Part shown: positions 1-49,109 of the stretch, piece by piece
Layout of the letters: each line of letters begins with the position of its first letter
How positions within the stretch are numbered: the first letter of the stretch is position 1
NCBI GenBank assembly: GCA_009711805.1
Contig: VEMX01000050.1
Span: 1-49,109, forward strand
Reading direction: 5' to 3'
DNA from: Balneolaceae bacterium
GTDB lineage: Bacteria; Bacteroidota; Rhodothermia; Balneolales; Balneolaceae
DNA: 49,109 nt
Made by a program: the position numbers and the translations under genes
The notes under the pieces: generated by a model
What the model was told of the DNA's origin: nothing
Seen by the model: only the letters and a program-made list of their open reading frames with translations
The model's database searches: none

Positions 1-199
1 TGTATGCCATCATCAACACTATTGAATCCGAGAATTTACCATCCTTCAGGGCGTCCTGAAACTTCAAAAATCAGTTCGGGACCGTCATGGGAAAAATGTA
101 TCCTTGACTTTCTTTTTTATATAAGGGATGCCCATGGCAGAAGGCGCACGTACAACAATTCTTCCTCCTAAAGCAAGTCAGAGACTTGCAAGGCTACTA

Positions 200-270
200 C
201 TCTTAAGTCAGCGTTCGACGGGCTAGGTTCGCTGTAATGAACCCCCGATACCCGCTGTAAGACTTAAGAG
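200..270. other. stem-loop in left-edge non-coding region
   Basis: CTCTTAAGTC at 200-209 is the exact reverse complement of GACTTAAGAG at 261-270, with a 51-base loop; AGCG/CGCT just inside can add pairs. The surrounding 1-448 has no convincing gene. A short open stretch in frame 3 at the extreme left (3-53) could be the tail of a broken reading frame, but I cannot name it. Function of the stem is unknown; it could be an RNA structure or a remnant of a mobile element end. Confidence 0.4.
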
Positions 271-448
271 AGCTTTAGGGGGAGTATTCTGAATGACTAT
301 CATGAGAGGAATGAGCGTGCATGAGAAACAGAAACCTTGATTAAGGACTATGCCAAGACAAAGAAAAATCACGCAAAGCTAAGCACTCCTTCATGTTTTT
401 CTCGGGATGGGAGTGAGGGCAGCGTTGGTAGCATATCCCTCAAAAAAA

Positions 449-2188
449 TCAATGCTCACTCCCCGGGGTGTATTCAAATTCTTCTAGTTTTGGATTCCAG
501 CTCAGTTCATAGATATCCCATTTCTGTCCCTCGCTGCGAGCCTTTTCCAGTTTTTGGGCTATGATGACTTTTTCCCCATCAGTTCGGATGGTAATCATTC
601 CATAGCGGGCTACATTACTTTCGCGCATCGACAACATGCGGTTGCGGAGCAGCTCTTTCCGGTCTTTAAGGTCAGATTTCTCCGAAGAAGACAAACCTCC
701 GGCTTTAAGAGTATCCGTTATTTCTTCAATCTGTTCATCAATCTTCTTGAGTATAGAATAAAACTTAATGGGGTAGCTGAACTCCTGGCTGCTTCGGGCC
801 AGTTCAGTACTGAATATGAGTGGACGAGCTCCCCGGCTGCTTTTCCCAAAAGCTCCCAAGGCATCAGGACGAGGATGAGAATGTGATTCATTATCCCCGC
901 TGGATATAATAGTTGCCAGGGGATGAATGCAATGAAGGAAAGAATCCAGCACATCACTGGCTCCGTGATGACACGCTTTGGCAATATCGGTTTTAATATA
1001 AGCCCGTACTTTAGAGATAATGAGTTGTCTTAGTTTCCGGGCCTCATCCAGTTTTTGTTCCCATTTTCGTCGTTTGTCAAGGCTTTCGTCTTTGTGTTCA
1101 GGCGAGCTCAGCAGAGAGGTGTATTTGTGGATGTCTTCCTCAAGTTCACTAAGTTCTGTATCTATGGCTGAGTATTGCTGTGCCAGGTAATCCTGGGAAT
1201 CAGAATTCAGGTCACCGCCGAGCATTATCTTCAGCTTTCCAATCTCAAGCTGAAAAACAATGGAATGTCCGTTTTTGGTAACTCCTTCACTGGAAAACCG
1301 AACCAAGCATTTTCGATTTTCTCCATTATGCTCAACCTCTTGTACTATCGGTCCAAGTATTTGCAAGCTGAGCGAGTGATTTTCTTTAAAGTGATCAAGG
1401 TAGCCTTTTTTGGAGTGCAGGAACTCATAGGTTAGCTGTGGGTTATTCTTGCGGGCCTCGAGCAGGGTTTTGATGTAGAGTTTTCGGGTATCTTCATGTT
1501 CATCCAGCAGGGCTTTCATTTCCGCATCGGTAGTTACAGTGTCCCACAGATATGTGTTCCCATCTTGATGAGATTCTATTTTCCGTCCCAGATCGTAGTA
1601 CCATGGGGTGGTGGGCTCATCCGGTTCAGGCCGCTCAACAATACCATTATGACAAACTTTTTTGAACTTTAGTTTTTTGTTTTCAAACAGGCTGTAAAAC
1701 CCATAATAGTGATCCAGGTCTGGGTGGGAGATGATTGCATAGTCAATATCCACGGGTTTTTTAGCGTCGGGATCGTTTGGGCCCACTCCGTCCACACCAG
1801 CCACTCTTCGTTTTCGTAGGTTATACCTCCAATTAATGAACCGACTCATATTATCTCCCTCATCACCGCCAAACCCTTTTCCTACACCGGCATCAATAAG
1901 GATAATTTCGTCATCCGGTGTTACGATGTGGCAGCCGTCGCCCTGTCCGATATCCACGAAATTAACTTCCAGCATCTGCTGATCGGTAAGCCAGTCCTCT
2001 TTAAGCCAACCGGGATTACCCCGGCTCCTTACTTTTACCCATTCCCCTTTTGTTTCTCCAAGATACCGTACATAATCTCCAAGAATGAGATGGTTGCGGG
2101 CATTACGGCTGGTTTTTTCTTTAGGATCTATCCGTAATACCTCATCTTTAGTGTTAACAAAATAGGCTTTGTTTTCCGATAAACTCAT
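449..2188 (-). CDS. ComEC-like MBL-fold metallohydrolase with N-terminal SH3-like domain
   Basis: A 579-aa protein with no signal peptide, so probably cytoplasmic. Residues about 5-70 look like a bacterial SH3 domain (GDYVRYLGETKGEWVKV, ending in PGWLKEDWL). The metallo-beta-lactamase fold follows: FVDIGQGDG at about 77-85, LIDAG near 97-101, the metal motif SHPDLDH at 154-160, GGDLNS later, and a ComEC-style ACHHGASD near the C-terminal half. The motif is HxDxDH rather than HxHxDH, as is usual for ComEC-type domains. There are no membrane helices, so it is not a DNA uptake channel. A charged, probably coiled-coil insertion precedes the ACHHG motif, and another predicted helical stretch lies near the C-terminus. 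Stand-alone proteins of this build are known in phosphodiesterase-like and some defence contexts; no partner gene is seen here, though the window edge is close. Substrate unknown. Confidence 0.8.
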   Translation of the reverse strand: MSLSENKAYFVNTKDEVLRIDPKEKTSRNARNHLILGDYVRYLGETKGEWVKVRSRGNPGWLKEDWLTDQQMLEVNFVDIGQGDGCHIVTPDDEIILIDAGVGKGFGGDEGDNMSRFINWRYNLRKRRVAGVDGVGPNDPDAKKPVDIDYAIISHPDLDHYYGFYSLFENKKLKFKKVCHNGIVERPEPDEPTTPWYYDLGRKIESHQDGNTYLWDTVTTDAEMKALLDEHEDTRKLYIKTLLEARKNNPQLTYEFLHSKKGYLDHFKENHSLSLQILGPIVQEVEHNGENRKCLVRFSSEGVTKNGHSIVFQLEIGKLKIMLGGDLNSDSQDYLAQQYSAIDTELSELEEDIHKYTSLLSSPEHKDESLDKRRKWEQKLDEARKLRQLIISKVRAYIKTDIAKACHHGASDVLDSFLHCIHPLATIISSGDNESHSHPRPDALGAFGKSSRGARPLIFSTELARSSQEFSYPIKFYSILKKIDEQIEEITDTLKAGGLSSSEKSDLKDRKELLRNRMLSMRESNVARYGMITIRTDGEKVIIAQKLEKARSEGQKWDIYELSWNPKLEEFEYTPGSEH

Positions 2189-2375
2189 TATATCCCCTGT
2201 TTTTATTCAGTCAAGTTTGTGTCGGGTACCCTCTTTTTACCCCCCTTACATCCGAATAACCTTATTCTTAAGAAGAAAGTCCAGTGGTATTATACAGAAT
2301 TGATTTGGTGGTAGTCTCGTTAAGCCGCATTGCCGAAAAGTTTGTTTCAGGGATCACAGGTACTAACCAAGGATG

Positions 2376-2807
2376 TTAAAAAAGAGCTATCAGAAATCCG
2401 ATTATAGCAATACCTAAACACAGGGGAGAGTAAATCCGGGTATCTTTTTTCCCAAAAGGGGTGTGTTTAACTTTTTTAAAGAAACCGACATACTTAAACT
2501 CACCTATAGCTCTGAAAATAAAAATAGAGGGAATACCCCAAGAGGCATAGACCATTATCCAAGCAGGCGGAGCAATTTCAACAAGTCCCGGTTTTATGAG
2601 GTAGAAGATTCCACAGCATGTTAACCCCAAACCTACCATTGTACTGTCGAACTTACCGGGCGTTATAATTCTTTTCCCGTCCCGGTCGGTGGGCAGGGCA
2701 TAGTTGATTCCCCACTCTCCTCCCAATGTCCAGTTAAAGTGAATTACTCCCAGGGTAGCAAAAATCAGGAAAAGCACAAGGGATAAAACAGTTATTATAG
2801 AAGCCAA
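2376..2807 (-). CDS. DUF3995 family membrane protein
   Basis: A 143-aa protein with four hydrophobic segments (about 4-24, 56-72, 82-100 and 125-142), so an integral inner-membrane protein. It matches the DUF3995 pattern: an early IHFNWTLGGEWG motif, ALPTDRDG, and a late FRAIGEFKYVGFFKKV followed by DTRIYSPLCL. The family has no established function. It stands alone between two gaps of roughly 190 and 250 bases in which I see no gene. Confidence 0.75.
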   Translation of the reverse strand: MASIITVLSLVLFLIFATLGVIHFNWTLGGEWGINYALPTDRDGKRIITPGKFDSTMVGLGLTCCGIFYLIKPGLVEIAPPAWIMVYASWGIPSIFIFRAIGEFKYVGFFKKVKHTPFGKKDTRIYSPLCLGIAIIGFLIALF

Positions 2808-3056
2808 TGAATAGAGATCTTTCTTGGTATGTTATGTACAAGGAGATTATAAGGTAGCTCTTCCCCAATATCAGAGTGAAGTAGTAAAAAACTATACTGC
2901 CTTTATTGAACCGTCCTAAAATCTATAAATGAGCGCTAATTTCAAAACAAAAAATCAAGCTAACTTAATGTCGTTAAATGAGATAGAAATTCCAGAGCAG
3001 GAGATTTAGAGAGTCCTCGCAGAGAGACAATTATAAAAACGAAAGAGGAAGTTGTG

Positions 3057-3788
3057 TTATTTTCTTTCAGCGAGAAACTGTGTTATATGCTGTAGTACCG
3101 CTTGTTGTTGTTCTTCACGGCTGATAGTTGCCTTATCATCCATGAAAAGATTTCCAAGGTGACCAAACTGAGCATGATTCCCTCCTTCAATAAGCACCAG
3201 TTCAGTGTTGGCTGGTAGTTTGGGTTTGTTTTGGAGAACTTCTCCGGGACTTGCAAGTCCGTCATGTTCTGCATACAGTTTTAAAGTTGGGATCGTCATA
3301 TGGGAGAGGTTGATATCGCGGGGATGAGAAGAACCCATCAGGATGAGCCCCTGCATGATACCCGGATTTTCATAGACGTACTGTGCCGCCATTTTAGCTC
3401 CCTGTGAATGTCCGGCAAGGATAAAGTGTGAGGAAGGGGTATCTAAATCAAAAAGCTCATTTATTTTAGTATACCCCCTCTGAGCCATACGCCAGGGCAT
3501 TTTTACGATGTGGATGGTATATCCTTCTTCAGCTATATCACGAGCAAGGGGAGTGTAGGCCATGGGGTCGGTAAGGCCGCCGGGATAGAAGAGAATCTGG
3601 AGGCTGTCTGAGCCGGCAGCATTAAAAGAAATCAGATCATCCGTTTCACTAAACTTAATTTGGCCGTTGCTTTGAAGAACATCACCCGGTACATCCCAAG
3701 CCTGAAATCCAGCCCACAAATAAATCATAAAGGAGATAGCAAAGATAATCCAGAGCGTTCTGAAGACAGTTTTAAAAGATAGCTTCAT
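3057..3788 (-). CDS. membrane-anchored alpha/beta hydrolase
   Basis: A 243-aa alpha/beta hydrolase. Residues 10-28 form one N-terminal membrane helix, so the catalytic domain is probably anchored on the periplasmic face. The nucleophile elbow is GHSQG with Ser128; the acid is probably Asp176 (AEHDG) and the base His205 (GGNHAQFG). The GGNHAQFG ending and PGGLTDP oxyanion region fit the Abhydrolase_5 type of small esterases. Substrate unknown. It is followed on the minus strand by the DUF3995 gene, but a 250-base gap argues against tight co-transcription. Confidence 0.75.
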   Translation of the reverse strand: MKLSFKTVFRTLWIIFAISFMIYLWAGFQAWDVPGDVLQSNGQIKFSETDDLISFNAAGSDSLQILFYPGGLTDPMAYTPLARDIAEEGYTIHIVKMPWRMAQRGYTKINELFDLDTPSSHFILAGHSQGAKMAAQYVYENPGIMQGLILMGSSHPRDINLSHMTIPTLKLYAEHDGLASPGEVLQNKPKLPANTELVLIEGGNHAQFGHLGNLFMDDKATISREEQQQAVLQHITQFLAERK

Positions 3789-3901
3789 TATATTTTAATT
3801 TTTAATGGAGGACATTTCGAAAGGGACTACGCAAAAAAAACAGAAATGATCCATTAGCTGGTATAATCTATATGTAGTCATAATTACTAACAGTATTGGT
3901 G

Positions 3902-5053
3902 TTAGATAAAGGGACTTACGTCCACATCAATTTGGTCGGCATATTCTAACAGCAGCTTCTTTTTGTAGGAAGGAAGCGTATCAGCATTTCCCTGTATGAG
4001 CTCAGAAACCAGACGGTTCGGAAGGATAAAAGATTTGGTATGTTTTCCAAGCTGGTCAATCATATGTTTTTGAAGTGGTTTAAATACCGCTGATTTGATT
4101 TGTCCTATCCGGTTTCGTTCTTTTTTTATTTCTTTGTATTCATCTTTGTTCAATCTTTTGATAGCGGGCTTATTTTTAGCCAGTCCCTTGTTGTTGGCTT
4201 CCTCAACTGCTTGGTTAAGAAAAGTTTTCAGGCGCTTGAAAAAGGTATTGCTTTTCAGTTTTCTGTAGATTCCCCGGGTATTTTGCCAGCGATCTACTTC
4301 GGATGGATTCCCGGCAATCTTTTTAATCAGATCTTTACTTACAAGGTGGTATACAGGTTTGTTATTCTCGCAAGCTACCGTATCAAAAAACTCCATTAAT
4401 TGAGTGTAAACATACCAGCTAAACTCCGACTGTTCCTTTTTATCTTTCTCCTTAATCATGTTGTTATGATTTTCCTGGCTGTAATCAAGATGGTCGTGCA
4501 GGGCATTTTCCTGCAGTACCCAGTCTTTTATCCCTTCTCGTTCAGCTTCATTCATTAGTGTCTCGTTTAATTCCAGGAGGTGATATACATCGGAGGCGGC
4601 ATACTTTTTTTGCTTGTCCGACAGCGGGCGTTTGTACCAGTTACTCTGTTGTGAAGACCGGCCGGGTTCAATATCCAGCACCTTCTGCAAAAGGTTATCC
4701 AGCGAAGATGGGGGATAGTTCAGCAGACTGGAGACAATGTCCAGGTCTGAAATGTTTTTTGGGAAGCAGCCCAAAGAATGGAATAACCGCAGATCTTCTC
4801 CAAAAGCAAATACCACCTTAGAAATGCCGGAATCTTCGAAAACACTGAAGCTGGTACTGATATCTATTTTTTCGCTGAGTGGATCAATCAGGTAGGTGCT
4901 ACTTCCATCATAAACCTGCATCAGGCACATATTAAACCCATAGCGATAGCGGTTGCGGTCAAACTCAAGATCAATGGCTATGCGTTCGGTTTGCTGTAAT
5001 TTTTGCACAACTTCAGTGAGTTCGTCCGTTGTGTCGATATAGGATATCTGCAT
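3902..5053 (-). CDS. rnd: ribonuclease D
   Basis: A 383-aa 3'-5' exoribonuclease of the DEDDy class, expected to trim tRNA and other small RNA 3' ends in the cytoplasm. The metal ligands are visible: Asp28 and Glu30 in AIDLEFDRNRYRYG, Asp87 in FGEDLRLF, and Tyr151 with Asp155 in KKYAASDVYHLL. An HRDC-like helical domain follows at about 210-295 and a second helical region completes the length, close to the usual 370-390 aa of RNase D. The next gene downstream is separated by about 110 bases; the alpha/beta hydrolase upstream on the minus strand ends about 50 bases away, so a shared transcript is possible. Confidence 0.88.
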   Translation of the reverse strand: MQISYIDTTDELTEVVQKLQQTERIAIDLEFDRNRYRYGFNMCLMQVYDGSSTYLIDPLSEKIDISTSFSVFEDSGISKVVFAFGEDLRLFHSLGCFPKNISDLDIVSSLLNYPPSSLDNLLQKVLDIEPGRSSQQSNWYKRPLSDKQKKYAASDVYHLLELNETLMNEAEREGIKDWVLQENALHDHLDYSQENHNNMIKEKDKKEQSEFSWYVYTQLMEFFDTVACENNKPVYHLVSKDLIKKIAGNPSEVDRWQNTRGIYRKLKSNTFFKRLKTFLNQAVEEANNKGLAKNKPAIKRLNKDEYKEIKKERNRIGQIKSAVFKPLQKHMIDQLGKHTKSFILPNRLVSELIQGNADTLPSYKKKLLLEYADQIDVDVSPFI

Positions 5054-5101
5054 ATTGTCTGTTTCTGAAGTGGTTCGTTTGTTATTAATTAATTCAGGAG
5101 T

Positions 5102-5806
5102 TCAATGTGGGAGGTTCTGTTTAAGAAAACCAATGATATACTCAGATAATTTATCTACATCAATTTTATTGATGGGATGATAGAATTCCGGGAATTTTTT
5201 CAGTGTTCCATTTGGGAGCTGTTCGGAAGCCCATTCAGATTCATCGACGGTTACAGTATCATCCTTAAGTCCAATACCTATCAATACCGGTTGTTTGATG
5301 CTCTTTAGTTTTTCTTTGGTAAGGATTTTGTTTTGCCCAAGTTCCTCAAGCATATCTGCCGTATGAGCGACTACTTTCTTCCAGTCGGCCGGGTGGTGTA
5401 CGGCTTTAAGGTGTTTAGCAAAAACAGGTACTTTCTGTTCAATTTTATTGGAATTCAGTAGTTTAATTTCCCGGGCTGCAAATTCAGGGTGCCAGTCAAT
5501 TTTGGTGCCCAGTGTTATTACTCTTGTTACCAGGCGAGGGTGTTGACAGGCTAAATTTAAAGCCACATAGCCGCCCATGCTATAGCCAAAAATGTGGGCT
5601 TCCGAAATAGCGTGTGCATTCATATATGCGATTACATCCCTGCTAAACAAATCAATGGAGAAGGAAGGTATAGGTGTGGTTCCGCCATGCCCGGTAAAAC
5701 TGAGGGTGTGAACTTCAAAATGCTTCTCCAGTTTCGATTGCAGGGGTTCCAATTGTTGAGCACTTCCAAGAGCCCCATGTAGAAGAATGAGGGGAGTATT
5801 GTTCAT
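5102..5806 (-). CDS. alpha/beta hydrolase (MenH/esterase-like)
   Basis: A 234-aa soluble alpha/beta hydrolase with no signal peptide. It opens with the oxyanion motif LILLHGALGS at 6-15 and has the elbow GYSMGG with Ser76. The expected acid lies in GIGLKDDTVT and the base in EFYHPIN near the C-terminus. The layout resembles MenH/esterase-type enzymes, but nothing shows the substrate, so menaquinone involvement is not claimed. It starts 9 bases after the aldo/keto reductase stop and ends about 50 bases before RNase D, suggesting a three-gene minus-strand run. Confidence 0.8.
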   Translation of the reverse strand: MNNTPLILLHGALGSAQQLEPLQSKLEKHFEVHTLSFTGHGGTTPIPSFSIDLFSRDVIAYMNAHAISEAHIFGYSMGGYVALNLACQHPRLVTRVITLGTKIDWHPEFAAREIKLLNSNKIEQKVPVFAKHLKAVHHPADWKKVVAHTADMLEELGQNKILTKEKLKSIKQPVLIGIGLKDDTVTVDESEWASEQLPNGTLKKFPEFYHPINKIDVDKLSEYIIGFLKQNLPH

Positions 5807-5815
5807 AAGCCGTCT

Positions 5816-6697
5816 TTAGCGGTGTTTTTGGTAGTAGTTGGGGGTTAGTATTTCACTAAGTATTTGCAGATGCTGTTTTGAAACAGGAACCTCTAAACTA
5901 TGAATGATTTCATTCAGTTGCTGAGCTGTCCGCACTCCGGTTACAGCCGATGCAACAGCAGGATGTTGAAGCACAAAACGAAGGGCTTGTGCAATGGGGT
6001 TTCCTAACTCCTTCATTGACACTCTTAGTTTCCGAAGCTGCCAGATGTTATACCCCAGGTACTCTTTTAACTTTTTCCCAATTAAAAGGCCTTTGCCCAG
6101 TGTTCCCCTGCACAGCACGCTGATGTGATGTTCCTTTAGTAAATTCAGGCAAAATTCCTCCGGCCGGCGGTCGAGCAGGCTGTATTGCATCATTACACTG
6201 TCAATATTCGAACGGTCTACGTACTGGCGGATCACATTGGGGCGGATAGAAGAGATGCCGTAAGCCCGGATTTTACCCTCTGCTTTAAGCAGTTCAAAGG
6301 CTTCAATGATATCATCAATAGGATCATCGATGGTGCCTCCGTGTAGTTGGTACAAATCAATATAATCTGTTTGCAAGCGTTTCAGGCTTTCATCCACGGC
6401 AGATAAAATGTGCTCTTTGGTAGGCTTCCAGTCCCAGCCCGAACCGTCTTCTTTCCATACATTTCCAACTTTGGTTGCTATATATACGTTACTGCGAACA
6501 GGCGCCAGGGCCTGTCCCACAATCTCTTCATTACGTCCCCGGTCATACAGGTCGGCAGTGTCAAAAAAGTTAATACCGGCATCATAAGCCTGCCTGAGCA
6601 GAGTGTTAGCTGTTTCTTGACGAGGATCCAGAGACATACAGCCGAAACTGACTTCACTAACGTTGAGTTCTGAGGTTCCTACAGTATTGTAATCCAT
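5816..6697 (-). CDS. aldo/keto reductase
   Basis: A 293-aa NAD(P)H-dependent oxidoreductase with a TIM barrel. The catalytic tetrad is complete: Asp46 and Tyr51 in NFFDTADLYDRG, Lys76 in IATKVG, and His119 in LYQLHGG. GRNEEIVG and the GKIRAYGIS stretch fit the AKR family that reduces small aldehydes and ketones. Length is within the family's normal 280-330. The C-terminal part has the expected cofactor region (AVASAVTGVRTAQQLNE). It is the first gene of the likely minus-strand run with the alpha/beta hydrolase and rnd. Substrate not predictable. Confidence 0.85.
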   Translation of the reverse strand: MDYNTVGTSELNVSEVSFGCMSLDPRQETANTLLRQAYDAGINFFDTADLYDRGRNEEIVGQALAPVRSNVYIATKVGNVWKEDGSGWDWKPTKEHILSAVDESLKRLQTDYIDLYQLHGGTIDDPIDDIIEAFELLKAEGKIRAYGISSIRPNVIRQYVDRSNIDSVMMQYSLLDRRPEEFCLNLLKEHHISVLCRGTLGKGLLIGKKLKEYLGYNIWQLRKLRVSMKELGNPIAQALRFVLQHPAVASAVTGVRTAQQLNEIIHSLEVPVSKQHLQILSEILTPNYYQKHR

Positions 6698-6861
6698 AAC
6701 TAAAATGATTTATGTGAGCTTAAAATGCCCTGCTTATCATCATTTATCAAATAAAGAAATCTTCCATGTATTGTTAAAATCAAAACTTGGCCGTATTGGT
6801 ATTTGATTCATTGCCGTAAATACCGCATAATAAGCCGAATTAAGAATTTGAGGTCGGATAT

Positions 6862-7119
6862 ATGACAAAGCGGGATTTAAAAGGGTACTGGCGGAAAAAC
6901 CTGCAGTATCTCGGAATACTTCTCACTATTTGGTTCACTGTTTCCTATGTGTGCGGGATTTTACTTGCACCTTGGCTTAATACATTTACCATGGGTGGAT
7001 TTAAACTCGGGTTTTGGTTTGCCCAGCAGGGTTCAATCTATACATTTGTGATACTCATCTTTGTATATGTGTACCTGATGAACAAACTGGATCGTCAATT
7101 TAAAGTACAGGAGGACTGA
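6862..7119 (+). CDS. DUF4212 small subunit of sodium:solute symporter
   Basis: An 85-aa protein with two membrane helices (about 16-37 and 54-72), matching the DUF4212 pattern: YWRKNLQYLGILLTIWF, then GFKLGFWFAQQGSI and a YVYLMNKLD ending. These proteins are encoded immediately upstream of a large sodium:solute symporter and are taken to be its small subunit. Here the gap to the symporter is 3 bases, and the Shine-Dalgarno AGGAGG of the next gene (7109-7114) lies inside the last codons of this one, so the two are translationally linked. The start has a GAGGT about 9 bases upstream. Confidence 0.9.
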   Translation: MTKRDLKGYWRKNLQYLGILLTIWFTVSYVCGILLAPWLNTFTMGGFKLGFWFAQQGSIYTFVILIFVYVYLMNKLDRQFKVQED

Positions 7120-7122
7120 TCC

Positions 7123-8889
7123 ATGGATGTGCAGATATGGACATATATTTTAGTTGGAGCTACTTTTGCCTTGTATATCGGAATCGCTATATGGTCGCGG
7201 GCGGCTTCTACCAGCGATTTTTATGTAGCAGGGGCGCATGTGAATCCACTTACCAACGGGATGGCAACAGCTGCTGACTGGATGTCGGCAGCTTCTTTCC
7301 TTTCTATGGCAGGCCTTATTTCTTTTATGGGCTATGATGGCGCTGTGTACCTGATGGGATGGACGGGAGGTTATGTGCTGCTGGCCCTGTTGCTGGCTCC
7401 TTACCTGAGAAAGTTCGGGAAGTTCACCGTTCCCGATTTTATAGGAGACCGCTACTATTCCAACTTCGCACGAACTATTGCTGTTATTTGTGCCGTCATC
7501 GTTTCCTTTACCTATGTAGCCGGACAGATGCGTGGGGTAGGCCTGGTGTTTTCAAAATTTCTGGAAGTGAATATTGATTTGGGAGTATTGATTGGGATGG
7601 CCATTGTATTTTTTTATGCCGTTTTAGGGGGGATGAAAGGAATCACCTATACACAGGTAGCCCAATATTGTGTGCTTATTTTTGCATTTATGGTCCCCGC
7701 CTTTTTTATCTCATTTCAGCTGACAGGAAACCCCATTCCTCAGATTGGATTCGGATCTACCGTCAACGACGGCTCCGGAATGTACTTATTGGAAAAACTG
7801 GATCAACTGCATACCGAACTGGGTTTTGCAGCATACACCAGCGGCACAAAAAGCATACAGGATGTCTTTTTTATAACCGCTGCGCTTATGATTGGTACGG
7901 CCGGTTTACCTCATGTAATTGTACGTTTTTTCACCGTCCCTAAAGTAAAAGACGCCCGTATTTCAGTCGGCTATGCCCTGATATTTATTGCCATATTATA
8001 TACTACAGCACCCGCAATTGCGGTTTTTGCCCGAACTAACCTGATAGAAACGGTCAATGAAGAACCCTATCAAAAAATGCCGGATTGGTTTAGTACCTGG
8101 GAAGAAACAGCGTTGTTGACCTGGGTAGACAAAGATGACAATGGGATCATTACGTATGCTCCGGGAGCTGCTATTGAAGGGGCTCCTGAGCTGTTACGGG
8201 ATGCACAAGGCGAAATTGTTCGCGGCCATTATGGGGAAGCGAAGGTAACGAACCAGCCTGCTGAAGGTCCCAACGAGTTATACATTGATCGGGATATAAT
8301 GGTGTTGGCTAATCCTGAAATTGCCAATTTACCAGCTTGGGTGGCTGCATTGGTTGCTGCGGGTGGATTGGCAGCGGCCCTTTCTACGGCAGCGGGATTA
8401 TTGCTGGTAATTTCAACCTCAGTGTCACACGACCTTATTAAAAAGCAGATTAAAACTGATATTTCAGACAAAGCAGAATTAATGTGGGCCCGAATATCTG
8501 CTGCAGGAGCGGTAATGGTGGCCGGTTATTTTGGGATCAATCCCCCCGGTTTTGTTGCTGAGGTAGTGGCTATTGCCTTTGGGCTGGCTGCCGCTTCTTT
8601 CTTCCCGGCCATTATTCTTGGAATATTTTACAAAAAAATGAACCGGCAGGGAGCTATTGCCGGTATGATAGCGGGACTGCTGTTTACCTTAGCTTATGTA
8701 GTATTCTTTAAGATCGCCTTTCCCGAGTACAATACACCTGAACATTGGTGGTTTGGTATTTCGCCCGAGGGGATAGGGACACTGGGGATGCTGGTGAACC
8801 TGGCCGTCTCATTAGCTGTGGGAATGATATTCCCCGAACCGCCGGAAGAAGTACAGGAAATGGTGGAAAGCATTCGATATCCGAAGTAG
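7123..8889 (+). CDS. sodium:solute symporter, VC_2705 type (large subunit)
   Basis: A 588-aa multi-spanning inner-membrane transporter of the solute:sodium symporter family, related to ActP. Typical stretches are DFYVAGAHVNPLTNGMATAA near residue 27, ADWMSAASFLSMAGL near 47, and GTAGLPHVIVRFFTVP near 258. A hydrophilic loop of about 95 residues follows at roughly 305-400 and contains DKDDNGIITY (Asp336 on), an EF-hand-like calcium loop. The helical part then resumes and includes AALSTAAGLLLVISTS. Long loops of this kind are characteristic of the subfamily paired with DUF4212. The likely substrate is a short-chain organic acid such as acetate, but this is inferred from the family. It forms a two-gene operon with DUF4212. 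Confidence 0.88.
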   Translation: MDVQIWTYILVGATFALYIGIAIWSRAASTSDFYVAGAHVNPLTNGMATAADWMSAASFLSMAGLISFMGYDGAVYLMGWTGGYVLLALLLAPYLRKFGKFTVPDFIGDRYYSNFARTIAVICAVIVSFTYVAGQMRGVGLVFSKFLEVNIDLGVLIGMAIVFFYAVLGGMKGITYTQVAQYCVLIFAFMVPAFFISFQLTGNPIPQIGFGSTVNDGSGMYLLEKLDQLHTELGFAAYTSGTKSIQDVFFITAALMIGTAGLPHVIVRFFTVPKVKDARISVGYALIFIAILYTTAPAIAVFARTNLIETVNEEPYQKMPDWFSTWEETALLTWVDKDDNGIITYAPGAAIEGAPELLRDAQGEIVRGHYGEAKVTNQPAEGPNELYIDRDIMVLANPEIANLPAWVAALVAAGGLAAALSTAAGLLLVISTSVSHDLIKKQIKTDISDKAELMWARISAAGAVMVAGYFGINPPGFVAEVVAIAFGLAAASFFPAIILGIFYKKMNRQGAIAGMIAGLLFTLAYVVFFKIAFPEYNTPEHWWFGISPEGIGTLGMLVNLAVSLAVGMIFPEPPEEVQEMVESIRYPK

Positions 8890-8983
8890 ATGAAAAGGGG
8901 ATAACAAGCTCAAAAAATAGTCAATATTTATGTAGCCAATTTTATTACTTTGAGCCATTATTTTTAACCAATGACCTCAACGT

Positions 8984-11900
8984 ATGAAGACTCTTTTATC
9001 TACTCTTATGATGCTTCTGTTCGGAAGTATTGCGATGGCGCAAGTAACCCCCCAATGGATTCGCTACCAGTCTATTTCACCAGATGGCTCAACCATCGCC
9101 TTCACTTATAAGGGAGATTTGTATACGGTGCCTGCAGAGGGCGGTGCGGCTTCTCAATTAACTTTTCATGAGGCTCACGACTATATGCCGGTGTGGAGCA
9201 ACGACAGCCAAACCCTGGCTTTCGCTTCCGACCGCTACGGAAATTTTGACATTTATACTATGGATGCCAAAGGTGGAGCAGCAAGCCGTATCACCTTTCA
9301 TTCAAATGATGAGAAACCTTTTTCTTTTAGCCATGATGATAAATCCGTTCTTTTTGGAGCCGTAAGGCAGGACCTGGCTTCGCATCGTCAATATCCCACC
9401 GGATCACAGCCCGAACTTTATAGCGTTCCTGTTGAAGGGGGAAGGGTAGATCAGGTACTTACTGTTCCGGCCGAATTTGTTCAGGTCAATGAAGAGGGAT
9501 CTCAAATAGTATACCACGATAAGAAAGGGGGAGAAAATGAATGGAGAAAACACCACATTTCTTCCATTGCCCGTGATCTCTGGATCTATGACACCCAAAA
9601 CAATACGCACCAGATGATTACCTCTTTCGAGGGAGAAGATCGCCAGCCAGTGTATAGTGAAGATGAAAAATCTCTGTTTTACCTGAGTGAACAGAATGGA
9701 AACTTCAACATTTACAAACTGGATTTAGCAGATCCTTCACACATAGAACAACTCACTGATTTTGACCTCCATCCCGTACGTTTCCTGAGCATAGGCAGTG
9801 GGACTCTTTCTTTTGGATATGATGGGGAACTGTACACCATGCAGGAAGGCAGTGAACCGGTTAAAATTCCTGTTACCATCCGAACGCAGGAGAAGTCGAA
9901 CCCTGATAAATTCATTACCATTAATGGAGGGGTGCAGGAGATGGCCGTTGCTCCCAATGGGAAAGAAATAGCCTTTATTGCACGCGGCGAAGTATTTGTG
10001 ACCTCTGTGGATGGCTCACTGACGAAAAGAATTACGGATACCCCGGAAACTGAAGCCCATGTGGCCTTCACTCCTGATGGAGATGCAGTGGTCTATGCCG
10101 GTGAACGAAATGGGAAATGGAGTATTTATAAAACAGAGATTGAGAGAGAGGAGGAACCCTTCTTTTTTGCCTCAAGCCTGTTGAAGGAAGAAGCAGTTGT
10201 AGACACAGATGAAGATAGCTATCAACCCCAATACTCCCCGGATGGTAAAAAACTGGCATATATTGCAGGTCGGCGAACTCTTCGTATTAAAGATCTGGAT
10301 TCCGGAGATACGGTAGACCTGCTTACGCCGGATGATCTTTTCCATATGCGGGATGGAGACAAGTACTTCACCTGGAGTCCTGATAGCAAATGGCTGCTGT
10401 TTGGCTGGAGTAAATTGTTGAACAACAGTGAGGTATTATTATTATCTGCTGACGGCAAAGAACGGATTAACCTCACGGAAAGCGGCTATTACGACTACTC
10501 CCCCAAGTGGATGAATGAAGGCAAACAAATGATTTGGTTTAGCAACAGAGACGGCTTAAAAAGCTATGCCACCAGCGGAAGCTTCCAAAGCGATGTATAT
10601 ACCATGTTTTTTGACCAGGAAGCCTGGGATAAATTCAACATGAGTAAAGAAGATTATGAACTCATGCAGGAGATAGAAAAGGCCAATAAGAAAGAGAAAG
10701 AGGAGGATGAAGAAAAGGATGATAAAAAAGACGAAGATGATAAAAAAGCAGAGCCTTTGAATTTTGACTGGGATGGCATGAAAGACCGTGAGAAAAAGCT
10801 GACCATACATTCCAGCTACCTGTCTGATGCCACACTCTCCAAAGATGGAGAAAAACTCTATTACCTTGCCCGCTTCGAAGATGATTACAACCTTTGGGAG
10901 ACAGAGCTCCGAAGCCGGGAAACCAAGATGCTGGCTAAACTGAATACAGGGGGCGGAAGTTTAACCTGGGATAAGGATATGGAGAATCTGTACCTGTTGA
11001 GCAGAGGCCGTATTTCTAAAGTGGACCTGTCGAAAGGGAGCAGTAAAGGGATTAAGATAGCCGGCGAGATGGACTACGATGCCGATGCGGAAAGAGAAAA
11101 GATGCTCGAGCACATATATATCCGCACCAAGAATATTTTTTACGAACCTACCTTTCATGGCAATGACTGGGATATGTGGTATAAAGAATACCAGAAGTAT
11201 GTACCCCATATTGGAAACTCCTATGAGTTTGCAGAGATGGTATCTGAACTACTGGGTGAACTGAATGTATCGCATGCAGGAGCCGGATATAGTAGTAGTA
11301 TTCCGAACGGTGATGCCACAGCTTCTCTCGGTATTTTCATGGATTATGATTACAAAGAAGACGGTATTAAAATTGTAGAAATCATAGATGGCGGTCCTCT
11401 TGATAAAGCCGCACTGGATATCGAAGCCGGCATGATTATACAGGAGATTGATGGAGAAGTAATTTCCAGAGATAAAGATGTCGCTATTTACCTGAATCGA
11501 AAAGCCGGAAAGTTTGTATTGTTGCGGATTACCGATACAAAAGGAAAGAATTTCCAACAGCTTCGGGTAAAACCGATCAGCCTGGGACAAGAAGGTCGCC
11601 TTCTGTATGATCGCTTTGTCCGCATCAATGCTGAGGAAGTGGCTGAGAAAAGTGATGGCAAGCTGGGATATGTTCATATACCGGGGATGAGCGATGGCCC
11701 TTACCGTGATATCTATGAAGAAATGCTGGGCAAATACTATGAAGCTAAAGGCATTATTGTAGATACCCGTTTCAATGGAGGCGGTGATCTGGTTGCCGAC
11801 CTTGCTATGTTTTTTACCGGTGAACGCTTTATTACCTATGCCACCGAAGCCAAAGTAGTAGGAGGGGAACCCACTTCGCGTTGGACCAAACCTACCCTCA

Positions 11901-12217
11901 CTATGTTCAACGAAAGCAATTACTCCGATGGGCATTGCTACGCCCAGGGCTACACCGACCTGGATATAGGTATTACGCTGGGAATGCCGGTACCGGGCAC
12001 CTGCAGTTTTGCGGGATGGGAAGGCTTACCCAATGGTGGTTACTGGGGAGTGGTTCCCGTCAGTGCCAAGAATAAAGCAGGCGAATGGATGGAAAACCTA
12101 CAGACCGAGCCGGACGTTAAAGTGAAGAATATGCCTTCTGTAATTAGCAATGGTCGTGATCAGCAGCTCGAAAGAGCTATTGAGGAGTTACTAATAGAGG
12201 CCGAAGGTGAGCAGTGA
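8984..12217 (+). CDS. secreted tricorn-type protease (S41 family)
   Basis: A 1077-aa protein with a clear signal peptide (about residues 1-19, ending SIAMAQ), so exported. Residues about 20-320 and 320-690 form beta-propeller repeats with SPDGS, SNDSQTLAF and SPDGKKLAY-type blades. A very acidic/lysine-rich stretch of about 27 residues sits near 565-592. A tricorn core, a PDZ domain (about 775-870) and the S41 catalytic domain follow. The tricorn catalytic residues are all present: Ser763-His764 (NVSHAG), nucleophile Ser981 with Asp982 (NYSDGH), and Glu1042 (TEPDV). It should degrade peptides in the periplasm or outside the cell. The start follows the symporter by about 95 bases, so a separate promoter is likely. 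Confidence 0.92.
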   Translation: MKTLLSTLMMLLFGSIAMAQVTPQWIRYQSISPDGSTIAFTYKGDLYTVPAEGGAASQLTFHEAHDYMPVWSNDSQTLAFASDRYGNFDIYTMDAKGGAASRITFHSNDEKPFSFSHDDKSVLFGAVRQDLASHRQYPTGSQPELYSVPVEGGRVDQVLTVPAEFVQVNEEGSQIVYHDKKGGENEWRKHHISSIARDLWIYDTQNNTHQMITSFEGEDRQPVYSEDEKSLFYLSEQNGNFNIYKLDLADPSHIEQLTDFDLHPVRFLSIGSGTLSFGYDGELYTMQEGSEPVKIPVTIRTQEKSNPDKFITINGGVQEMAVAPNGKEIAFIARGEVFVTSVDGSLTKRITDTPETEAHVAFTPDGDAVVYAGERNGKWSIYKTEIEREEEPFFFASSLLKEEAVVDTDEDSYQPQYSPDGKKLAYIAGRRTLRIKDLDSGDTVDLLTPDDLFHMRDGDKYFTWSPDSKWLLFGWSKLLNNSEVLLLSADGKERINLTESGYYDYSPKWMNEGKQMIWFSNRDGLKSYATSGSFQSDVYTMFFDQEAWDKFNMSKEDYELMQEIEKANKKEKEEDEEKDDKKDEDDKKAEPLNFDWDGMKDREKKLTIHSSYLSDATLSKDGEKLYYLARFEDDYNLWETELRSRETKMLAKLNTGGGSLTWDKDMENLYLLSRGRISKVDLSKGSSKGIKIAGEMDYDADAEREKMLEHIYIRTKNIFYEPTFHGNDWDMWYKEYQKYVPHIGNSYEFAEMVSELLGELNVSHAGAGYSSSIPNGDATASLGIFMDYDYKEDGIKIVEIIDGGPLDKAALDIEAGMIIQEIDGEVISRDKDVAIYLNRKAGKFVLLRITDTKGKNFQQLRVKPISLGQEGRLLYDRFVRINAEEVAEKSDGKLGYVHIPGMSDGPYRDIYEEMLGKYYEAKGIIVDTRFNGGGDLVADLAMFFTGERFITYATEAKVVGGEPTSRWTKPTLTMFNESNYSDGHCYAQGYTDLDIGITLGMPVPGTCSFAGWEGLPNGGYWGVVPVSAKNKAGEWMENLQTEPDVKVKNMPSVISNGRDQQLERAIEELLIEAEGEQ

Positions 12218-12317
12218 AAAGGGAAAGGTAAAAGCGATCAATTTGGCCATTTCTGAATTAGCTTGACCGTTAGTCAGGGGTATTGCCGGATCTTTTCAGT
12301 CTTGAACGAAGAAGGTG

Positions 12318-13099
12318 GGTACTTACCCAATTAGTGTGTCTGGAGGTCTTGCTTGTGTAGGTTAACAACGCACTTATTTTTTGAGTTAGTTGGTAGCTGG
12401 CTCAGGCGGAAAAAGGTTCGTATCGTATTTAATTGGGTACTTTTCTTCGGTAGCACTGCTTGTCCATGGCTACATGCCCTAACAAGGTGATTCCGCATCT
12501 TCTCCCGATCAAATCGGGATGCGTGCGGGACCCCCCCGTCATCCCGGACAAGGCGTAACGAAGTGAAGTCGCCGATCCGGGATCTCCCGCCACATGGGTT
12601 GCACCTGCCACGGCCTCCTTGTTAACCACCTTGCCCGTGCCAGGGAGATCGCGGGTCTTCGTATACACTTCGCCTGCGATGACTCCTTCTTTAATACCCC
12701 CGTAGTTTAGATAGGTGAACCCCGCCCGATATCTTGGTTCATTGTTTAACCCGAATTATTCACGAATGGATGCAAAATGGCGATCTATATACTTGAATAT
12801 ATTATCGTTGAATTGCTTTATGTAATAGCCCAATTTTGAGGTACGGATTAGGCGGCGAAATTCCCCCCTACGCTGCGTTCAAGTGAAAATTGGGGTACTC
12901 AGGGTACCACAGTGCCCTTCCGTTCCCATTTCCACTTCGCCTTGCGTACGATTAAATTTCTTGGTGAATAATCCGGGTTTAAGGGGGCAAATCGCCGGTA
13001 TTTTCCTCGCCATTTCTCACAGCCCCCTGCCAGCGCCGCCAAACCTACACAAGAAGACTTTTTTATGCTACCGGAAGACACACTTTTCTGGGAAGTACC
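12318..13099. mobile_element. 549-bp non-autonomous element, copy A, interrupted by a nested element
   Basis: The sequence matches copy B at 35216-35764 with about a dozen substitutions over 549 bp, once the 228-bp nested insertion (12750-12977) and one TTTAA are removed. The ends are inverted: GGTACTTACCC at the left and the complement of GGTACTTCCCA at the right. Inverted similarity continues for about 60 bp (AGTGTGTC, then GTCTT.CTTGTGTAGGTT). AGAAGGTG occurs directly on both sides (12310-12317 and 13100-13107), an 8-bp target duplication. There is no transposase; inside are hairpins such as TCCCGATCAAATCGGGA and an 'ATCCCGGACAAGG...GATCCGGGAT' palindrome. The interrupted reading frame on the minus strand is probably not a gene. 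The element is thus a MITE-like passenger, presumably moved by an unseen relative. Confidence 0.85.
12750..12977. mobile_element. 228-bp MITE-like element nested in copy A
   Basis: The left end CCCGAATTATTCAC and right end GTGAATAATCCGGG are inverted repeats with one mismatch over 14 bp. TTTAA is duplicated on both sides (12745-12749 and 12978-12982). The uninterrupted site is seen in copy B, where TTTAA occurs once at 35643-35647. This defines the insertion to the base. It has no coding capacity worth naming. Family unknown. Confidence 0.88.
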
Positions 13100-13107
13100 A
13101 GAAGGTG

Positions 13108-13440
13108 CTTCAAGCTATAATAGAATAATAGCTTTTATCCTCCACCTCACCTAAGTCCTCCCTGGAGGAGAGGACTTGCTGGCTAATCTATAGATTGTTT
13201 ACTCATTTTTGAGATTTTGGGATCCCATTGGAACCCCCTCTCCTTTAGGAAACAGTAGCTTTGATTGAGATGAGTAATATTCAATTTCGAGTTCAAGTCA
13301 CGCAGAGGCTGCTGTCTCCCAAGGGGATTCCTTTGGGAGAAGCGTCTTCTTATGATGTGGCAGATATATTAACCTGCTTAACAATCAACTCCGGTTTTTA
13401 GATTGATACCCCGACAGCTTTGCCTCGGGATAGTTCATTA
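13108..13440. other. intergenic stretch with REP-like hairpins
   Basis: No gene seen. Three inverted repeats are visible: AAGTCCTC/GAGGACTT around 13154-13178, TCTCCCAA/TTTGGGAGA around 13314-13341, and an imperfect CCCCGA/TCGGGAT pair around 13409-13432 just past the end of the S41 protease gene. The last could act as a weak terminator for that gene but lacks a clear T-run. Confidence 0.45.
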
Positions 13441-15348
13441 CTATTGACCGTCAATATCTCTCAGATTGCCAACATCAGCAGTAGAGTGGTTTTCAGATAT
13501 TTCCTTAAGCCTGGCCACAGCATCCCATAATTTCATTGCCTTATCCAGGGTATTATCAAACACATCATTAATGACAGGGTAAAAATGGGAGCTTTCCCAA
13601 ATCTGACGGGCCAATTCAGCTTTGGCACGTCCTTCTATCATCCACGAGACTTCTTCAAAATGCCCGTGGGGTATAAAAAGAGAGTCAGCTTTAAACTTGG
13701 GGGTATCCACGGTGTCAGTGACAACCATACCTGCATTTATTAAACTATCTTTTATAGTGCTTAGTTGTTTGCCGTTCCATTTAAAGTTGGTTCGGAAGTG
13801 TTGAAAGTCATTTTCCCAGTTACTTCGGAATTTTTCTCCATTTTCATCCAGGTAGTCTCGTACAAATTCAAATGCAATTCGCTGGCGTAACGCATAGTTA
13901 ATTACATAGGCTGATTGTGTAGTATCGTCTGGAATGATGTAATCAGGTACGATGCCACCACCTCCATATACCGTTCGGCCGGCATCAGTTTTAAACTTGA
14001 GAGAATCGGGCAAATCTTCTACAAATTCAACAGCATCGGTCATGGCATCGTCTTCACGCCGGTAGATTTCATAGGCATAATTTTCATTGCCTTCTGTAAA
14101 TGGTTTCTGAATTAACCGTCCGGAGGGGGTATAATATCTTGAGATGGTAACCCGCACACTGCTTTTGTCAATAAGCTCGTACTGTTGCTGAACGAGGCCC
14201 TTACCAAAAGTGCGTTTACCTACAATAAGTCCACGGTCATGATCCTGTATGGCACCACTGACAATTTCACTGGCCGAAGCTGCTCCTTCATTTACAAGTA
14301 CAATCACGGGTTCATCTTTGAAAGCTCCATCTCTCCGGGAATAGTATTCTCCGTCAAATCTGGAATGTCGGCTTTTGGTTGAAACCAGTTCGGTTCCCCT
14401 GGGAAAGAATTCTTCGGATATGGCCACAGCCTGGCTCAAATAACCACCGGGGTTACCTCTGAGGTCTAATACCAGTTGGGTCATCCCCATGCCGTCAAGT
14501 TCTTCCATAGCCTGCATAAACTCATCGTGGGTAGTGGCGGCAAAGCGACTGATTTTAACATAGCCGGTTGAATCATCAAGCATATAGGATGAATCTACGG
14601 TATAAAGGGGAATATCATCCCGGGTAATAGTGAAACGAAGAGGTTCGGAGATATGCGGGCGTTTGATGGTTACATCAACTGTTGTACCCTTTTCGCCCCT
14701 AAGCTTATCCATGACCTGCTCATTTTCAAAGCCAACGGAGGAGGAGTCATCAATTTCGATAATTCGATCTCCCGAACGTATGCCCAGTTGATCACTGGGT
14801 CCACCTGCTATAGCCGTTATAACTGTAATGGTATCCTGAATGATGTTGAAGGAGACCCCGATTCCCTGGAATTTGCCGGCAAAACGCTCTTGTTCTAATT
14901 CGTTGTCTTTGGGCTCAATGTAGATTGAGTGAGGATCCAGGACCGAAAACATACCGCGGATGGCCGCTTCGGTAATCTTTGTCATATTGGCTTCGGGCCG
15001 GTTATTGGCGACATACAGGTATGCTTCCTGGAAGTGGGCAAAACTATCGGAGGCATCCTCAAGGCTGCTTATGGTAGAAAAAGTGGTGTCGATAGGTGAG
15101 TTGGCCAGTTTCAGGGTAGAATCTTCAAGCGCTTTCACCATATATTTGATGCTGCGCTTGTACATCTTGTCAATGTCAGCAGGTTTAAAATAGTTTGCTA
15201 TGATTAATTGCTGTGCCTTCCGGTACTTATTCAGATTAACCGTATCATCATTATCAGATTTAAGTACTGGATCGATTCCCGCAAAGTTAAGTGTGGTGAG
15301 AATCAGAACAGCTATAATGTTTGGGATAATAAATTTTTTAAAGCTCAT
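13441..15348 (-). CDS. C-terminal processing peptidase (CtpA/Prc-like, S41)
   Basis: A 635-aa S41 protease with an N-terminal hydrophobic segment (residues 6-24), so exported or membrane-anchored in the periplasm. Helical region to about 150, PDZ domain about 155-235 (GKFQGIGVSF), then the catalytic core. The nucleophile is Ser358 in NEGAASASEIVSG and the general base Lys383 in FGKGLVQ, the usual 25 residues apart. The GNPGGYLSQA oxyanion loop is at 298-307. About 190 residues follow the core; this extension is mostly helical and of unknown role. The upstream neighbour hslU ends about 230 bases away, so its own promoter is likely. Confidence 0.9.
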   Translation of the reverse strand: MSFKKFIIPNIIAVLILTTLNFAGIDPVLKSDNDDTVNLNKYRKAQQLIIANYFKPADIDKMYKRSIKYMVKALEDSTLKLANSPIDTTFSTISSLEDASDSFAHFQEAYLYVANNRPEANMTKITEAAIRGMFSVLDPHSIYIEPKDNELEQERFAGKFQGIGVSFNIIQDTITVITAIAGGPSDQLGIRSGDRIIEIDDSSSVGFENEQVMDKLRGEKGTTVDVTIKRPHISEPLRFTITRDDIPLYTVDSSYMLDDSTGYVKISRFAATTHDEFMQAMEELDGMGMTQLVLDLRGNPGGYLSQAVAISEEFFPRGTELVSTKSRHSRFDGEYYSRRDGAFKDEPVIVLVNEGAASASEIVSGAIQDHDRGLIVGKRTFGKGLVQQQYELIDKSSVRVTISRYYTPSGRLIQKPFTEGNENYAYEIYRREDDAMTDAVEFVEDLPDSLKFKTDAGRTVYGGGGIVPDYIIPDDTTQSAYVINYALRQRIAFEFVRDYLDENGEKFRSNWENDFQHFRTNFKWNGKQLSTIKDSLINAGMVVTDTVDTPKFKADSLFIPHGHFEEVSWMIEGRAKAELARQIWESSHFYPVINDVFDNTLDKAMKLWDAVARLKEISENHSTADVGNLRDIDGQ

Positions 15349-15579
15349 AAATAAGTGGGTATGTCAATCGTCCTTCTTATGAATAATAACCAGAATCTAG
15401 TCCAATAGTTTCATTCTCAACGATTGTAGTGATTATTATCGTATCCTCCAACGTCTTTACATAAGAGTATGTTAAAGTTTTTACATCCTCCCAAAAGGTG
15501 GATGTTGTAAATCCTGAGTGGTGTGATATTCATAGCCACAGAAACTCAGGATCCGACAGGTATTCATGTTTGTACCGGT

Positions 15580-16980
15580 TTAAAGAATATAATGACTGAG
15601 ATCTTTGTCTTTAACTAGATTTGCGAGCTGCTTCTCAACGTATCCCGGGTCAATCGTAATTTCACCGGAATTGATGTCATCAGGCACAGCAAACAGAAGT
15701 TCATCAAAGAGGGAAGACATAATGGTATGCAGACGTCGTGCCCCAATGTTTTCTACTGCTGAATTAACCTGGGCTGCAATTTTTGCAAGTTCTCGAATAG
15801 CTTCATCTGTGAAGTGGATGGTTACACCTTCTGCTTTTAGCATAGCCTGGTACTGCTTGGTTAAGGCATTTTTAGGTTTCGAGAGAATATCTACAAAATC
15901 ATTTTCTGTAAGAGATTTAAGTTCTACACGGATGGGGAACCGCCCCTGCAGTTCAGGAATCATATCCGAAGGTTTGGATACATGGAAAGCTCCGGAACCT
16001 ATAAAAAGAACATGATCGGTTTTAACAATACCGTGTTTGGTGTTTACTGTGCTCCCTTCTACAATGGGGAGGAGGTCGCGTTGTACACCCTGGCGACTTA
16101 CGTTGGGGCCGCTTTTACCAGACTTTGATGAATCTTCGGCAATCTTGTCAATTTCATCTACAAAAACGATTCCCTGTTTTTGTACACGTTCAAGGGCTTC
16201 CTGTACAGCCGATTCATGGTCAATAAGTTTTTCGGCTTCTTCTTCAATCAGGATTTCGCGGGCTTCCTTAATAGGCAGCTTTCGCTTCGATCTCTTATTT
16301 CCTTTGCCAATATTGCCCAACATATCCTGCAGGTTAATTCCCATCTCTTCTACCCCCTGAGGGCCAAATACTTGCATCATGGGGTTTTTAGAAGATTGCA
16401 CCTCTATCTCAATTTCCCGGTCTTCCAGTTCTCCGTTTTTTAGTTTTTCGCGGAAGCGTTCGCGGGTACGTTCATTGAGCTCAGAGTCGCTGGCATTGTC
16501 CGGGTCAAAATCACTGTTACTGCTGGCGCTGAAACCTGCAGAGCTCGTTTTTACGGGAGGGATGAGAATATCGAGGATACGTGCTTCCGCTTTTTGAGCG
16601 GCTTCTTCTTTAACACGTTCCTGCATTTCCTGTTTAACCATACTAACGGCAACATCGGTAAGGTCCCGAATCATAGATTCCACATCCCGGCCCACATAAC
16701 CAACCTCGGTAAATTTAGAAGCCTCAACTTTCATAAAGGGGGCATGAGCTAATTTGGCCAGCCGTCGGGCAATTTCAGTTTTACCTACCCCGGTAGGTCC
16801 AATTAATAGGATATTATTGGGTATAATTTCTTCTCTGATTTCTTCATCAGAATTGAGGCGCCTCCAGCGGTTTCTGAGTGCAATAGCCACAGAACGCTTG
16901 GCATCTTTTTGTCCTACAATATATTTATCCAGTTCAGATACGATCTGCTGGGGTGTCAAATTTCTTTCTTGAATAATCAT
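15580..16980 (-). CDS. hslU: HslU, ATPase subunit of HslUV protease
   Basis: A 466-aa AAA+ unfoldase that feeds substrates to the HslV peptidase in the cytoplasm. It begins LTPQQIVSELDKYIVGQ, has Walker A GPTGVGKTE at about residue 60, and Walker B GIVFVDEIDKIAED. The sensor/arginine-finger segment ENIGARRLHTI and the conserved C-terminal tail ending SHYIL, which inserts into HslV, are intact. The insertion domain (about 120-230) is rich in charged residues. It starts 8 bases after hslV stops, in the classic hslV-hslU order. Confidence 0.97.
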   Translation of the reverse strand: MIIQERNLTPQQIVSELDKYIVGQKDAKRSVAIALRNRWRRLNSDEEIREEIIPNNILLIGPTGVGKTEIARRLAKLAHAPFMKVEASKFTEVGYVGRDVESMIRDLTDVAVSMVKQEMQERVKEEAAQKAEARILDILIPPVKTSSAGFSASSNSDFDPDNASDSELNERTRERFREKLKNGELEDREIEIEVQSSKNPMMQVFGPQGVEEMGINLQDMLGNIGKGNKRSKRKLPIKEAREILIEEEAEKLIDHESAVQEALERVQKQGIVFVDEIDKIAEDSSKSGKSGPNVSRQGVQRDLLPIVEGSTVNTKHGIVKTDHVLFIGSGAFHVSKPSDMIPELQGRFPIRVELKSLTENDFVDILSKPKNALTKQYQAMLKAEGVTIHFTDEAIRELAKIAAQVNSAVENIGARRLHTIMSSLFDELLFAVPDDINSGEITIDPGYVEKQLANLVKDKDLSHYIL

Positions 16981-16988
16981 GCTGCTAT

Positions 16989-17537
16989 TTAGTCTGTAAT
17001 TTCTAAAACCGACAAGTTGTGGTTGGTATAAATATCAATATCTGCGGCAATGTGAAGGGCTTCTTCTGCAATTTCACGTGCGTTCATATCAGGGGAGTGT
17101 TTTACCATAGCCCGGGCTGCTGAAAGCGCATAGGAACCACCGCTGCCAATAGTCACAATATCATCATCGGGTTCTATAACATCACCCTGACCAGAAATAA
17201 GGAGTGCATTCTCTTTATTCATTACAATGAGCAGAGCTTCTAATTTTTGAAGAAACTTGTCTTTCCTCCATTCTTTAGCTAATTCAACAGCCGCACGTTC
17301 CATGCTGCCGTTGTATTCATTTAATTTCTCTTCAAACTTTTCAAAAAGGGTAAAAGCGTCAGCAGTAGAACCTGCAAATCCGGCTAATATTTTGCCATCA
17401 TGTAATGGGCGTACTTTCTTGACGGTACTTTTCATCACCGTTTTATCCATCGTGGCCTGGCCGTCGCTAACAATTGCAGCCTCCCCATTATGGATTATGC
17501 CTACCACCGTAGTGGCGTGTAGTTCAGATAAACTCAT
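16989..17537 (-). CDS. hslV: HslV, peptidase subunit of HslUV protease
   Basis: A 182-aa proteasome-related Ntn hydrolase. The expected mature N-terminus is Thr9 in HATTVVGI, leaving an eight-residue propeptide (MSLSELHA), longer than in E. coli but usual in Bacteroidota-like HslV. Lys41-type region KKVRPL and the [13 protein letters not shown] segment are conserved. It lies between rng, 55 bases upstream, and hslU, 8 bases downstream, so the three are probably one transcript. Confidence 0.96.
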
Positions 17538-17592
17538 GGATGTATTTTTAATTCAATGTTTGGGCTGGTATTTACAAAAACCAAGCCAAAGG

Positions 17593-19365
17593 CTAATCAT
17601 TGTTTTTATAATAGCGGGAATTTTTGTTTCCGCGCGAATTGTCAGATCGGTCTGACGATCTGTTGTCCTTTCCACGGTTTTTACTGCCGTTGTTGTTTCG
17701 TCTCTTTTTCTTGGATATATCCAGATTATCCTTACTTGGTTTTCCACTATCCAGTTCCAGAAGCTCTCCTTCACGTTTTAGTACTTCTTCTATAGACTCT
17801 TCTCTCATAACAATGTCGGTGATATCGATGTCGGAACCAGCCAGTGTAACTCTGAATTCGTTCAGTGAAACGGTTTGATCACCTATTACAGATATTTTCA
17901 GGTGATACTTAACCATCCATTTGAGGCGGGTACTAAACATACCTTTAGTCAGCAGCGATTCGAGGAATGGATTCACATAAAGATCAATAGAGCGATATTC
18001 CGTGCCGTGCTTAAATTTACTTAACCAGCTCTCAAGGTCGGTAAGAATAGTATCTTCCGTGACAACATTACCTGAGCCTCCACACATTGGGCAAACCTGG
18101 GAAACAGAGTTAACTACACTTGGACGGATACGCTGACGGGTGATTTGAACCAGCCCGAAGTCACTCATGCCAATTACATTGGTTTTGGCGGGATCTTTCT
18201 TGAATTCCTTTTTGAGCTCATCGTAGATTTTCTTGCGGTTTTTATCATTGCGCAGGTCAATAAAGTCGACCACAATGATACCTCCAATATCCCGCAGACG
18301 GAGCTGTTTTGCCACTCCCCGGGCAGCTTCAAGATTTGTTTTAAGGGAGTTGTCTTCCTGACGTTCTTTGGCGGCATAGGGGCCCGAGTTTACATCCACC
18401 ACGTACATGGCTTCCGTTTGTTCAAAAATGAGATAACCGCCTGATTTCATGCGAACCCTTGGACTAAATATAGAATTCACATCATGAGCAACTTTCATGA
18501 AATCAAAGATGTGTTCTTTGCCTTTATAGTGCTGTACGTTTGGCACCATTTGGGGAGCAATCTGGCCCACATACGATTTAATCTGGCGATACAGTTTTGG
18601 GTCGTCAATAAGAACGCGATCGTAGTTTTTGGCAAACAGATCACGGATCAGACTTTCCGTCATATTAAGATCGCGGTAGAGGAGGGCCGGTGGTTTTGCA
18701 TCCTGCAGCTTGTCAACAATATTTTCCCACTTTTTAAGCACGTTGCGAAGGTCTTCTTCCAGGGCTTTTTCGTTTTGACCTTTGGCAACGGTTCGTACAA
18801 TCACTCCAAAGCCATCGGGGACCATATTGTTCAGAATACCCTTAAGACGGCGGCGTTCTTTGTAGTTGTTAATTTTTTTCGACACCGCTATATAGTCCCC
18901 CATAGGTATAAGCACAAGGAAGCGCCCGGCGATGGTGATATCAGTAGAGATACGCGGGCCTTTAGAGCCAATAGGTTCTTTTACAATTTGAACCAACAGC
19001 TTTTGGCCGGGTTTTAAAATCTTACCTGCCAGAATTTGTTTCTGTACGTTGGAGAGGTTCTCCTTATTCTTAATATCCTTTTTGGCATAATTAGGGATAG
19101 CTCCTTTGCCATTGAGGCGTGTTACGTACTCATCCAGGTGGTCTCCGGCATCAGAAAAGTGCAGAAAAGCGTCTTTGGGAGTTCCCATGTCAATAAAGGC
19201 AGCGCGGATACCGCTCATTACCTTATGTACACGGGCTACATAAATGTTACCAACGGTTCGCTGGTTTTCCTCCGATTCTATGAATAACTGCGCTAATTCG
19301 TTGTTTTCCAATAGCGCGATCCGGGTCTGGTTCCCGGTAGAATGAATGATAATTTGATTCTTCAT
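17593..19365 (-). CDS. rng: ribonuclease G/E family endoribonuclease
   Basis: A 590-aa endoribonuclease for mRNA decay and rRNA maturation. S1 domain at about 35-125 (GNIYVARVHKVMSGIRAAFID), catalytic DNase I-like core with the metal aspartates in YVVDVNSG and VVDFIDLRND, and the zinc-link CPMCGGSG. The C-terminal 70 residues are a basic, Ser/Asn/Arg-rich low-complexity tail (KKKRRNNNGSKNRGKD...) likely to bind RNA; it lacks the long degradosome scaffold of RNase E. It is nearer RNase G in length. Probably first gene of the rng-hslV-hslU run. Confidence 0.92.
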   Translation of the reverse strand: MKNQIIIHSTGNQTRIALLENNELAQLFIESEENQRTVGNIYVARVHKVMSGIRAAFIDMGTPKDAFLHFSDAGDHLDEYVTRLNGKGAIPNYAKKDIKNKENLSNVQKQILAGKILKPGQKLLVQIVKEPIGSKGPRISTDITIAGRFLVLIPMGDYIAVSKKINNYKERRRLKGILNNMVPDGFGVIVRTVAKGQNEKALEEDLRNVLKKWENIVDKLQDAKPPALLYRDLNMTESLIRDLFAKNYDRVLIDDPKLYRQIKSYVGQIAPQMVPNVQHYKGKEHIFDFMKVAHDVNSIFSPRVRMKSGGYLIFEQTEAMYVVDVNSGPYAAKERQEDNSLKTNLEAARGVAKQLRLRDIGGIIVVDFIDLRNDKNRKKIYDELKKEFKKDPAKTNVIGMSDFGLVQITRQRIRPSVVNSVSQVCPMCGGSGNVVTEDTILTDLESWLSKFKHGTEYRSIDLYVNPFLESLLTKGMFSTRLKWMVKYHLKISVIGDQTVSLNEFRVTLAGSDIDITDIVMREESIEEVLKREGELLELDSGKPSKDNLDISKKKRRNNNGSKNRGKDNRSSDRSDNSRGNKNSRYYKNND

Positions 19366-19783
19366 TTAATTTTTTCCTTTCTCGAGAGCCACACCCTGTA
19401 TACGTTTGCCATCTTCTAAGTTTGTGATGAGTAGCATACAGGTCCCATTCTGTAAGGAAAGGGCATGAAGCAAGCGCATGGGCGGCTGCCTCGATATAAA
19501 TATCTGTTAAAATTGTTTGTTTGGGGGATTCCATTTTGGAATCGGAAAGAGGTTTCTGCGTAATTGAGGTAATGATAGCAGTGCAGAAACAAAGAAAATC
19601 GATATAGATTTCATTCAAGGCATTAGTCAATTTCACCAATGGCTTGTAGGGTAAAGTCTGATATGTATTCAGTGCGTATTGCAATAGAATAGTATTGTAA
19701 AAAAAAGCTTTTTGAGTCAGTTTCTGATCAATTTTCGTAGTGACCAATATAACTGAGAGTGAGGGATAATGTAAACGATTATT

Positions 19784-19917
19784 TTACTTATTATATCCGT
19801 CCTTAATTCTCTTTAACTGTCTTTCAACAGCATTCAGTTTGTCTTCCGGTGATCGGCACCCCTGGTTGAGCCGGTAGATTCAGAGCATTTCTTTTATCCT
19901 GATCTTTGGTGCATGGC
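19784..19917 (-). pseudogene. decayed 3' fragment of a murA gene
   Basis: Read on the minus strand, codons give EML*IYRLNQG, then PEDKLNAVERQLKRIKD and a TAA stop. This lines up with the end of intact MurA just upstream (EVLRIYHLDRG, then LENKLNAIGAQLKRTQD). An internal TGA and a frame break at the 5' side show it is dead. Homology can be followed to about 19917. It sits 260 bases downstream of murA, in the same orientation. It is either a relic of a tandem copy or of a second murA-like gene. Confidence 0.75.
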
Positions 19918-20180
19918 TCCTCGGTCTGCCGGCTGGAGCCCGCCTGACCGATCGCCCGATTCGATTGGAAATCGCTACATCGATAAATCAGAAATCGTTC
20001 AATTAAATATTCAGATGTGCTAAGCTGATATGAGAGCGGGTACGGGGTGGTTTTATTCCGGCACTTGATCCGAGGGGTTCAGGCTCGTCCGGCTAATGGG
20101 GTGAATTCAAGCAACAAAGCCCTTAACCATCCATCAGACCGATGATCGGTCAAATCAGGTACGGGATAAAAAAAAATAAC
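19918..20180. repeat. REP-like repeat region between murA and its relic
   Basis: The block at 19922-19965, with GTCTGCCGGCT, then CCGCCTGACCGAT and GATTCGA, resembles 39803-39848 (GTCTGACGGCT, CCGTCTGACCGAT, GATTCGA). A small perfect hairpin GACCGAT-G-ATCGGTC is at 20137-20151. Just next to the murA stop on the minus strand is a run of T (20168-20176), so hairpin and run lie in the wrong order for a terminator of murA. Confidence 0.5.
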
Positions 20181-21446
20181 TCAGTCCTGAGTTCTCTTTA
20201 GCTGCGCTCCAATAGCGTTTAGTTTATTCTCCAGTGATTCGTAGCCGCGGTCGAGATGATAAATTCGGAGCACTTCCGTTGTATTTTCTGCAATCATAGC
20301 CGCAAGTACAAGACTGACGCTGGCCCGGAGATCGGTACTCATTACCGAGGCCCCGGTAAGAGCAGTTTTTCCTGAGATAACCACGGTATTTTTTTCAACA
20401 TCCATATCAGCTCCCAGGCGAACCAGCTCGGGAACATAGCTGAAGCGGTCATAATAAACATTGTCGGTAACACTGGAGGTGCCATCAGCCTGGGTCATCA
20501 TAGTGGCCCACTGGGCTTGAAGGTCGGTGGGAAAACCAGGATACACTTCTGCAGTTATAGAAACGGGTTTAATGGTTTCAGGTGCTTTTATATGAATGGC
20601 GTCTTCATCAATATCAACCTGGGTGCCCGTTCTTCGCAATAATCCCGGGAAATTTCCAAGGTGTTCAGGATTGCACCCGGTGAGAGTAAGTTCTGAGTCT
20701 GGGTGCATGGCTCCGGCAATCATAAAAGTACCCAGCTCTATACGATCCGGATCATTAGAGGCTGTAATACCTGAAAGTGAATCTACTCCACGAATAGTAA
20801 GTTGACGGCTGCCAATGCCTTCAATATCAGCCCCCATTTGAACCAGGAAGTTACAAAGCTGTACTACATCCGGTTCTTTGGCCGCATTGTTAATAACAAA
20901 TTTTTCTGCCCTCAGTACTGAAGCCAGCAGCAGGTTAATGGTGGCCCCAACACTGCTGGGCTCTAAGGTAAAACTTCCCCCTTTTAGTTGTTTATCGGCC
21001 GAGGCAATTACATATCCCTTCTCCAGGGAAATATTGATACCCATTTCTTTCATTCCTTTCAGGTGAAGGTCAACCGGGCGTGGTCCCCAGGCGCAACCGC
21101 CAGGTAATGATACTTTGGCTTTGCCATATCTCCCAACTAAGGCACCCAGCATATAAAAAGAAGCTCTCATCTTGCGTACCAGATCATAAGGTGCTTCAAG
21201 ATGGCTTACATTGGCCGGATCAATTTTAAGAGTGTTTTGGTCTTCCAGAAAATCTACCCGGGCCCCGGATACACGAATGACATTATTGAAGGTGTAAATG
21301 TCTTTAAGGCGAGGAACATTTGTAATTGTAGTTTCTGAATTACCGAGCAAGGCTGCCGCCATCAAGGGCAAAGCAGCATTTTTAGAGCCGCTAATAGGGA
21401 TGGTGCCTGTGAGTGGGGTGCCGCCTTTAATAATAAACTTATCCAA
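20181..21446 (-). CDS. murA: UDP-N-acetylglucosamine 1-carboxyvinyltransferase
   Basis: A 421-aa cytoplasmic enzyme that adds enolpyruvate to UDP-GlcNAc, the first committed step of peptidoglycan synthesis. The family start MDKFIIKGGTPLTGTIPISG with Lys22 (SGSKNAALP), the catalytic Cys118 in PGGCAWG (fosfomycin-sensitive form), and PVDLHLKGM are all present. GFPTDLQAQ and the C-terminal YHLDRGYESLENKL are conserved. Its start overlaps the end of the biotin carrier gene by 8 bases, implying translational coupling. Confidence 0.96.
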   Translation of the reverse strand: MDKFIIKGGTPLTGTIPISGSKNAALPLMAAALLGNSETTITNVPRLKDIYTFNNVIRVSGARVDFLEDQNTLKIDPANVSHLEAPYDLVRKMRASFYMLGALVGRYGKAKVSLPGGCAWGPRPVDLHLKGMKEMGINISLEKGYVIASADKQLKGGSFTLEPSSVGATINLLLASVLRAEKFVINNAAKEPDVVQLCNFLVQMGADIEGIGSRQLTIRGVDSLSGITASNDPDRIELGTFMIAGAMHPDSELTLTGCNPEHLGNFPGLLRRTGTQVDIDEDAIHIKAPETIKPVSITAEVYPGFPTDLQAQWATMMTQADGTSSVTDNVYYDRFSYVPELVRLGADMDVEKNTVVISGKTALTGASVMSTDLRASVSLVLAAMIAENTTEVLRIYHLDRGYESLENKLNAIGAQLKRTQD

Positions 21447-21945
21447 TAGTCTTTATCTCCAGTATAGGTGAATTTTTTTCGAGTGATTGTCCGATATTCG
21501 CAGAAATAACCGCAATAGAGCCTCCGACGGGGGCTTTGAGCTCATTTTCCATTTTCATGGCTTCAAGGATAACAAGGGGCTGATCTTTTTCAATTTCGTC
21601 ACCTTCAGCCACCAAAATATCCAGAATTTTACCGGGCATTGGGGCATTCAGTATTCCTTCTTCAACAGCTGCTCCGGTCTTAAACCCGAGCCGGTCAAGG
21701 AGTAAGTCCTGTTCGTTTTTAACATCTACGGAGTGGTGTACGCCATTCATGGTAAAGTGGACAACAGAGCCTTCATAGGATACATTATCCAGTTTGTATA
21801 ATTTTGTTCCCGAACGCAGCATATATCTTCCATTTTCATAAGAGAATTCATAAGAACCTTGTTTGTTCTCAAATGTATAAGAATGGTCTTTGGGGTGGAG
21901 TTCCAGACTGTGGGTTTGTTCACCGATGGTTGCTTCAAATTTCAT
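21439..21945 (-). CDS. biotin/lipoyl-binding carrier protein (acyl-CoA carboxylase type)
   Basis: A 168-aa biotin carrier. A beta-rich N-terminal part of about 95 residues precedes a biotinyl domain at about 97-167: APMPGKI, DQPLVILEAMKMEN with biotinylated Lys131, and a closing GQSLEKNSPILEI. It resembles the carrier of propionyl/methylcrotonyl-type carboxylases more than AccB, as it lacks the Pro/Ala-rich linker. The carboxylase and carboxyltransferase genes are not in the window. It overlaps the upstream small gene by 4 bases and murA by 8. Confidence 0.85.
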   Translation of the reverse strand: MKFEATIGEQTHSLELHPKDHSYTFENKQGSYEFSYENGRYMLRSGTKLYKLDNVSYEGSVVHFTMNGVHHSVDVKNEQDLLLDRLGFKTGAAVEEGILNAPMPGKILDILVAEGDEIEKDQPLVILEAMKMENELKAPVGGSIAVISANIGQSLEKNSPILEIKTIG

Positions 21946-22208
21946 TTCCGTTGCTTTAAGTGGTTAATTCCCGATTTGGTGATTCTGAAAGTAAAGTTGC
22001 CCAGGTTATCCGAGTCGCAATAAGAGGATGGCCCGGCATCCGGTTTATCAGGATCTACGACTTCAACCAGATGGTAACTCATCAGGTTAATCAGGTCATC
22101 TCTTATTTCTCCGTATTGCAGTTGAGTTTCTTCCTGAATGACTTCGAAAGGTTCGGGGTACAGAAGACGTTCTAAAATAGATTTTTCGGACGGAGTAAGT
22201 TTTTTCAT
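21942..22208 (-). CDS. small winged-helix-like protein
   Basis: An 88-aa protein with no signal peptide or membrane segment. It starts KKLTPSEKSILERLL and has a helix-turn-helix-like middle (YGEIRDDLINLMSYHLVEVV), then a beta-rich end FTFRITKSGINHLKQ, similar in shape to a winged helix. I do not recognise the family. It overlaps the biotin carrier gene by 4 bases and leads that short operon with murA; a regulatory role is a guess. Confidence 0.6.
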   Translation of the reverse strand: MKKLTPSEKSILERLLYPEPFEVIQEETQLQYGEIRDDLINLMSYHLVEVVDPDKPDAGPSSYCDSDNLGNFTFRITKSGINHLKQRK

Positions 22209-22250
22209 AATTGGTGATGAAGATAGAACCCAAAAGAAATTATCACAAAT

Positions 22251-22757
22251 CTACTCCACTTTGATATCGCCATAAGATATAAGCCGGTTATTAAGATCAA
22301 AAAGGTACACCCTGTGCAAACCCCTTGCCGATTCAACCGTACCAAATTGCCCAAGTTCAGCAGGATTTATTTGGAAGGCCGAAATACCGGGGGGCAGCGG
22401 CGTTTGTTGGTTAAAGTATACATTTCCAAAGGAGCCATCGGTGTACCGAATGGTCAATACCAATCCATTAACAGATTGCACGCCGGTAACCTCAAATTCA
22501 AAATTGATAACAGACGACACATCAACGGGGTTGGGGAAAGGCGGACGGATATCGATGAGGCCTTCAAATAAAGGGCCTTCGCGCCAGTCATCATTATCGG
22601 CGGATGTAATAGTTCCGCTGTCGTTGGTTTGGGTGATGTTGGAAGGCTGCTGGTAGGCCTGCTCTTCGAACTCTCTTTGTGCATCGTTATTGGTACAGGA
22701 AAGGAGCAGAGTACCCAGGGTTACAAACAACAAAAAAGGGGTAAATGATATCTTCAT
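22251..22757 (-). CDS. putative lipoprotein
   Basis: A 168-aa protein. The start at 22757 is chosen because MKISFTPFLLFVTLGTLLLSC forms a lipoprotein signal with Cys21; an upstream start in the same frame would bury it. The mature part is beta-rich, with an Asp/Asn-rich start and a domain containing FEVTGVQSVNGLVLTIRYTDGS. This looks like a small beta-sandwich; function unknown. It is transcribed divergently from the ArsC-family gene. Confidence 0.7.
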   Translation of the reverse strand: MKISFTPFLLFVTLGTLLLSCTNNDAQREFEEQAYQQPSNITQTNDSGTITSADNDDWREGPLFEGLIDIRPPFPNPVDVSSVINFEFEVTGVQSVNGLVLTIRYTDGSFGNVYFNQQTPLPPGISAFQINPAELGQFGTVESARGLHRVYLFDLNNRLISYGDIKVE

Positions 22758-22859
22758 GGAAAAAGGCACGAACAGATTTATGTATTGCGTTCGAATTCTC
22801 ACGGACAAGCCGTATCTTTCGCTGGAATTAAAGTACGAAACATTCACCACAAAATTATC

Positions 22860-23219
22860 ATGCTTCACCTGGCTGGAATCAAAAATTGTAATAAGATAAG
22901 GGACACTAAGAAATGGCTTGAAGAAAGAGATATAGCCTATGAATTCATTGATCTCAAGAAAGAGCCGTTAAGCCGGCACGAACTGCAGGATTTGAAAGAA
23001 AAAGTGGGGCTGGATGTACTCATCAATAAGCGGGGCAGAACCTGGAGAAACCTGGGCTTGAAGGATTCGAACCCTTCTGAAAAGGAACTCTTTGAAGCAC
23101 TGTTGGAAAACCAGACCATGATAAAACGCCCGGTATTAATACAAGAACATGCCGTTTTGGTAGGCTATGATGAAGATTCCTTTGAGTCATTTATAGGTGA
23201 ATATGACAAATCAGAATGA
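22860..23219 (+). CDS. ArsC/Spx-family (YffB-like) thioredoxin-fold protein
   Basis: A 119-aa thioredoxin-fold protein. The start at 22860 is chosen because LAGIKNCNKIRDTKKWLEE is the usual N-terminus of YffB-like members (normally LYGIKNC). Cys10 is the conserved single cysteine. INKRGRTWR and IKRPVLI are family marks. These proteins are relatives of arsenate reductase ArsC and Spx; the YffB branch reduces small thiols or is of unknown role, so arsenic work is not claimed. Confidence 0.82.
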   Translation: MLHLAGIKNCNKIRDTKKWLEERDIAYEFIDLKKEPLSRHELQDLKEKVGLDVLINKRGRTWRNLGLKDSNPSEKELFEALLENQTMIKRPVLIQEHAVLVGYDEDSFESFIGEYDKSE

Positions 23220-23253
23220 AGGCCTGCGTATTTTGAGAGGAAATGAGTTGTAG

Positions 23254-24048
23254 ATGAGATTTTATATTCTGCTTTTATTTTTGATGATATCCTCGTCGGG
23301 ATTTGGGCAATCTCCTGATGCGGATACCGCTTCGGTTTCCCCAGGAATGGACCAGCTTTTTTCGGTGAAGGAAGAATTTCGATACGAGGTAAAGTACGGT
23401 TTTTTTAAATTGGGATGGATAAACGTCACTCTTTTGAGCGATACCCTTTACCAAGGCAGAATGCTAAAACATTTGTATACCGAAATCGAATCTAATGCGG
23501 GAATCCCTTTTATAGGAAAAGAAGTTGACCAGTATCACAGCTTGTTTTATGTGAACCAGGCCGGCTTGCCGCAGACCGTTCTTTTTTGGAAAGACAATAT
23601 CGACGAACAAGAGTATAATGAAATTCAGTACACCTTCGACCGACAGGCAGATAGTGTATACTATAAAGAAGAAGATGGCAGCCAGGATACCCTAAGCCTG
23701 GAAGATCCGGCCACAGCCGGGCATATCATTTTTTATTTTTCACGTTTATTTGCGGGAAGTGATGAATCTTTTAAGCTCCCGGTTTATGTAACTAAGAAAA
23801 AGGGATACATCTACGCTGATAATTCCCTGGAAACCGAAAAGCGAAACTACGCTGCTTTTGATGAAACCATTAGCGCATATAAACTGGAGGGTACTACAGA
23901 AAATATAGAAGGACCCTTTGGTTTTTCAGGAGATTTCCGGGCCTGGTACCTGACCGATGACCTGCGGGTGCCACTTGAAGCGAGAGTTAAAGTGTTTCTG
24001 GGTAATGTAATAGTAAAGATTATTGAATATAGACGAACAGAATTATGA
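23254..24048 (+). CDS. exported DUF3108 protein
   Basis: A 264-aa protein with a signal peptide (residues 1-19, ending SGFGQ), so periplasmic or outer-membrane associated. [19 protein letters not shown] is the usual start of DUF3108, and the rest is beta-strand rich with [15 protein letters not shown]. The role is unknown. It ends 4 bases inside dut (ATGA overlap) and follows the ArsC-family gene by 34 bases. Confidence 0.8.
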
Positions 24049-24491
24049 GCGAAATTTTAATCAAGAAATTACCGCATGCGGCAGGTCTTTCTCTGCCAGC
24101 TTATGAATCAAAATCTGCAGCCGGGATGGATATTCGGGCTGCCCTTAGCGAACCCATAGTGTTAAAACCGGGAGAACGGACATTAATTCCCACGGGCTTG
24201 CAGATGGCCCTTCCCGAAGGGTACGAGGCTCAGATACGTCCCAGGAGCGGCTTGGCTATACGAGATGGCATCACCATGCTTAATACCCCCGGCACTATAG
24301 ACGCTGACTATAGGGGAGAGGTAAAAGTGATAGCAATTAACCATGGGGACGAAGAATTTACCGTAACCCATGGCGACCGTATCGCCCAAATGGTGATAGC
24401 TCCGGTAACCCAGTTTCCTATTATTGAGGTAACCGATTTAGAAACAACGGAACGCGGAGCCGATGGATTTGGTAGTACAGGGGTGAAATAG
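24045..24491 (+). CDS. dut: deoxyuridine 5'-triphosphate nucleotidohydrolase
   Basis: A 148-aa trimeric dUTPase that hydrolyses dUTP to dUMP and pyrophosphate, keeping uracil out of DNA and supplying thymidylate synthesis. All five motifs are present: [27 protein letters not shown] (catalytic Asp in IDADYRG), GDRIAQMVI and [10 protein letters not shown]. Full length. It overlaps the DUF3108 gene by 4 bases. Confidence 0.96.
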
Positions 24492-24627
24492 AATAGCGAA
24501 TATCAATAACGTACGATAGCTCATCAAGAATTTAGGCCCTTACCTTGATTTAATAAAAGGAAACCAAAACTACCGCAGGCTTTGGCTGAGCCAGATTATA
24601 TCCAATTTTGGAGACTGGTTTGGACTG

Positions 24628-25782
24628 TTGGCCCTGTATGCAATTATTGCAAAATATTCCGATTCAGAGTTTCTGCTCGGGCTTATTATTGTAGTTAAAA
24701 TGCTAAGCCTGGCTTTTTTCTCCCCCATAGCCGGCTATTTCGCAGACCGTTTTAATCGCCGGAAACTAATGATTATGTGTGATTATCTGAGAGGGGCTGC
24801 TATTTTAGGGATTCTGTTTGTGCAGTCTGCAGATATGCTATGGCTGGCTTATGTACTTACGGCTGTACAGATGATGTTATCAGCTATATTTGAACCCGCT
24901 AAAACTTCTTCAATTCCCAACGTTACATCCAGTGAAAACCTGACTAACGCCAATATTATATCCACAGCTTCCTGGAGTATCATTTTTACCACCGGAATGG
25001 CTGTAGGAGGTTTTGCTACAGAATGGCTGGGAACTAACCTGGTGTTGATCCTGGACGGATTGACATATTTACTGTCGGCTTGGTTTATATATCGGGCGGC
25101 TATTCCGCAGCAGCGTTTGTCTAAAGAAGAATTGTACCGTACCCGAAACCCCTTTAAAGGGATTAAGGAAGGTTTGCAGTACCTGTTCAGGAATCACCAT
25201 ATCCTCAGACCTTCCATCGCAAAAGGAACGTCAACGATGTTTTTAGGCGGACTCATTTATATGCTCATTATTGTTAGCGAAGAGGTTTTGATGATGGGGA
25301 GTATAGGTTTGGGACTTTTGTATGCGGCCCGCGGAATAGGTACGGGAATAGGGCCTGTTATTGGCCGCCGGTTGTATAAGGATGAAGGCGACTGGGTGAT
25401 GATGATTGGCTTCAGCATTATCACATGCGGAGTAATGTATCTGATTGTGGGATGGATTAATACTATAAGCCTGATGTTTGTATTCGTACTGCTGGCTCAT
25501 GCGGCGTCCGGAGCTAATTGGGTTTCCAGTACCGTGCTGCTCCAGAAGAGAACGGTTGATACTTTTAGAGGACGAATTTTTAGCACCGAATGGCTACTGT
25601 TTACCGTAGGCAATTCAGTTTCCGTAATCATTGCTTCCCTAATTCTGGAAAGCGGACTACTGACGGTAAAACCATTAATGATGCTATATGGTGGCATTAT
25701 GGTACTGGCAGGGGCTGTATGGACACTCACAATTACGCGTCAGGAAAAAGTGTATCAGCAGCAAATGCTGGATAAACTTTAA
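24628..25782 (+). CDS. MFS transporter (start uncertain)
   Basis: A major facilitator protein of the 12-helix type; 384 aa are seen from the first standard start (TTG at 24628). The family pattern clearly continues upstream in the same frame to about 24523 (LGPYLDLIKGNQNYRRLWL, then SQIISNFGDWFGLLALYAI). The in-frame TAG is at 24517-24519, and there is no ATG, GTG or TTG between it and 24628. GYFADRFNRRKLM is the conserved loop between helices 2 and 3. Substrate unknown. The true start may be a rare codon (ATC at 24523) or a mutated or misread one. It follows dut by at most 136 bases. Confidence 0.75.
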   Translation: MALYAIIAKYSDSEFLLGLIIVVKMLSLAFFSPIAGYFADRFNRRKLMIMCDYLRGAAILGILFVQSADMLWLAYVLTAVQMMLSAIFEPAKTSSIPNVTSSENLTNANIISTASWSIIFTTGMAVGGFATEWLGTNLVLILDGLTYLLSAWFIYRAAIPQQRLSKEELYRTRNPFKGIKEGLQYLFRNHHILRPSIAKGTSTMFLGGLIYMLIIVSEEVLMMGSIGLGLLYAARGIGTGIGPVIGRRLYKDEGDWVMMIGFSIITCGVMYLIVGWINTISLMFVFVLLAHAASGANWVSSTVLLQKRTVDTFRGRIFSTEWLLFTVGNSVSVIIASLILESGLLTVKPLMMLYGGIMVLAGAVWTLTITRQEKVYQQQMLDKL

Positions 25783-25810
25783 TGGATAACACATTGAGCG
25801 GATTTATTCT

Positions 25811-25884
25811 CATTAAGAAGCTCTGGCTTCTTAATGCAGCTCGATGACATAGTCGTTCCTCAGGGGGGGAAGCTCCAGCTTCCC
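25811..25884. repeat. two REP-like hairpins
   Basis: CATTAAGAAGC at 25811-25821 pairs perfectly with GCTTCTTAATG at 25826-25836. GGGAAGCT at 25867-25874 pairs perfectly with AGCTTCCC at 25877-25884. Neither has a T-run, so they are not classic terminators. The rest of 25783-26038 holds nothing I can identify. Confidence 0.6.
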
Positions 25885-26038
25885 GACAATAAAAAACCTA
25901 AAGAGGATATCTCGAATCTCCAGACAGAAGCTTTATAACAGCCTTCAGAATCAGATGTGATAGGGGGCAGATCGGAGGGTAGAAAATTATTGGTATACAT
26001 TGAATCATATTTCAACCACTCAAGGCGTACAGAAAGTC

Positions 26039-26475
26039 TTATTCTACAATGCCAATCTTAAGTGAGGTCACCAGTATGGAGCTTGGAACGATACCTCCCG
26101 AATTCATGGATAGTTGAATTTTTCCCCTTTGTTAACTGTCAGGATTTCTTCTGAAATCTGTTTTTTCCATTGATGATCTTTTATTGCCACCATGATGTGT
26201 TCTTGCGTTGACAGATTTCGAAGCATAACTGATCCTCCTATTTCAAGATTTCTTGCCCATACTTCAAGGTTCAAGTCCATGTTTTCAGAAGCCTCGAATT
26301 CAAGAGCACCGTGAGGGTACACGCAACCACCCAATATATAGGCAGACATCATTCCTCCACCGTCTGGTGCTTCCTGTTTTAATATGATGTCGCCTTTCCA
26401 GGATTTAATATCTTCGGGAGACTCAAACGAGTTAAAGTATAATCTATTGAGATCACTATTTCCATACACCATCAC
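26039..26475 (-). pseudogene. decayed tandem duplicate of the neighbouring lipoprotein
   Basis: Residues NSDLNRLYFNSFES and onward match the adjacent gene (GSDLDFLNIIYSNSFEG onward) over its whole mature length. The signal peptide is missing. Near the end the frame stops early (GEKFNYP, 26104). Adding one A to the AAAAA run restores GEKIQLSMNSGG through SLKIGIVE to a TAA at 26039, matching GDTIQLALGTNQ...SLNIKSYD. The frame is open upstream to the TAG of the neighbour (KSICCRNV before the nominal GTG start), so it once read on from it. A sequencing error in the A-run is an alternative. Confidence 0.7.
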
Positions 26476-26496
26476 ATTGCGACAACAAATGCTTTT

Positions 26497-27006
26497 CTAA
26501 TCATAGGATTTGATATTCAGAGAGTCGATCAACATGGCACTTTCTGTATCTTGATTCGTTCCCAATGCGAGTTGGATGGTATCTCCCTCTGCAGCCGACA
26601 GGTAATCTTGAGAAGAATATATACGCCACCCTCTGTCCGTCACCGCCAGCTCAACCTGATCACCCGAAGTTATATTTTGAAGAGAGATAATACCTCCGGT
26701 TTCTTTACCTTTTGCCCAGGCTTCAAATTTAAGTTGGGTGTTGGAGGGGATGGCAAATCTCAGGAAAGAATGCGGATATGGAACGTCTCCGGTAATGAGA
26801 GCTGACAGCTGGCCTCCCCTGGGTGGGGTATCATCAACCAGAGTTATGGAACCATTGCCTTTCCAATATTCAATATCATGGGCTCCTTCGAAAGAGTTTG
26901 AGTAAATGATATTTAAGAAATCAAGGTCGGATCCGGTTACACCGCATGATGAGAAAAACAGAAGACTGCATACAATGAGAGTAAAAAAATGAATCAATTT
27001 TTTCAT
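26497..27006 (-). CDS. putative lipoprotein with CBM-like beta-sandwich
   Basis: A 169-aa protein with a lipoprotein signal (MKKLIHFFTLIVCSLLFFSSC, Cys21). The mature part starts YSNSFEGAHDIEYWKGN and is all beta strand, shaped like a carbohydrate-binding or concanavalin-like domain, but no binding residues can be assigned. It is intact, unlike its tandem duplicate 21 bases downstream. Role unknown. Confidence 0.7.
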   Translation of the reverse strand: MKKLIHFFTLIVCSLLFFSSCGVTGSDLDFLNIIYSNSFEGAHDIEYWKGNGSITLVDDTPPRGGQLSALITGDVPYPHSFLRFAIPSNTQLKFEAWAKGKETGGIISLQNITSGDQVELAVTDRGWRIYSSQDYLSAAEGDTIQLALGTNQDTESAMLIDSLNIKSYD

Positions 27007-27252
27007 GCTATCAATATTTGTTAACGAGCCCTAAGTGAATCGATGATTCCCAATGATAACCCTTAGCATAGAATTTTGTTGTTCTGAGTTCTCCCCCATA
27101 GATAGCAAATAAAAACAACAAAGTGTGGAAGAAATAAGGACTGGACAAATGACAGAGGGTTGACCATCGCTGGACGGTAAGCGATTGTTTGAATGGTTAC
27201 TCTTGGGGTTAGCTTTTTTGTGATGCTGCTGCGGGATAAGTATAAGGATCAT

Positions 27253-27294
27253 AAAAAAGCCCGGAGTAACCATTAGGTTAAACCGGGCAAAAAA
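27253..27294 (-). terminator. terminator after the S9 peptidase gene
   Basis: GCCCGG at 27259-27264 pairs with CCGGGC at 27283-27288, and GTAACC with GGTT inside. A run of A lies on both sides (27253-27258 and 27289-27294), which on the minus strand gives a T-run after the hairpin. The symmetry suggests it could work in both directions, but no plus-strand gene ends here. It lies 34 bases past the S9 gene stop. Confidence 0.8.
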
Positions 27295-27328
27295 TAAGTT
27301 ACTGGTTAGTTAGCGGAATCTGTGGTAA

Positions 27329-29701
27329 TCAGTCTTCATCTTCAGGAATATTGAATTCTACATTTGTACGATAATCCCCCAGCAGATGTTCTGCAAAATA
27401 ATGCCACATCATACGATAGAAATAAGGCTGGTATGACCCAAAGCCATGCCGTTTCCCCGGTAGTATCATCATATCGAAGCGTTTGCCTTCTTTGATAAGG
27501 GCATCGGCCAGGCGAATGGTATTGGCCGGGTGTACATTACTGTCGATGTTGCCATGCACAAGCAGCAGGTGCCCTTTGAGGTTAGCAGCCAGGTCGGCAT
27601 TTTTCTCAATAGGAGCATCAAAAGTGATTTCTTCTTTTTCTACTTCGGTACTGTCTTCCGTCATTTCAGTAACCGTTTTCTTGATTTCTTCCACCCCGTT
27701 ATGGGTTTCGCTCCACCAGCGGTTGTACACATTATTATCGTGGTTACCGGCAGAGGAAACAGCTACATCATAAAAATCAGGATAGCTGAGAAGGGCCGCT
27801 GTCGACATAAATCCGCCACCGGAGTGCCCGGTGATACCCACACGGCTCACATCAATAAAGCTATGGCGGGTACCCAGCTGTTCAATCCCGTATTTGTTAT
27901 CTGCAAGGGGGTAATCTCTGAGATCACCGTAGCCATAGGTGTGATAGTAGCGGGATCGCATGGGGCTTCCACCGCGATTACCAAAGGCAACTACCACAAA
28001 CCCAAGCTGGGCCATGGCTTGATTATTTCCGGATGAGCCCCGGAAAGAAAAACTGGTAGGGAAGGGTTCCGTTTGAGGTCCTGGATACACATAAGAGATA
28101 ATGGGGTATGACTTGGTGGAGTCGAAATCGAACGGTTTCCACATTACTCCGTAGATATCGGTGGCTCCGTCTGCGGCTTTAACTTTGAACTCTTCCGGCG
28201 CAGTCCACCCAATTTCTTTAGCGGGGTTCAGGTCTACCGATTGCAGGTCGATAATGATTTCTCCATCTTCATCACGCACCACTGAGCGGGGAGCAGTATC
28301 TACAGTAGAGAAGTTATCTACAAAATAGTTTCCCTCTTCAGAGTCGTAAATATTATGGTCAGCATCCTCGGGAGTAAGGTGGCGGAAATTGGAGCCGTCA
28401 AACTTCACGCTATACAAGTTGGCGTAATATGGATTTTGCCCTTCTTCACGGCCATAGCCTTCAAAGAAAATAGTTTGAGCGGTGGTGTCAATCTTAACTA
28501 CATTGCCTACTACAAAATTACCGTTGGTAATACGGTTTTTGAGATTTCCTTCACTGTCGTACCTGTATAACTGACCCCAGCCGGTGCGTTCGCTCCACCA
28601 GATATATTCTTCTCCGTCATTAATTATGCCCAGGTACTGGTAGCTCCAGTTAAAATAAGGTTCACTGGTTTCACTAAAAATAACTTCTGTTTCACCGGTG
28701 TTGGTATTAGCCCTGAGGATATCCACTTTGTCTGAAGTGCGATTCATACGATACACATACAGGTGGTCGGAGGAGGCATTGGGGCGGTAGTCACCGGTTT
28801 GTACACGGCCGTAATTGGCACGCAGCGATTGGTCTTCCCACTTGTCGGTGTGGAGGCGGACTTTGGTTTTGTCTTCAATATCAAAAACCTCGATATGCTG
28901 TATGCCTATTTCTTCATCCCCGGGCATGGCGTATTTATATGTTTCCAGTTCAGGGCGTTTTGCCAGGTAGTCGATGACCCAAAGTTCTTCAACATCGCGA
29001 TTGTCGGTACGGCTCACCCATAGCTTTTCTTCATTATCGAACCATCGGGCATTAGGGCGGAGGCGTTCATTGCTGGTGGTATCGCCGGCATCGGCCTGGT
29101 AACTAAACCAGCGTTCGCCATCTTCAGTAAGTTGGTGTTCTACACTGTCAGGATCATCAGAACGCATATAATAGAGGTTGTGATTTTTTGCAAAGGCAAT
29201 ATAGGTGCTGTCGGGAGAGTAGGAGGCCCATTGTTCCCTTTCCTCTTCTTCCAGCGAATCCCCCTTAACCAATTCATTTCCATCAATGGTATAAGTGAAA
29301 TTAATACTGTCTACATGGAAGGTGAAGAGGCCTTTATCGTCATCGTAATCGAAGCCTTTGAGGTCAAGATCGAGGGCGTTGAACGGACGGTTAAAAGTTT
29401 CGGAAAGCTCAGCAGCAAGTTCATTTCGGTCAAAAAGATCTCGTTGTCGTTTCCGGTTGGTTTCTACATAGTACCAGTTTTTGCCATCCGGATTGTCAAA
29501 AGTGTACCAGAAATCATTGCTGTCTTCAATCCATCTGGGATATACGGAAAGGTCCCCGACTATTTTTTGTATTTTCTTGCCTGTAAATCGTTCAGCTTGC
29601 TCAAAGTTTGCTGTTTGTGCCAAAGCCGAAGCACAAAAAAACAGGCTCATTATAAACGTAAGTGTACCTAAAAGTAGGTGTTTGGTATCGATATTTTTCA
29701 T
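27329..29701 (-). CDS. secreted S9 family peptidase (DPP-IV type)
   Basis: A 790-aa exported peptidase. The start at 29701 (MKNIDTKHLLL) is preferred to the in-frame codon 9 bases earlier. A signal peptide follows (ending ASALAQ). The N-terminal part to about residue 500 is a beta-propeller of the DPP4 N type. The C-terminal alpha/beta hydrolase has the nucleophile near Ser627 in GHSGGGF, Asp in HGNIDSNVHP and His in GKRHGFG. Members cut dipeptides from exposed N-termini in the periplasm. The upstream gap on the minus strand is short (55 bases to the next gene). Confidence 0.9.
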   Translation of the reverse strand: MKNIDTKHLLLGTLTFIMSLFFCASALAQTANFEQAERFTGKKIQKIVGDLSVYPRWIEDSNDFWYTFDNPDGKNWYYVETNRKRQRDLFDRNELAAELSETFNRPFNALDLDLKGFDYDDDKGLFTFHVDSINFTYTIDGNELVKGDSLEEEEREQWASYSPDSTYIAFAKNHNLYYMRSDDPDSVEHQLTEDGERWFSYQADAGDTTSNERLRPNARWFDNEEKLWVSRTDNRDVEELWVIDYLAKRPELETYKYAMPGDEEIGIQHIEVFDIEDKTKVRLHTDKWEDQSLRANYGRVQTGDYRPNASSDHLYVYRMNRTSDKVDILRANTNTGETEVIFSETSEPYFNWSYQYLGIINDGEEYIWWSERTGWGQLYRYDSEGNLKNRITNGNFVVGNVVKIDTTAQTIFFEGYGREEGQNPYYANLYSVKFDGSNFRHLTPEDADHNIYDSEEGNYFVDNFSTVDTAPRSVVRDEDGEIIIDLQSVDLNPAKEIGWTAPEEFKVKAADGATDIYGVMWKPFDFDSTKSYPIISYVYPGPQTEPFPTSFSFRGSSGNNQAMAQLGFVVVAFGNRGGSPMRSRYYHTYGYGDLRDYPLADNKYGIEQLGTRHSFIDVSRVGITGHSGGGFMSTAALLSYPDFYDVAVSSAGNHDNNVYNRWWSETHNGVEEIKKTVTEMTEDSTEVEKEEITFDAPIEKNADLAANLKGHLLLVHGNIDSNVHPANTIRLADALIKEGKRFDMMILPGKRHGFGSYQPYFYRMMWHYFAEHLLGDYRTNVEFNIPEDED

Positions 29702-29756
29702 GAATAGCATCGTAAGTTAAAATTACAATGCTAATAAACGGCTTTATTTTGTAAAA

Positions 29757-30263
29757 TTATTCAAAATGCTCTTTTTCATCTCTATAATCTTCATCACTTA
29801 AAAGACCCTGTTGCCACAGCCCGGTCAAATAATCGAGGCGGTCCATGCTGCCGGCATCGTAGGAAGGTTGCTGAGGCTGAAGTTTCTTTTCAGCTTCCAA
29901 GCGCTTCAGTTCTGCGACTATGGCTTTATCTATAGCCTGCTGAAGCTGTTCGGGACTATCGATCCCTGGCATCTCTATCTTGCGAGCTTGGGTCTTAAGT
30001 ACAAGGGTGCCTACGCCAAAAGACTGGTTTTGAATTTTGGTTTGCCGAATATTAGCCAGGTCAATCTTGTGCGTGAAACTGGCATTGATAACCGTAATAT
30101 CCCGGTCGGTAATGATGTAAGAATAGGACCGGTGTTTTGTGATTGTTCTCCAGAGAATGAAGATGCCCACGAGGAGCGGGGTTAATAAAATACCCAGTGT
30201 ATAGCCCCAGAAAAAAGCTTTCCAGGAAGGGGAGAGGGTGATTGATTTGTCAGCTTGTGGCAT
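29757..30263 (-). CDS. PH-domain membrane protein with SHOCT-like tail
   Basis: A 168-aa protein. One long hydrophobic segment (about residues 13-34) precedes a bacterial PH-like (YdbS/bPH2) domain: SYIITDRDITVINASF and the closing QQAIDKAI. The last 30 residues (MDRLDYLTGLWQQGLLSDEDY) are a SHOCT-type short helix pair. Such proteins are membrane-associated and of unknown function. It is transcribed divergently from ccmC. Confidence 0.72.
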   Translation of the reverse strand: MPQADKSITLSPSWKAFFWGYTLGILLTPLLVGIFILWRTITKHRSYSYIITDRDITVINASFTHKIDLANIRQTKIQNQSFGVGTLVLKTQARKIEMPGIDSPEQLQQAIDKAIVAELKRLEAEKKLQPQQPSYDAGSMDRLDYLTGLWQQGLLSDEDYRDEKEHFE

Positions 30264-30357
30264 AAAAATGTTTACAGATTAAAATCCAAATTATCCAAGA
30301 CGAATTCGTATATTTGACGAATAAAACATTCTCATAGTTAACAAAATTCAGATACTC

Positions 30358-31014
30358 TTGAAACCCTGGAAATATGTAATTTCTGCCTGGATGACACTGG
30401 TGATTACAGGCGGGTTCCTCATTAACATTCCTGATATTCCGATACTTGAGCAAACGGCGAGAAACCTGTTTTTCCATGTTCCCATGTGGACCACGATGTT
30501 TTCCATGTTTCTGATAAGTTTTTGGTTCAGTATAAAATACCTGAACAATTTTGAAAGAGAAGCAGATATAAAAGCATCTTCTGCGGCAAGCGTGGGTATG
30601 GTTTTTGGGATTTGCGGATTGCTTACCGGGTCGCTTTGGGCTCGTTTTACCTGGGGTTCGTGGTGGACCTTCGCCGAACCCAAAATGAATCTTGCAGCCC
30701 TGGCTATGATGATTTATGTAGCCTATTTCGTGCTCAGATCTGCCTTCGATGACGAGGAAAAAAGAGCTAAACTTTCAGCGGTATATAATATTTTTGCAGT
30801 CACTACCATTCCCTTTTTGTTATATGTAGTACCCCGAAAACTAACCAGCCTGCATCCGGGAGCCGATGGGAATCCTGCATTTAGCGAGATTACATCTCCT
30901 GAACTGCGTTATATTTTATATCCGGCCATGATCGGTTTTATCGCATTTGCATACTGGATTTATACCATCATACGCCGATATAAAACGGTACAATACAACA
31001 TTCATAATTCGTAA
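30358..31014 (+). CDS. ccmC: cytochrome c biogenesis protein CcmC (haem handling)
   Basis: A 218-aa six-helix inner-membrane protein. The WWD motif is present as WGSWWTFAEPKMN at about 99-111, and His40 (NLFFHVP) and the later LHPGADG give the two haem-side histidines. CcmC loads haem on to CcmE. The start is a TTG at 30358; no ATG or GTG lies in frame upstream. First gene of the ccmC-ccmD-ccmE-ccmF run; ccmA and ccmB, normally just before it, are absent here. Confidence 0.9.
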   Translation: MKPWKYVISAWMTLVITGGFLINIPDIPILEQTARNLFFHVPMWTTMFSMFLISFWFSIKYLNNFEREADIKASSAASVGMVFGICGLLTGSLWARFTWGSWWTFAEPKMNLAALAMMIYVAYFVLRSAFDDEEKRAKLSAVYNIFAVTTIPFLLYVVPRKLTSLHPGADGNPAFSEITSPELRYILYPAMIGFIAFAYWIYTIIRRYKTVQYNIHNS

Positions 31015-31042
31015 CTTCCGTTAAGAAATTTTTTAAAACCCA

Positions 31043-31276
31043 ATGCAAGAAGATACACTCGCAACCGTTGACACGCTGACCCAGACCTACTCCGATAAAT
31101 GGAGTGGAACAACGGGAGTAGAAGAAGCAAATGCATTTGTTCAGCTAATGTCATCCAATGAACTGATATATGTAGTGCTGGGAGTGACCCTCATTATATG
31201 GTTTGTGCTGCTCTTCTTTTTGTTTAGAGTAGACCAGAAAGTTTCCAGGCTGGAAGAAGAAATTAAATCACAGTAA
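31043..31276 (+). CDS. CcmD-like small membrane protein
   Basis: A 77-aa protein with one membrane helix (about 41-63) and a charged C-terminus (RVDQKVSRLEEEIK). Size, single helix and place between ccmC and ccmE identify it as CcmD, which helps release haem-CcmE from CcmABC in known systems. The N-terminal 35 residues are longer than usual. Sequence alone would not name it. Confidence 0.75.
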   Translation: MQEDTLATVDTLTQTYSDKWSGTTGVEEANAFVQLMSSNELIYVVLGVTLIIWFVLLFFLFRVDQKVSRLEEEIKSQ

Positions 31277-31283
31277 TCGACAT

Positions 31284-31679
31284 ATGAAACCAAAGCTCAT
31301 TTTAGGAATTATAGCAATTGTAGGATTTACCTCTTTGCTGATGTACAATTTTGGCGAAAGCATAAGCACCTACACTACCTTTGATGTAGCCGCCGAGCAT
31401 GGAAGTGCGCACGTTCCCGGTACCTGGGACAACACCAAAGAATACGGTTTTTCCAAAGAAAGCCGGCAGTTCACATTTTATATGAAAGATGAAGCCGGCA
31501 ACTCCCGAAAAGTGGTTTATCCCAAAGCCAAACCGAACAACTTTGAGCAAGCCGACCGCCTGGTTGTAATTGGTGAGATGAAAGGGAATATATTTTATGC
31601 AGACGAGATGCTTATGAAGTGTCCTTCCAAATATAATGATGCCAATCCCGGCGAATTTACCAAAGCCTCTGAAAGTTAA
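31284..31679 (+). CDS. ccmE: haem chaperone CcmE, CXXXY variant
   Basis: A 131-aa periplasmic chaperone with an N-terminal membrane anchor (residues 5-22) that ferries haem from CcmC to CcmF. The OB fold runs about 28-110. The usual haem-binding His (HxxxY) is replaced by Cys113 in KCPSKYN, giving C-x3-Y. This variant is known from archaea, some Deltaproteobacteria and others (the System I* type). It is 7 bases after ccmD. Confidence 0.9.
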   Translation: MKPKLILGIIAIVGFTSLLMYNFGESISTYTTFDVAAEHGSAHVPGTWDNTKEYGFSKESRQFTFYMKDEAGNSRKVVYPKAKPNNFEQADRLVVIGEMKGNIFYADEMLMKCPSKYNDANPGEFTKASES

Positions 31680-31718
31680 GCCCTGTAATTTCTCACCCCT
31701 GATTGGTCACACTGTCTT

Positions 31719-34229
31719 ATGTTAGGAACCCTTGGAAAAATTCTGATATCAGCTTCCTTTTTAGCTGCTCTTCTATCTTCTTTACTTTTCTTCTTTGCTG
31801 CATATCGGGACGATAGCACCTACCTGAAAGCCGGAAACTGGCTGTTTGGACTTAAAGCTTCTTTACTGATTATAGCTTCAGGTATTTTAGTATTCCTTAT
31901 TTTTGAACACCAGTTCCAATACTACTACGTGTTCAACTACACCAGTATGGATTTAGATCCCAAATATCTCTGGTCTGCCTTTTACGGGGGGCAGGAAGGT
32001 AGTTTTATGCTGTGGATTATATTCTCTTCCTTTTTCGGTTTTGGCCTGATGAAGTGGACGCGGAATCCTTATAAGGGTCCTGTATTATTCTTCCTGGCAC
32101 TGACTCAGGTATTTCTACTATCTATGGTGCTGGGATGGGATGTAGGCCTGTTTAAGCTGGGGGCATCTCCCTTCCGTACGCTGGCCGAAGCAATGCCCAA
32201 TGCTCCCATTCTACAATCCAACCCGGACTTTATCCCTCAGGACGGACAAGGATTAAACGACTTGCTGAAAAGCCCATGGATGATGATACATCCGCCCATT
32301 TTATTTGTGGGTTTCTCGATGATGACCATCCCATTTTGTTTTGCCATGGCCGCTCTTTGGAAACAAAAATACAACGAGTGGGTAGGACCGGCTCTTCCGT
32401 GGACCCTGGGTGCAAATGTGGCCATGTTAACCGCTATTTTTCTGGGAGGGTATTGGGCTTATGTAACTCTTTCTTTCGGTGGGTTCTGGGCCTGGGATCC
32501 CGTAGAAAATGCCTCGTTGGTACCGTGGCTTTTTGGAACCGCAGGCATTCACACCATGATTATCCAGCGTAAAAGCTCCATTGCCCAAAAATCCTCTATC
32601 CTTTTTGCCATCCTGGCTTATATGGCGGTAGTGTACGAGACCTTTCTGACACGGTCTGGAGTACTTTCAGATTCATCCGTACACAGTTTTGTAGATCTTG
32701 GACTGTACAACCAGCTGCTGGCCTTCATGCTGGTGATATCCGGAGTGGGACTGGGGATGTTTTTCTGGAGATATAAAGAACTGCCCTCTCCCAAAAAAGA
32801 ATCTAAAATATTAAGTCGGGAGTTTATGACTTTTGCCGGCGCCATTTTCCTCCTTTTATTGGGATTGGTGATTATACTGGGTACCAGTTCTCCTATTATA
32901 GGGACTCTGTTTGCTGAACGACCCACTCCTCCCGAGATCAGTTTTTATAATGATTGGAGCATGCCTATTGTGATGATAATGGCTCTGCTTACCGTGATTG
33001 GCCAGTTTTTATTCTGGAAGAAGCATGATGCAGAGTCACTGGCCTCAGCCCTCATAAACCCCTTGTTGGTAACCAGTGTACTTACGATTACCTCTGTCAT
33101 TTTTGGGGATGTTCGCAATCTGTATTATATGGTGTACCTGTTTACCGGTTTCTTTGCGGTGGTAGGGAATGGCTGGATTGTGATACGCCTTGCCAAACAA
33201 AAACCCATGCTTATTGGAGGTGCACTCACGCATGTGGGCTTCGGAGTACTCTTAATTGGGATACTGGCTTCCTCCGCCTACAACAGTCCATTGCTGGATG
33301 CCGAAACCAAAAACTTTAATGCAGCTGTAGAGCGGGGCGAAGTTAAGGATGAACAGGGCTTCACAGTTAGCCAGAAAGTAAATATTCTACAGTTTAACCT
33401 GAACGAGCCCCTTATACTTAATGACGAGTATGTGGTAACCTATGTAGGGTATAGCCTGGAGGATCAAAACAGGCCGGGACAGCAAACCTATAAGCTAAAG
33501 TTTGAACCCCTGGATGGCGGAGCACCTTTCTATCTGAACCCGGAAGTATATCCCATGCTGAGCAGTTCTACGGCAGACAACATACAGTGGGCGGTAGATC
33601 CTGATGTGAAAACAGGCTGGTTGAGTGATATCTATTTATATGTTTCCGGCAGTTCGTATGTAGATCAGCGGAATAAACAAATTGAACGAAGAAAGAAGCA
33701 GGAGATGCAAAATGTAGCCGCTCCTGATACCGCAGCTTCTGAAGAAGAGGACAACATCCCCGAACAACAAACCATAGAATTCGGCATAGGGCAAACGGTA
33801 GAAGTGGGAGGATTCAAAATTCGTTTTGTGAATTATACCCAGGCAGACTCGCTCAGCCTACCCTCCAATACAACCATAGGAGTCCGGGCAGAGGTTGAGC
33901 TTATGCACCCGGCAAGCGGTCAAATACATACACTGGAACCTCTTTTTGCAGTATATACCGATGAAGGCAAAAGTTATATTTATTCGCCTCCGGTCTCCAT
34001 TCCCAAGTATGGACTGTCGTTTCAGTTCACGAAGATCAATCCCCAGGAAAATAATATAGAGCTCACTATTTTGGGCCTTCAGGAAGAGTATGAAGAAGAG
34101 TGGATTGTGGTGACGGCTGAGAAGAAACCATTTATATCGGTGGTATGGGCCGGTACATTTTTACTTATGATTGGATTCAGTGTCTCAATTTTCAGACATT
34201 GGGGAAGAGAACGAAAAAAGAATGCCTGA
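31719..34229 (+). CDS. ccmF: cytochrome c maturation protein CcmF
   Basis: An 836-aa multi-helix inner-membrane protein of the haem lyase that ligates haem to apocytochrome c. The WWD motif is FGGFWAWDPVENAS near residue 250-265 and the PPILFVGF and FLTRSGVLSDSSVHSF segments are conserved. A hydrophilic periplasmic domain (about 565-800) precedes the last helix, longer than in Proteobacteria (usually about 650 aa total). The last 8 bases overlap the next gene. No ccmG/ccmH is nearby. Confidence 0.93.
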   Translation: MLGTLGKILISASFLAALLSSLLFFFAAYRDDSTYLKAGNWLFGLKASLLIIASGILVFLIFEHQFQYYYVFNYTSMDLDPKYLWSAFYGGQEGSFMLWIIFSSFFGFGLMKWTRNPYKGPVLFFLALTQVFLLSMVLGWDVGLFKLGASPFRTLAEAMPNAPILQSNPDFIPQDGQGLNDLLKSPWMMIHPPILFVGFSMMTIPFCFAMAALWKQKYNEWVGPALPWTLGANVAMLTAIFLGGYWAYVTLSFGGFWAWDPVENASLVPWLFGTAGIHTMIIQRKSSIAQKSSILFAILAYMAVVYETFLTRSGVLSDSSVHSFVDLGLYNQLLAFMLVISGVGLGMFFWRYKELPSPKKESKILSREFMTFAGAIFLLLLGLVIILGTSSPIIGTLFAERPTPPEISFYNDWSMPIVMIMALLTVIGQFLFWKKHDAESLASALINPLLVTSVLTITSVIFGDVRNLYYMVYLFTGFFAVVGNGWIVIRLAKQKPMLIGGALTHVGFGVLLIGILASSAYNSPLLDAETKNFNAAVERGEVKDEQGFTVSQKVNILQFNLNEPLILNDEYVVTYVGYSLEDQNRPGQQTYKLKFEPLDGGAPFYLNPEVYPMLSSSTADNIQWAVDPDVKTGWLSDIYLYVSGSSYVDQRNKQIERRKKQEMQNVAAPDTAASEEEDNIPEQQTIEFGIGQTVEVGGFKIRFVNYTQADSLSLPSNTTIGVRAEVELMHPASGQIHTLEPLFAVYTDEGKSYIYSPPVSIPKYGLSFQFTKINPQENNIELTILGLQEEYEEEWIVVTAEKKPFISVVWAGTFLLMIGFSVSIFRHWGRERKKNA

Positions 34230-34971
34230 AACCAATGTTCAGCATCAAACAGATCCACAGATGACATTAACCCAAAAGATCAGACTTAAAATGAGAAGAC
34301 AATTTAATTTTATTGTTGGCCATGTATTATTGATTAGTCTGGTTTGTGGATTGTTATGTGTTGAGGTACAGGCACAACATTCTCAGGAAGAAGATTTACC
34401 CTCTCCAAGAGGAGCCTTTTTGCGTTCGATGGTCGTTCCGGGATGGGGGCATCATTATACCAATAGTGAAAACTGGAACAGGGGAAAAATTCACCTTGTT
34501 GCCGATGCCGCACTTATATTGTCGTACCTGGGCCTCAACGCCCGGGCCAATTCGCTGGAGAACGATTACTATACCTTAGCTCAAAGTGAGGCAGGTGCCG
34601 ACCTGGATAACAAATCGCGGGCGTACCGAATAGCCATTGGTAATTATGATAACCTCCAGGAATATAATGACGCTCAGCTTCAGCTCCGCAACTGGGACAG
34701 CATTTATCCCAATACGGCTGAGTATCGGTGGGAGTGGAAAGACAGTGACTCGAGATTCCAATACCAGGATAGCCGGGAAAAGGTAGACCGCAACCGGGGA
34801 CAGCTGCCTACACTTCTTACCCTTATGGTAGCCAATAGACTGATAAGCGGCATCAGCGCATTTATACAGGCCCGTAATTTATGGGAGAATGCCCCCGACG
34901 CCAGCTTCTCATACATCAACACCCCCCATGGACAAAAAGGGGTTGTAGCCAACCTCCGGTTCAATTTTTGA
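34222..34971 (+). CDS. DUF5683-like exported protein
   Basis: A protein of up to 249 aa that starts inside the end of ccmF (ATG at 34222); ATG at 34261 or 34291 are alternatives and the last gives the most ordinary signal peptide (ending VEVQA). The PRGAFLRSMVVPGWGHHYT motif is that of DUF5683, a Bacteroidota-type envelope family with unknown function. Three or four short hydrophobic stretches follow. Translational coupling with ccmF is likely, but a role in cytochrome assembly is not shown. Confidence 0.7.
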   Translation: MPETNVQHQTDPQMTLTQKIRLKMRRQFNFIVGHVLLISLVCGLLCVEVQAQHSQEEDLPSPRGAFLRSMVVPGWGHHYTNSENWNRGKIHLVADAALILSYLGLNARANSLENDYYTLAQSEAGADLDNKSRAYRIAIGNYDNLQEYNDAQLQLRNWDSIYPNTAEYRWEWKDSDSRFQYQDSREKVDRNRGQLPTLLTLMVANRLISGISAFIQARNLWENAPDASFSYINTPHGQKGVVANLRFNF

Positions 34972-35215
34972 TATCCCCTCGGTGCCAATACCCCTGTATT
35001 GTCATGGGCATCCCGGGAGTTCGCTCTGAATAACACGTTGATAAAGGCAAGAAAAAGAAAATAATAAAAACCCCATCTCCCGAGGGGATGTCTACGGCAC
35101 GCGAGGGCTGCGTAAGCCTTGCGAAGCAGCCCGCGGCAGTCTCCTTGTTCATGGCAGCTGGTGTAATCAGCGTTGATGCAGATCCCAAACATATTTTGGG
35201 AGATCGCCGCGTCGG

Positions 35216-35764
35216 GGTACTTACCCAATTAGTGTGTCCGGAGGTCTTGCTTGTGTAGGTTAACAACGTACTTATTTTTTGAGTTAGTTGGTAGCTGGCT
35301 CAGGCGGAAAAAGGTTCGTATCGTATTTAATTGGGTACTTTTCTTCGGTAGCACCGCTTGTCCATGGCTACATGCCCTAACAAGGTGACTCCGCATCTTC
35401 TCCCGATCAAATCGGGATGCGTGCGGGAAAACCCCGTCATCCCGGACAAGGCGTAACGAAGTGAAGTCGCCGATCCGGGATCTCCCGCCACATGGGTTGC
35501 ACCTGCCACGGCCTCCTTGTTAACCACCTTGCCCGTACCAGGGAGATCGCGGGTCTTCGTATACACTTCGCCCGCGATGACTCCTTCTTTAATACCCCCG
35601 TAGTTTAGATAGGTGAACCCCGCCCGATATCTTGGTTCATTGTTTAAGGGGGCAAATCGCCGGTATTTTCCTCGCCATTTCTCACAGACCCCTGCCAGCA
35701 CCGCCAAACCTACACAAGAAGACTTTTTTATGCTACCGGAAGACACACTTTCCTGGGAAGTACC
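35216..35764. mobile_element. 549-bp non-autonomous element, copy B (uninterrupted)
   Basis: Same element as copy A (12318-13099). GGTACTT at the left end and AAGTACC at the right are inverted; inverted similarity reaches about 60 bp inward with gaps. CCGCGTCGG lies directly on both sides (35207-35215 and 35765-35773), so this copy has a full target duplication (8-9 bp; ends are ambiguous by a base or two). It keeps the empty TTTAA site (35643-35647). A 139-codon frame on the minus strand (35327-35746) runs through its hairpins and is not convincingly a gene. Confidence 0.85.
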
Positions 35765-35966
35765 CCGCGTCGGTGCTGTACCGGGCCTGATTGAAGTCTC
35801 GGCTGCCCTGGGTTGGTCTATCGCAAATCAGTAGCCCTCGGCCCCAATGCCCCGGTTGGCTATGGTTATCAAAAAACATCATTTGCACCCCAATCAACAT
35901 CTCGTATATTCTGTCTGAACACAGAGGTACGTAATTATAAAAGACATCCCTAACATACTCAAAGTT

Positions 35967-36554
35967 ATGACTCCAATTATTATTCTCGTAATCATCCTGG
36001 TTGTTGTGATTGCCTTGTCCATCGGTATTTACAACAAATTGGTAACGCTTCGAAACCGCTTAAGAAATGCATTTGCCCAAATTGATGTGCAGCTTAAGCG
36101 ACGGTATGACCTGATCCCAAACCTGGTGGAAATCGCAAAATCGTATATGGAACATGAACGAGAGACGCTTGAGGCGGTTATTCAGGCCAGAAATCAGGCG
36201 CAGCAGGCTGAAGAAAAGGCGGCAGGTCAGCCGGATGATCCCGAAGCTATGCAAAATTTAATGGGTGCGGAACAGGCATTAACGGGGTCATTGGGTAGGT
36301 TATTTGCCCTTTCGGAAAACTATCCCGACCTGAAGGCAAATCAGAATATGATGCAGCTCTCTGAAGAGCTCTCGTCTACGGAAAATAAAGTTGCATTTGC
36401 AAGGCAGGCATTTAATGATGCGGTGATGAACTACAATACATATCGAGAAAAATTCCCAAACATGATGTTTGCAAACACCTTTGGATTTTCTCCGGCCCAA
36501 CAATTTGTAATCGAATCCCCGGAAGAGCGAGAAGCACCAAAAGTGTCGTTCTGA
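35967..36554 (+). CDS. lemA: LemA family protein
   Basis: A 195-aa protein with an N-terminal membrane helix (about residues 4-23) and a long helical domain, matching LemA: LRNRLRNAFAQIDVQLKRRYDLIPNLV at 30-56 and a late YNTYREKFPNMMFANTFGF. LemA proteins are membrane-anchored with unclear function and usually lie beside an M48 protease or TPM gene. Here the M48 gene follows by 38 bases. Confidence 0.92.
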   Translation: MTPIIILVIILVVVIALSIGIYNKLVTLRNRLRNAFAQIDVQLKRRYDLIPNLVEIAKSYMEHERETLEAVIQARNQAQQAEEKAAGQPDDPEAMQNLMGAEQALTGSLGRLFALSENYPDLKANQNMMQLSEELSSTENKVAFARQAFNDAVMNYNTYREKFPNMMFANTFGFSPAQQFVIESPEEREAPKVSF

Positions 36555-36592
36555 TTTGTGATTTTTCTTCAAAAACTAAGTTGATGGCGTAA

Positions 36593-38515
36593 ATGGATTT
36601 TTTCGAAGCACAGGATCGTGCAAAACGGAATACCGGGAAACTGGTGGTTTTGTACTTGTTGGCAATTATTGGGATTATATTTTCCGTTTACCTGGCTGTT
36701 ATGATTCTGTTCTACTCACAGGGAGCAACAGCTAACCTCTGGAACCCAGCATTGCTTGTCATTGTCAGTTCAATTGTATTTATCGTGATAGCAATTGGTA
36801 CCATATTCCGAATGGCCCAGCTTCGCAAAGGCGGTTCTGCAGTAGCCGAAATGTTGGGCGGAAGAAAACTGGAACCGTCTTCTACTGATCCGGATGAAAG
36901 TCGGCTTATGAATATTGTAGAAGAGATGTCAATTGCATCGGGTATTCCGGTACCCGATATCTATATTCTTGACCATGAAGAAAATATCAATGCTTTTGCT
37001 GCTGGTTTAACAACTCAGGATGCAGCCGTAGGGGTAACCCGTGGAGCCCTGGAACAGCTCAATAGAGATGAGCTTCAAGGGGTCATTGCCCATGAGTTTA
37101 GCCATATTTTTAACGGGGATATGCGGCTCAATATCCGCTTGATTGGCATTCTAAACGGGATTCTTCTTATACACGTCATGGGCATGATCATCATTCGTGG
37201 TATGTTTTATTCGGGAGGTGTACGGCTAAGAAGTAAACGAAACGGTAAAAGCGATGGGAAATCAACGATAGTGATTGTACTCTTTGGGTTGACGTTGGTT
37301 ATCATCGGCTATATCGGAATGATTTTCGGAAGGATGATACAGTCGGCTATTTCCCGGCAGCGTGAATATCTGGCGGATGCAGCAGCGGTGCAGTACACCC
37401 GCAATCCGGACGGTCTTGCCGGTGCTCTCAGGAAAATTGGCCAAAAGAAAAAAGGAGCTGAGATTAATGATGGCCACGCTATGGAAATGAGCCATCTTTT
37501 TTTTGCCAGCAGTTTCCATTCTGCCCTGGATAAACTCTATTCTACACATCCACCTATTGAAAAGAGAATTCAGGCTATCAGTCCTTCTTTAAGTGCGGGT
37601 GACAGCCGCAGAGAAAAACGAATTCAACAAAAATTTCAAAAAAACCATGTGTCTGGTTCAAAATCGGCCCATGTAGAAAAAGCCGGGGCAGGCGGTCATG
37701 CAGCTTTGACTCCGGAAGTTATTCTTGCAACAATTGGCACACTGAATTCAAATAATATGTCTCAGGCCGGCAAGTTGCTGCAAGACATCCCTGATATACT
37801 TAAAACAGCAGCCCACGAACCATATGCCGCGGAGGGATTGATCTATGCATTATTATTGTCGGCAAGCGATGCCAGAAAGGAAACTATACCGGAATGGCTC
37901 ACAAACAATCTCGAAACCGGCATGGTGGACCAGGTAAATAATTTAATTTCAGAACTAAGAAACGCGGATCGGAAATGGCACCTGCCTTTAGCAGAATTGG
38001 CTCTGCCGGCACTCCGTCAAATGAGTGAAAATCAATACCAACCATTTCGTGAGATGGTTGGAAGACTTGCGAAAGAAAGAGAAGGTATTTTTTCATTTGC
38101 CTTAGAAAAAATAATAACCCGGCAGCTCGATACTGTTTTTTCAAAAAAGAAAGATCCGGAAATTCGTCATCATCATCTTAAGCCTTTGGGAGATGAAATT
38201 TCAGTTCTGCTTTCTGCACTTTCGCATGTATCCGATGAGCATGCCAAATCGGCCTGGCAGGCCGGGCTCAACCCCATTAAAAAAGTGATACCGGATAATG
38301 TACGATTCCTTCCCAAAGAGGAGTGTGGATTTGACGTAGTCGATAAGGCGATTGATGAGTTTGCGGCCTCGGCAAATCCTGTTAAGAAATATATTTTGAG
38401 TGCCATTATACATTGCGTGGTGGCCGACAAGAAAATCACGATTGGAGAAAAAGAGATGTTAAGGGCGGTGTCGGAGTCGATAGATTGTCCCATTCCGTTA
38501 GGCGCGATGGATTGA
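36593..38515 (+). CDS. M48 family membrane metalloprotease (HtpX-like) with C-terminal extension
   Basis: A 640-aa inner-membrane zinc protease. Two helices flank the N-terminus (about 18-40 and 52-70). Zinc motif HEFSH is at 167-171 and the third ligand lies in REYLADAAA around 257. More helices lie at about 185-205 and 222-245. After residue 350 a soluble domain of some 290 residues, rich in helices, is added; HtpX itself is about 290 aa, so this is more than double. The extension resembles a tellurite-resistance (TerB)-like helical region (SAIIHCVVADKKITIGEKEMLRAV), which is my inference. Likely partner of LemA. Confidence 0.87.
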   Translation: MDFFEAQDRAKRNTGKLVVLYLLAIIGIIFSVYLAVMILFYSQGATANLWNPALLVIVSSIVFIVIAIGTIFRMAQLRKGGSAVAEMLGGRKLEPSSTDPDESRLMNIVEEMSIASGIPVPDIYILDHEENINAFAAGLTTQDAAVGVTRGALEQLNRDELQGVIAHEFSHIFNGDMRLNIRLIGILNGILLIHVMGMIIIRGMFYSGGVRLRSKRNGKSDGKSTIVIVLFGLTLVIIGYIGMIFGRMIQSAISRQREYLADAAAVQYTRNPDGLAGALRKIGQKKKGAEINDGHAMEMSHLFFASSFHSALDKLYSTHPPIEKRIQAISPSLSAGDSRREKRIQQKFQKNHVSGSKSAHVEKAGAGGHAALTPEVILATIGTLNSNNMSQAGKLLQDIPDILKTAAHEPYAAEGLIYALLLSASDARKETIPEWLTNNLETGMVDQVNNLISELRNADRKWHLPLAELALPALRQMSENQYQPFREMVGRLAKEREGIFSFALEKIITRQLDTVFSKKKDPEIRHHHLKPLGDEISVLLSALSHVSDEHAKSAWQAGLNPIKKVIPDNVRFLPKEECGFDVVDKAIDEFAASANPVKKYILSAIIHCVVADKKITIGEKEMLRAVSESIDCPIPLGAMD

Positions 38516-38751
38516 TAAAGGAGGTTCGGTCCACCGATCATTCAAACATCCGGATCACCCAGGCTGGAAATGAAGAGTCGCACTTCCGAATTTTATGAAC
38601 ATGGCTTCCTCCTTTTTTATCCGGATTTACAAAATTTATCTTCACATTCCTGGGATTAAGCTTAAGAAGCTATTTGTATAACAAACCTCTCTTTCCATAC
38701 CCCTCAAAAATCATTACACTCCGCTTATGCAGCCAGTCCGAATTCAATCCC

Positions 38752-39564
38752 ATGCTTATGAAATCCCTGTTTACTTTTTTACTTCTGTTTGTGTTCAGTT
38801 TCTCCGGCACCGCCCAGGAATATGCTGTTGAGCAACTGGAGAATTCGCCCCGCCATCACGAATGGGTAACACTGGAGAGCAGTGGCCGAACCATGCACAA
38901 TTTTGTAGCCTACCCGGAGCGGGAGGATAAAGCCCCCGTCATCATTGTGATTCACGAAAACCGCGGCTTGAATGACTGGGCGCGGAGCTTCACGGACCAG
39001 CTGGCCGGGAAAGGCTTTATTGCCATTGCCCCGGACCTTATTTCCAATACAGTGGAAGGATTTAAGAAAACCGCCGATTTCCCAACTTCCGATGAAGCTC
39101 GTTCCGCAATCTATAACCTTAACCCTGAGAATGTAAGGGCGGATTTACAGGCTGTATTGGAGTATGCCGAATCTATTGAGGCGGGAAACGGACAGGTAGC
39201 CGTAGTCGGTTTTTGCTGGGGTGGGTCACAGTCTTTTCGTTTTGCCACCAATGCCGGGGATAAGATTGAGGCGGCTCTCGTTTTCTACGGCACCGGTCCG
39301 GCTGATTCGGAAGAGTATGCCGGTATCCGGGCTCCGGTGTATGGGTTTTACGGGGGATCGGATAGTCGCGTGAACTCAACCATTGAAGCATCTGAAGAAG
39401 CCATGGAAGAGTATGGCAAGGTCTACGAATATGAGATCTACGAAGGAGCAGGACATGCCTTTATGCGTCGCGGCGATAATCCGGAGGCCCCGGCTGATAA
39501 TCCCAATGTCATTGCCCGCAATAAATCCTGGAAGCGGCTGGTTAAGATTTTGAATAACCTGTAA
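38752..39564 (+). CDS. exported dienelactone hydrolase family protein
   Basis: A 270-aa protein starting at the pair of ATG codons 38752/38758, which gives a signal peptide (MLMKSLFTFLLLFVFSF, cleavage near SGTAQ). The rest is dienelactone hydrolase: VIHENRGLND, APDLIS, nucleophile Cys in GFCWGGS, Asp in GGSDSRVN and His in GAGHAFMRRG. Substrate unknown; exported members of this family are common in Bacteroidota. Confidence 0.87.
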   Translation: MLMKSLFTFLLLFVFSFSGTAQEYAVEQLENSPRHHEWVTLESSGRTMHNFVAYPEREDKAPVIIVIHENRGLNDWARSFTDQLAGKGFIAIAPDLISNTVEGFKKTADFPTSDEARSAIYNLNPENVRADLQAVLEYAESIEAGNGQVAVVGFCWGGSQSFRFATNAGDKIEAALVFYGTGPADSEEYAGIRAPVYGFYGGSDSRVNSTIEASEEAMEEYGKVYEYEIYEGAGHAFMRRGDNPEAPADNPNVIARNKSWKRLVKILNNL

Positions 39565-39802
39565 AATCCTGTCCGGTTTCACTGAATCATCCCGTTTTTG
39601 GATGTACCTGTTCAGGGTATCCTTGTTGCCAATTTTTCAGGCAGTTCGGGAGAATCGGACAAGGCAGTCCCCGCGCCAACGGCAGCGTTCAGACTTTTCC
39701 TTTTTAATCATTATTGCTTTCCCTATAATCCGTTGATATTAAAACGATTTAAACAATGCACCCGGTTGGGCGGATACCGAGGTAGTTTGATCTAAATTCC
39801 CG

Positions 39803-39970
39803 GTCTGACGGCTCCAAGTCCGTCTGACCGATGGTTGGATTCGAGTTCGGAAGTTTTGGCTATCCAGACGGGCTTTAGCCGTCAGATGGATTTCGGAAGC
39901 TTACTTTATGTATTACCTTAAATTATAACCATAATAACGCAGAGACGACAAGGGGTTGGAACCTCTTGTC
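39803..39970. repeat. REP-like hairpin cluster
   Basis: Three hairpins: GGTCTGACGG/CCGTCTGACC at 39803-39830 (one mismatch), GACGG.GCT/AGCCGTC at 39868-39884 around ACGGGCTTTAGCC, and GACAAGGGGTT/AACCTCTTGTC at 39947-39970. The first is also found, diverged, at 19922. The third matches a perfect copy at 40392. Elements of this look are moved by RAYT transposases in other bacteria; no such gene is here. The rest of 39565-40026 shows nothing else. Confidence 0.6.
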
Positions 39971-40026
39971 TGTCTGGCAGACTGAGCGGAAATGACCCTA
40001 AAAATAATTATAGCTGAATATTATCT

Positions 40027-40260
40027 ATGCCACTATTCCAAAATGCGGTACTGAATACATATTTATCGGGGATTGATGAAGCCGAATGGCTCGACTATTT
40101 CACCCAACAAAAAGCCCAGGCCGACGAGCTAAAAACCCAAATCGCCCAAACGGATTCCGAGATTGAAGGGATGGTTTATGAGTTGTATGGGGTGGGGGAG
40201 GAGGAAGTTGGGGTTGTGGAAAAAACAAGAACTAATTTTATTCCTCCAATCTGGTCCAAG
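40027..40260 (+). pseudogene. internally deleted type IIG restriction-modification gene
   Basis: The frame starts MPLFQNAVLNTYLSGIDE, the N-terminus of Eco57I-like type IIG enzymes. It runs directly into EAEWLDYFTQQKAQADELKT and then TDSEIEGMVYELYGVGEEEVGVVE, which is their C-terminus. The methylase and nuclease body, normally about 900-1000 residues, is missing. The frame has no proper stop and reads on through REP-like repeats to 40623. This is a fossil left by a large internal deletion. Based on memory of family ends; no search was possible. Confidence 0.65.
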
Positions 40261-40278
40261 CATATAAAATACTTAACT

Positions 40279-40415
40279 AGTTCCAGCGTCCGCTGGGACT
40301 ATTGTCGCTCATTAGAAGTGTCCCACCGGACCCTTCCTTGCCGGCAGGCACCCGGCCCGGGTGAGCAGCAAAGGGATTTAGCCCGATATGTGACAAGGGG
40401 TTGCAACCCCTTGTC
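40279..40415. repeat. REP-like hairpins behind the type IIG relic
   Basis: AGTTCCAGCG/CGCTGGGACT at 40279-40300 (one mismatch) and a perfect 24-base palindrome at 40392-40415 with halves GACAAGGGGTTG and CAACCCCTTGTC. The second is the intact form of the hairpin at 39947. Between them CCGG- and GGCC-rich short repeats occur. Confidence 0.6.
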
Positions 40416-40521
40416 TGGTGGTGTGGCCAAACGAACCGTTCCCGTAAAACCCCGTGATGTTAATAACAGTCCCCAATCTCACAACCCCAACACCTCTGCA
40501 GGCTTACAATTGGCATACCTG

Positions 40522-41865
40522 CTATCCGCCGGAAGCCAATTCAGGATGCAGTTGATGCAGAAAGTGGTACACCGCTTTCCAGTATTCAGCGGCTCCTTTT
40601 TGTCCATTCCAGAGTGCGCGTGATCCATGAAAGCCGGCACTTTCAGGGATGAACTGGATTTGATTGTTGCCCAACTGAACATTTTCCAATATCGTTTGTA
40701 TCTCACCGGCTTCTTCTTTTGAGGAGGCAATCAGGAAGGGGAGGTCCAGCGTAGCCAAAACCGTTTTTAATGGGGGTTTAGCAGTGCCAAAGTAATCCCC
40801 GGGGCTAAAGGCGATCACCCCGTTGACCTTCTCCATTTCTTTTGCAGAGGCTGTAAAGAAAGCGAGGCTGGCCGAATAGGAACTGCCCCAAAGGGTCACC
40901 GTCTTTCCATACTTTTCAGCCAGGTATTCAACAGCTGCATGTATATCCTGCTGGGCATCCAAAAAATCCGTGTCAGTATGCTGCATGCGGGCCTGCTCAA
41001 ATGTTTGATTAGGCTGCCCGGCAAAAGAACCGCCGGATCGTTGATCTATTGCCAGCACGTTAAAGCCCCATTCGGCAAGTTTGGGTGCAATATCCGCATA
41101 TTCGTATTTGTTGTAGTTCGCCTGGTGACACAACAGGATAACGGGGTTTTCGGCATGGGTTTCATATAGGTTAGCTGAAACGATAAGCCCGTCCGCAGAT
41201 TTGAAGGAAACAGCCTTGGGAGGGTGCTTTTGGCCCAGGCTTCCCGGAGAGGGAGTTTGCACACTGCTTTTTAAAGCTTGTTGTGCTTTTTGTTGCTCTT
41301 CCAGCAGATTATCGACCAATTCTATTTTGGTGATGTTGCCCTGCTCGTTAAAGTGGATGGCCGAGGTGCGTTTGCCTAGGGCGGTAAAATCATATTGAAC
41401 CGTAGCCTTTCCCGTGTTGCTTTTAACAATAGTCAGGGAGTTCAGTGTGGGTACATTTGAAAAGACCTGTCCAAGAATCTGCTGGCTTAGCCGGGCAGGA
41501 TAGGTGTGGAATGCGAGTTCTGTATCGAGAAAAGGTTTAACGGCAAGAATGTCTTTCTCCTTAAAACTCTGTTTCAGTGCTTCTATTTGCTCGTGGTAAG
41601 CAGTCTTGTGTTGGGCATGAGCATCAGAAGTAAACGACATGGAGGTTAAGCCTGCCAGCACAATGATTGTGAGTGATCTTGATGTAGTGCGACTTCTTTT
41701 TTCAAAAAATAAAAGAACAGCCAGGATGATAATACCTCCGGCTGCAATATTGGCTATAGCTTTGGTCCCCAAAATCCAAAAGTTCAGGGGAAGGAAGACA
41801 TTAATGCCTCCCATAATAATAGCGACGGCACACAACGTCTTTATAAATAGATTTAATTTCTGCAT
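40522..41865 (-). CDS. membrane-anchored alpha/beta hydrolase with N-terminal domain
   Basis: A 447-aa protein. Three hydrophobic segments lie at about 9-27, 34-53 and 64-84, the last ending near DAHAQ. A helical/beta domain (about 85-190: KTAYHEQIEALKQSF to FNEQGNITKIELV), shaped like a DUF3887-type NTF2-like fold, precedes the hydrolase at 215-440: LLCHQANYN, nucleophile in GSSYSA, and His in SAGFHGSRAL. It reads convergently against the type IIG relic. Substrate unknown. Confidence 0.75.
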   Translation of the reverse strand: MQKLNLFIKTLCAVAIIMGGINVFLPLNFWILGTKAIANIAAGGIIILAVLLFFEKRSRTTSRSLTIIVLAGLTSMSFTSDAHAQHKTAYHEQIEALKQSFKEKDILAVKPFLDTELAFHTYPARLSQQILGQVFSNVPTLNSLTIVKSNTGKATVQYDFTALGKRTSAIHFNEQGNITKIELVDNLLEEQQKAQQALKSSVQTPSPGSLGQKHPPKAVSFKSADGLIVSANLYETHAENPVILLCHQANYNKYEYADIAPKLAEWGFNVLAIDQRSGGSFAGQPNQTFEQARMQHTDTDFLDAQQDIHAAVEYLAEKYGKTVTLWGSSYSASLAFFTASAKEMEKVNGVIAFSPGDYFGTAKPPLKTVLATLDLPFLIASSKEEAGEIQTILENVQLGNNQIQFIPESAGFHGSRALWNGQKGAAEYWKAVYHFLHQLHPELASGG

Positions 41866-42492
41866 GAGTATGAATTTGAATAGTGGTTTAACCTATTAGT
41901 TGCAGCAGATCAATTAGAATTACAACTAATCTTCTTTCTATATTTTTTATTAGTGAGGCCCGGACTGTTAGGTGGTTTCCATCCGGGGAAAAAACTCGGA
42001 TACTATACGTGCGGATATTTCAGTATAGCAGAATGGGTTTATCTTTTATAGATGCAAAAGGGTGTTTTTACGTAGGTATAAGTACCGATATGCGTGTTAA
42101 ATAGCATAAGAGGGCAGAATTAGTTCAAGGTTGAAATTTCCTGCATTCGGAATAAATTACCGATGTCAAATATTCTTGGATACTAATGAGAAAGACTGCT
42201 CAACCTTTATAAGCTTTTCTGAGATATTGATTTAAGGAGCTCTATAAAGTGTCGAAAACATAAATAAGAGAGTTGGCATTGATGTTGTACTACTCAATGC
42301 AGGCAACAAAGAATTAAAAAGCTGAAATATAAATACAGCATTCAATTCTTTGAATAGTCATCAACTAAACCTTAACACAAAATCAACTATCAATTGGGAC
42401 ATACTGAAACATCTTCTCCTGGATTCTAAGACTATTTTAAAATTTTGCTTTACCAGGGAAGCTAATCACCCACAACTAAAAACATCAAGATT
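41866..42492. other. intergenic region, no gene seen
   Basis: About 627 bases between the alpha/beta hydrolase (minus) and the hypothetical plus-strand gene. AT-rich; all frames are broken by stops. I see no clear repeat, terminator or RNA gene, only room for two divergent promoters. Confidence 0.5.
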
Positions 42493-42966
42493 ATGCATTT
42501 CCTAAGAGACACAATGGATTCGTACAGTAATATTCTCCATGAAATAGGTAAGGCTTTTATCGGTATCAAATACGGTTATACCGACTATATAAATATTACC
42601 ACCGAGCATCGCTTTAGTAAATACGATTACGACACTTACTCTGAACCCCTGGAAGAAATGAAAATTCATTTTAACGAGCTGAAAAAAATGAAGAATTTCC
42701 TGGTAGAAAACTATCCTACTTTTTTGAGAGATGATTGTGTGGGGTCATTTGAGAATTTTACCCGACTTATTGCTCTTACTGAAGAACTGTTGCAGAGAGC
42801 AGATGACTTTCTGATGTTTGAACCTCAGGTTGGCTTACCCACTGTGGAAAGCGCCACCAAAACAACCATGCATTTCGATTTAATGTCAGCATCTATAGAA
42901 CGTATTGAAAGCTTGTTGGCCGATTTCAGAAGCGAAGTGCGAATGAAATTAAAATCTGCAGTATAG
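42493..42966 (+). CDS. hypothetical protein
   Basis: A 157-aa soluble protein, not recognised. It is helical throughout with a repeated heptad-like pattern (EPLEEMKIHFNELKKMKNFL and ASIERIESLLADFRSEVRMKL), so an all-alpha bundle is likely. There is no signal peptide and no metal motif. An alternative start is the ATG at 42514. The gene ends 32 bases before the convergent end of the arsenic operon. Confidence 0.6.
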   Translation: MHFLRDTMDSYSNILHEIGKAFIGIKYGYTDYINITTEHRFSKYDYDTYSEPLEEMKIHFNELKKMKNFLVENYPTFLRDDCVGSFENFTRLIALTEELLQRADDFLMFEPQVGLPTVESATKTTMHFDLMSASIERIESLLADFRSEVRMKLKSAV

Positions 42967-42998
42967 GCTGGAATGTTGTGCCGGTATGAACGGCTGAA

Positions 42999-43607
42999 TT
43001 ATACTTGTTCTATCATATAGAACATTTCTGCGGCAATTTGTCTGCAGCGTTCATCATAGGTTTGTGTCTCCAGTTCCGTACCATCCGATTTCTTAGGATC
43101 ATGGTAACTGATAATTGCACGGTAATCAGCCCCCGGCACCCTTGGACAGCTTTCATCGGCATCCGAGCACGTCATAATTGCAGCGAAATCCTGACTGGGA
43201 TTTTGCGGATTATCAAAAATTTTCGAATAGCAGGGGATAGGAGGAAGGTGTTCGCTAAAACTGATTTGATAGACGGGGTTCTCCCTTTCAGGGTGTCTGA
43301 TTTTGAATCCCGCTCTTTCTAAAGCTGCCGCCGCCCGTTTATTAAAAGCGGTTACTTCCGTTCCTCCCGAAAAGGTTTCTATTCCTTCTACCTTAAAGTA
43401 ATGAGCTGCTACAGCCGCCCATAGAGCAGCAAAATGACTTCTCCGGCTGTTATGTGTACAAATAAAGATTAACCTGGCTGTCCCGGCATCCTCTGTTTTG
43501 GAGCGGATATAATCTGCTGTCTCCGAAAGGATGAGCTTGCGTGCATCACCAATGTGGGGATAGTATTCATTTAAGCAGCTAAGATACTGCACCAGGTTTT
43601 GATACAT
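42999..43607 (-). CDS. arsenate reductase-like low-molecular-weight phosphatase
   Basis: A 202-aa protein of the LMW tyrosine phosphatase/ArsC fold. P-loop CTHNSRRS at 50-57 (Cys50, Arg56). Further cysteines at 127, 148 and 155 lie in IPCYSK and MTCSDADESCP, as in thioredoxin-coupled ArsC relatives. Likely reduces arsenate to arsenite for ArsM. Larger than standard ArsC (about 135 aa) because of an N-terminal helical part of about 40 residues. Ends the arsR-arsM run. Confidence 0.82.
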   Translation of the reverse strand: MYQNLVQYLSCLNEYYPHIGDARKLILSETADYIRSKTEDAGTARLIFICTHNSRRSHFAALWAAVAAHYFKVEGIETFSGGTEVTAFNKRAAAALERAGFKIRHPERENPVYQISFSEHLPPIPCYSKIFDNPQNPSQDFAAIMTCSDADESCPRVPGADYRAIISYHDPKKSDGTELETQTYDERCRQIAAEMFYMIEQV

Positions 43608-43636
43608 ATAAAAGACGGATAACGATTTTTAAATGT

Positions 43637-44542
43637 TTAGCAGCATCCTGAACCGGGGGTGCAGCACGAGTTGCTTGAATCAATTAGAGTAACAGATTCT
43701 TTAGTAACCGACTTGGTTTCGCCGCCGGCTTTTTGGGCAAATACCGTAATACTGGTTATACCCATTGATCCTGAATTAAAGGATGATATCTCTTCTTCCG
43801 AGAGATATTGACTGAGGATGTCATCGGGGATCTCAATCGGCTTCTCTTTTTGAACGGTAATATTTTCAAAACCGGCGTCCTTTATATAACCCAGGTATGT
43901 CTCTTTTTGAATAGCTCCAGCTACACAGCCTGCGTACATTTCAGCATCATTACGAAGTGCATCAGGCAGTTCACCTTCCAGTACAATATCAGAAATACTA
44001 AAATGTCCGCCTGCCTTTAGTACCCGATGCATTTCAGTAAATACTTTTTCTTTATTGGGAACCAGGTTAAGCACACAGTTACTGACAATTACATCAGCCA
44101 TGTTTTCTGAAACCGGCATATCTTCAATATCACCATAACGGAATTCTACATTATTGAATCCAAGTTTATCCGCATTTTTGCGGGCTTTACTGATCATGGG
44201 CTCGGTGAAGTCTATTCCCAGTACCTTACCTTCGGCCCCGGTTTCGTGACGGGCTACAAAACAGTCGTTTCCGGCCCCCGACCCTAAATCAATGACGGTG
44301 TCGCCTTTCTGTATTTGTGCAAACTCGGTGGGCAGCCCGCATCCTAAACCAAGATCACCTTCCGGCTGGTATCCTTCCAGCTTACTATAGTCATCGGTCA
44401 TAATATTATACACCTTGGTGGATTCACCTCCGGCACCACAGCAGGAGCGGGCGTTATAATCTGCCCCTTGTTCACTAATTTGGCTGTATTTTTGGCGTAC
44501 GGTTTCTTTGAGTTCTTCAGCAGTTTTTTGATCGGTATTCAT
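43637..44542 (-). CDS. arsM: arsenite S-adenosylmethionine methyltransferase
   Basis: A 301-aa SAM-dependent enzyme that methylates arsenite to volatile or less toxic methylarsenicals. SAM motif VIDLGSGAGND at 83-93. The arsenite cysteines are Cys68 (GLGCGL), Cys156 (SNCVLN) and Cys206 (YAGCVAG), with the 50-residue spacing between the last two seen in CmArsM (174/224). RSCCGAG at 32-38 and a Cys-rich end CCTPGSGCC add thiols. Starts 1 base after the arsR stop and precedes the phosphatase gene by 29 bases. Confidence 0.93.
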   Translation of the reverse strand: MNTDQKTAEELKETVRQKYSQISEQGADYNARSCCGAGGESTKVYNIMTDDYSKLEGYQPEGDLGLGCGLPTEFAQIQKGDTVIDLGSGAGNDCFVARHETGAEGKVLGIDFTEPMISKARKNADKLGFNNVEFRYGDIEDMPVSENMADVIVSNCVLNLVPNKEKVFTEMHRVLKAGGHFSISDIVLEGELPDALRNDAEMYAGCVAGAIQKETYLGYIKDAGFENITVQKEKPIEIPDDILSQYLSEEEISSFNSGSMGITSITVFAQKAGGETKSVTKESVTLIDSSNSCCTPGSGCC

Positions 44543-44543
44543 A

Positions 44544-44879
44544 TTAACAGCAAGTTGCTTTTTGTGAGGAATTGAGTTGTTCTATAAATGGCAGAATTAA
44601 GTCATTAAGCTGGTTAATGCCTTCTTCATCTAAACAATAGCATACTTGTATGCCTTCCGTTTTGCCCTTAATAAGATGAGCCTCTTTTAAGGCTTTAAGA
44701 TGCTGGGAAACGGTAGACTGTGCAAGCGGCAGGGTATCGGCGATAGCACCACAAATACACTCCCGGCGCTGGATGAGTAATTCCAGGATTGCCAGGCGGG
44801 CAGGATGCGCCATCGCTTTTAGTATTTCTGCTTTTTGTTGTTGAGAAGAAGTAAAAAGTGTTGCTTTTGTTTGTGCCAT
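44544..44879 (-). CDS. arsR: ArsR family transcriptional repressor
   Basis: A 111-aa winged-helix repressor. The start at 44879 (MAQTKATLF) is chosen; an upstream in-frame start would place the operator inside the gene. HTH QSTVSQHLKALKEAHLI at 54-70. Arsenite-sensing cysteines Cys41 and Cys43 in ECICG (the ELCVC equivalent), with Cys80, Cys82 and a terminal CC. Arsenite should release it from the operator just upstream and switch on arsR-arsM and the phosphatase. Confidence 0.9.
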   Translation of the reverse strand: MAQTKATLFTSSQQQKAEILKAMAHPARLAILELLIQRRECICGAIADTLPLAQSTVSQHLKALKEAHLIKGKTEGIQVCYCLDEEGINQLNDLILPFIEQLNSSQKATCC

Positions 44880-44889
44880 ATAATCGTTT

Positions 44890-44905
44890 ATCGTAAATAT
44901 ACGAT
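44890..44905 (-). promoter_or_regulatory. ArsR operator
   Basis: ATCGTA at 44890-44895 and TACGAT at 44900-44905 form a perfect inverted repeat with AATA between, 11 bases before the arsR start. The position and form fit the site of ArsR-type repressors. Confidence 0.75.
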
Positions 44906-45229
44906 CCAAAATAGGGAGTTTGAATATGCAGACCAAATGAAATATTGATTTTATTTGGCTCTTAAAAGATCGCGGGGCAAGAGTTTGTAAAGCAGTACAA
45001 ATGGTTTTGGGTGAACTGAACGTTCATTCACAATTTAGAGAAAGAGGATTAATATTAAGGTAATGCAAAAGGCGTCAATATTTATTACAATAAGGGACTA
45101 CAGTAACATACCCCGAATATTATGTGTAATCTCTGAAATACGGTCAGGGAGCCTCCACCAGTGAACCGTAAAATCACTGTCACCACGTCTGAGAGTCGGT
45201 ATTAACACATAATTAACCCAATAATAGCT
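44906..45229. other. intergenic region upstream of the nuclease gene
   Basis: It must hold the promoter of arsR and that of the nuclease. TACGGT (45139-45144) can pair with ACCGTA (45165-45170), and CAGTG (45159-45163) with CACTG (45175-45179). The two pairings exclude each other. No gene or known riboswitch could be assigned. Confidence 0.4.
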
Positions 45230-48200
45230 ATGGAAGGAATCACCAAGGGCAGTGGTCTGTGGAGAAAGAGTAGCGCTTATCTTTTGTTATGCTTCTTCAT
45301 TTCAGTCTTCTGCTTTCAACCCGTCAACGCACAGAACCAAACAATTGGAGCAGGTCTTGAAGGTCAGGCCCTCATAGATTATTTACAGCAAAACTATACT
45401 CCCACCCAAACAATGGGCTATAACACCGCAAGAGATACAATGTATGCGGTTATAGATAATGATGGTGGAAATCTTAGCGGAGTATATACAGGATATACCA
45501 TAACCCTGAACCCAAACGAAGACCCAAGTACCGATGCCTACAACAAAGGCATTAATGCCGAGCATACCTGGCCCCAGAGTATGGGTGCAGGCAATGAGCC
45601 GGCTAAGTCGGATCTTCATCATTTATTTCCAACAAAATCGAATGTTAACAGTGCCCGTAATAACGATCCATTGGGAGAAATTGATGATAACCTCACGGAT
45701 ACCTGGTATTACCTGGATCAGTCGCAGTCAACCATTCCGACTTCCAACATTGATTTATATGCCGAGAATTATGGAAGTACCGCTTTTGAGCCCCGCGAAC
45801 AACACAAAGGAAATGCAGCCAGGGCCGTATTCTATTTTGTGGCGATATATCAAAGCGAAGCTGATCAGAATTTCTTCGATCAACAGAAAGATGATTTATA
45901 CCAATGGCATTATGCAGATGCAGTAGATGCCGTCGAACTTACCAGGAGCAGCGATATTGCCGGTTACCAGGGTAATGAAAATCCTTTTGTACTCGATACT
46001 TCGCTGGTACGAAGGGCTTTCTTCCCCGATGGAAATACCGGGAACGACACTACCGCACCTGTTATCAGTTCTGTTCAGAGTTCAAGTATTGGATCATCTT
46101 CGGCAACCATAACGTGGACCACCGATGAAGCTGCTACTTCTGTGGTAGATTACGGAACCACCACTTCCTATGGATCAACAGAGTCGAGCAGTAGTTCTGT
46201 TACTTCACATTCTATAACCCTGACGGGACTTACAGCCAATACGTCCTACAACTACCAGGTTAGTAGTACGGATGCGTCTTCCAATACCGGAACATCCGGC
46301 AATTATACCTTCACAACTACAGAAGAGGGAAGTGGTACGGGCACTATATTATTCTCAGAAATCTTTTATGACACCCCCGGCACCGACAGCGATGAGGAGT
46401 GGATTGAACTATACAATGGAACTTCGTCATCCATCGACCTGGCCGGTTATACCATTACCGATAATAATGGAACCGGCTCATCCTATACTTTCCCATCGGG
46501 AAGTACAGTGGCAGCCGGATCGTACTTTACGGTGGCGGCTAACTCTTCTGGATTCTATGCACTGTATGGATTTGATGCCGATCAGTATGGATCTATATCC
46601 GCCCTTAACAACTCGGGGGATGCCTTGATTTTAACCGATGGCCTCGGTACCGAAGTGGATGCCGTAGCCTGGGAAGGCGGAGCATCTGCCGGATTGCCTT
46701 CGGGCTGGGGAAGTTCAAGTGATCCTATAGCGTCAACGGGCGAGTCGATATACCGAAGTTCGGTGAGCACCGATAGCGATAGTTATTCTGACTGGGCTGT
46801 TGCCACTAATAACGGAGATCCGCAAACACAGGCATCGGTACCATCTAATGCAGATCCGGTTGCACAGATTAACGGTCCCTACAGCGGCAATACTGGCAGC
46901 AGCATATCATTCAGCAGTGCCGGTTCGTCTGATTCTGATGGAACCATTGCTTCTTATCAATGGGATTTTGGAGATGGCGGAAGCAGCAACCAGGCCAATC
47001 CTTCTCATACCTATAGCACCGCAAACACTTATACAGTAACACTTACGGTAACCGATGATGACGGAGCTACCGATCAGGCTTCAACCACCGCAACCATCAC
47101 CGACCCTGTGGTTAATTACATATTGTTTTCGGAAATCTTTTACGATACCCCGGGGACCGATGCCGATGAAGAGTGGATCGAACTTTATAATCCCACTACT
47201 TCTCAAATTACCCTGGCCGGCTTTACAATCATTGATAACAACGGAACCGGATCGTCCTATACTTTTCCCTCGGGGACCGTGATTGAGGCCGAATCCTATT
47301 TTACGGTGGCAAGTAATCAGGCTGGTTTTACCGCTTTGTATGGAAATGATGCTTACCAGTATGGCAGCATTCCTGCACTAAACAACACCGGAGACGCCCT
47401 GTTGTTAAAAGATGGATCAGGCTCCACGGTTGATGAAGTAGCCTGGGAAGGCGGAGCTTCGGCAGGAGTTCCATCGGGTTGGGGAACCGGGCCTTCTGCA
47501 TCAACAGGAGAGAGCTTGGTACGCAGCCAGTTAGATGTGGATAATGACAATGATGGTGACTGGACCATCGCTTTATCCAACGGAGACCCTGCAACGGTAA
47601 CTCCGCAGGATGTAACCGCTCCGGTTATTTCTTCGGTTAGTGCATCAGCTATTACCGAAACCGAAGCTACCATCAGCTGGACCACCGACGAAAATGCAGA
47701 CTCGCAGGTTAACTACGGCGAAACCACCAGTTATGGAAGTTCTTCCGGAAGTGGTACATATGTAACATCGCATTCGGTAACCCTAACAGGATTAACCGCC
47801 TCAACCGAATATTTTTACCAGGTTGTTTCGGTAGATGAAGCCGGGAATGTAGCAGTGGATGAAACCTATTCTTTCACTACAGCTGACCCGCCATCTGCAA
47901 ACCTGCCGGATGTTATGATTACGGAAGTGTTTTATGACACACCGGGTAATGAGTCTAAGGAAGAGTGGGTGGAGATTTACAATACCACCGGTCAGCAAAT
48001 CAATCTCAACGGATGGAAGTTGGTTGATGACAACGGCAACGGCCAGTCGTTTACATTTGCCAATAAGCATAAGATTGATGGTAACACCTTCATGACTTTT
48101 GCGCTCGATCGTAAGGACTTTAAAGCCTTGTATGGAAAGAATGCCGATGATTTTGTGAATCTGCCCCCGCTAAATAACAGTGGAGATGTATTGGTGTTAA

Positions 48201-48730
48201 AAGACGGTTCAGGCAATACCATTGATGTGGTAGCCTGGGAGGGCGGTGCCAATAGCTTGCCTTCGGGATGGGGAAGCAGCTCATTGCCATCGGCCGGGGA
48301 AGGCAATAGTATTTACCGCAGCGATATTGGTGTGGATACCGACAGTTATTCCGACTGGGCAACTTCCACAAACCTCGGTTCGCCTATGACACAATCGGAT
48401 GGAACTTTCTTTGCCAAAGTTGCAGGTTCCGACAATGGTGTTGAAGAGCCAGATGCAACAGAACTGCCGGATGAAATTTCACTCGGTAACTACCCGAATC
48501 CTTTTAACCCAACTACTCAAATCGTATATACCCTGCCCGAAACGCAGCGAGTGAAAGTGGCGGTGTACAATATGCTGGGGCAACAGGTGGCACTATTGAA
48601 GAATGGATTTGCGAAAGCAGGAAGTCATACTATTTTGTTTGACGCTTCCCGCCTTTCCAGCGGAGTGTACGTTTATACCATCCGTACAGAAACGGCCATG
48701 CTATCGAAAAAGATGCTGCTGATAAAGTAG
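45230..48730 (+). CDS. secreted endonuclease I with lamin-tail and PKD domains and T9SS sorting tail
   Basis: A 1166-aa exported protein; signal peptide to about residue 34 (PVNAQ). Endonuclease I domain at about 45-265 with EHTWPQS (111-117), DLHHLFP (128-134), Asn140 and Asn144, so the EndoI catalytic site is intact. It degrades DNA outside the cell. Then a fibronectin type III-like domain (about 277-366), lamin-tail domain 1 (about 372-520), PKD (about 545-625), lamin-tail 2 (about 630-780), a second fibronectin type III-like domain (about 795-885), lamin-tail 3 (about 890-1040), and a type IX sorting domain (NYPNPFNPTTQIVYTLPE on to the C-terminus, about 1085-1166). The three lamin-tail copies share FSEIFYDTPGTD-like starts. 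It is expected to be bound to or released from the outer membrane by T9SS. Confidence 0.93.
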   Translation: MEGITKGSGLWRKSSAYLLLCFFISVFCFQPVNAQNQTIGAGLEGQALIDYLQQNYTPTQTMGYNTARDTMYAVIDNDGGNLSGVYTGYTITLNPNEDPSTDAYNKGINAEHTWPQSMGAGNEPAKSDLHHLFPTKSNVNSARNNDPLGEIDDNLTDTWYYLDQSQSTIPTSNIDLYAENYGSTAFEPREQHKGNAARAVFYFVAIYQSEADQNFFDQQKDDLYQWHYADAVDAVELTRSSDIAGYQGNENPFVLDTSLVRRAFFPDGNTGNDTTAPVISSVQSSSIGSSSATITWTTDEAATSVVDYGTTTSYGSTESSSSSVTSHSITLTGLTANTSYNYQVSSTDASSNTGTSGNYTFTTTEEGSGTGTILFSEIFYDTPGTDSDEEWIELYNGTSSSIDLAGYTITDNNGTGSSYTFPSGSTVAAGSYFTVAANSSGFYALYGFDADQYGSISALNNSGDALILTDGLGTEVDAVAWEGGASAGLPSGWGSSSDPIASTGESIYRSSVSTDSDSYSDWAVATNNGDPQTQASVPSNADPVAQINGPYSGNTGSSISFSSAGSSDSDGTIASYQWDFGDGGSSNQANPSHTYSTANTYTVTLTVTDDDGATDQASTTATITDPVVNYILFSEIFYDTPGTDADEEWIELYNPTTSQITLAGFTIIDNNGTGSSYTFPSGTVIEAESYFTVASNQAGFTALYGNDAYQYGSIPALNNTGDALLLKDGSGSTVDEVAWEGGASAGVPSGWGTGPSASTGESLVRSQLDVDNDNDGDWTIALSNGDPATVTPQDVTAPVISSVSASAITETEATISWTTDENADSQVNYGETTSYGSSSGSGTYVTSHSVTLTGLTASTEYFYQVVSVDEAGNVAVDETYSFTTADPPSANLPDVMITEVFYDTPGNESKEEWVEIYNTTGQQINLNGWKLVDDNGNGQSFTFANKHKIDGNTFMTFALDRKDFKALYGKNADDFVNLPPLNNSGDVLVLKDGSGNTIDVVAWEGGANSLPSGWGSSSLPSAGEGNSIYRSDIGVDTDSYSDWATSTNLGSPMTQSDGTFFAKVAGSDNGVEEPDATELPDEISLGNYPNPFNPTTQIVYTLPETQRVKVAVYNMLGQQVALLKNGFAKAGSHTILFDASRLSSGVYVYTIRTETAMLSKKMLLIK

Positions 48731-48756
48731 GCGACAATACATATCTGATAATGTTA

Positions 48757-48787
48757 AGAGCCCATGAGTTTTCATGGGCTTTTTTAA
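48757..48787 (+). terminator. Rho-independent terminator after the nuclease gene
   Basis: AGCCCATGA (48759-48767) pairs with TTCATGGGCT (48771-48780), followed by a TTTTTT run, 28 bases past the stop codon. Confidence 0.9.
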
Positions 48788-49022
48788 TAGGTAAAGTGAA
48801 AAACTCTCTTGTGCTCTTATAAATAGTTTTTCAACCGTTGGTTGGAGTTTTTATGGAGGGAGGAGCTTCAACTTTATATATCTCCAAAACCCTGCTGTGG
48901 CCCACGGAAATCAGGAAAAACAGATCAAAACGCATAGCAACTATGTATAAAAATGTAAGGTGTTGCTTTACTTGTTCTTATTTGTCTATCTCTAGCATAG
49001 CTTGACCGCTTAACCCCAAGTT

Positions 49023-49109
49023 ATGAACAAGCGAAAACTAAACAAACACCGTTATTTTAGCGAACAAATCCGTCGTAAAGCCGTCAAGGAATTTCGTAGC
49101 GGAACCTAT
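49023..49109 (+). CDS. partial transposase orfA, cut by window edge
   Basis: Starts MNKRKLNKHRYFSEQIRRKA and continues in frame to the window end (29 residues, no stop). The basic start and SEQIRRKAVKEFRSGTY match the first helix of the helix-turn-helix in IS3-like orfA proteins. The left end of the element should lie within the 240 bases upstream, which hold no gene, but I cannot place it. Confidence 0.5.
   Translation, partial: MNKRKLNKHRYFSEQIRRKAVKEFRSGTY

Follow-up and report, generated by a model that had tools for sequence, protein, structure and literature searches.

Riboswitches of the 2'-dG-II class are reportedly described by Weinberg (2017) and by Matyjasik and Batey (2019), papers known to us through citations. 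The downstream genes named in print form a mixed list that includes endonuclease I, and the link of this riboswitch class with endonuclease I is already published (PMC8872408; this and the other sources cited by accession are drawn on from the portions of text available). DNA binding has been proposed for the lamin tail domains (LTDs) of DNases (PMC4486849). ExeM could still degrade extracellular DNA in vivo without its LTD, while its activity in vitro then dropped, and the role of bacterial LTDs was called an open question (PMC6085458). For the swap of catalytic heads and the LTD module described below, we found no paper.

Here we analyzed a window of 49,109 nt from a marine-type Balneolaceae bacterium (GCA_009711805.1, contig VEMX01000050.1, positions 1-49,109, forward strand). 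One ORF probably encodes a secreted, T9SS-exported DNase that feeds on extracellular DNA, and the leader of its mRNA carries a putative riboswitch of the 2'-deoxyguanosine type.

Domain layout of the nuclease and its lamin tails

The ORF and its domains are as follows.

45230-48730, + strand: predicted ORF of the secreted modular nuclease, ATG start, 1166 aa (ORF list, Pfam)
Residues 1-35 of the nuclease (approximately), + strand: signal peptide, read by eye
45389-45991, + strand: Endonuclease_1 domain, residues 54-254 (Pfam, 9.1e-28)
45560-45658, + strand: motif residues E111-H112 ... N140, R143
46055-46318, + strand: fibronectin-III-like domain 1 (Pur_ac_phosph_N/fn3; Pfam, edges approximate)
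46331-46675, + strand: lamin tail domain 1 (88.8 bits; K+R 0, D+E 16; AlphaFold2 model)
46847-47098, + strand: PKD domain (Pfam), missing in orthologues G017 and G427
47117-47449, + strand: lamin tail domain 2 (78.7 bits; K+R 1, D+E 16)
47636-47881, + strand: fibronectin-III-like domain 2 (Pfam)
47894-48241, + strand: lamin tail domain 3 (78.2 bits; K+R 9, D+E 18)
48491-48715, + strand: T9SS type A C-terminal sorting domain (Por_Secre_tail 1.8e-11; TIGR04183 3.5e-11)

A sequence-only reading had named three lamin-tail, one PKD and two fibronectin-like domains and a T9SS tail, and Pfam found them all: LTD (PF00932) across three stretches (1.5e-66), PKD_4 (1.5e-23) and Pur_ac_phosph_N/fn3 in two stretches. 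The modules are interleaved (signal peptide, Endonuclease I, fn3, LTD1, PKD, LTD2, fn3, LTD3, T9SS tail) rather than arranged in blocks. The head, which that reading had described as an Endonuclease I with all motifs, scored 98-102 bits against Endonuclease_1 (PF04231; Pfam cut-off 25) and presumably belongs to the beta-beta-alpha-metal fold class. E111, H112, N140 and R143, whose catalytic naming we take from Vvn/EndA work, are invariant in 32/32 Endonuclease_1 domains from this genome and its relatives. The genome also encodes T9SS parts (SprA_N, 1.9e-93; PorU sortase, 1070 bits), and with its type A sorting domain the nuclease is a predicted T9SS cargo. The divergent neighbour genes resemble an arsenic operon (Pfam; names given by eye). 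Neither a phosphate gene nor a nucleoside transporter or nucleotidase was seen in the 14 other ORFs scanned, a subset of those in the window.

The 16 best PDB matches to the AlphaFold2 model of LTD1 (pLDDT 82) were all lamin tails, and the profile match together with the lamin-tail Ig fold of this model identifies the modules as LTDs. In 389 genomes, the LTD subtype of the window occurred in nine ORFs, all of them secreted nucleases and with two unrelated heads. This distribution speaks for a part in breaking down DNA. The wider LTD family is not confined to nucleases: four of the five LTD ORFs in the genome (a CotH kinase, a 4xLTD protein and two more) match no nuclease family; these are other subtypes, with 20-37% identity to the LTDs of the window. 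The earlier suggestion that the LTDs hold DNA is favoured by the nuclease-only subtype, but LTD1 and LTD2 are acidic, with one Lys/Arg against 32 Asp/Glu between them, a composition ill suited to simple DNA binding. The array probably functions within the DNase by placing enzyme and substrate, perhaps with Ca2+, and not as a simple basic clamp.

The leader aptamer and its downstream genes

The span 45230-48730 considered earlier omits the regulatory leader, which contains the following features.

45119-45191, + strand: 2'-dG-II-type riboswitch aptamer with P1, P2, P3 and kissing loops (RF03165, RF00167, covariation)
45119-45127, + strand: arm 1 of a putative helix that would rival P1, AUUAUGUGU, pairing with 45205-45213 (MFE fold)
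45151-45159, + strand: J2/3, GCCUCCACC, with base 45156 as C51 (numbering mapped in this analysis)
45179-45184, + strand: J3/1 GUCAC and the first C of P1, comprising the UC insertion and the junction-proximal G-C pair
45205-45213, + strand: arm 2 of the putative competing helix, ACACAUAAU, with its end 16 nt upstream of the start codon (MFE fold, duplex test)

The aptamer ends 38 nt before the start codon of the nuclease; at E<=0.1, nothing else in the window matched Rfam. It aligned with RF03165 over the full length of the model (1-71/71; E 1.2e-12) at 56.1 bits, below the Rfam gathering cut-off of 60, which is a library threshold and no biological trait; an orthologous leader (G280) reached 63.0 bits. 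The score for RF00167, the purine riboswitch clan, was 46.1 bits and exceeded the cut-off of 37. Since RF03165 scored under its cut-off, we label the aptamer "2'-dG-II-type", a member of the purine clan. RF03165 also gave sub-cut-off matches in a Bacillus subtilis control. The model thus also picks up other purine riboswitches, and we base the class assignment on the core nucleotides. In the 2'-dG classes, C51 selects the nucleoside, and the UC insertion in J3/1 and the junction-proximal G-C pair distinguish 2'-dG-II (PMC8872408). By the numbering mapped here, C51, C74, the insertion and the G-C pair described in that source are all present in the window. C51 is found in 18 of 19 aptamers, one KSB1 aptamer having U at this position, and GUCACC in 17 of 19. 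Covariation in P2/P3 was far above shuffles and slid controls (19 aptamers, 17 distinct, in a model-fitted alignment). In fold energy, the leader was unremarkable (z -0.04), so the aptamer is not findable from energy alone.

All aptamer counts are lower bounds, as part of the first-look candidates were scored (e.g. 12 per genome in the 394-genome search). In the genome of the window, where 150 of 543 such candidates were scored, the two purine-clan riboswitches found lead the two Endonuclease I genes found. At least 13 aptamers were present in 394 genomes of the phylum, and each of these 13 leads into a nuclease ORF whose product carries a signal peptide, judged by eye. All searches together gave at least 19 aptamers, with a secreted nuclease as the first gene in 16 of the 19. 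By Pfam, these nucleases belong to three unrelated folds (10 Endonuclease I, 5 EEP, 1 Endonuclease_NS), and 15 of the 16 carry a T9SS-type tail. In six riboswitch-led Endonuclease I genes, Pfam detected Calx-beta domains and, at E<=0.001, no LTD, although one of them (L084) gave a short partial match to our local LTD profile. At one syntenic site, the riboswitch leads Endonuclease I in the window genome and EEP in relatives; Pfam detected no DNA-catabolism genes among 10 flanking proteins. The remaining three aptamers are KSB1 loci without a nuclease directly downstream: one riboswitch operon carries genes for a TonB receptor and an outer-membrane protein, and another aptamer leads a TonB-type receptor.

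The aptamer was not found at an LTD-bearing Endonuclease I orthologue (G314:C14), at an EEP-LTD gene (G272) or at 22 of 32 related Endonuclease I genes, one of which (L106) lies at a contig end. Model R1 did not support nine of 18 pattern loci in genome_contigs (seven without a match and two at 16-18 bits), nor either of the two viral_contigs loci (13.6 bits and no match). Three Clostridium places with 39-46 bits for RF03165, probable guanine riboswitches, were left out of the census.

With a secreted nuclease of one of three folds immediately behind 16 of the 19 aptamers, 2'-dG-II riboswitches appear to report extracellular DNA being eaten, and the same kind of sensor before unrelated DNA-cutting enzymes in relatives suggests a self-monitoring system for DNA feeding. 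The sequence-only reading had offered phosphate or nucleotide feeding; the latter gains independent support because the leader aptamer is of the deoxyguanosine type, while nothing found points to phosphate.

Proposed mechanism and alternative readings

In the mechanism we propose, the nuclease would cut extracellular DNA at the cell surface and other enzymes would complete the breakdown of the fragments to nucleosides. Deoxyguanosine would then enter the cell, bind the aptamer and close P1, and this closure would break the helix 45119-45127:45205-45213 and alter translation of the nuclease. Two orthologous leaders, G017 and G280a, retain ACACAUAA of arm 2. Tested against shuffled downstream DNA, the competing helix had p values of 0.007 for the window, 0.005 for G280a and 0.106 for G017, and the 15 leaders taken together fell short of significance (Fisher 0.056, 2/15 under 0.05). 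A duplex test of J2/3 against downstream DNA gave Fisher p 5e-4 with 3/15 leaders under 0.05, in a test picked post hoc on leaders that are kin and dominated by one row (KSB356a). The 15 leaders of the duplex test exclude the near-copies G427a, G427b and G073, and G038 was not entered.

We lean to activation by the ligand, in which case the nuclease would be induced by deoxyguanosine, a breakdown product of the DNA that it cuts. The reverse direction, in which accumulating deoxyguanosine stops nuclease production without any induction, is a serious contender that we put somewhat below an even chance. Purine riboswitches ahead of genes for synthesis or import usually act as OFF switches, and accessibility modelling does not favour ON: partition functions of the start region with the aptamer constrained or free revealed no overall ON signal (mean change 0.001, against 0.023 in shuffles) in 14 of 19 leaders with 150 dinucleotide shuffles each, a set without G038, the Gemmatimonadetes and the three KSB1 leaders. 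On the other hand, the competing helix of the ligand-free state sits just 5' of the start codon, and the window leader has no terminator-like site; T-runs in five other leaders were not convincing as terminators either. The ligand could also be guanosine or guanine, so that the aptamer would report nucleic acid or purines generally. EEP and NS nucleases can cut RNA, one KSB1 aptamer has U51, RF03165 cross-reacts in the B. subtilis control, and a related variant, 2'-dG-III, has a similar affinity for guanosine (PMC9295807, from the text available). This reading is nevertheless rather unlikely given the nucleoside-selecting C51 in 18/19 aptamers and GUCACC with its UC insertion in 17/19.

A nuclease for biofilm remodelling or DNA-trap defence, tuned by the riboswitch to levels of eDNA and not to feeding, seems improbable, as the TonB-receptor genes behind KSB1 aptamers fit uptake better than such a role. 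We consider it just as doubtful that the protein is a surface nuclease whose three LTDs simply hold extracellular DNA in place so that the cell can feed on phosphate or nucleotides, with no part for regulation. The Pfam-confirmed domains, the nuclease-only subtype and the published DNA-binding proposal speak for tethering; the near absence of basic residues in LTD1 and LTD2, the six riboswitch-led genes with Calx-beta domains in place of Pfam LTDs and the dispensability of the ExeM LTD in vivo argue against it, and the deoxyguanosine-type aptamer argues against the omission of regulation.

Returning to the DNase under deoxyguanosine control, a bolder version, for which we see the case as nearly balanced, is that riboswitch and nuclease-specific LTD array form a conserved "DNA-foraging module". 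Its heads (Endonuclease I, EEP) would be swapped, with riboswitch-led folds differing even at one chromosomal site; deoxyguanosine from extracellular DNA would induce the DNase, and kin aptamers would mark DNA-uptake loci in KSB1 and Gemmatimonadota. The census gives a clear, testable answer on what 2'-dG-II riboswitches serve, and the riboswitch could be used as a regulatory marker of DNA-foraging loci in uncultured bacteria. The defined LTD subtype makes the role of bacterial lamin tails testable on two unrelated enzymes.

Comparison with described systems

With the Endonuclease I family (EndA/Vvn/BsnI; PF04231), the window protein shares the E-H...N..R motif and the Pfam match, but the matched solved members are chains of 210-213 aa, to which it adds seven modules, the T9SS tail among them. 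ExeM of Shewanella oneidensis (LTD, YhcR-like OB and EEP) is likewise an exported LTD-bearing nuclease, yet it differs in its catalytic domain, its single N-terminal LTD, its inner-membrane association and its C-terminal membrane anchor, and the available text mentions no riboswitch (PMC6085458). The halophile enzymes of the DNase I family (PMC4486849) also combine a nuclease with a lamin tail, as does the 1049-aa nuclease of Izemoplasma, for which use of eDNA was proposed (PMC8289736); the halophile enzymes have another catalytic fold. PKD is present in some of these lamin-tail nucleases, and no riboswitch is mentioned in the available parts of either source (PMC4486849, PMC8289736).

The aptamer shares with published 2'-dG-II riboswitches the three-way junction, the C51/C74 core, the UC insertion in J3/1 and the G-C junction pair, as well as endonuclease I downstream (PMC8872408). 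In contrast, the aptamer here leads an LTD-armed T9SS nuclease, and our searches add EEP and Endonuclease_NS to the enzymes behind such riboswitches and extend them beyond the Balneola group to Gemmatimonadetes and KSB1 MAGs.

Aptamer in the leader of the nuclease gene

The sequence-only reading had described the nuclease as an Endonuclease I followed by lamin tail domains (LTDs), PKD and fibronectin-like domains and a type IX secretion (T9SS) tail. Profile searches bore out the ORF and every reported domain with strong scores, in the order Endonuclease_1, fn3-like, LTD1, PKD, LTD2, fn3-like, LTD3 and T9SS type A tail. However, that reading did not include the riboswitch aptamer in the leader. 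The gene and its surroundings are as follows.

45119-45191: full-length 2′-dG-II aptamer, 38 nt before the nuclease start codon
45230-48730 (+): secreted nuclease with three LTDs
42999-44936 (-): divergent from the nuclease, an ArsR-type regulator (44544-44936), a methyltransferase (43637-44542) and a 202-aa ORF without a Pfam match; looks like an arsenic operon (ArsM/ArsC naming by eye)
40027-40623 (+): 198-aa ORF without a Pfam match, resembling by eye a type II restriction enzyme tail; possibly a restriction enzyme remnant
49024-49109: start of an ORF resembling by eye an IS3-type transposase orfA, at the very contig end (49109); the downstream neighbourhood is probably interrupted by an insertion element

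SprA and the PorU sortase are encoded in the same genome (profile searches). The E-H...N..R motif is unchanged in 32/32 Endonuclease_1 domains gathered from this genome and its relatives. For an AlphaFold2 model of LTD1 (pLDDT 82, alignment of 15 sequences), the 16 closest PDB structures are all lamin tails. Orthologues in the related genomes G280 and G314 have the PKD domain, and those in G017 and G427 lack it.

Among all 49 kb of the window, the aptamer is the only Rfam match at E<=0.1 (E is 1.2e-12 when 4.2 kb are searched and 1.4e-11 for the full window), scoring 56.1 bits against the 2′-dG-II model RF03165, below the gathering score of 60. As RF03165 also gives sub-cut-off matches in the B. 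subtilis control, the class-defining core nucleotides matter: by our position mapping, the aptamer has C51, C74, the UC insertion in J3/1 and the G-C junction pair in P1, which are named as hallmarks of 2′-dG-II in the accessible text of PMC8872408. In an alignment of the 19 aptamers (17 of the rows distinct), which had been fitted to the model, double-sided changes occur in 58 cells of the structure; shuffles gave 24.5 such cells and slid controls no more than 14. Pairing cells amount to 86-90% in P2 and P3 vs 69% in P1, where just the three junction-proximal pairs are kept in all rows.

Secreted nucleases downstream of the aptamers

The genome of the window contains at least two purine-model places (150 of 543 candidates scored), which lie one each upstream of the two Endonuclease_1 genes found there. 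RF03165 identified at least 13 places in 11 of 394 genomes of the phylum; weak hits are lost to the search filters. Each of the 13 leads into an ORF for a nuclease whose signal peptide was read by eye, and these nucleases comprise 8 Endonuclease I, 4 EEP and 1 Endonuclease_NS (genome G038); the EEP fold is significant by Pfam in G195 and G087 and was assigned in G125 and G073 by 95-98% identity to G087. R1, an aptamer model built here, found 14 places in 11 of 92 genomes of the family, the new ones being two in G427, both preceding Endonuclease I. A pattern scan of genome contigs returned 18 loci, 9 of which were supported by R1: six Balneola-group records already counted, one Gemmatimonadetes MAG and two KSB1 MAGs. 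With one further KSB1 place from RF03165, all searches gave 19 aptamers, 16 of them directly upstream of a secreted nuclease, and a T9SS-type tail is present in 15 of these 16 nucleases, the exception being G038.

The remaining three are the KSB1 aptamers. Two precede operons alike in gene order and lengths.

L140:255-12014 and L139:6512-18334: 713/715-aa surface protein without an annotated family, LTD protein with T9SS tail, 482/509-aa protein, then TonB receptor, PorV/FadL-like protein and NHL repeat protein (Pfam; these three annotated in L140 only)
L139:4726-4800 (-): third aptamer, ~600 nt upstream of a TonB-type receptor and divergent to a secreted EEP nuclease

In the third aptamer, position 51 is U and J3/1 reads GCCACC; its ligand may have changed.

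When 32 nuclease domains were placed in a tree, four of the ten riboswitch-led Endonuclease I genes (LTD type) made up a clade of their own, and the other six were rows of a clade of 7, which contains the Calx-beta type. The aptamer was not found at the other 22 Endonuclease I genes of the tree, one of which (stretch L106) starts at a contig end. The riboswitch-led paralogue on contig C6 of the same genome, an Endonuclease I with Calx-beta, shares flanking genes with the riboswitch-led EEP-LTD nuclease of genus g18. The shared genes encode proteins of 311 and 220 aa to one side and of 462 and 408 aa to the other, with identities of 55-83%. Within 19.9-kb stretches, G087 and G125 match at all four flanks, G073 at three and G195 at one; G087 carries five extra ORFs to one side and two to the other. 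These matching flanks therefore indicate one site, at which different genera carry unrelated nucleases behind a riboswitch.

Relationship of the lamin tail domains to nucleases

LTD1 of the window shares 61-70% identity with the LTDs of the riboswitch-led EEP nucleases (70% with LTD1 of the Gemmatimonadetes EEP nuclease). LTD3 is less close to them (43-55%), and other LTDs of the same genome share 20-37% identity with the three LTDs of the window. The LTD tree is poorly resolved, with good support on 4/25 inner branches. When LTD1 was searched against 389 genomes (E<=1e-15), it matched 24 places, which fall into a single ORF in each of 9 genomes. All nine ORFs encode secreted nucleases, of which 4 have an Endonuclease I head and 5 an EEP head (Pfam; G125 and G073 by identity to G087). 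The subtype is therefore associated with DNA degradation and occurs with two unrelated heads. The aptamer is absent at two of the nine, G314:C14 (L180) and G272:C29 (L181), which are natural cases for comparing regulation without it. A UmuC-like ORF (by eye) ends ~160 nt upstream of the nuclease in L180.

The proposal that the LTDs hold extracellular DNA fared unevenly: that this LTD subtype was found only in secreted nucleases favors a role in DNA degradation, but LTD1 and LTD2 are acidic (K+R vs D+E: 0/16 and 1/16; LTD3, 9/18). The latter argument is weakened because the whole mature nuclease is acidic too (net -108). The LTD of the exported nuclease ExeM can be dispensable for extracellular degradation, though it raises activity in vitro, according to the accessible part of PMC6085458. 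In the Calx-beta nucleases L146:1170-3164 (-) and L084:666-2675 (+), an INEMHYDN-like stretch resembles an LTD start below the Pfam threshold (by eye in L146, by a short local-profile match in L084); judged from sequence, these proteins may carry a divergent LTD.

Switch direction and comparison with known systems

The 5′ P1 strand AUUAUGUGU of the window also pairs perfectly with ACACAUAAU at 45205-45213. Against shuffles, this competing helix gave p=0.007 in the window, 0.005 at G280a and 0.106 in G017, and 0.056 by Fisher's method over the 15 leaders tested. The helix is probably real in the LTD-type leaders, because their 5′ P1 strand is kept (AUUAU; UUUAU in G017) while its P1 partner drifts. 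It would represent the ligand-free form just upstream of the start codon, which may point to a translational ON riboswitch, but modelling of accessibility across 14 leaders gave no general ON signal.

Endonuclease I, ComEC, phospholipase D and a receiver domain are listed downstream of 2′-dG-II riboswitches in Bacteroidetes in the accessible text of PMC8872408. Our literature search, with key primary papers outside its reach, found no paper linking a riboswitch with LTD, T9SS, EEP or NS nucleases. Nucleases with LTDs, and the idea that they may serve to exploit eDNA, have already been published, as seen in the accessible parts of PMC8289736, PMC6085458 and PMC4486849. The Gemmatimonadetes MAG (L141) encodes at 4205-7957 (-) an EEP nuclease that carries 3 PKD and 2 LTD domains and follows a 2′-dG-II aptamer. 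This aptamer scores 65.2 bits, above the Rfam cut-off, and its host is a Gemmatimonadetes, in contrast to the Bacteroidetes range given for 2′-dG-II in the accessible text of PMC8872408.
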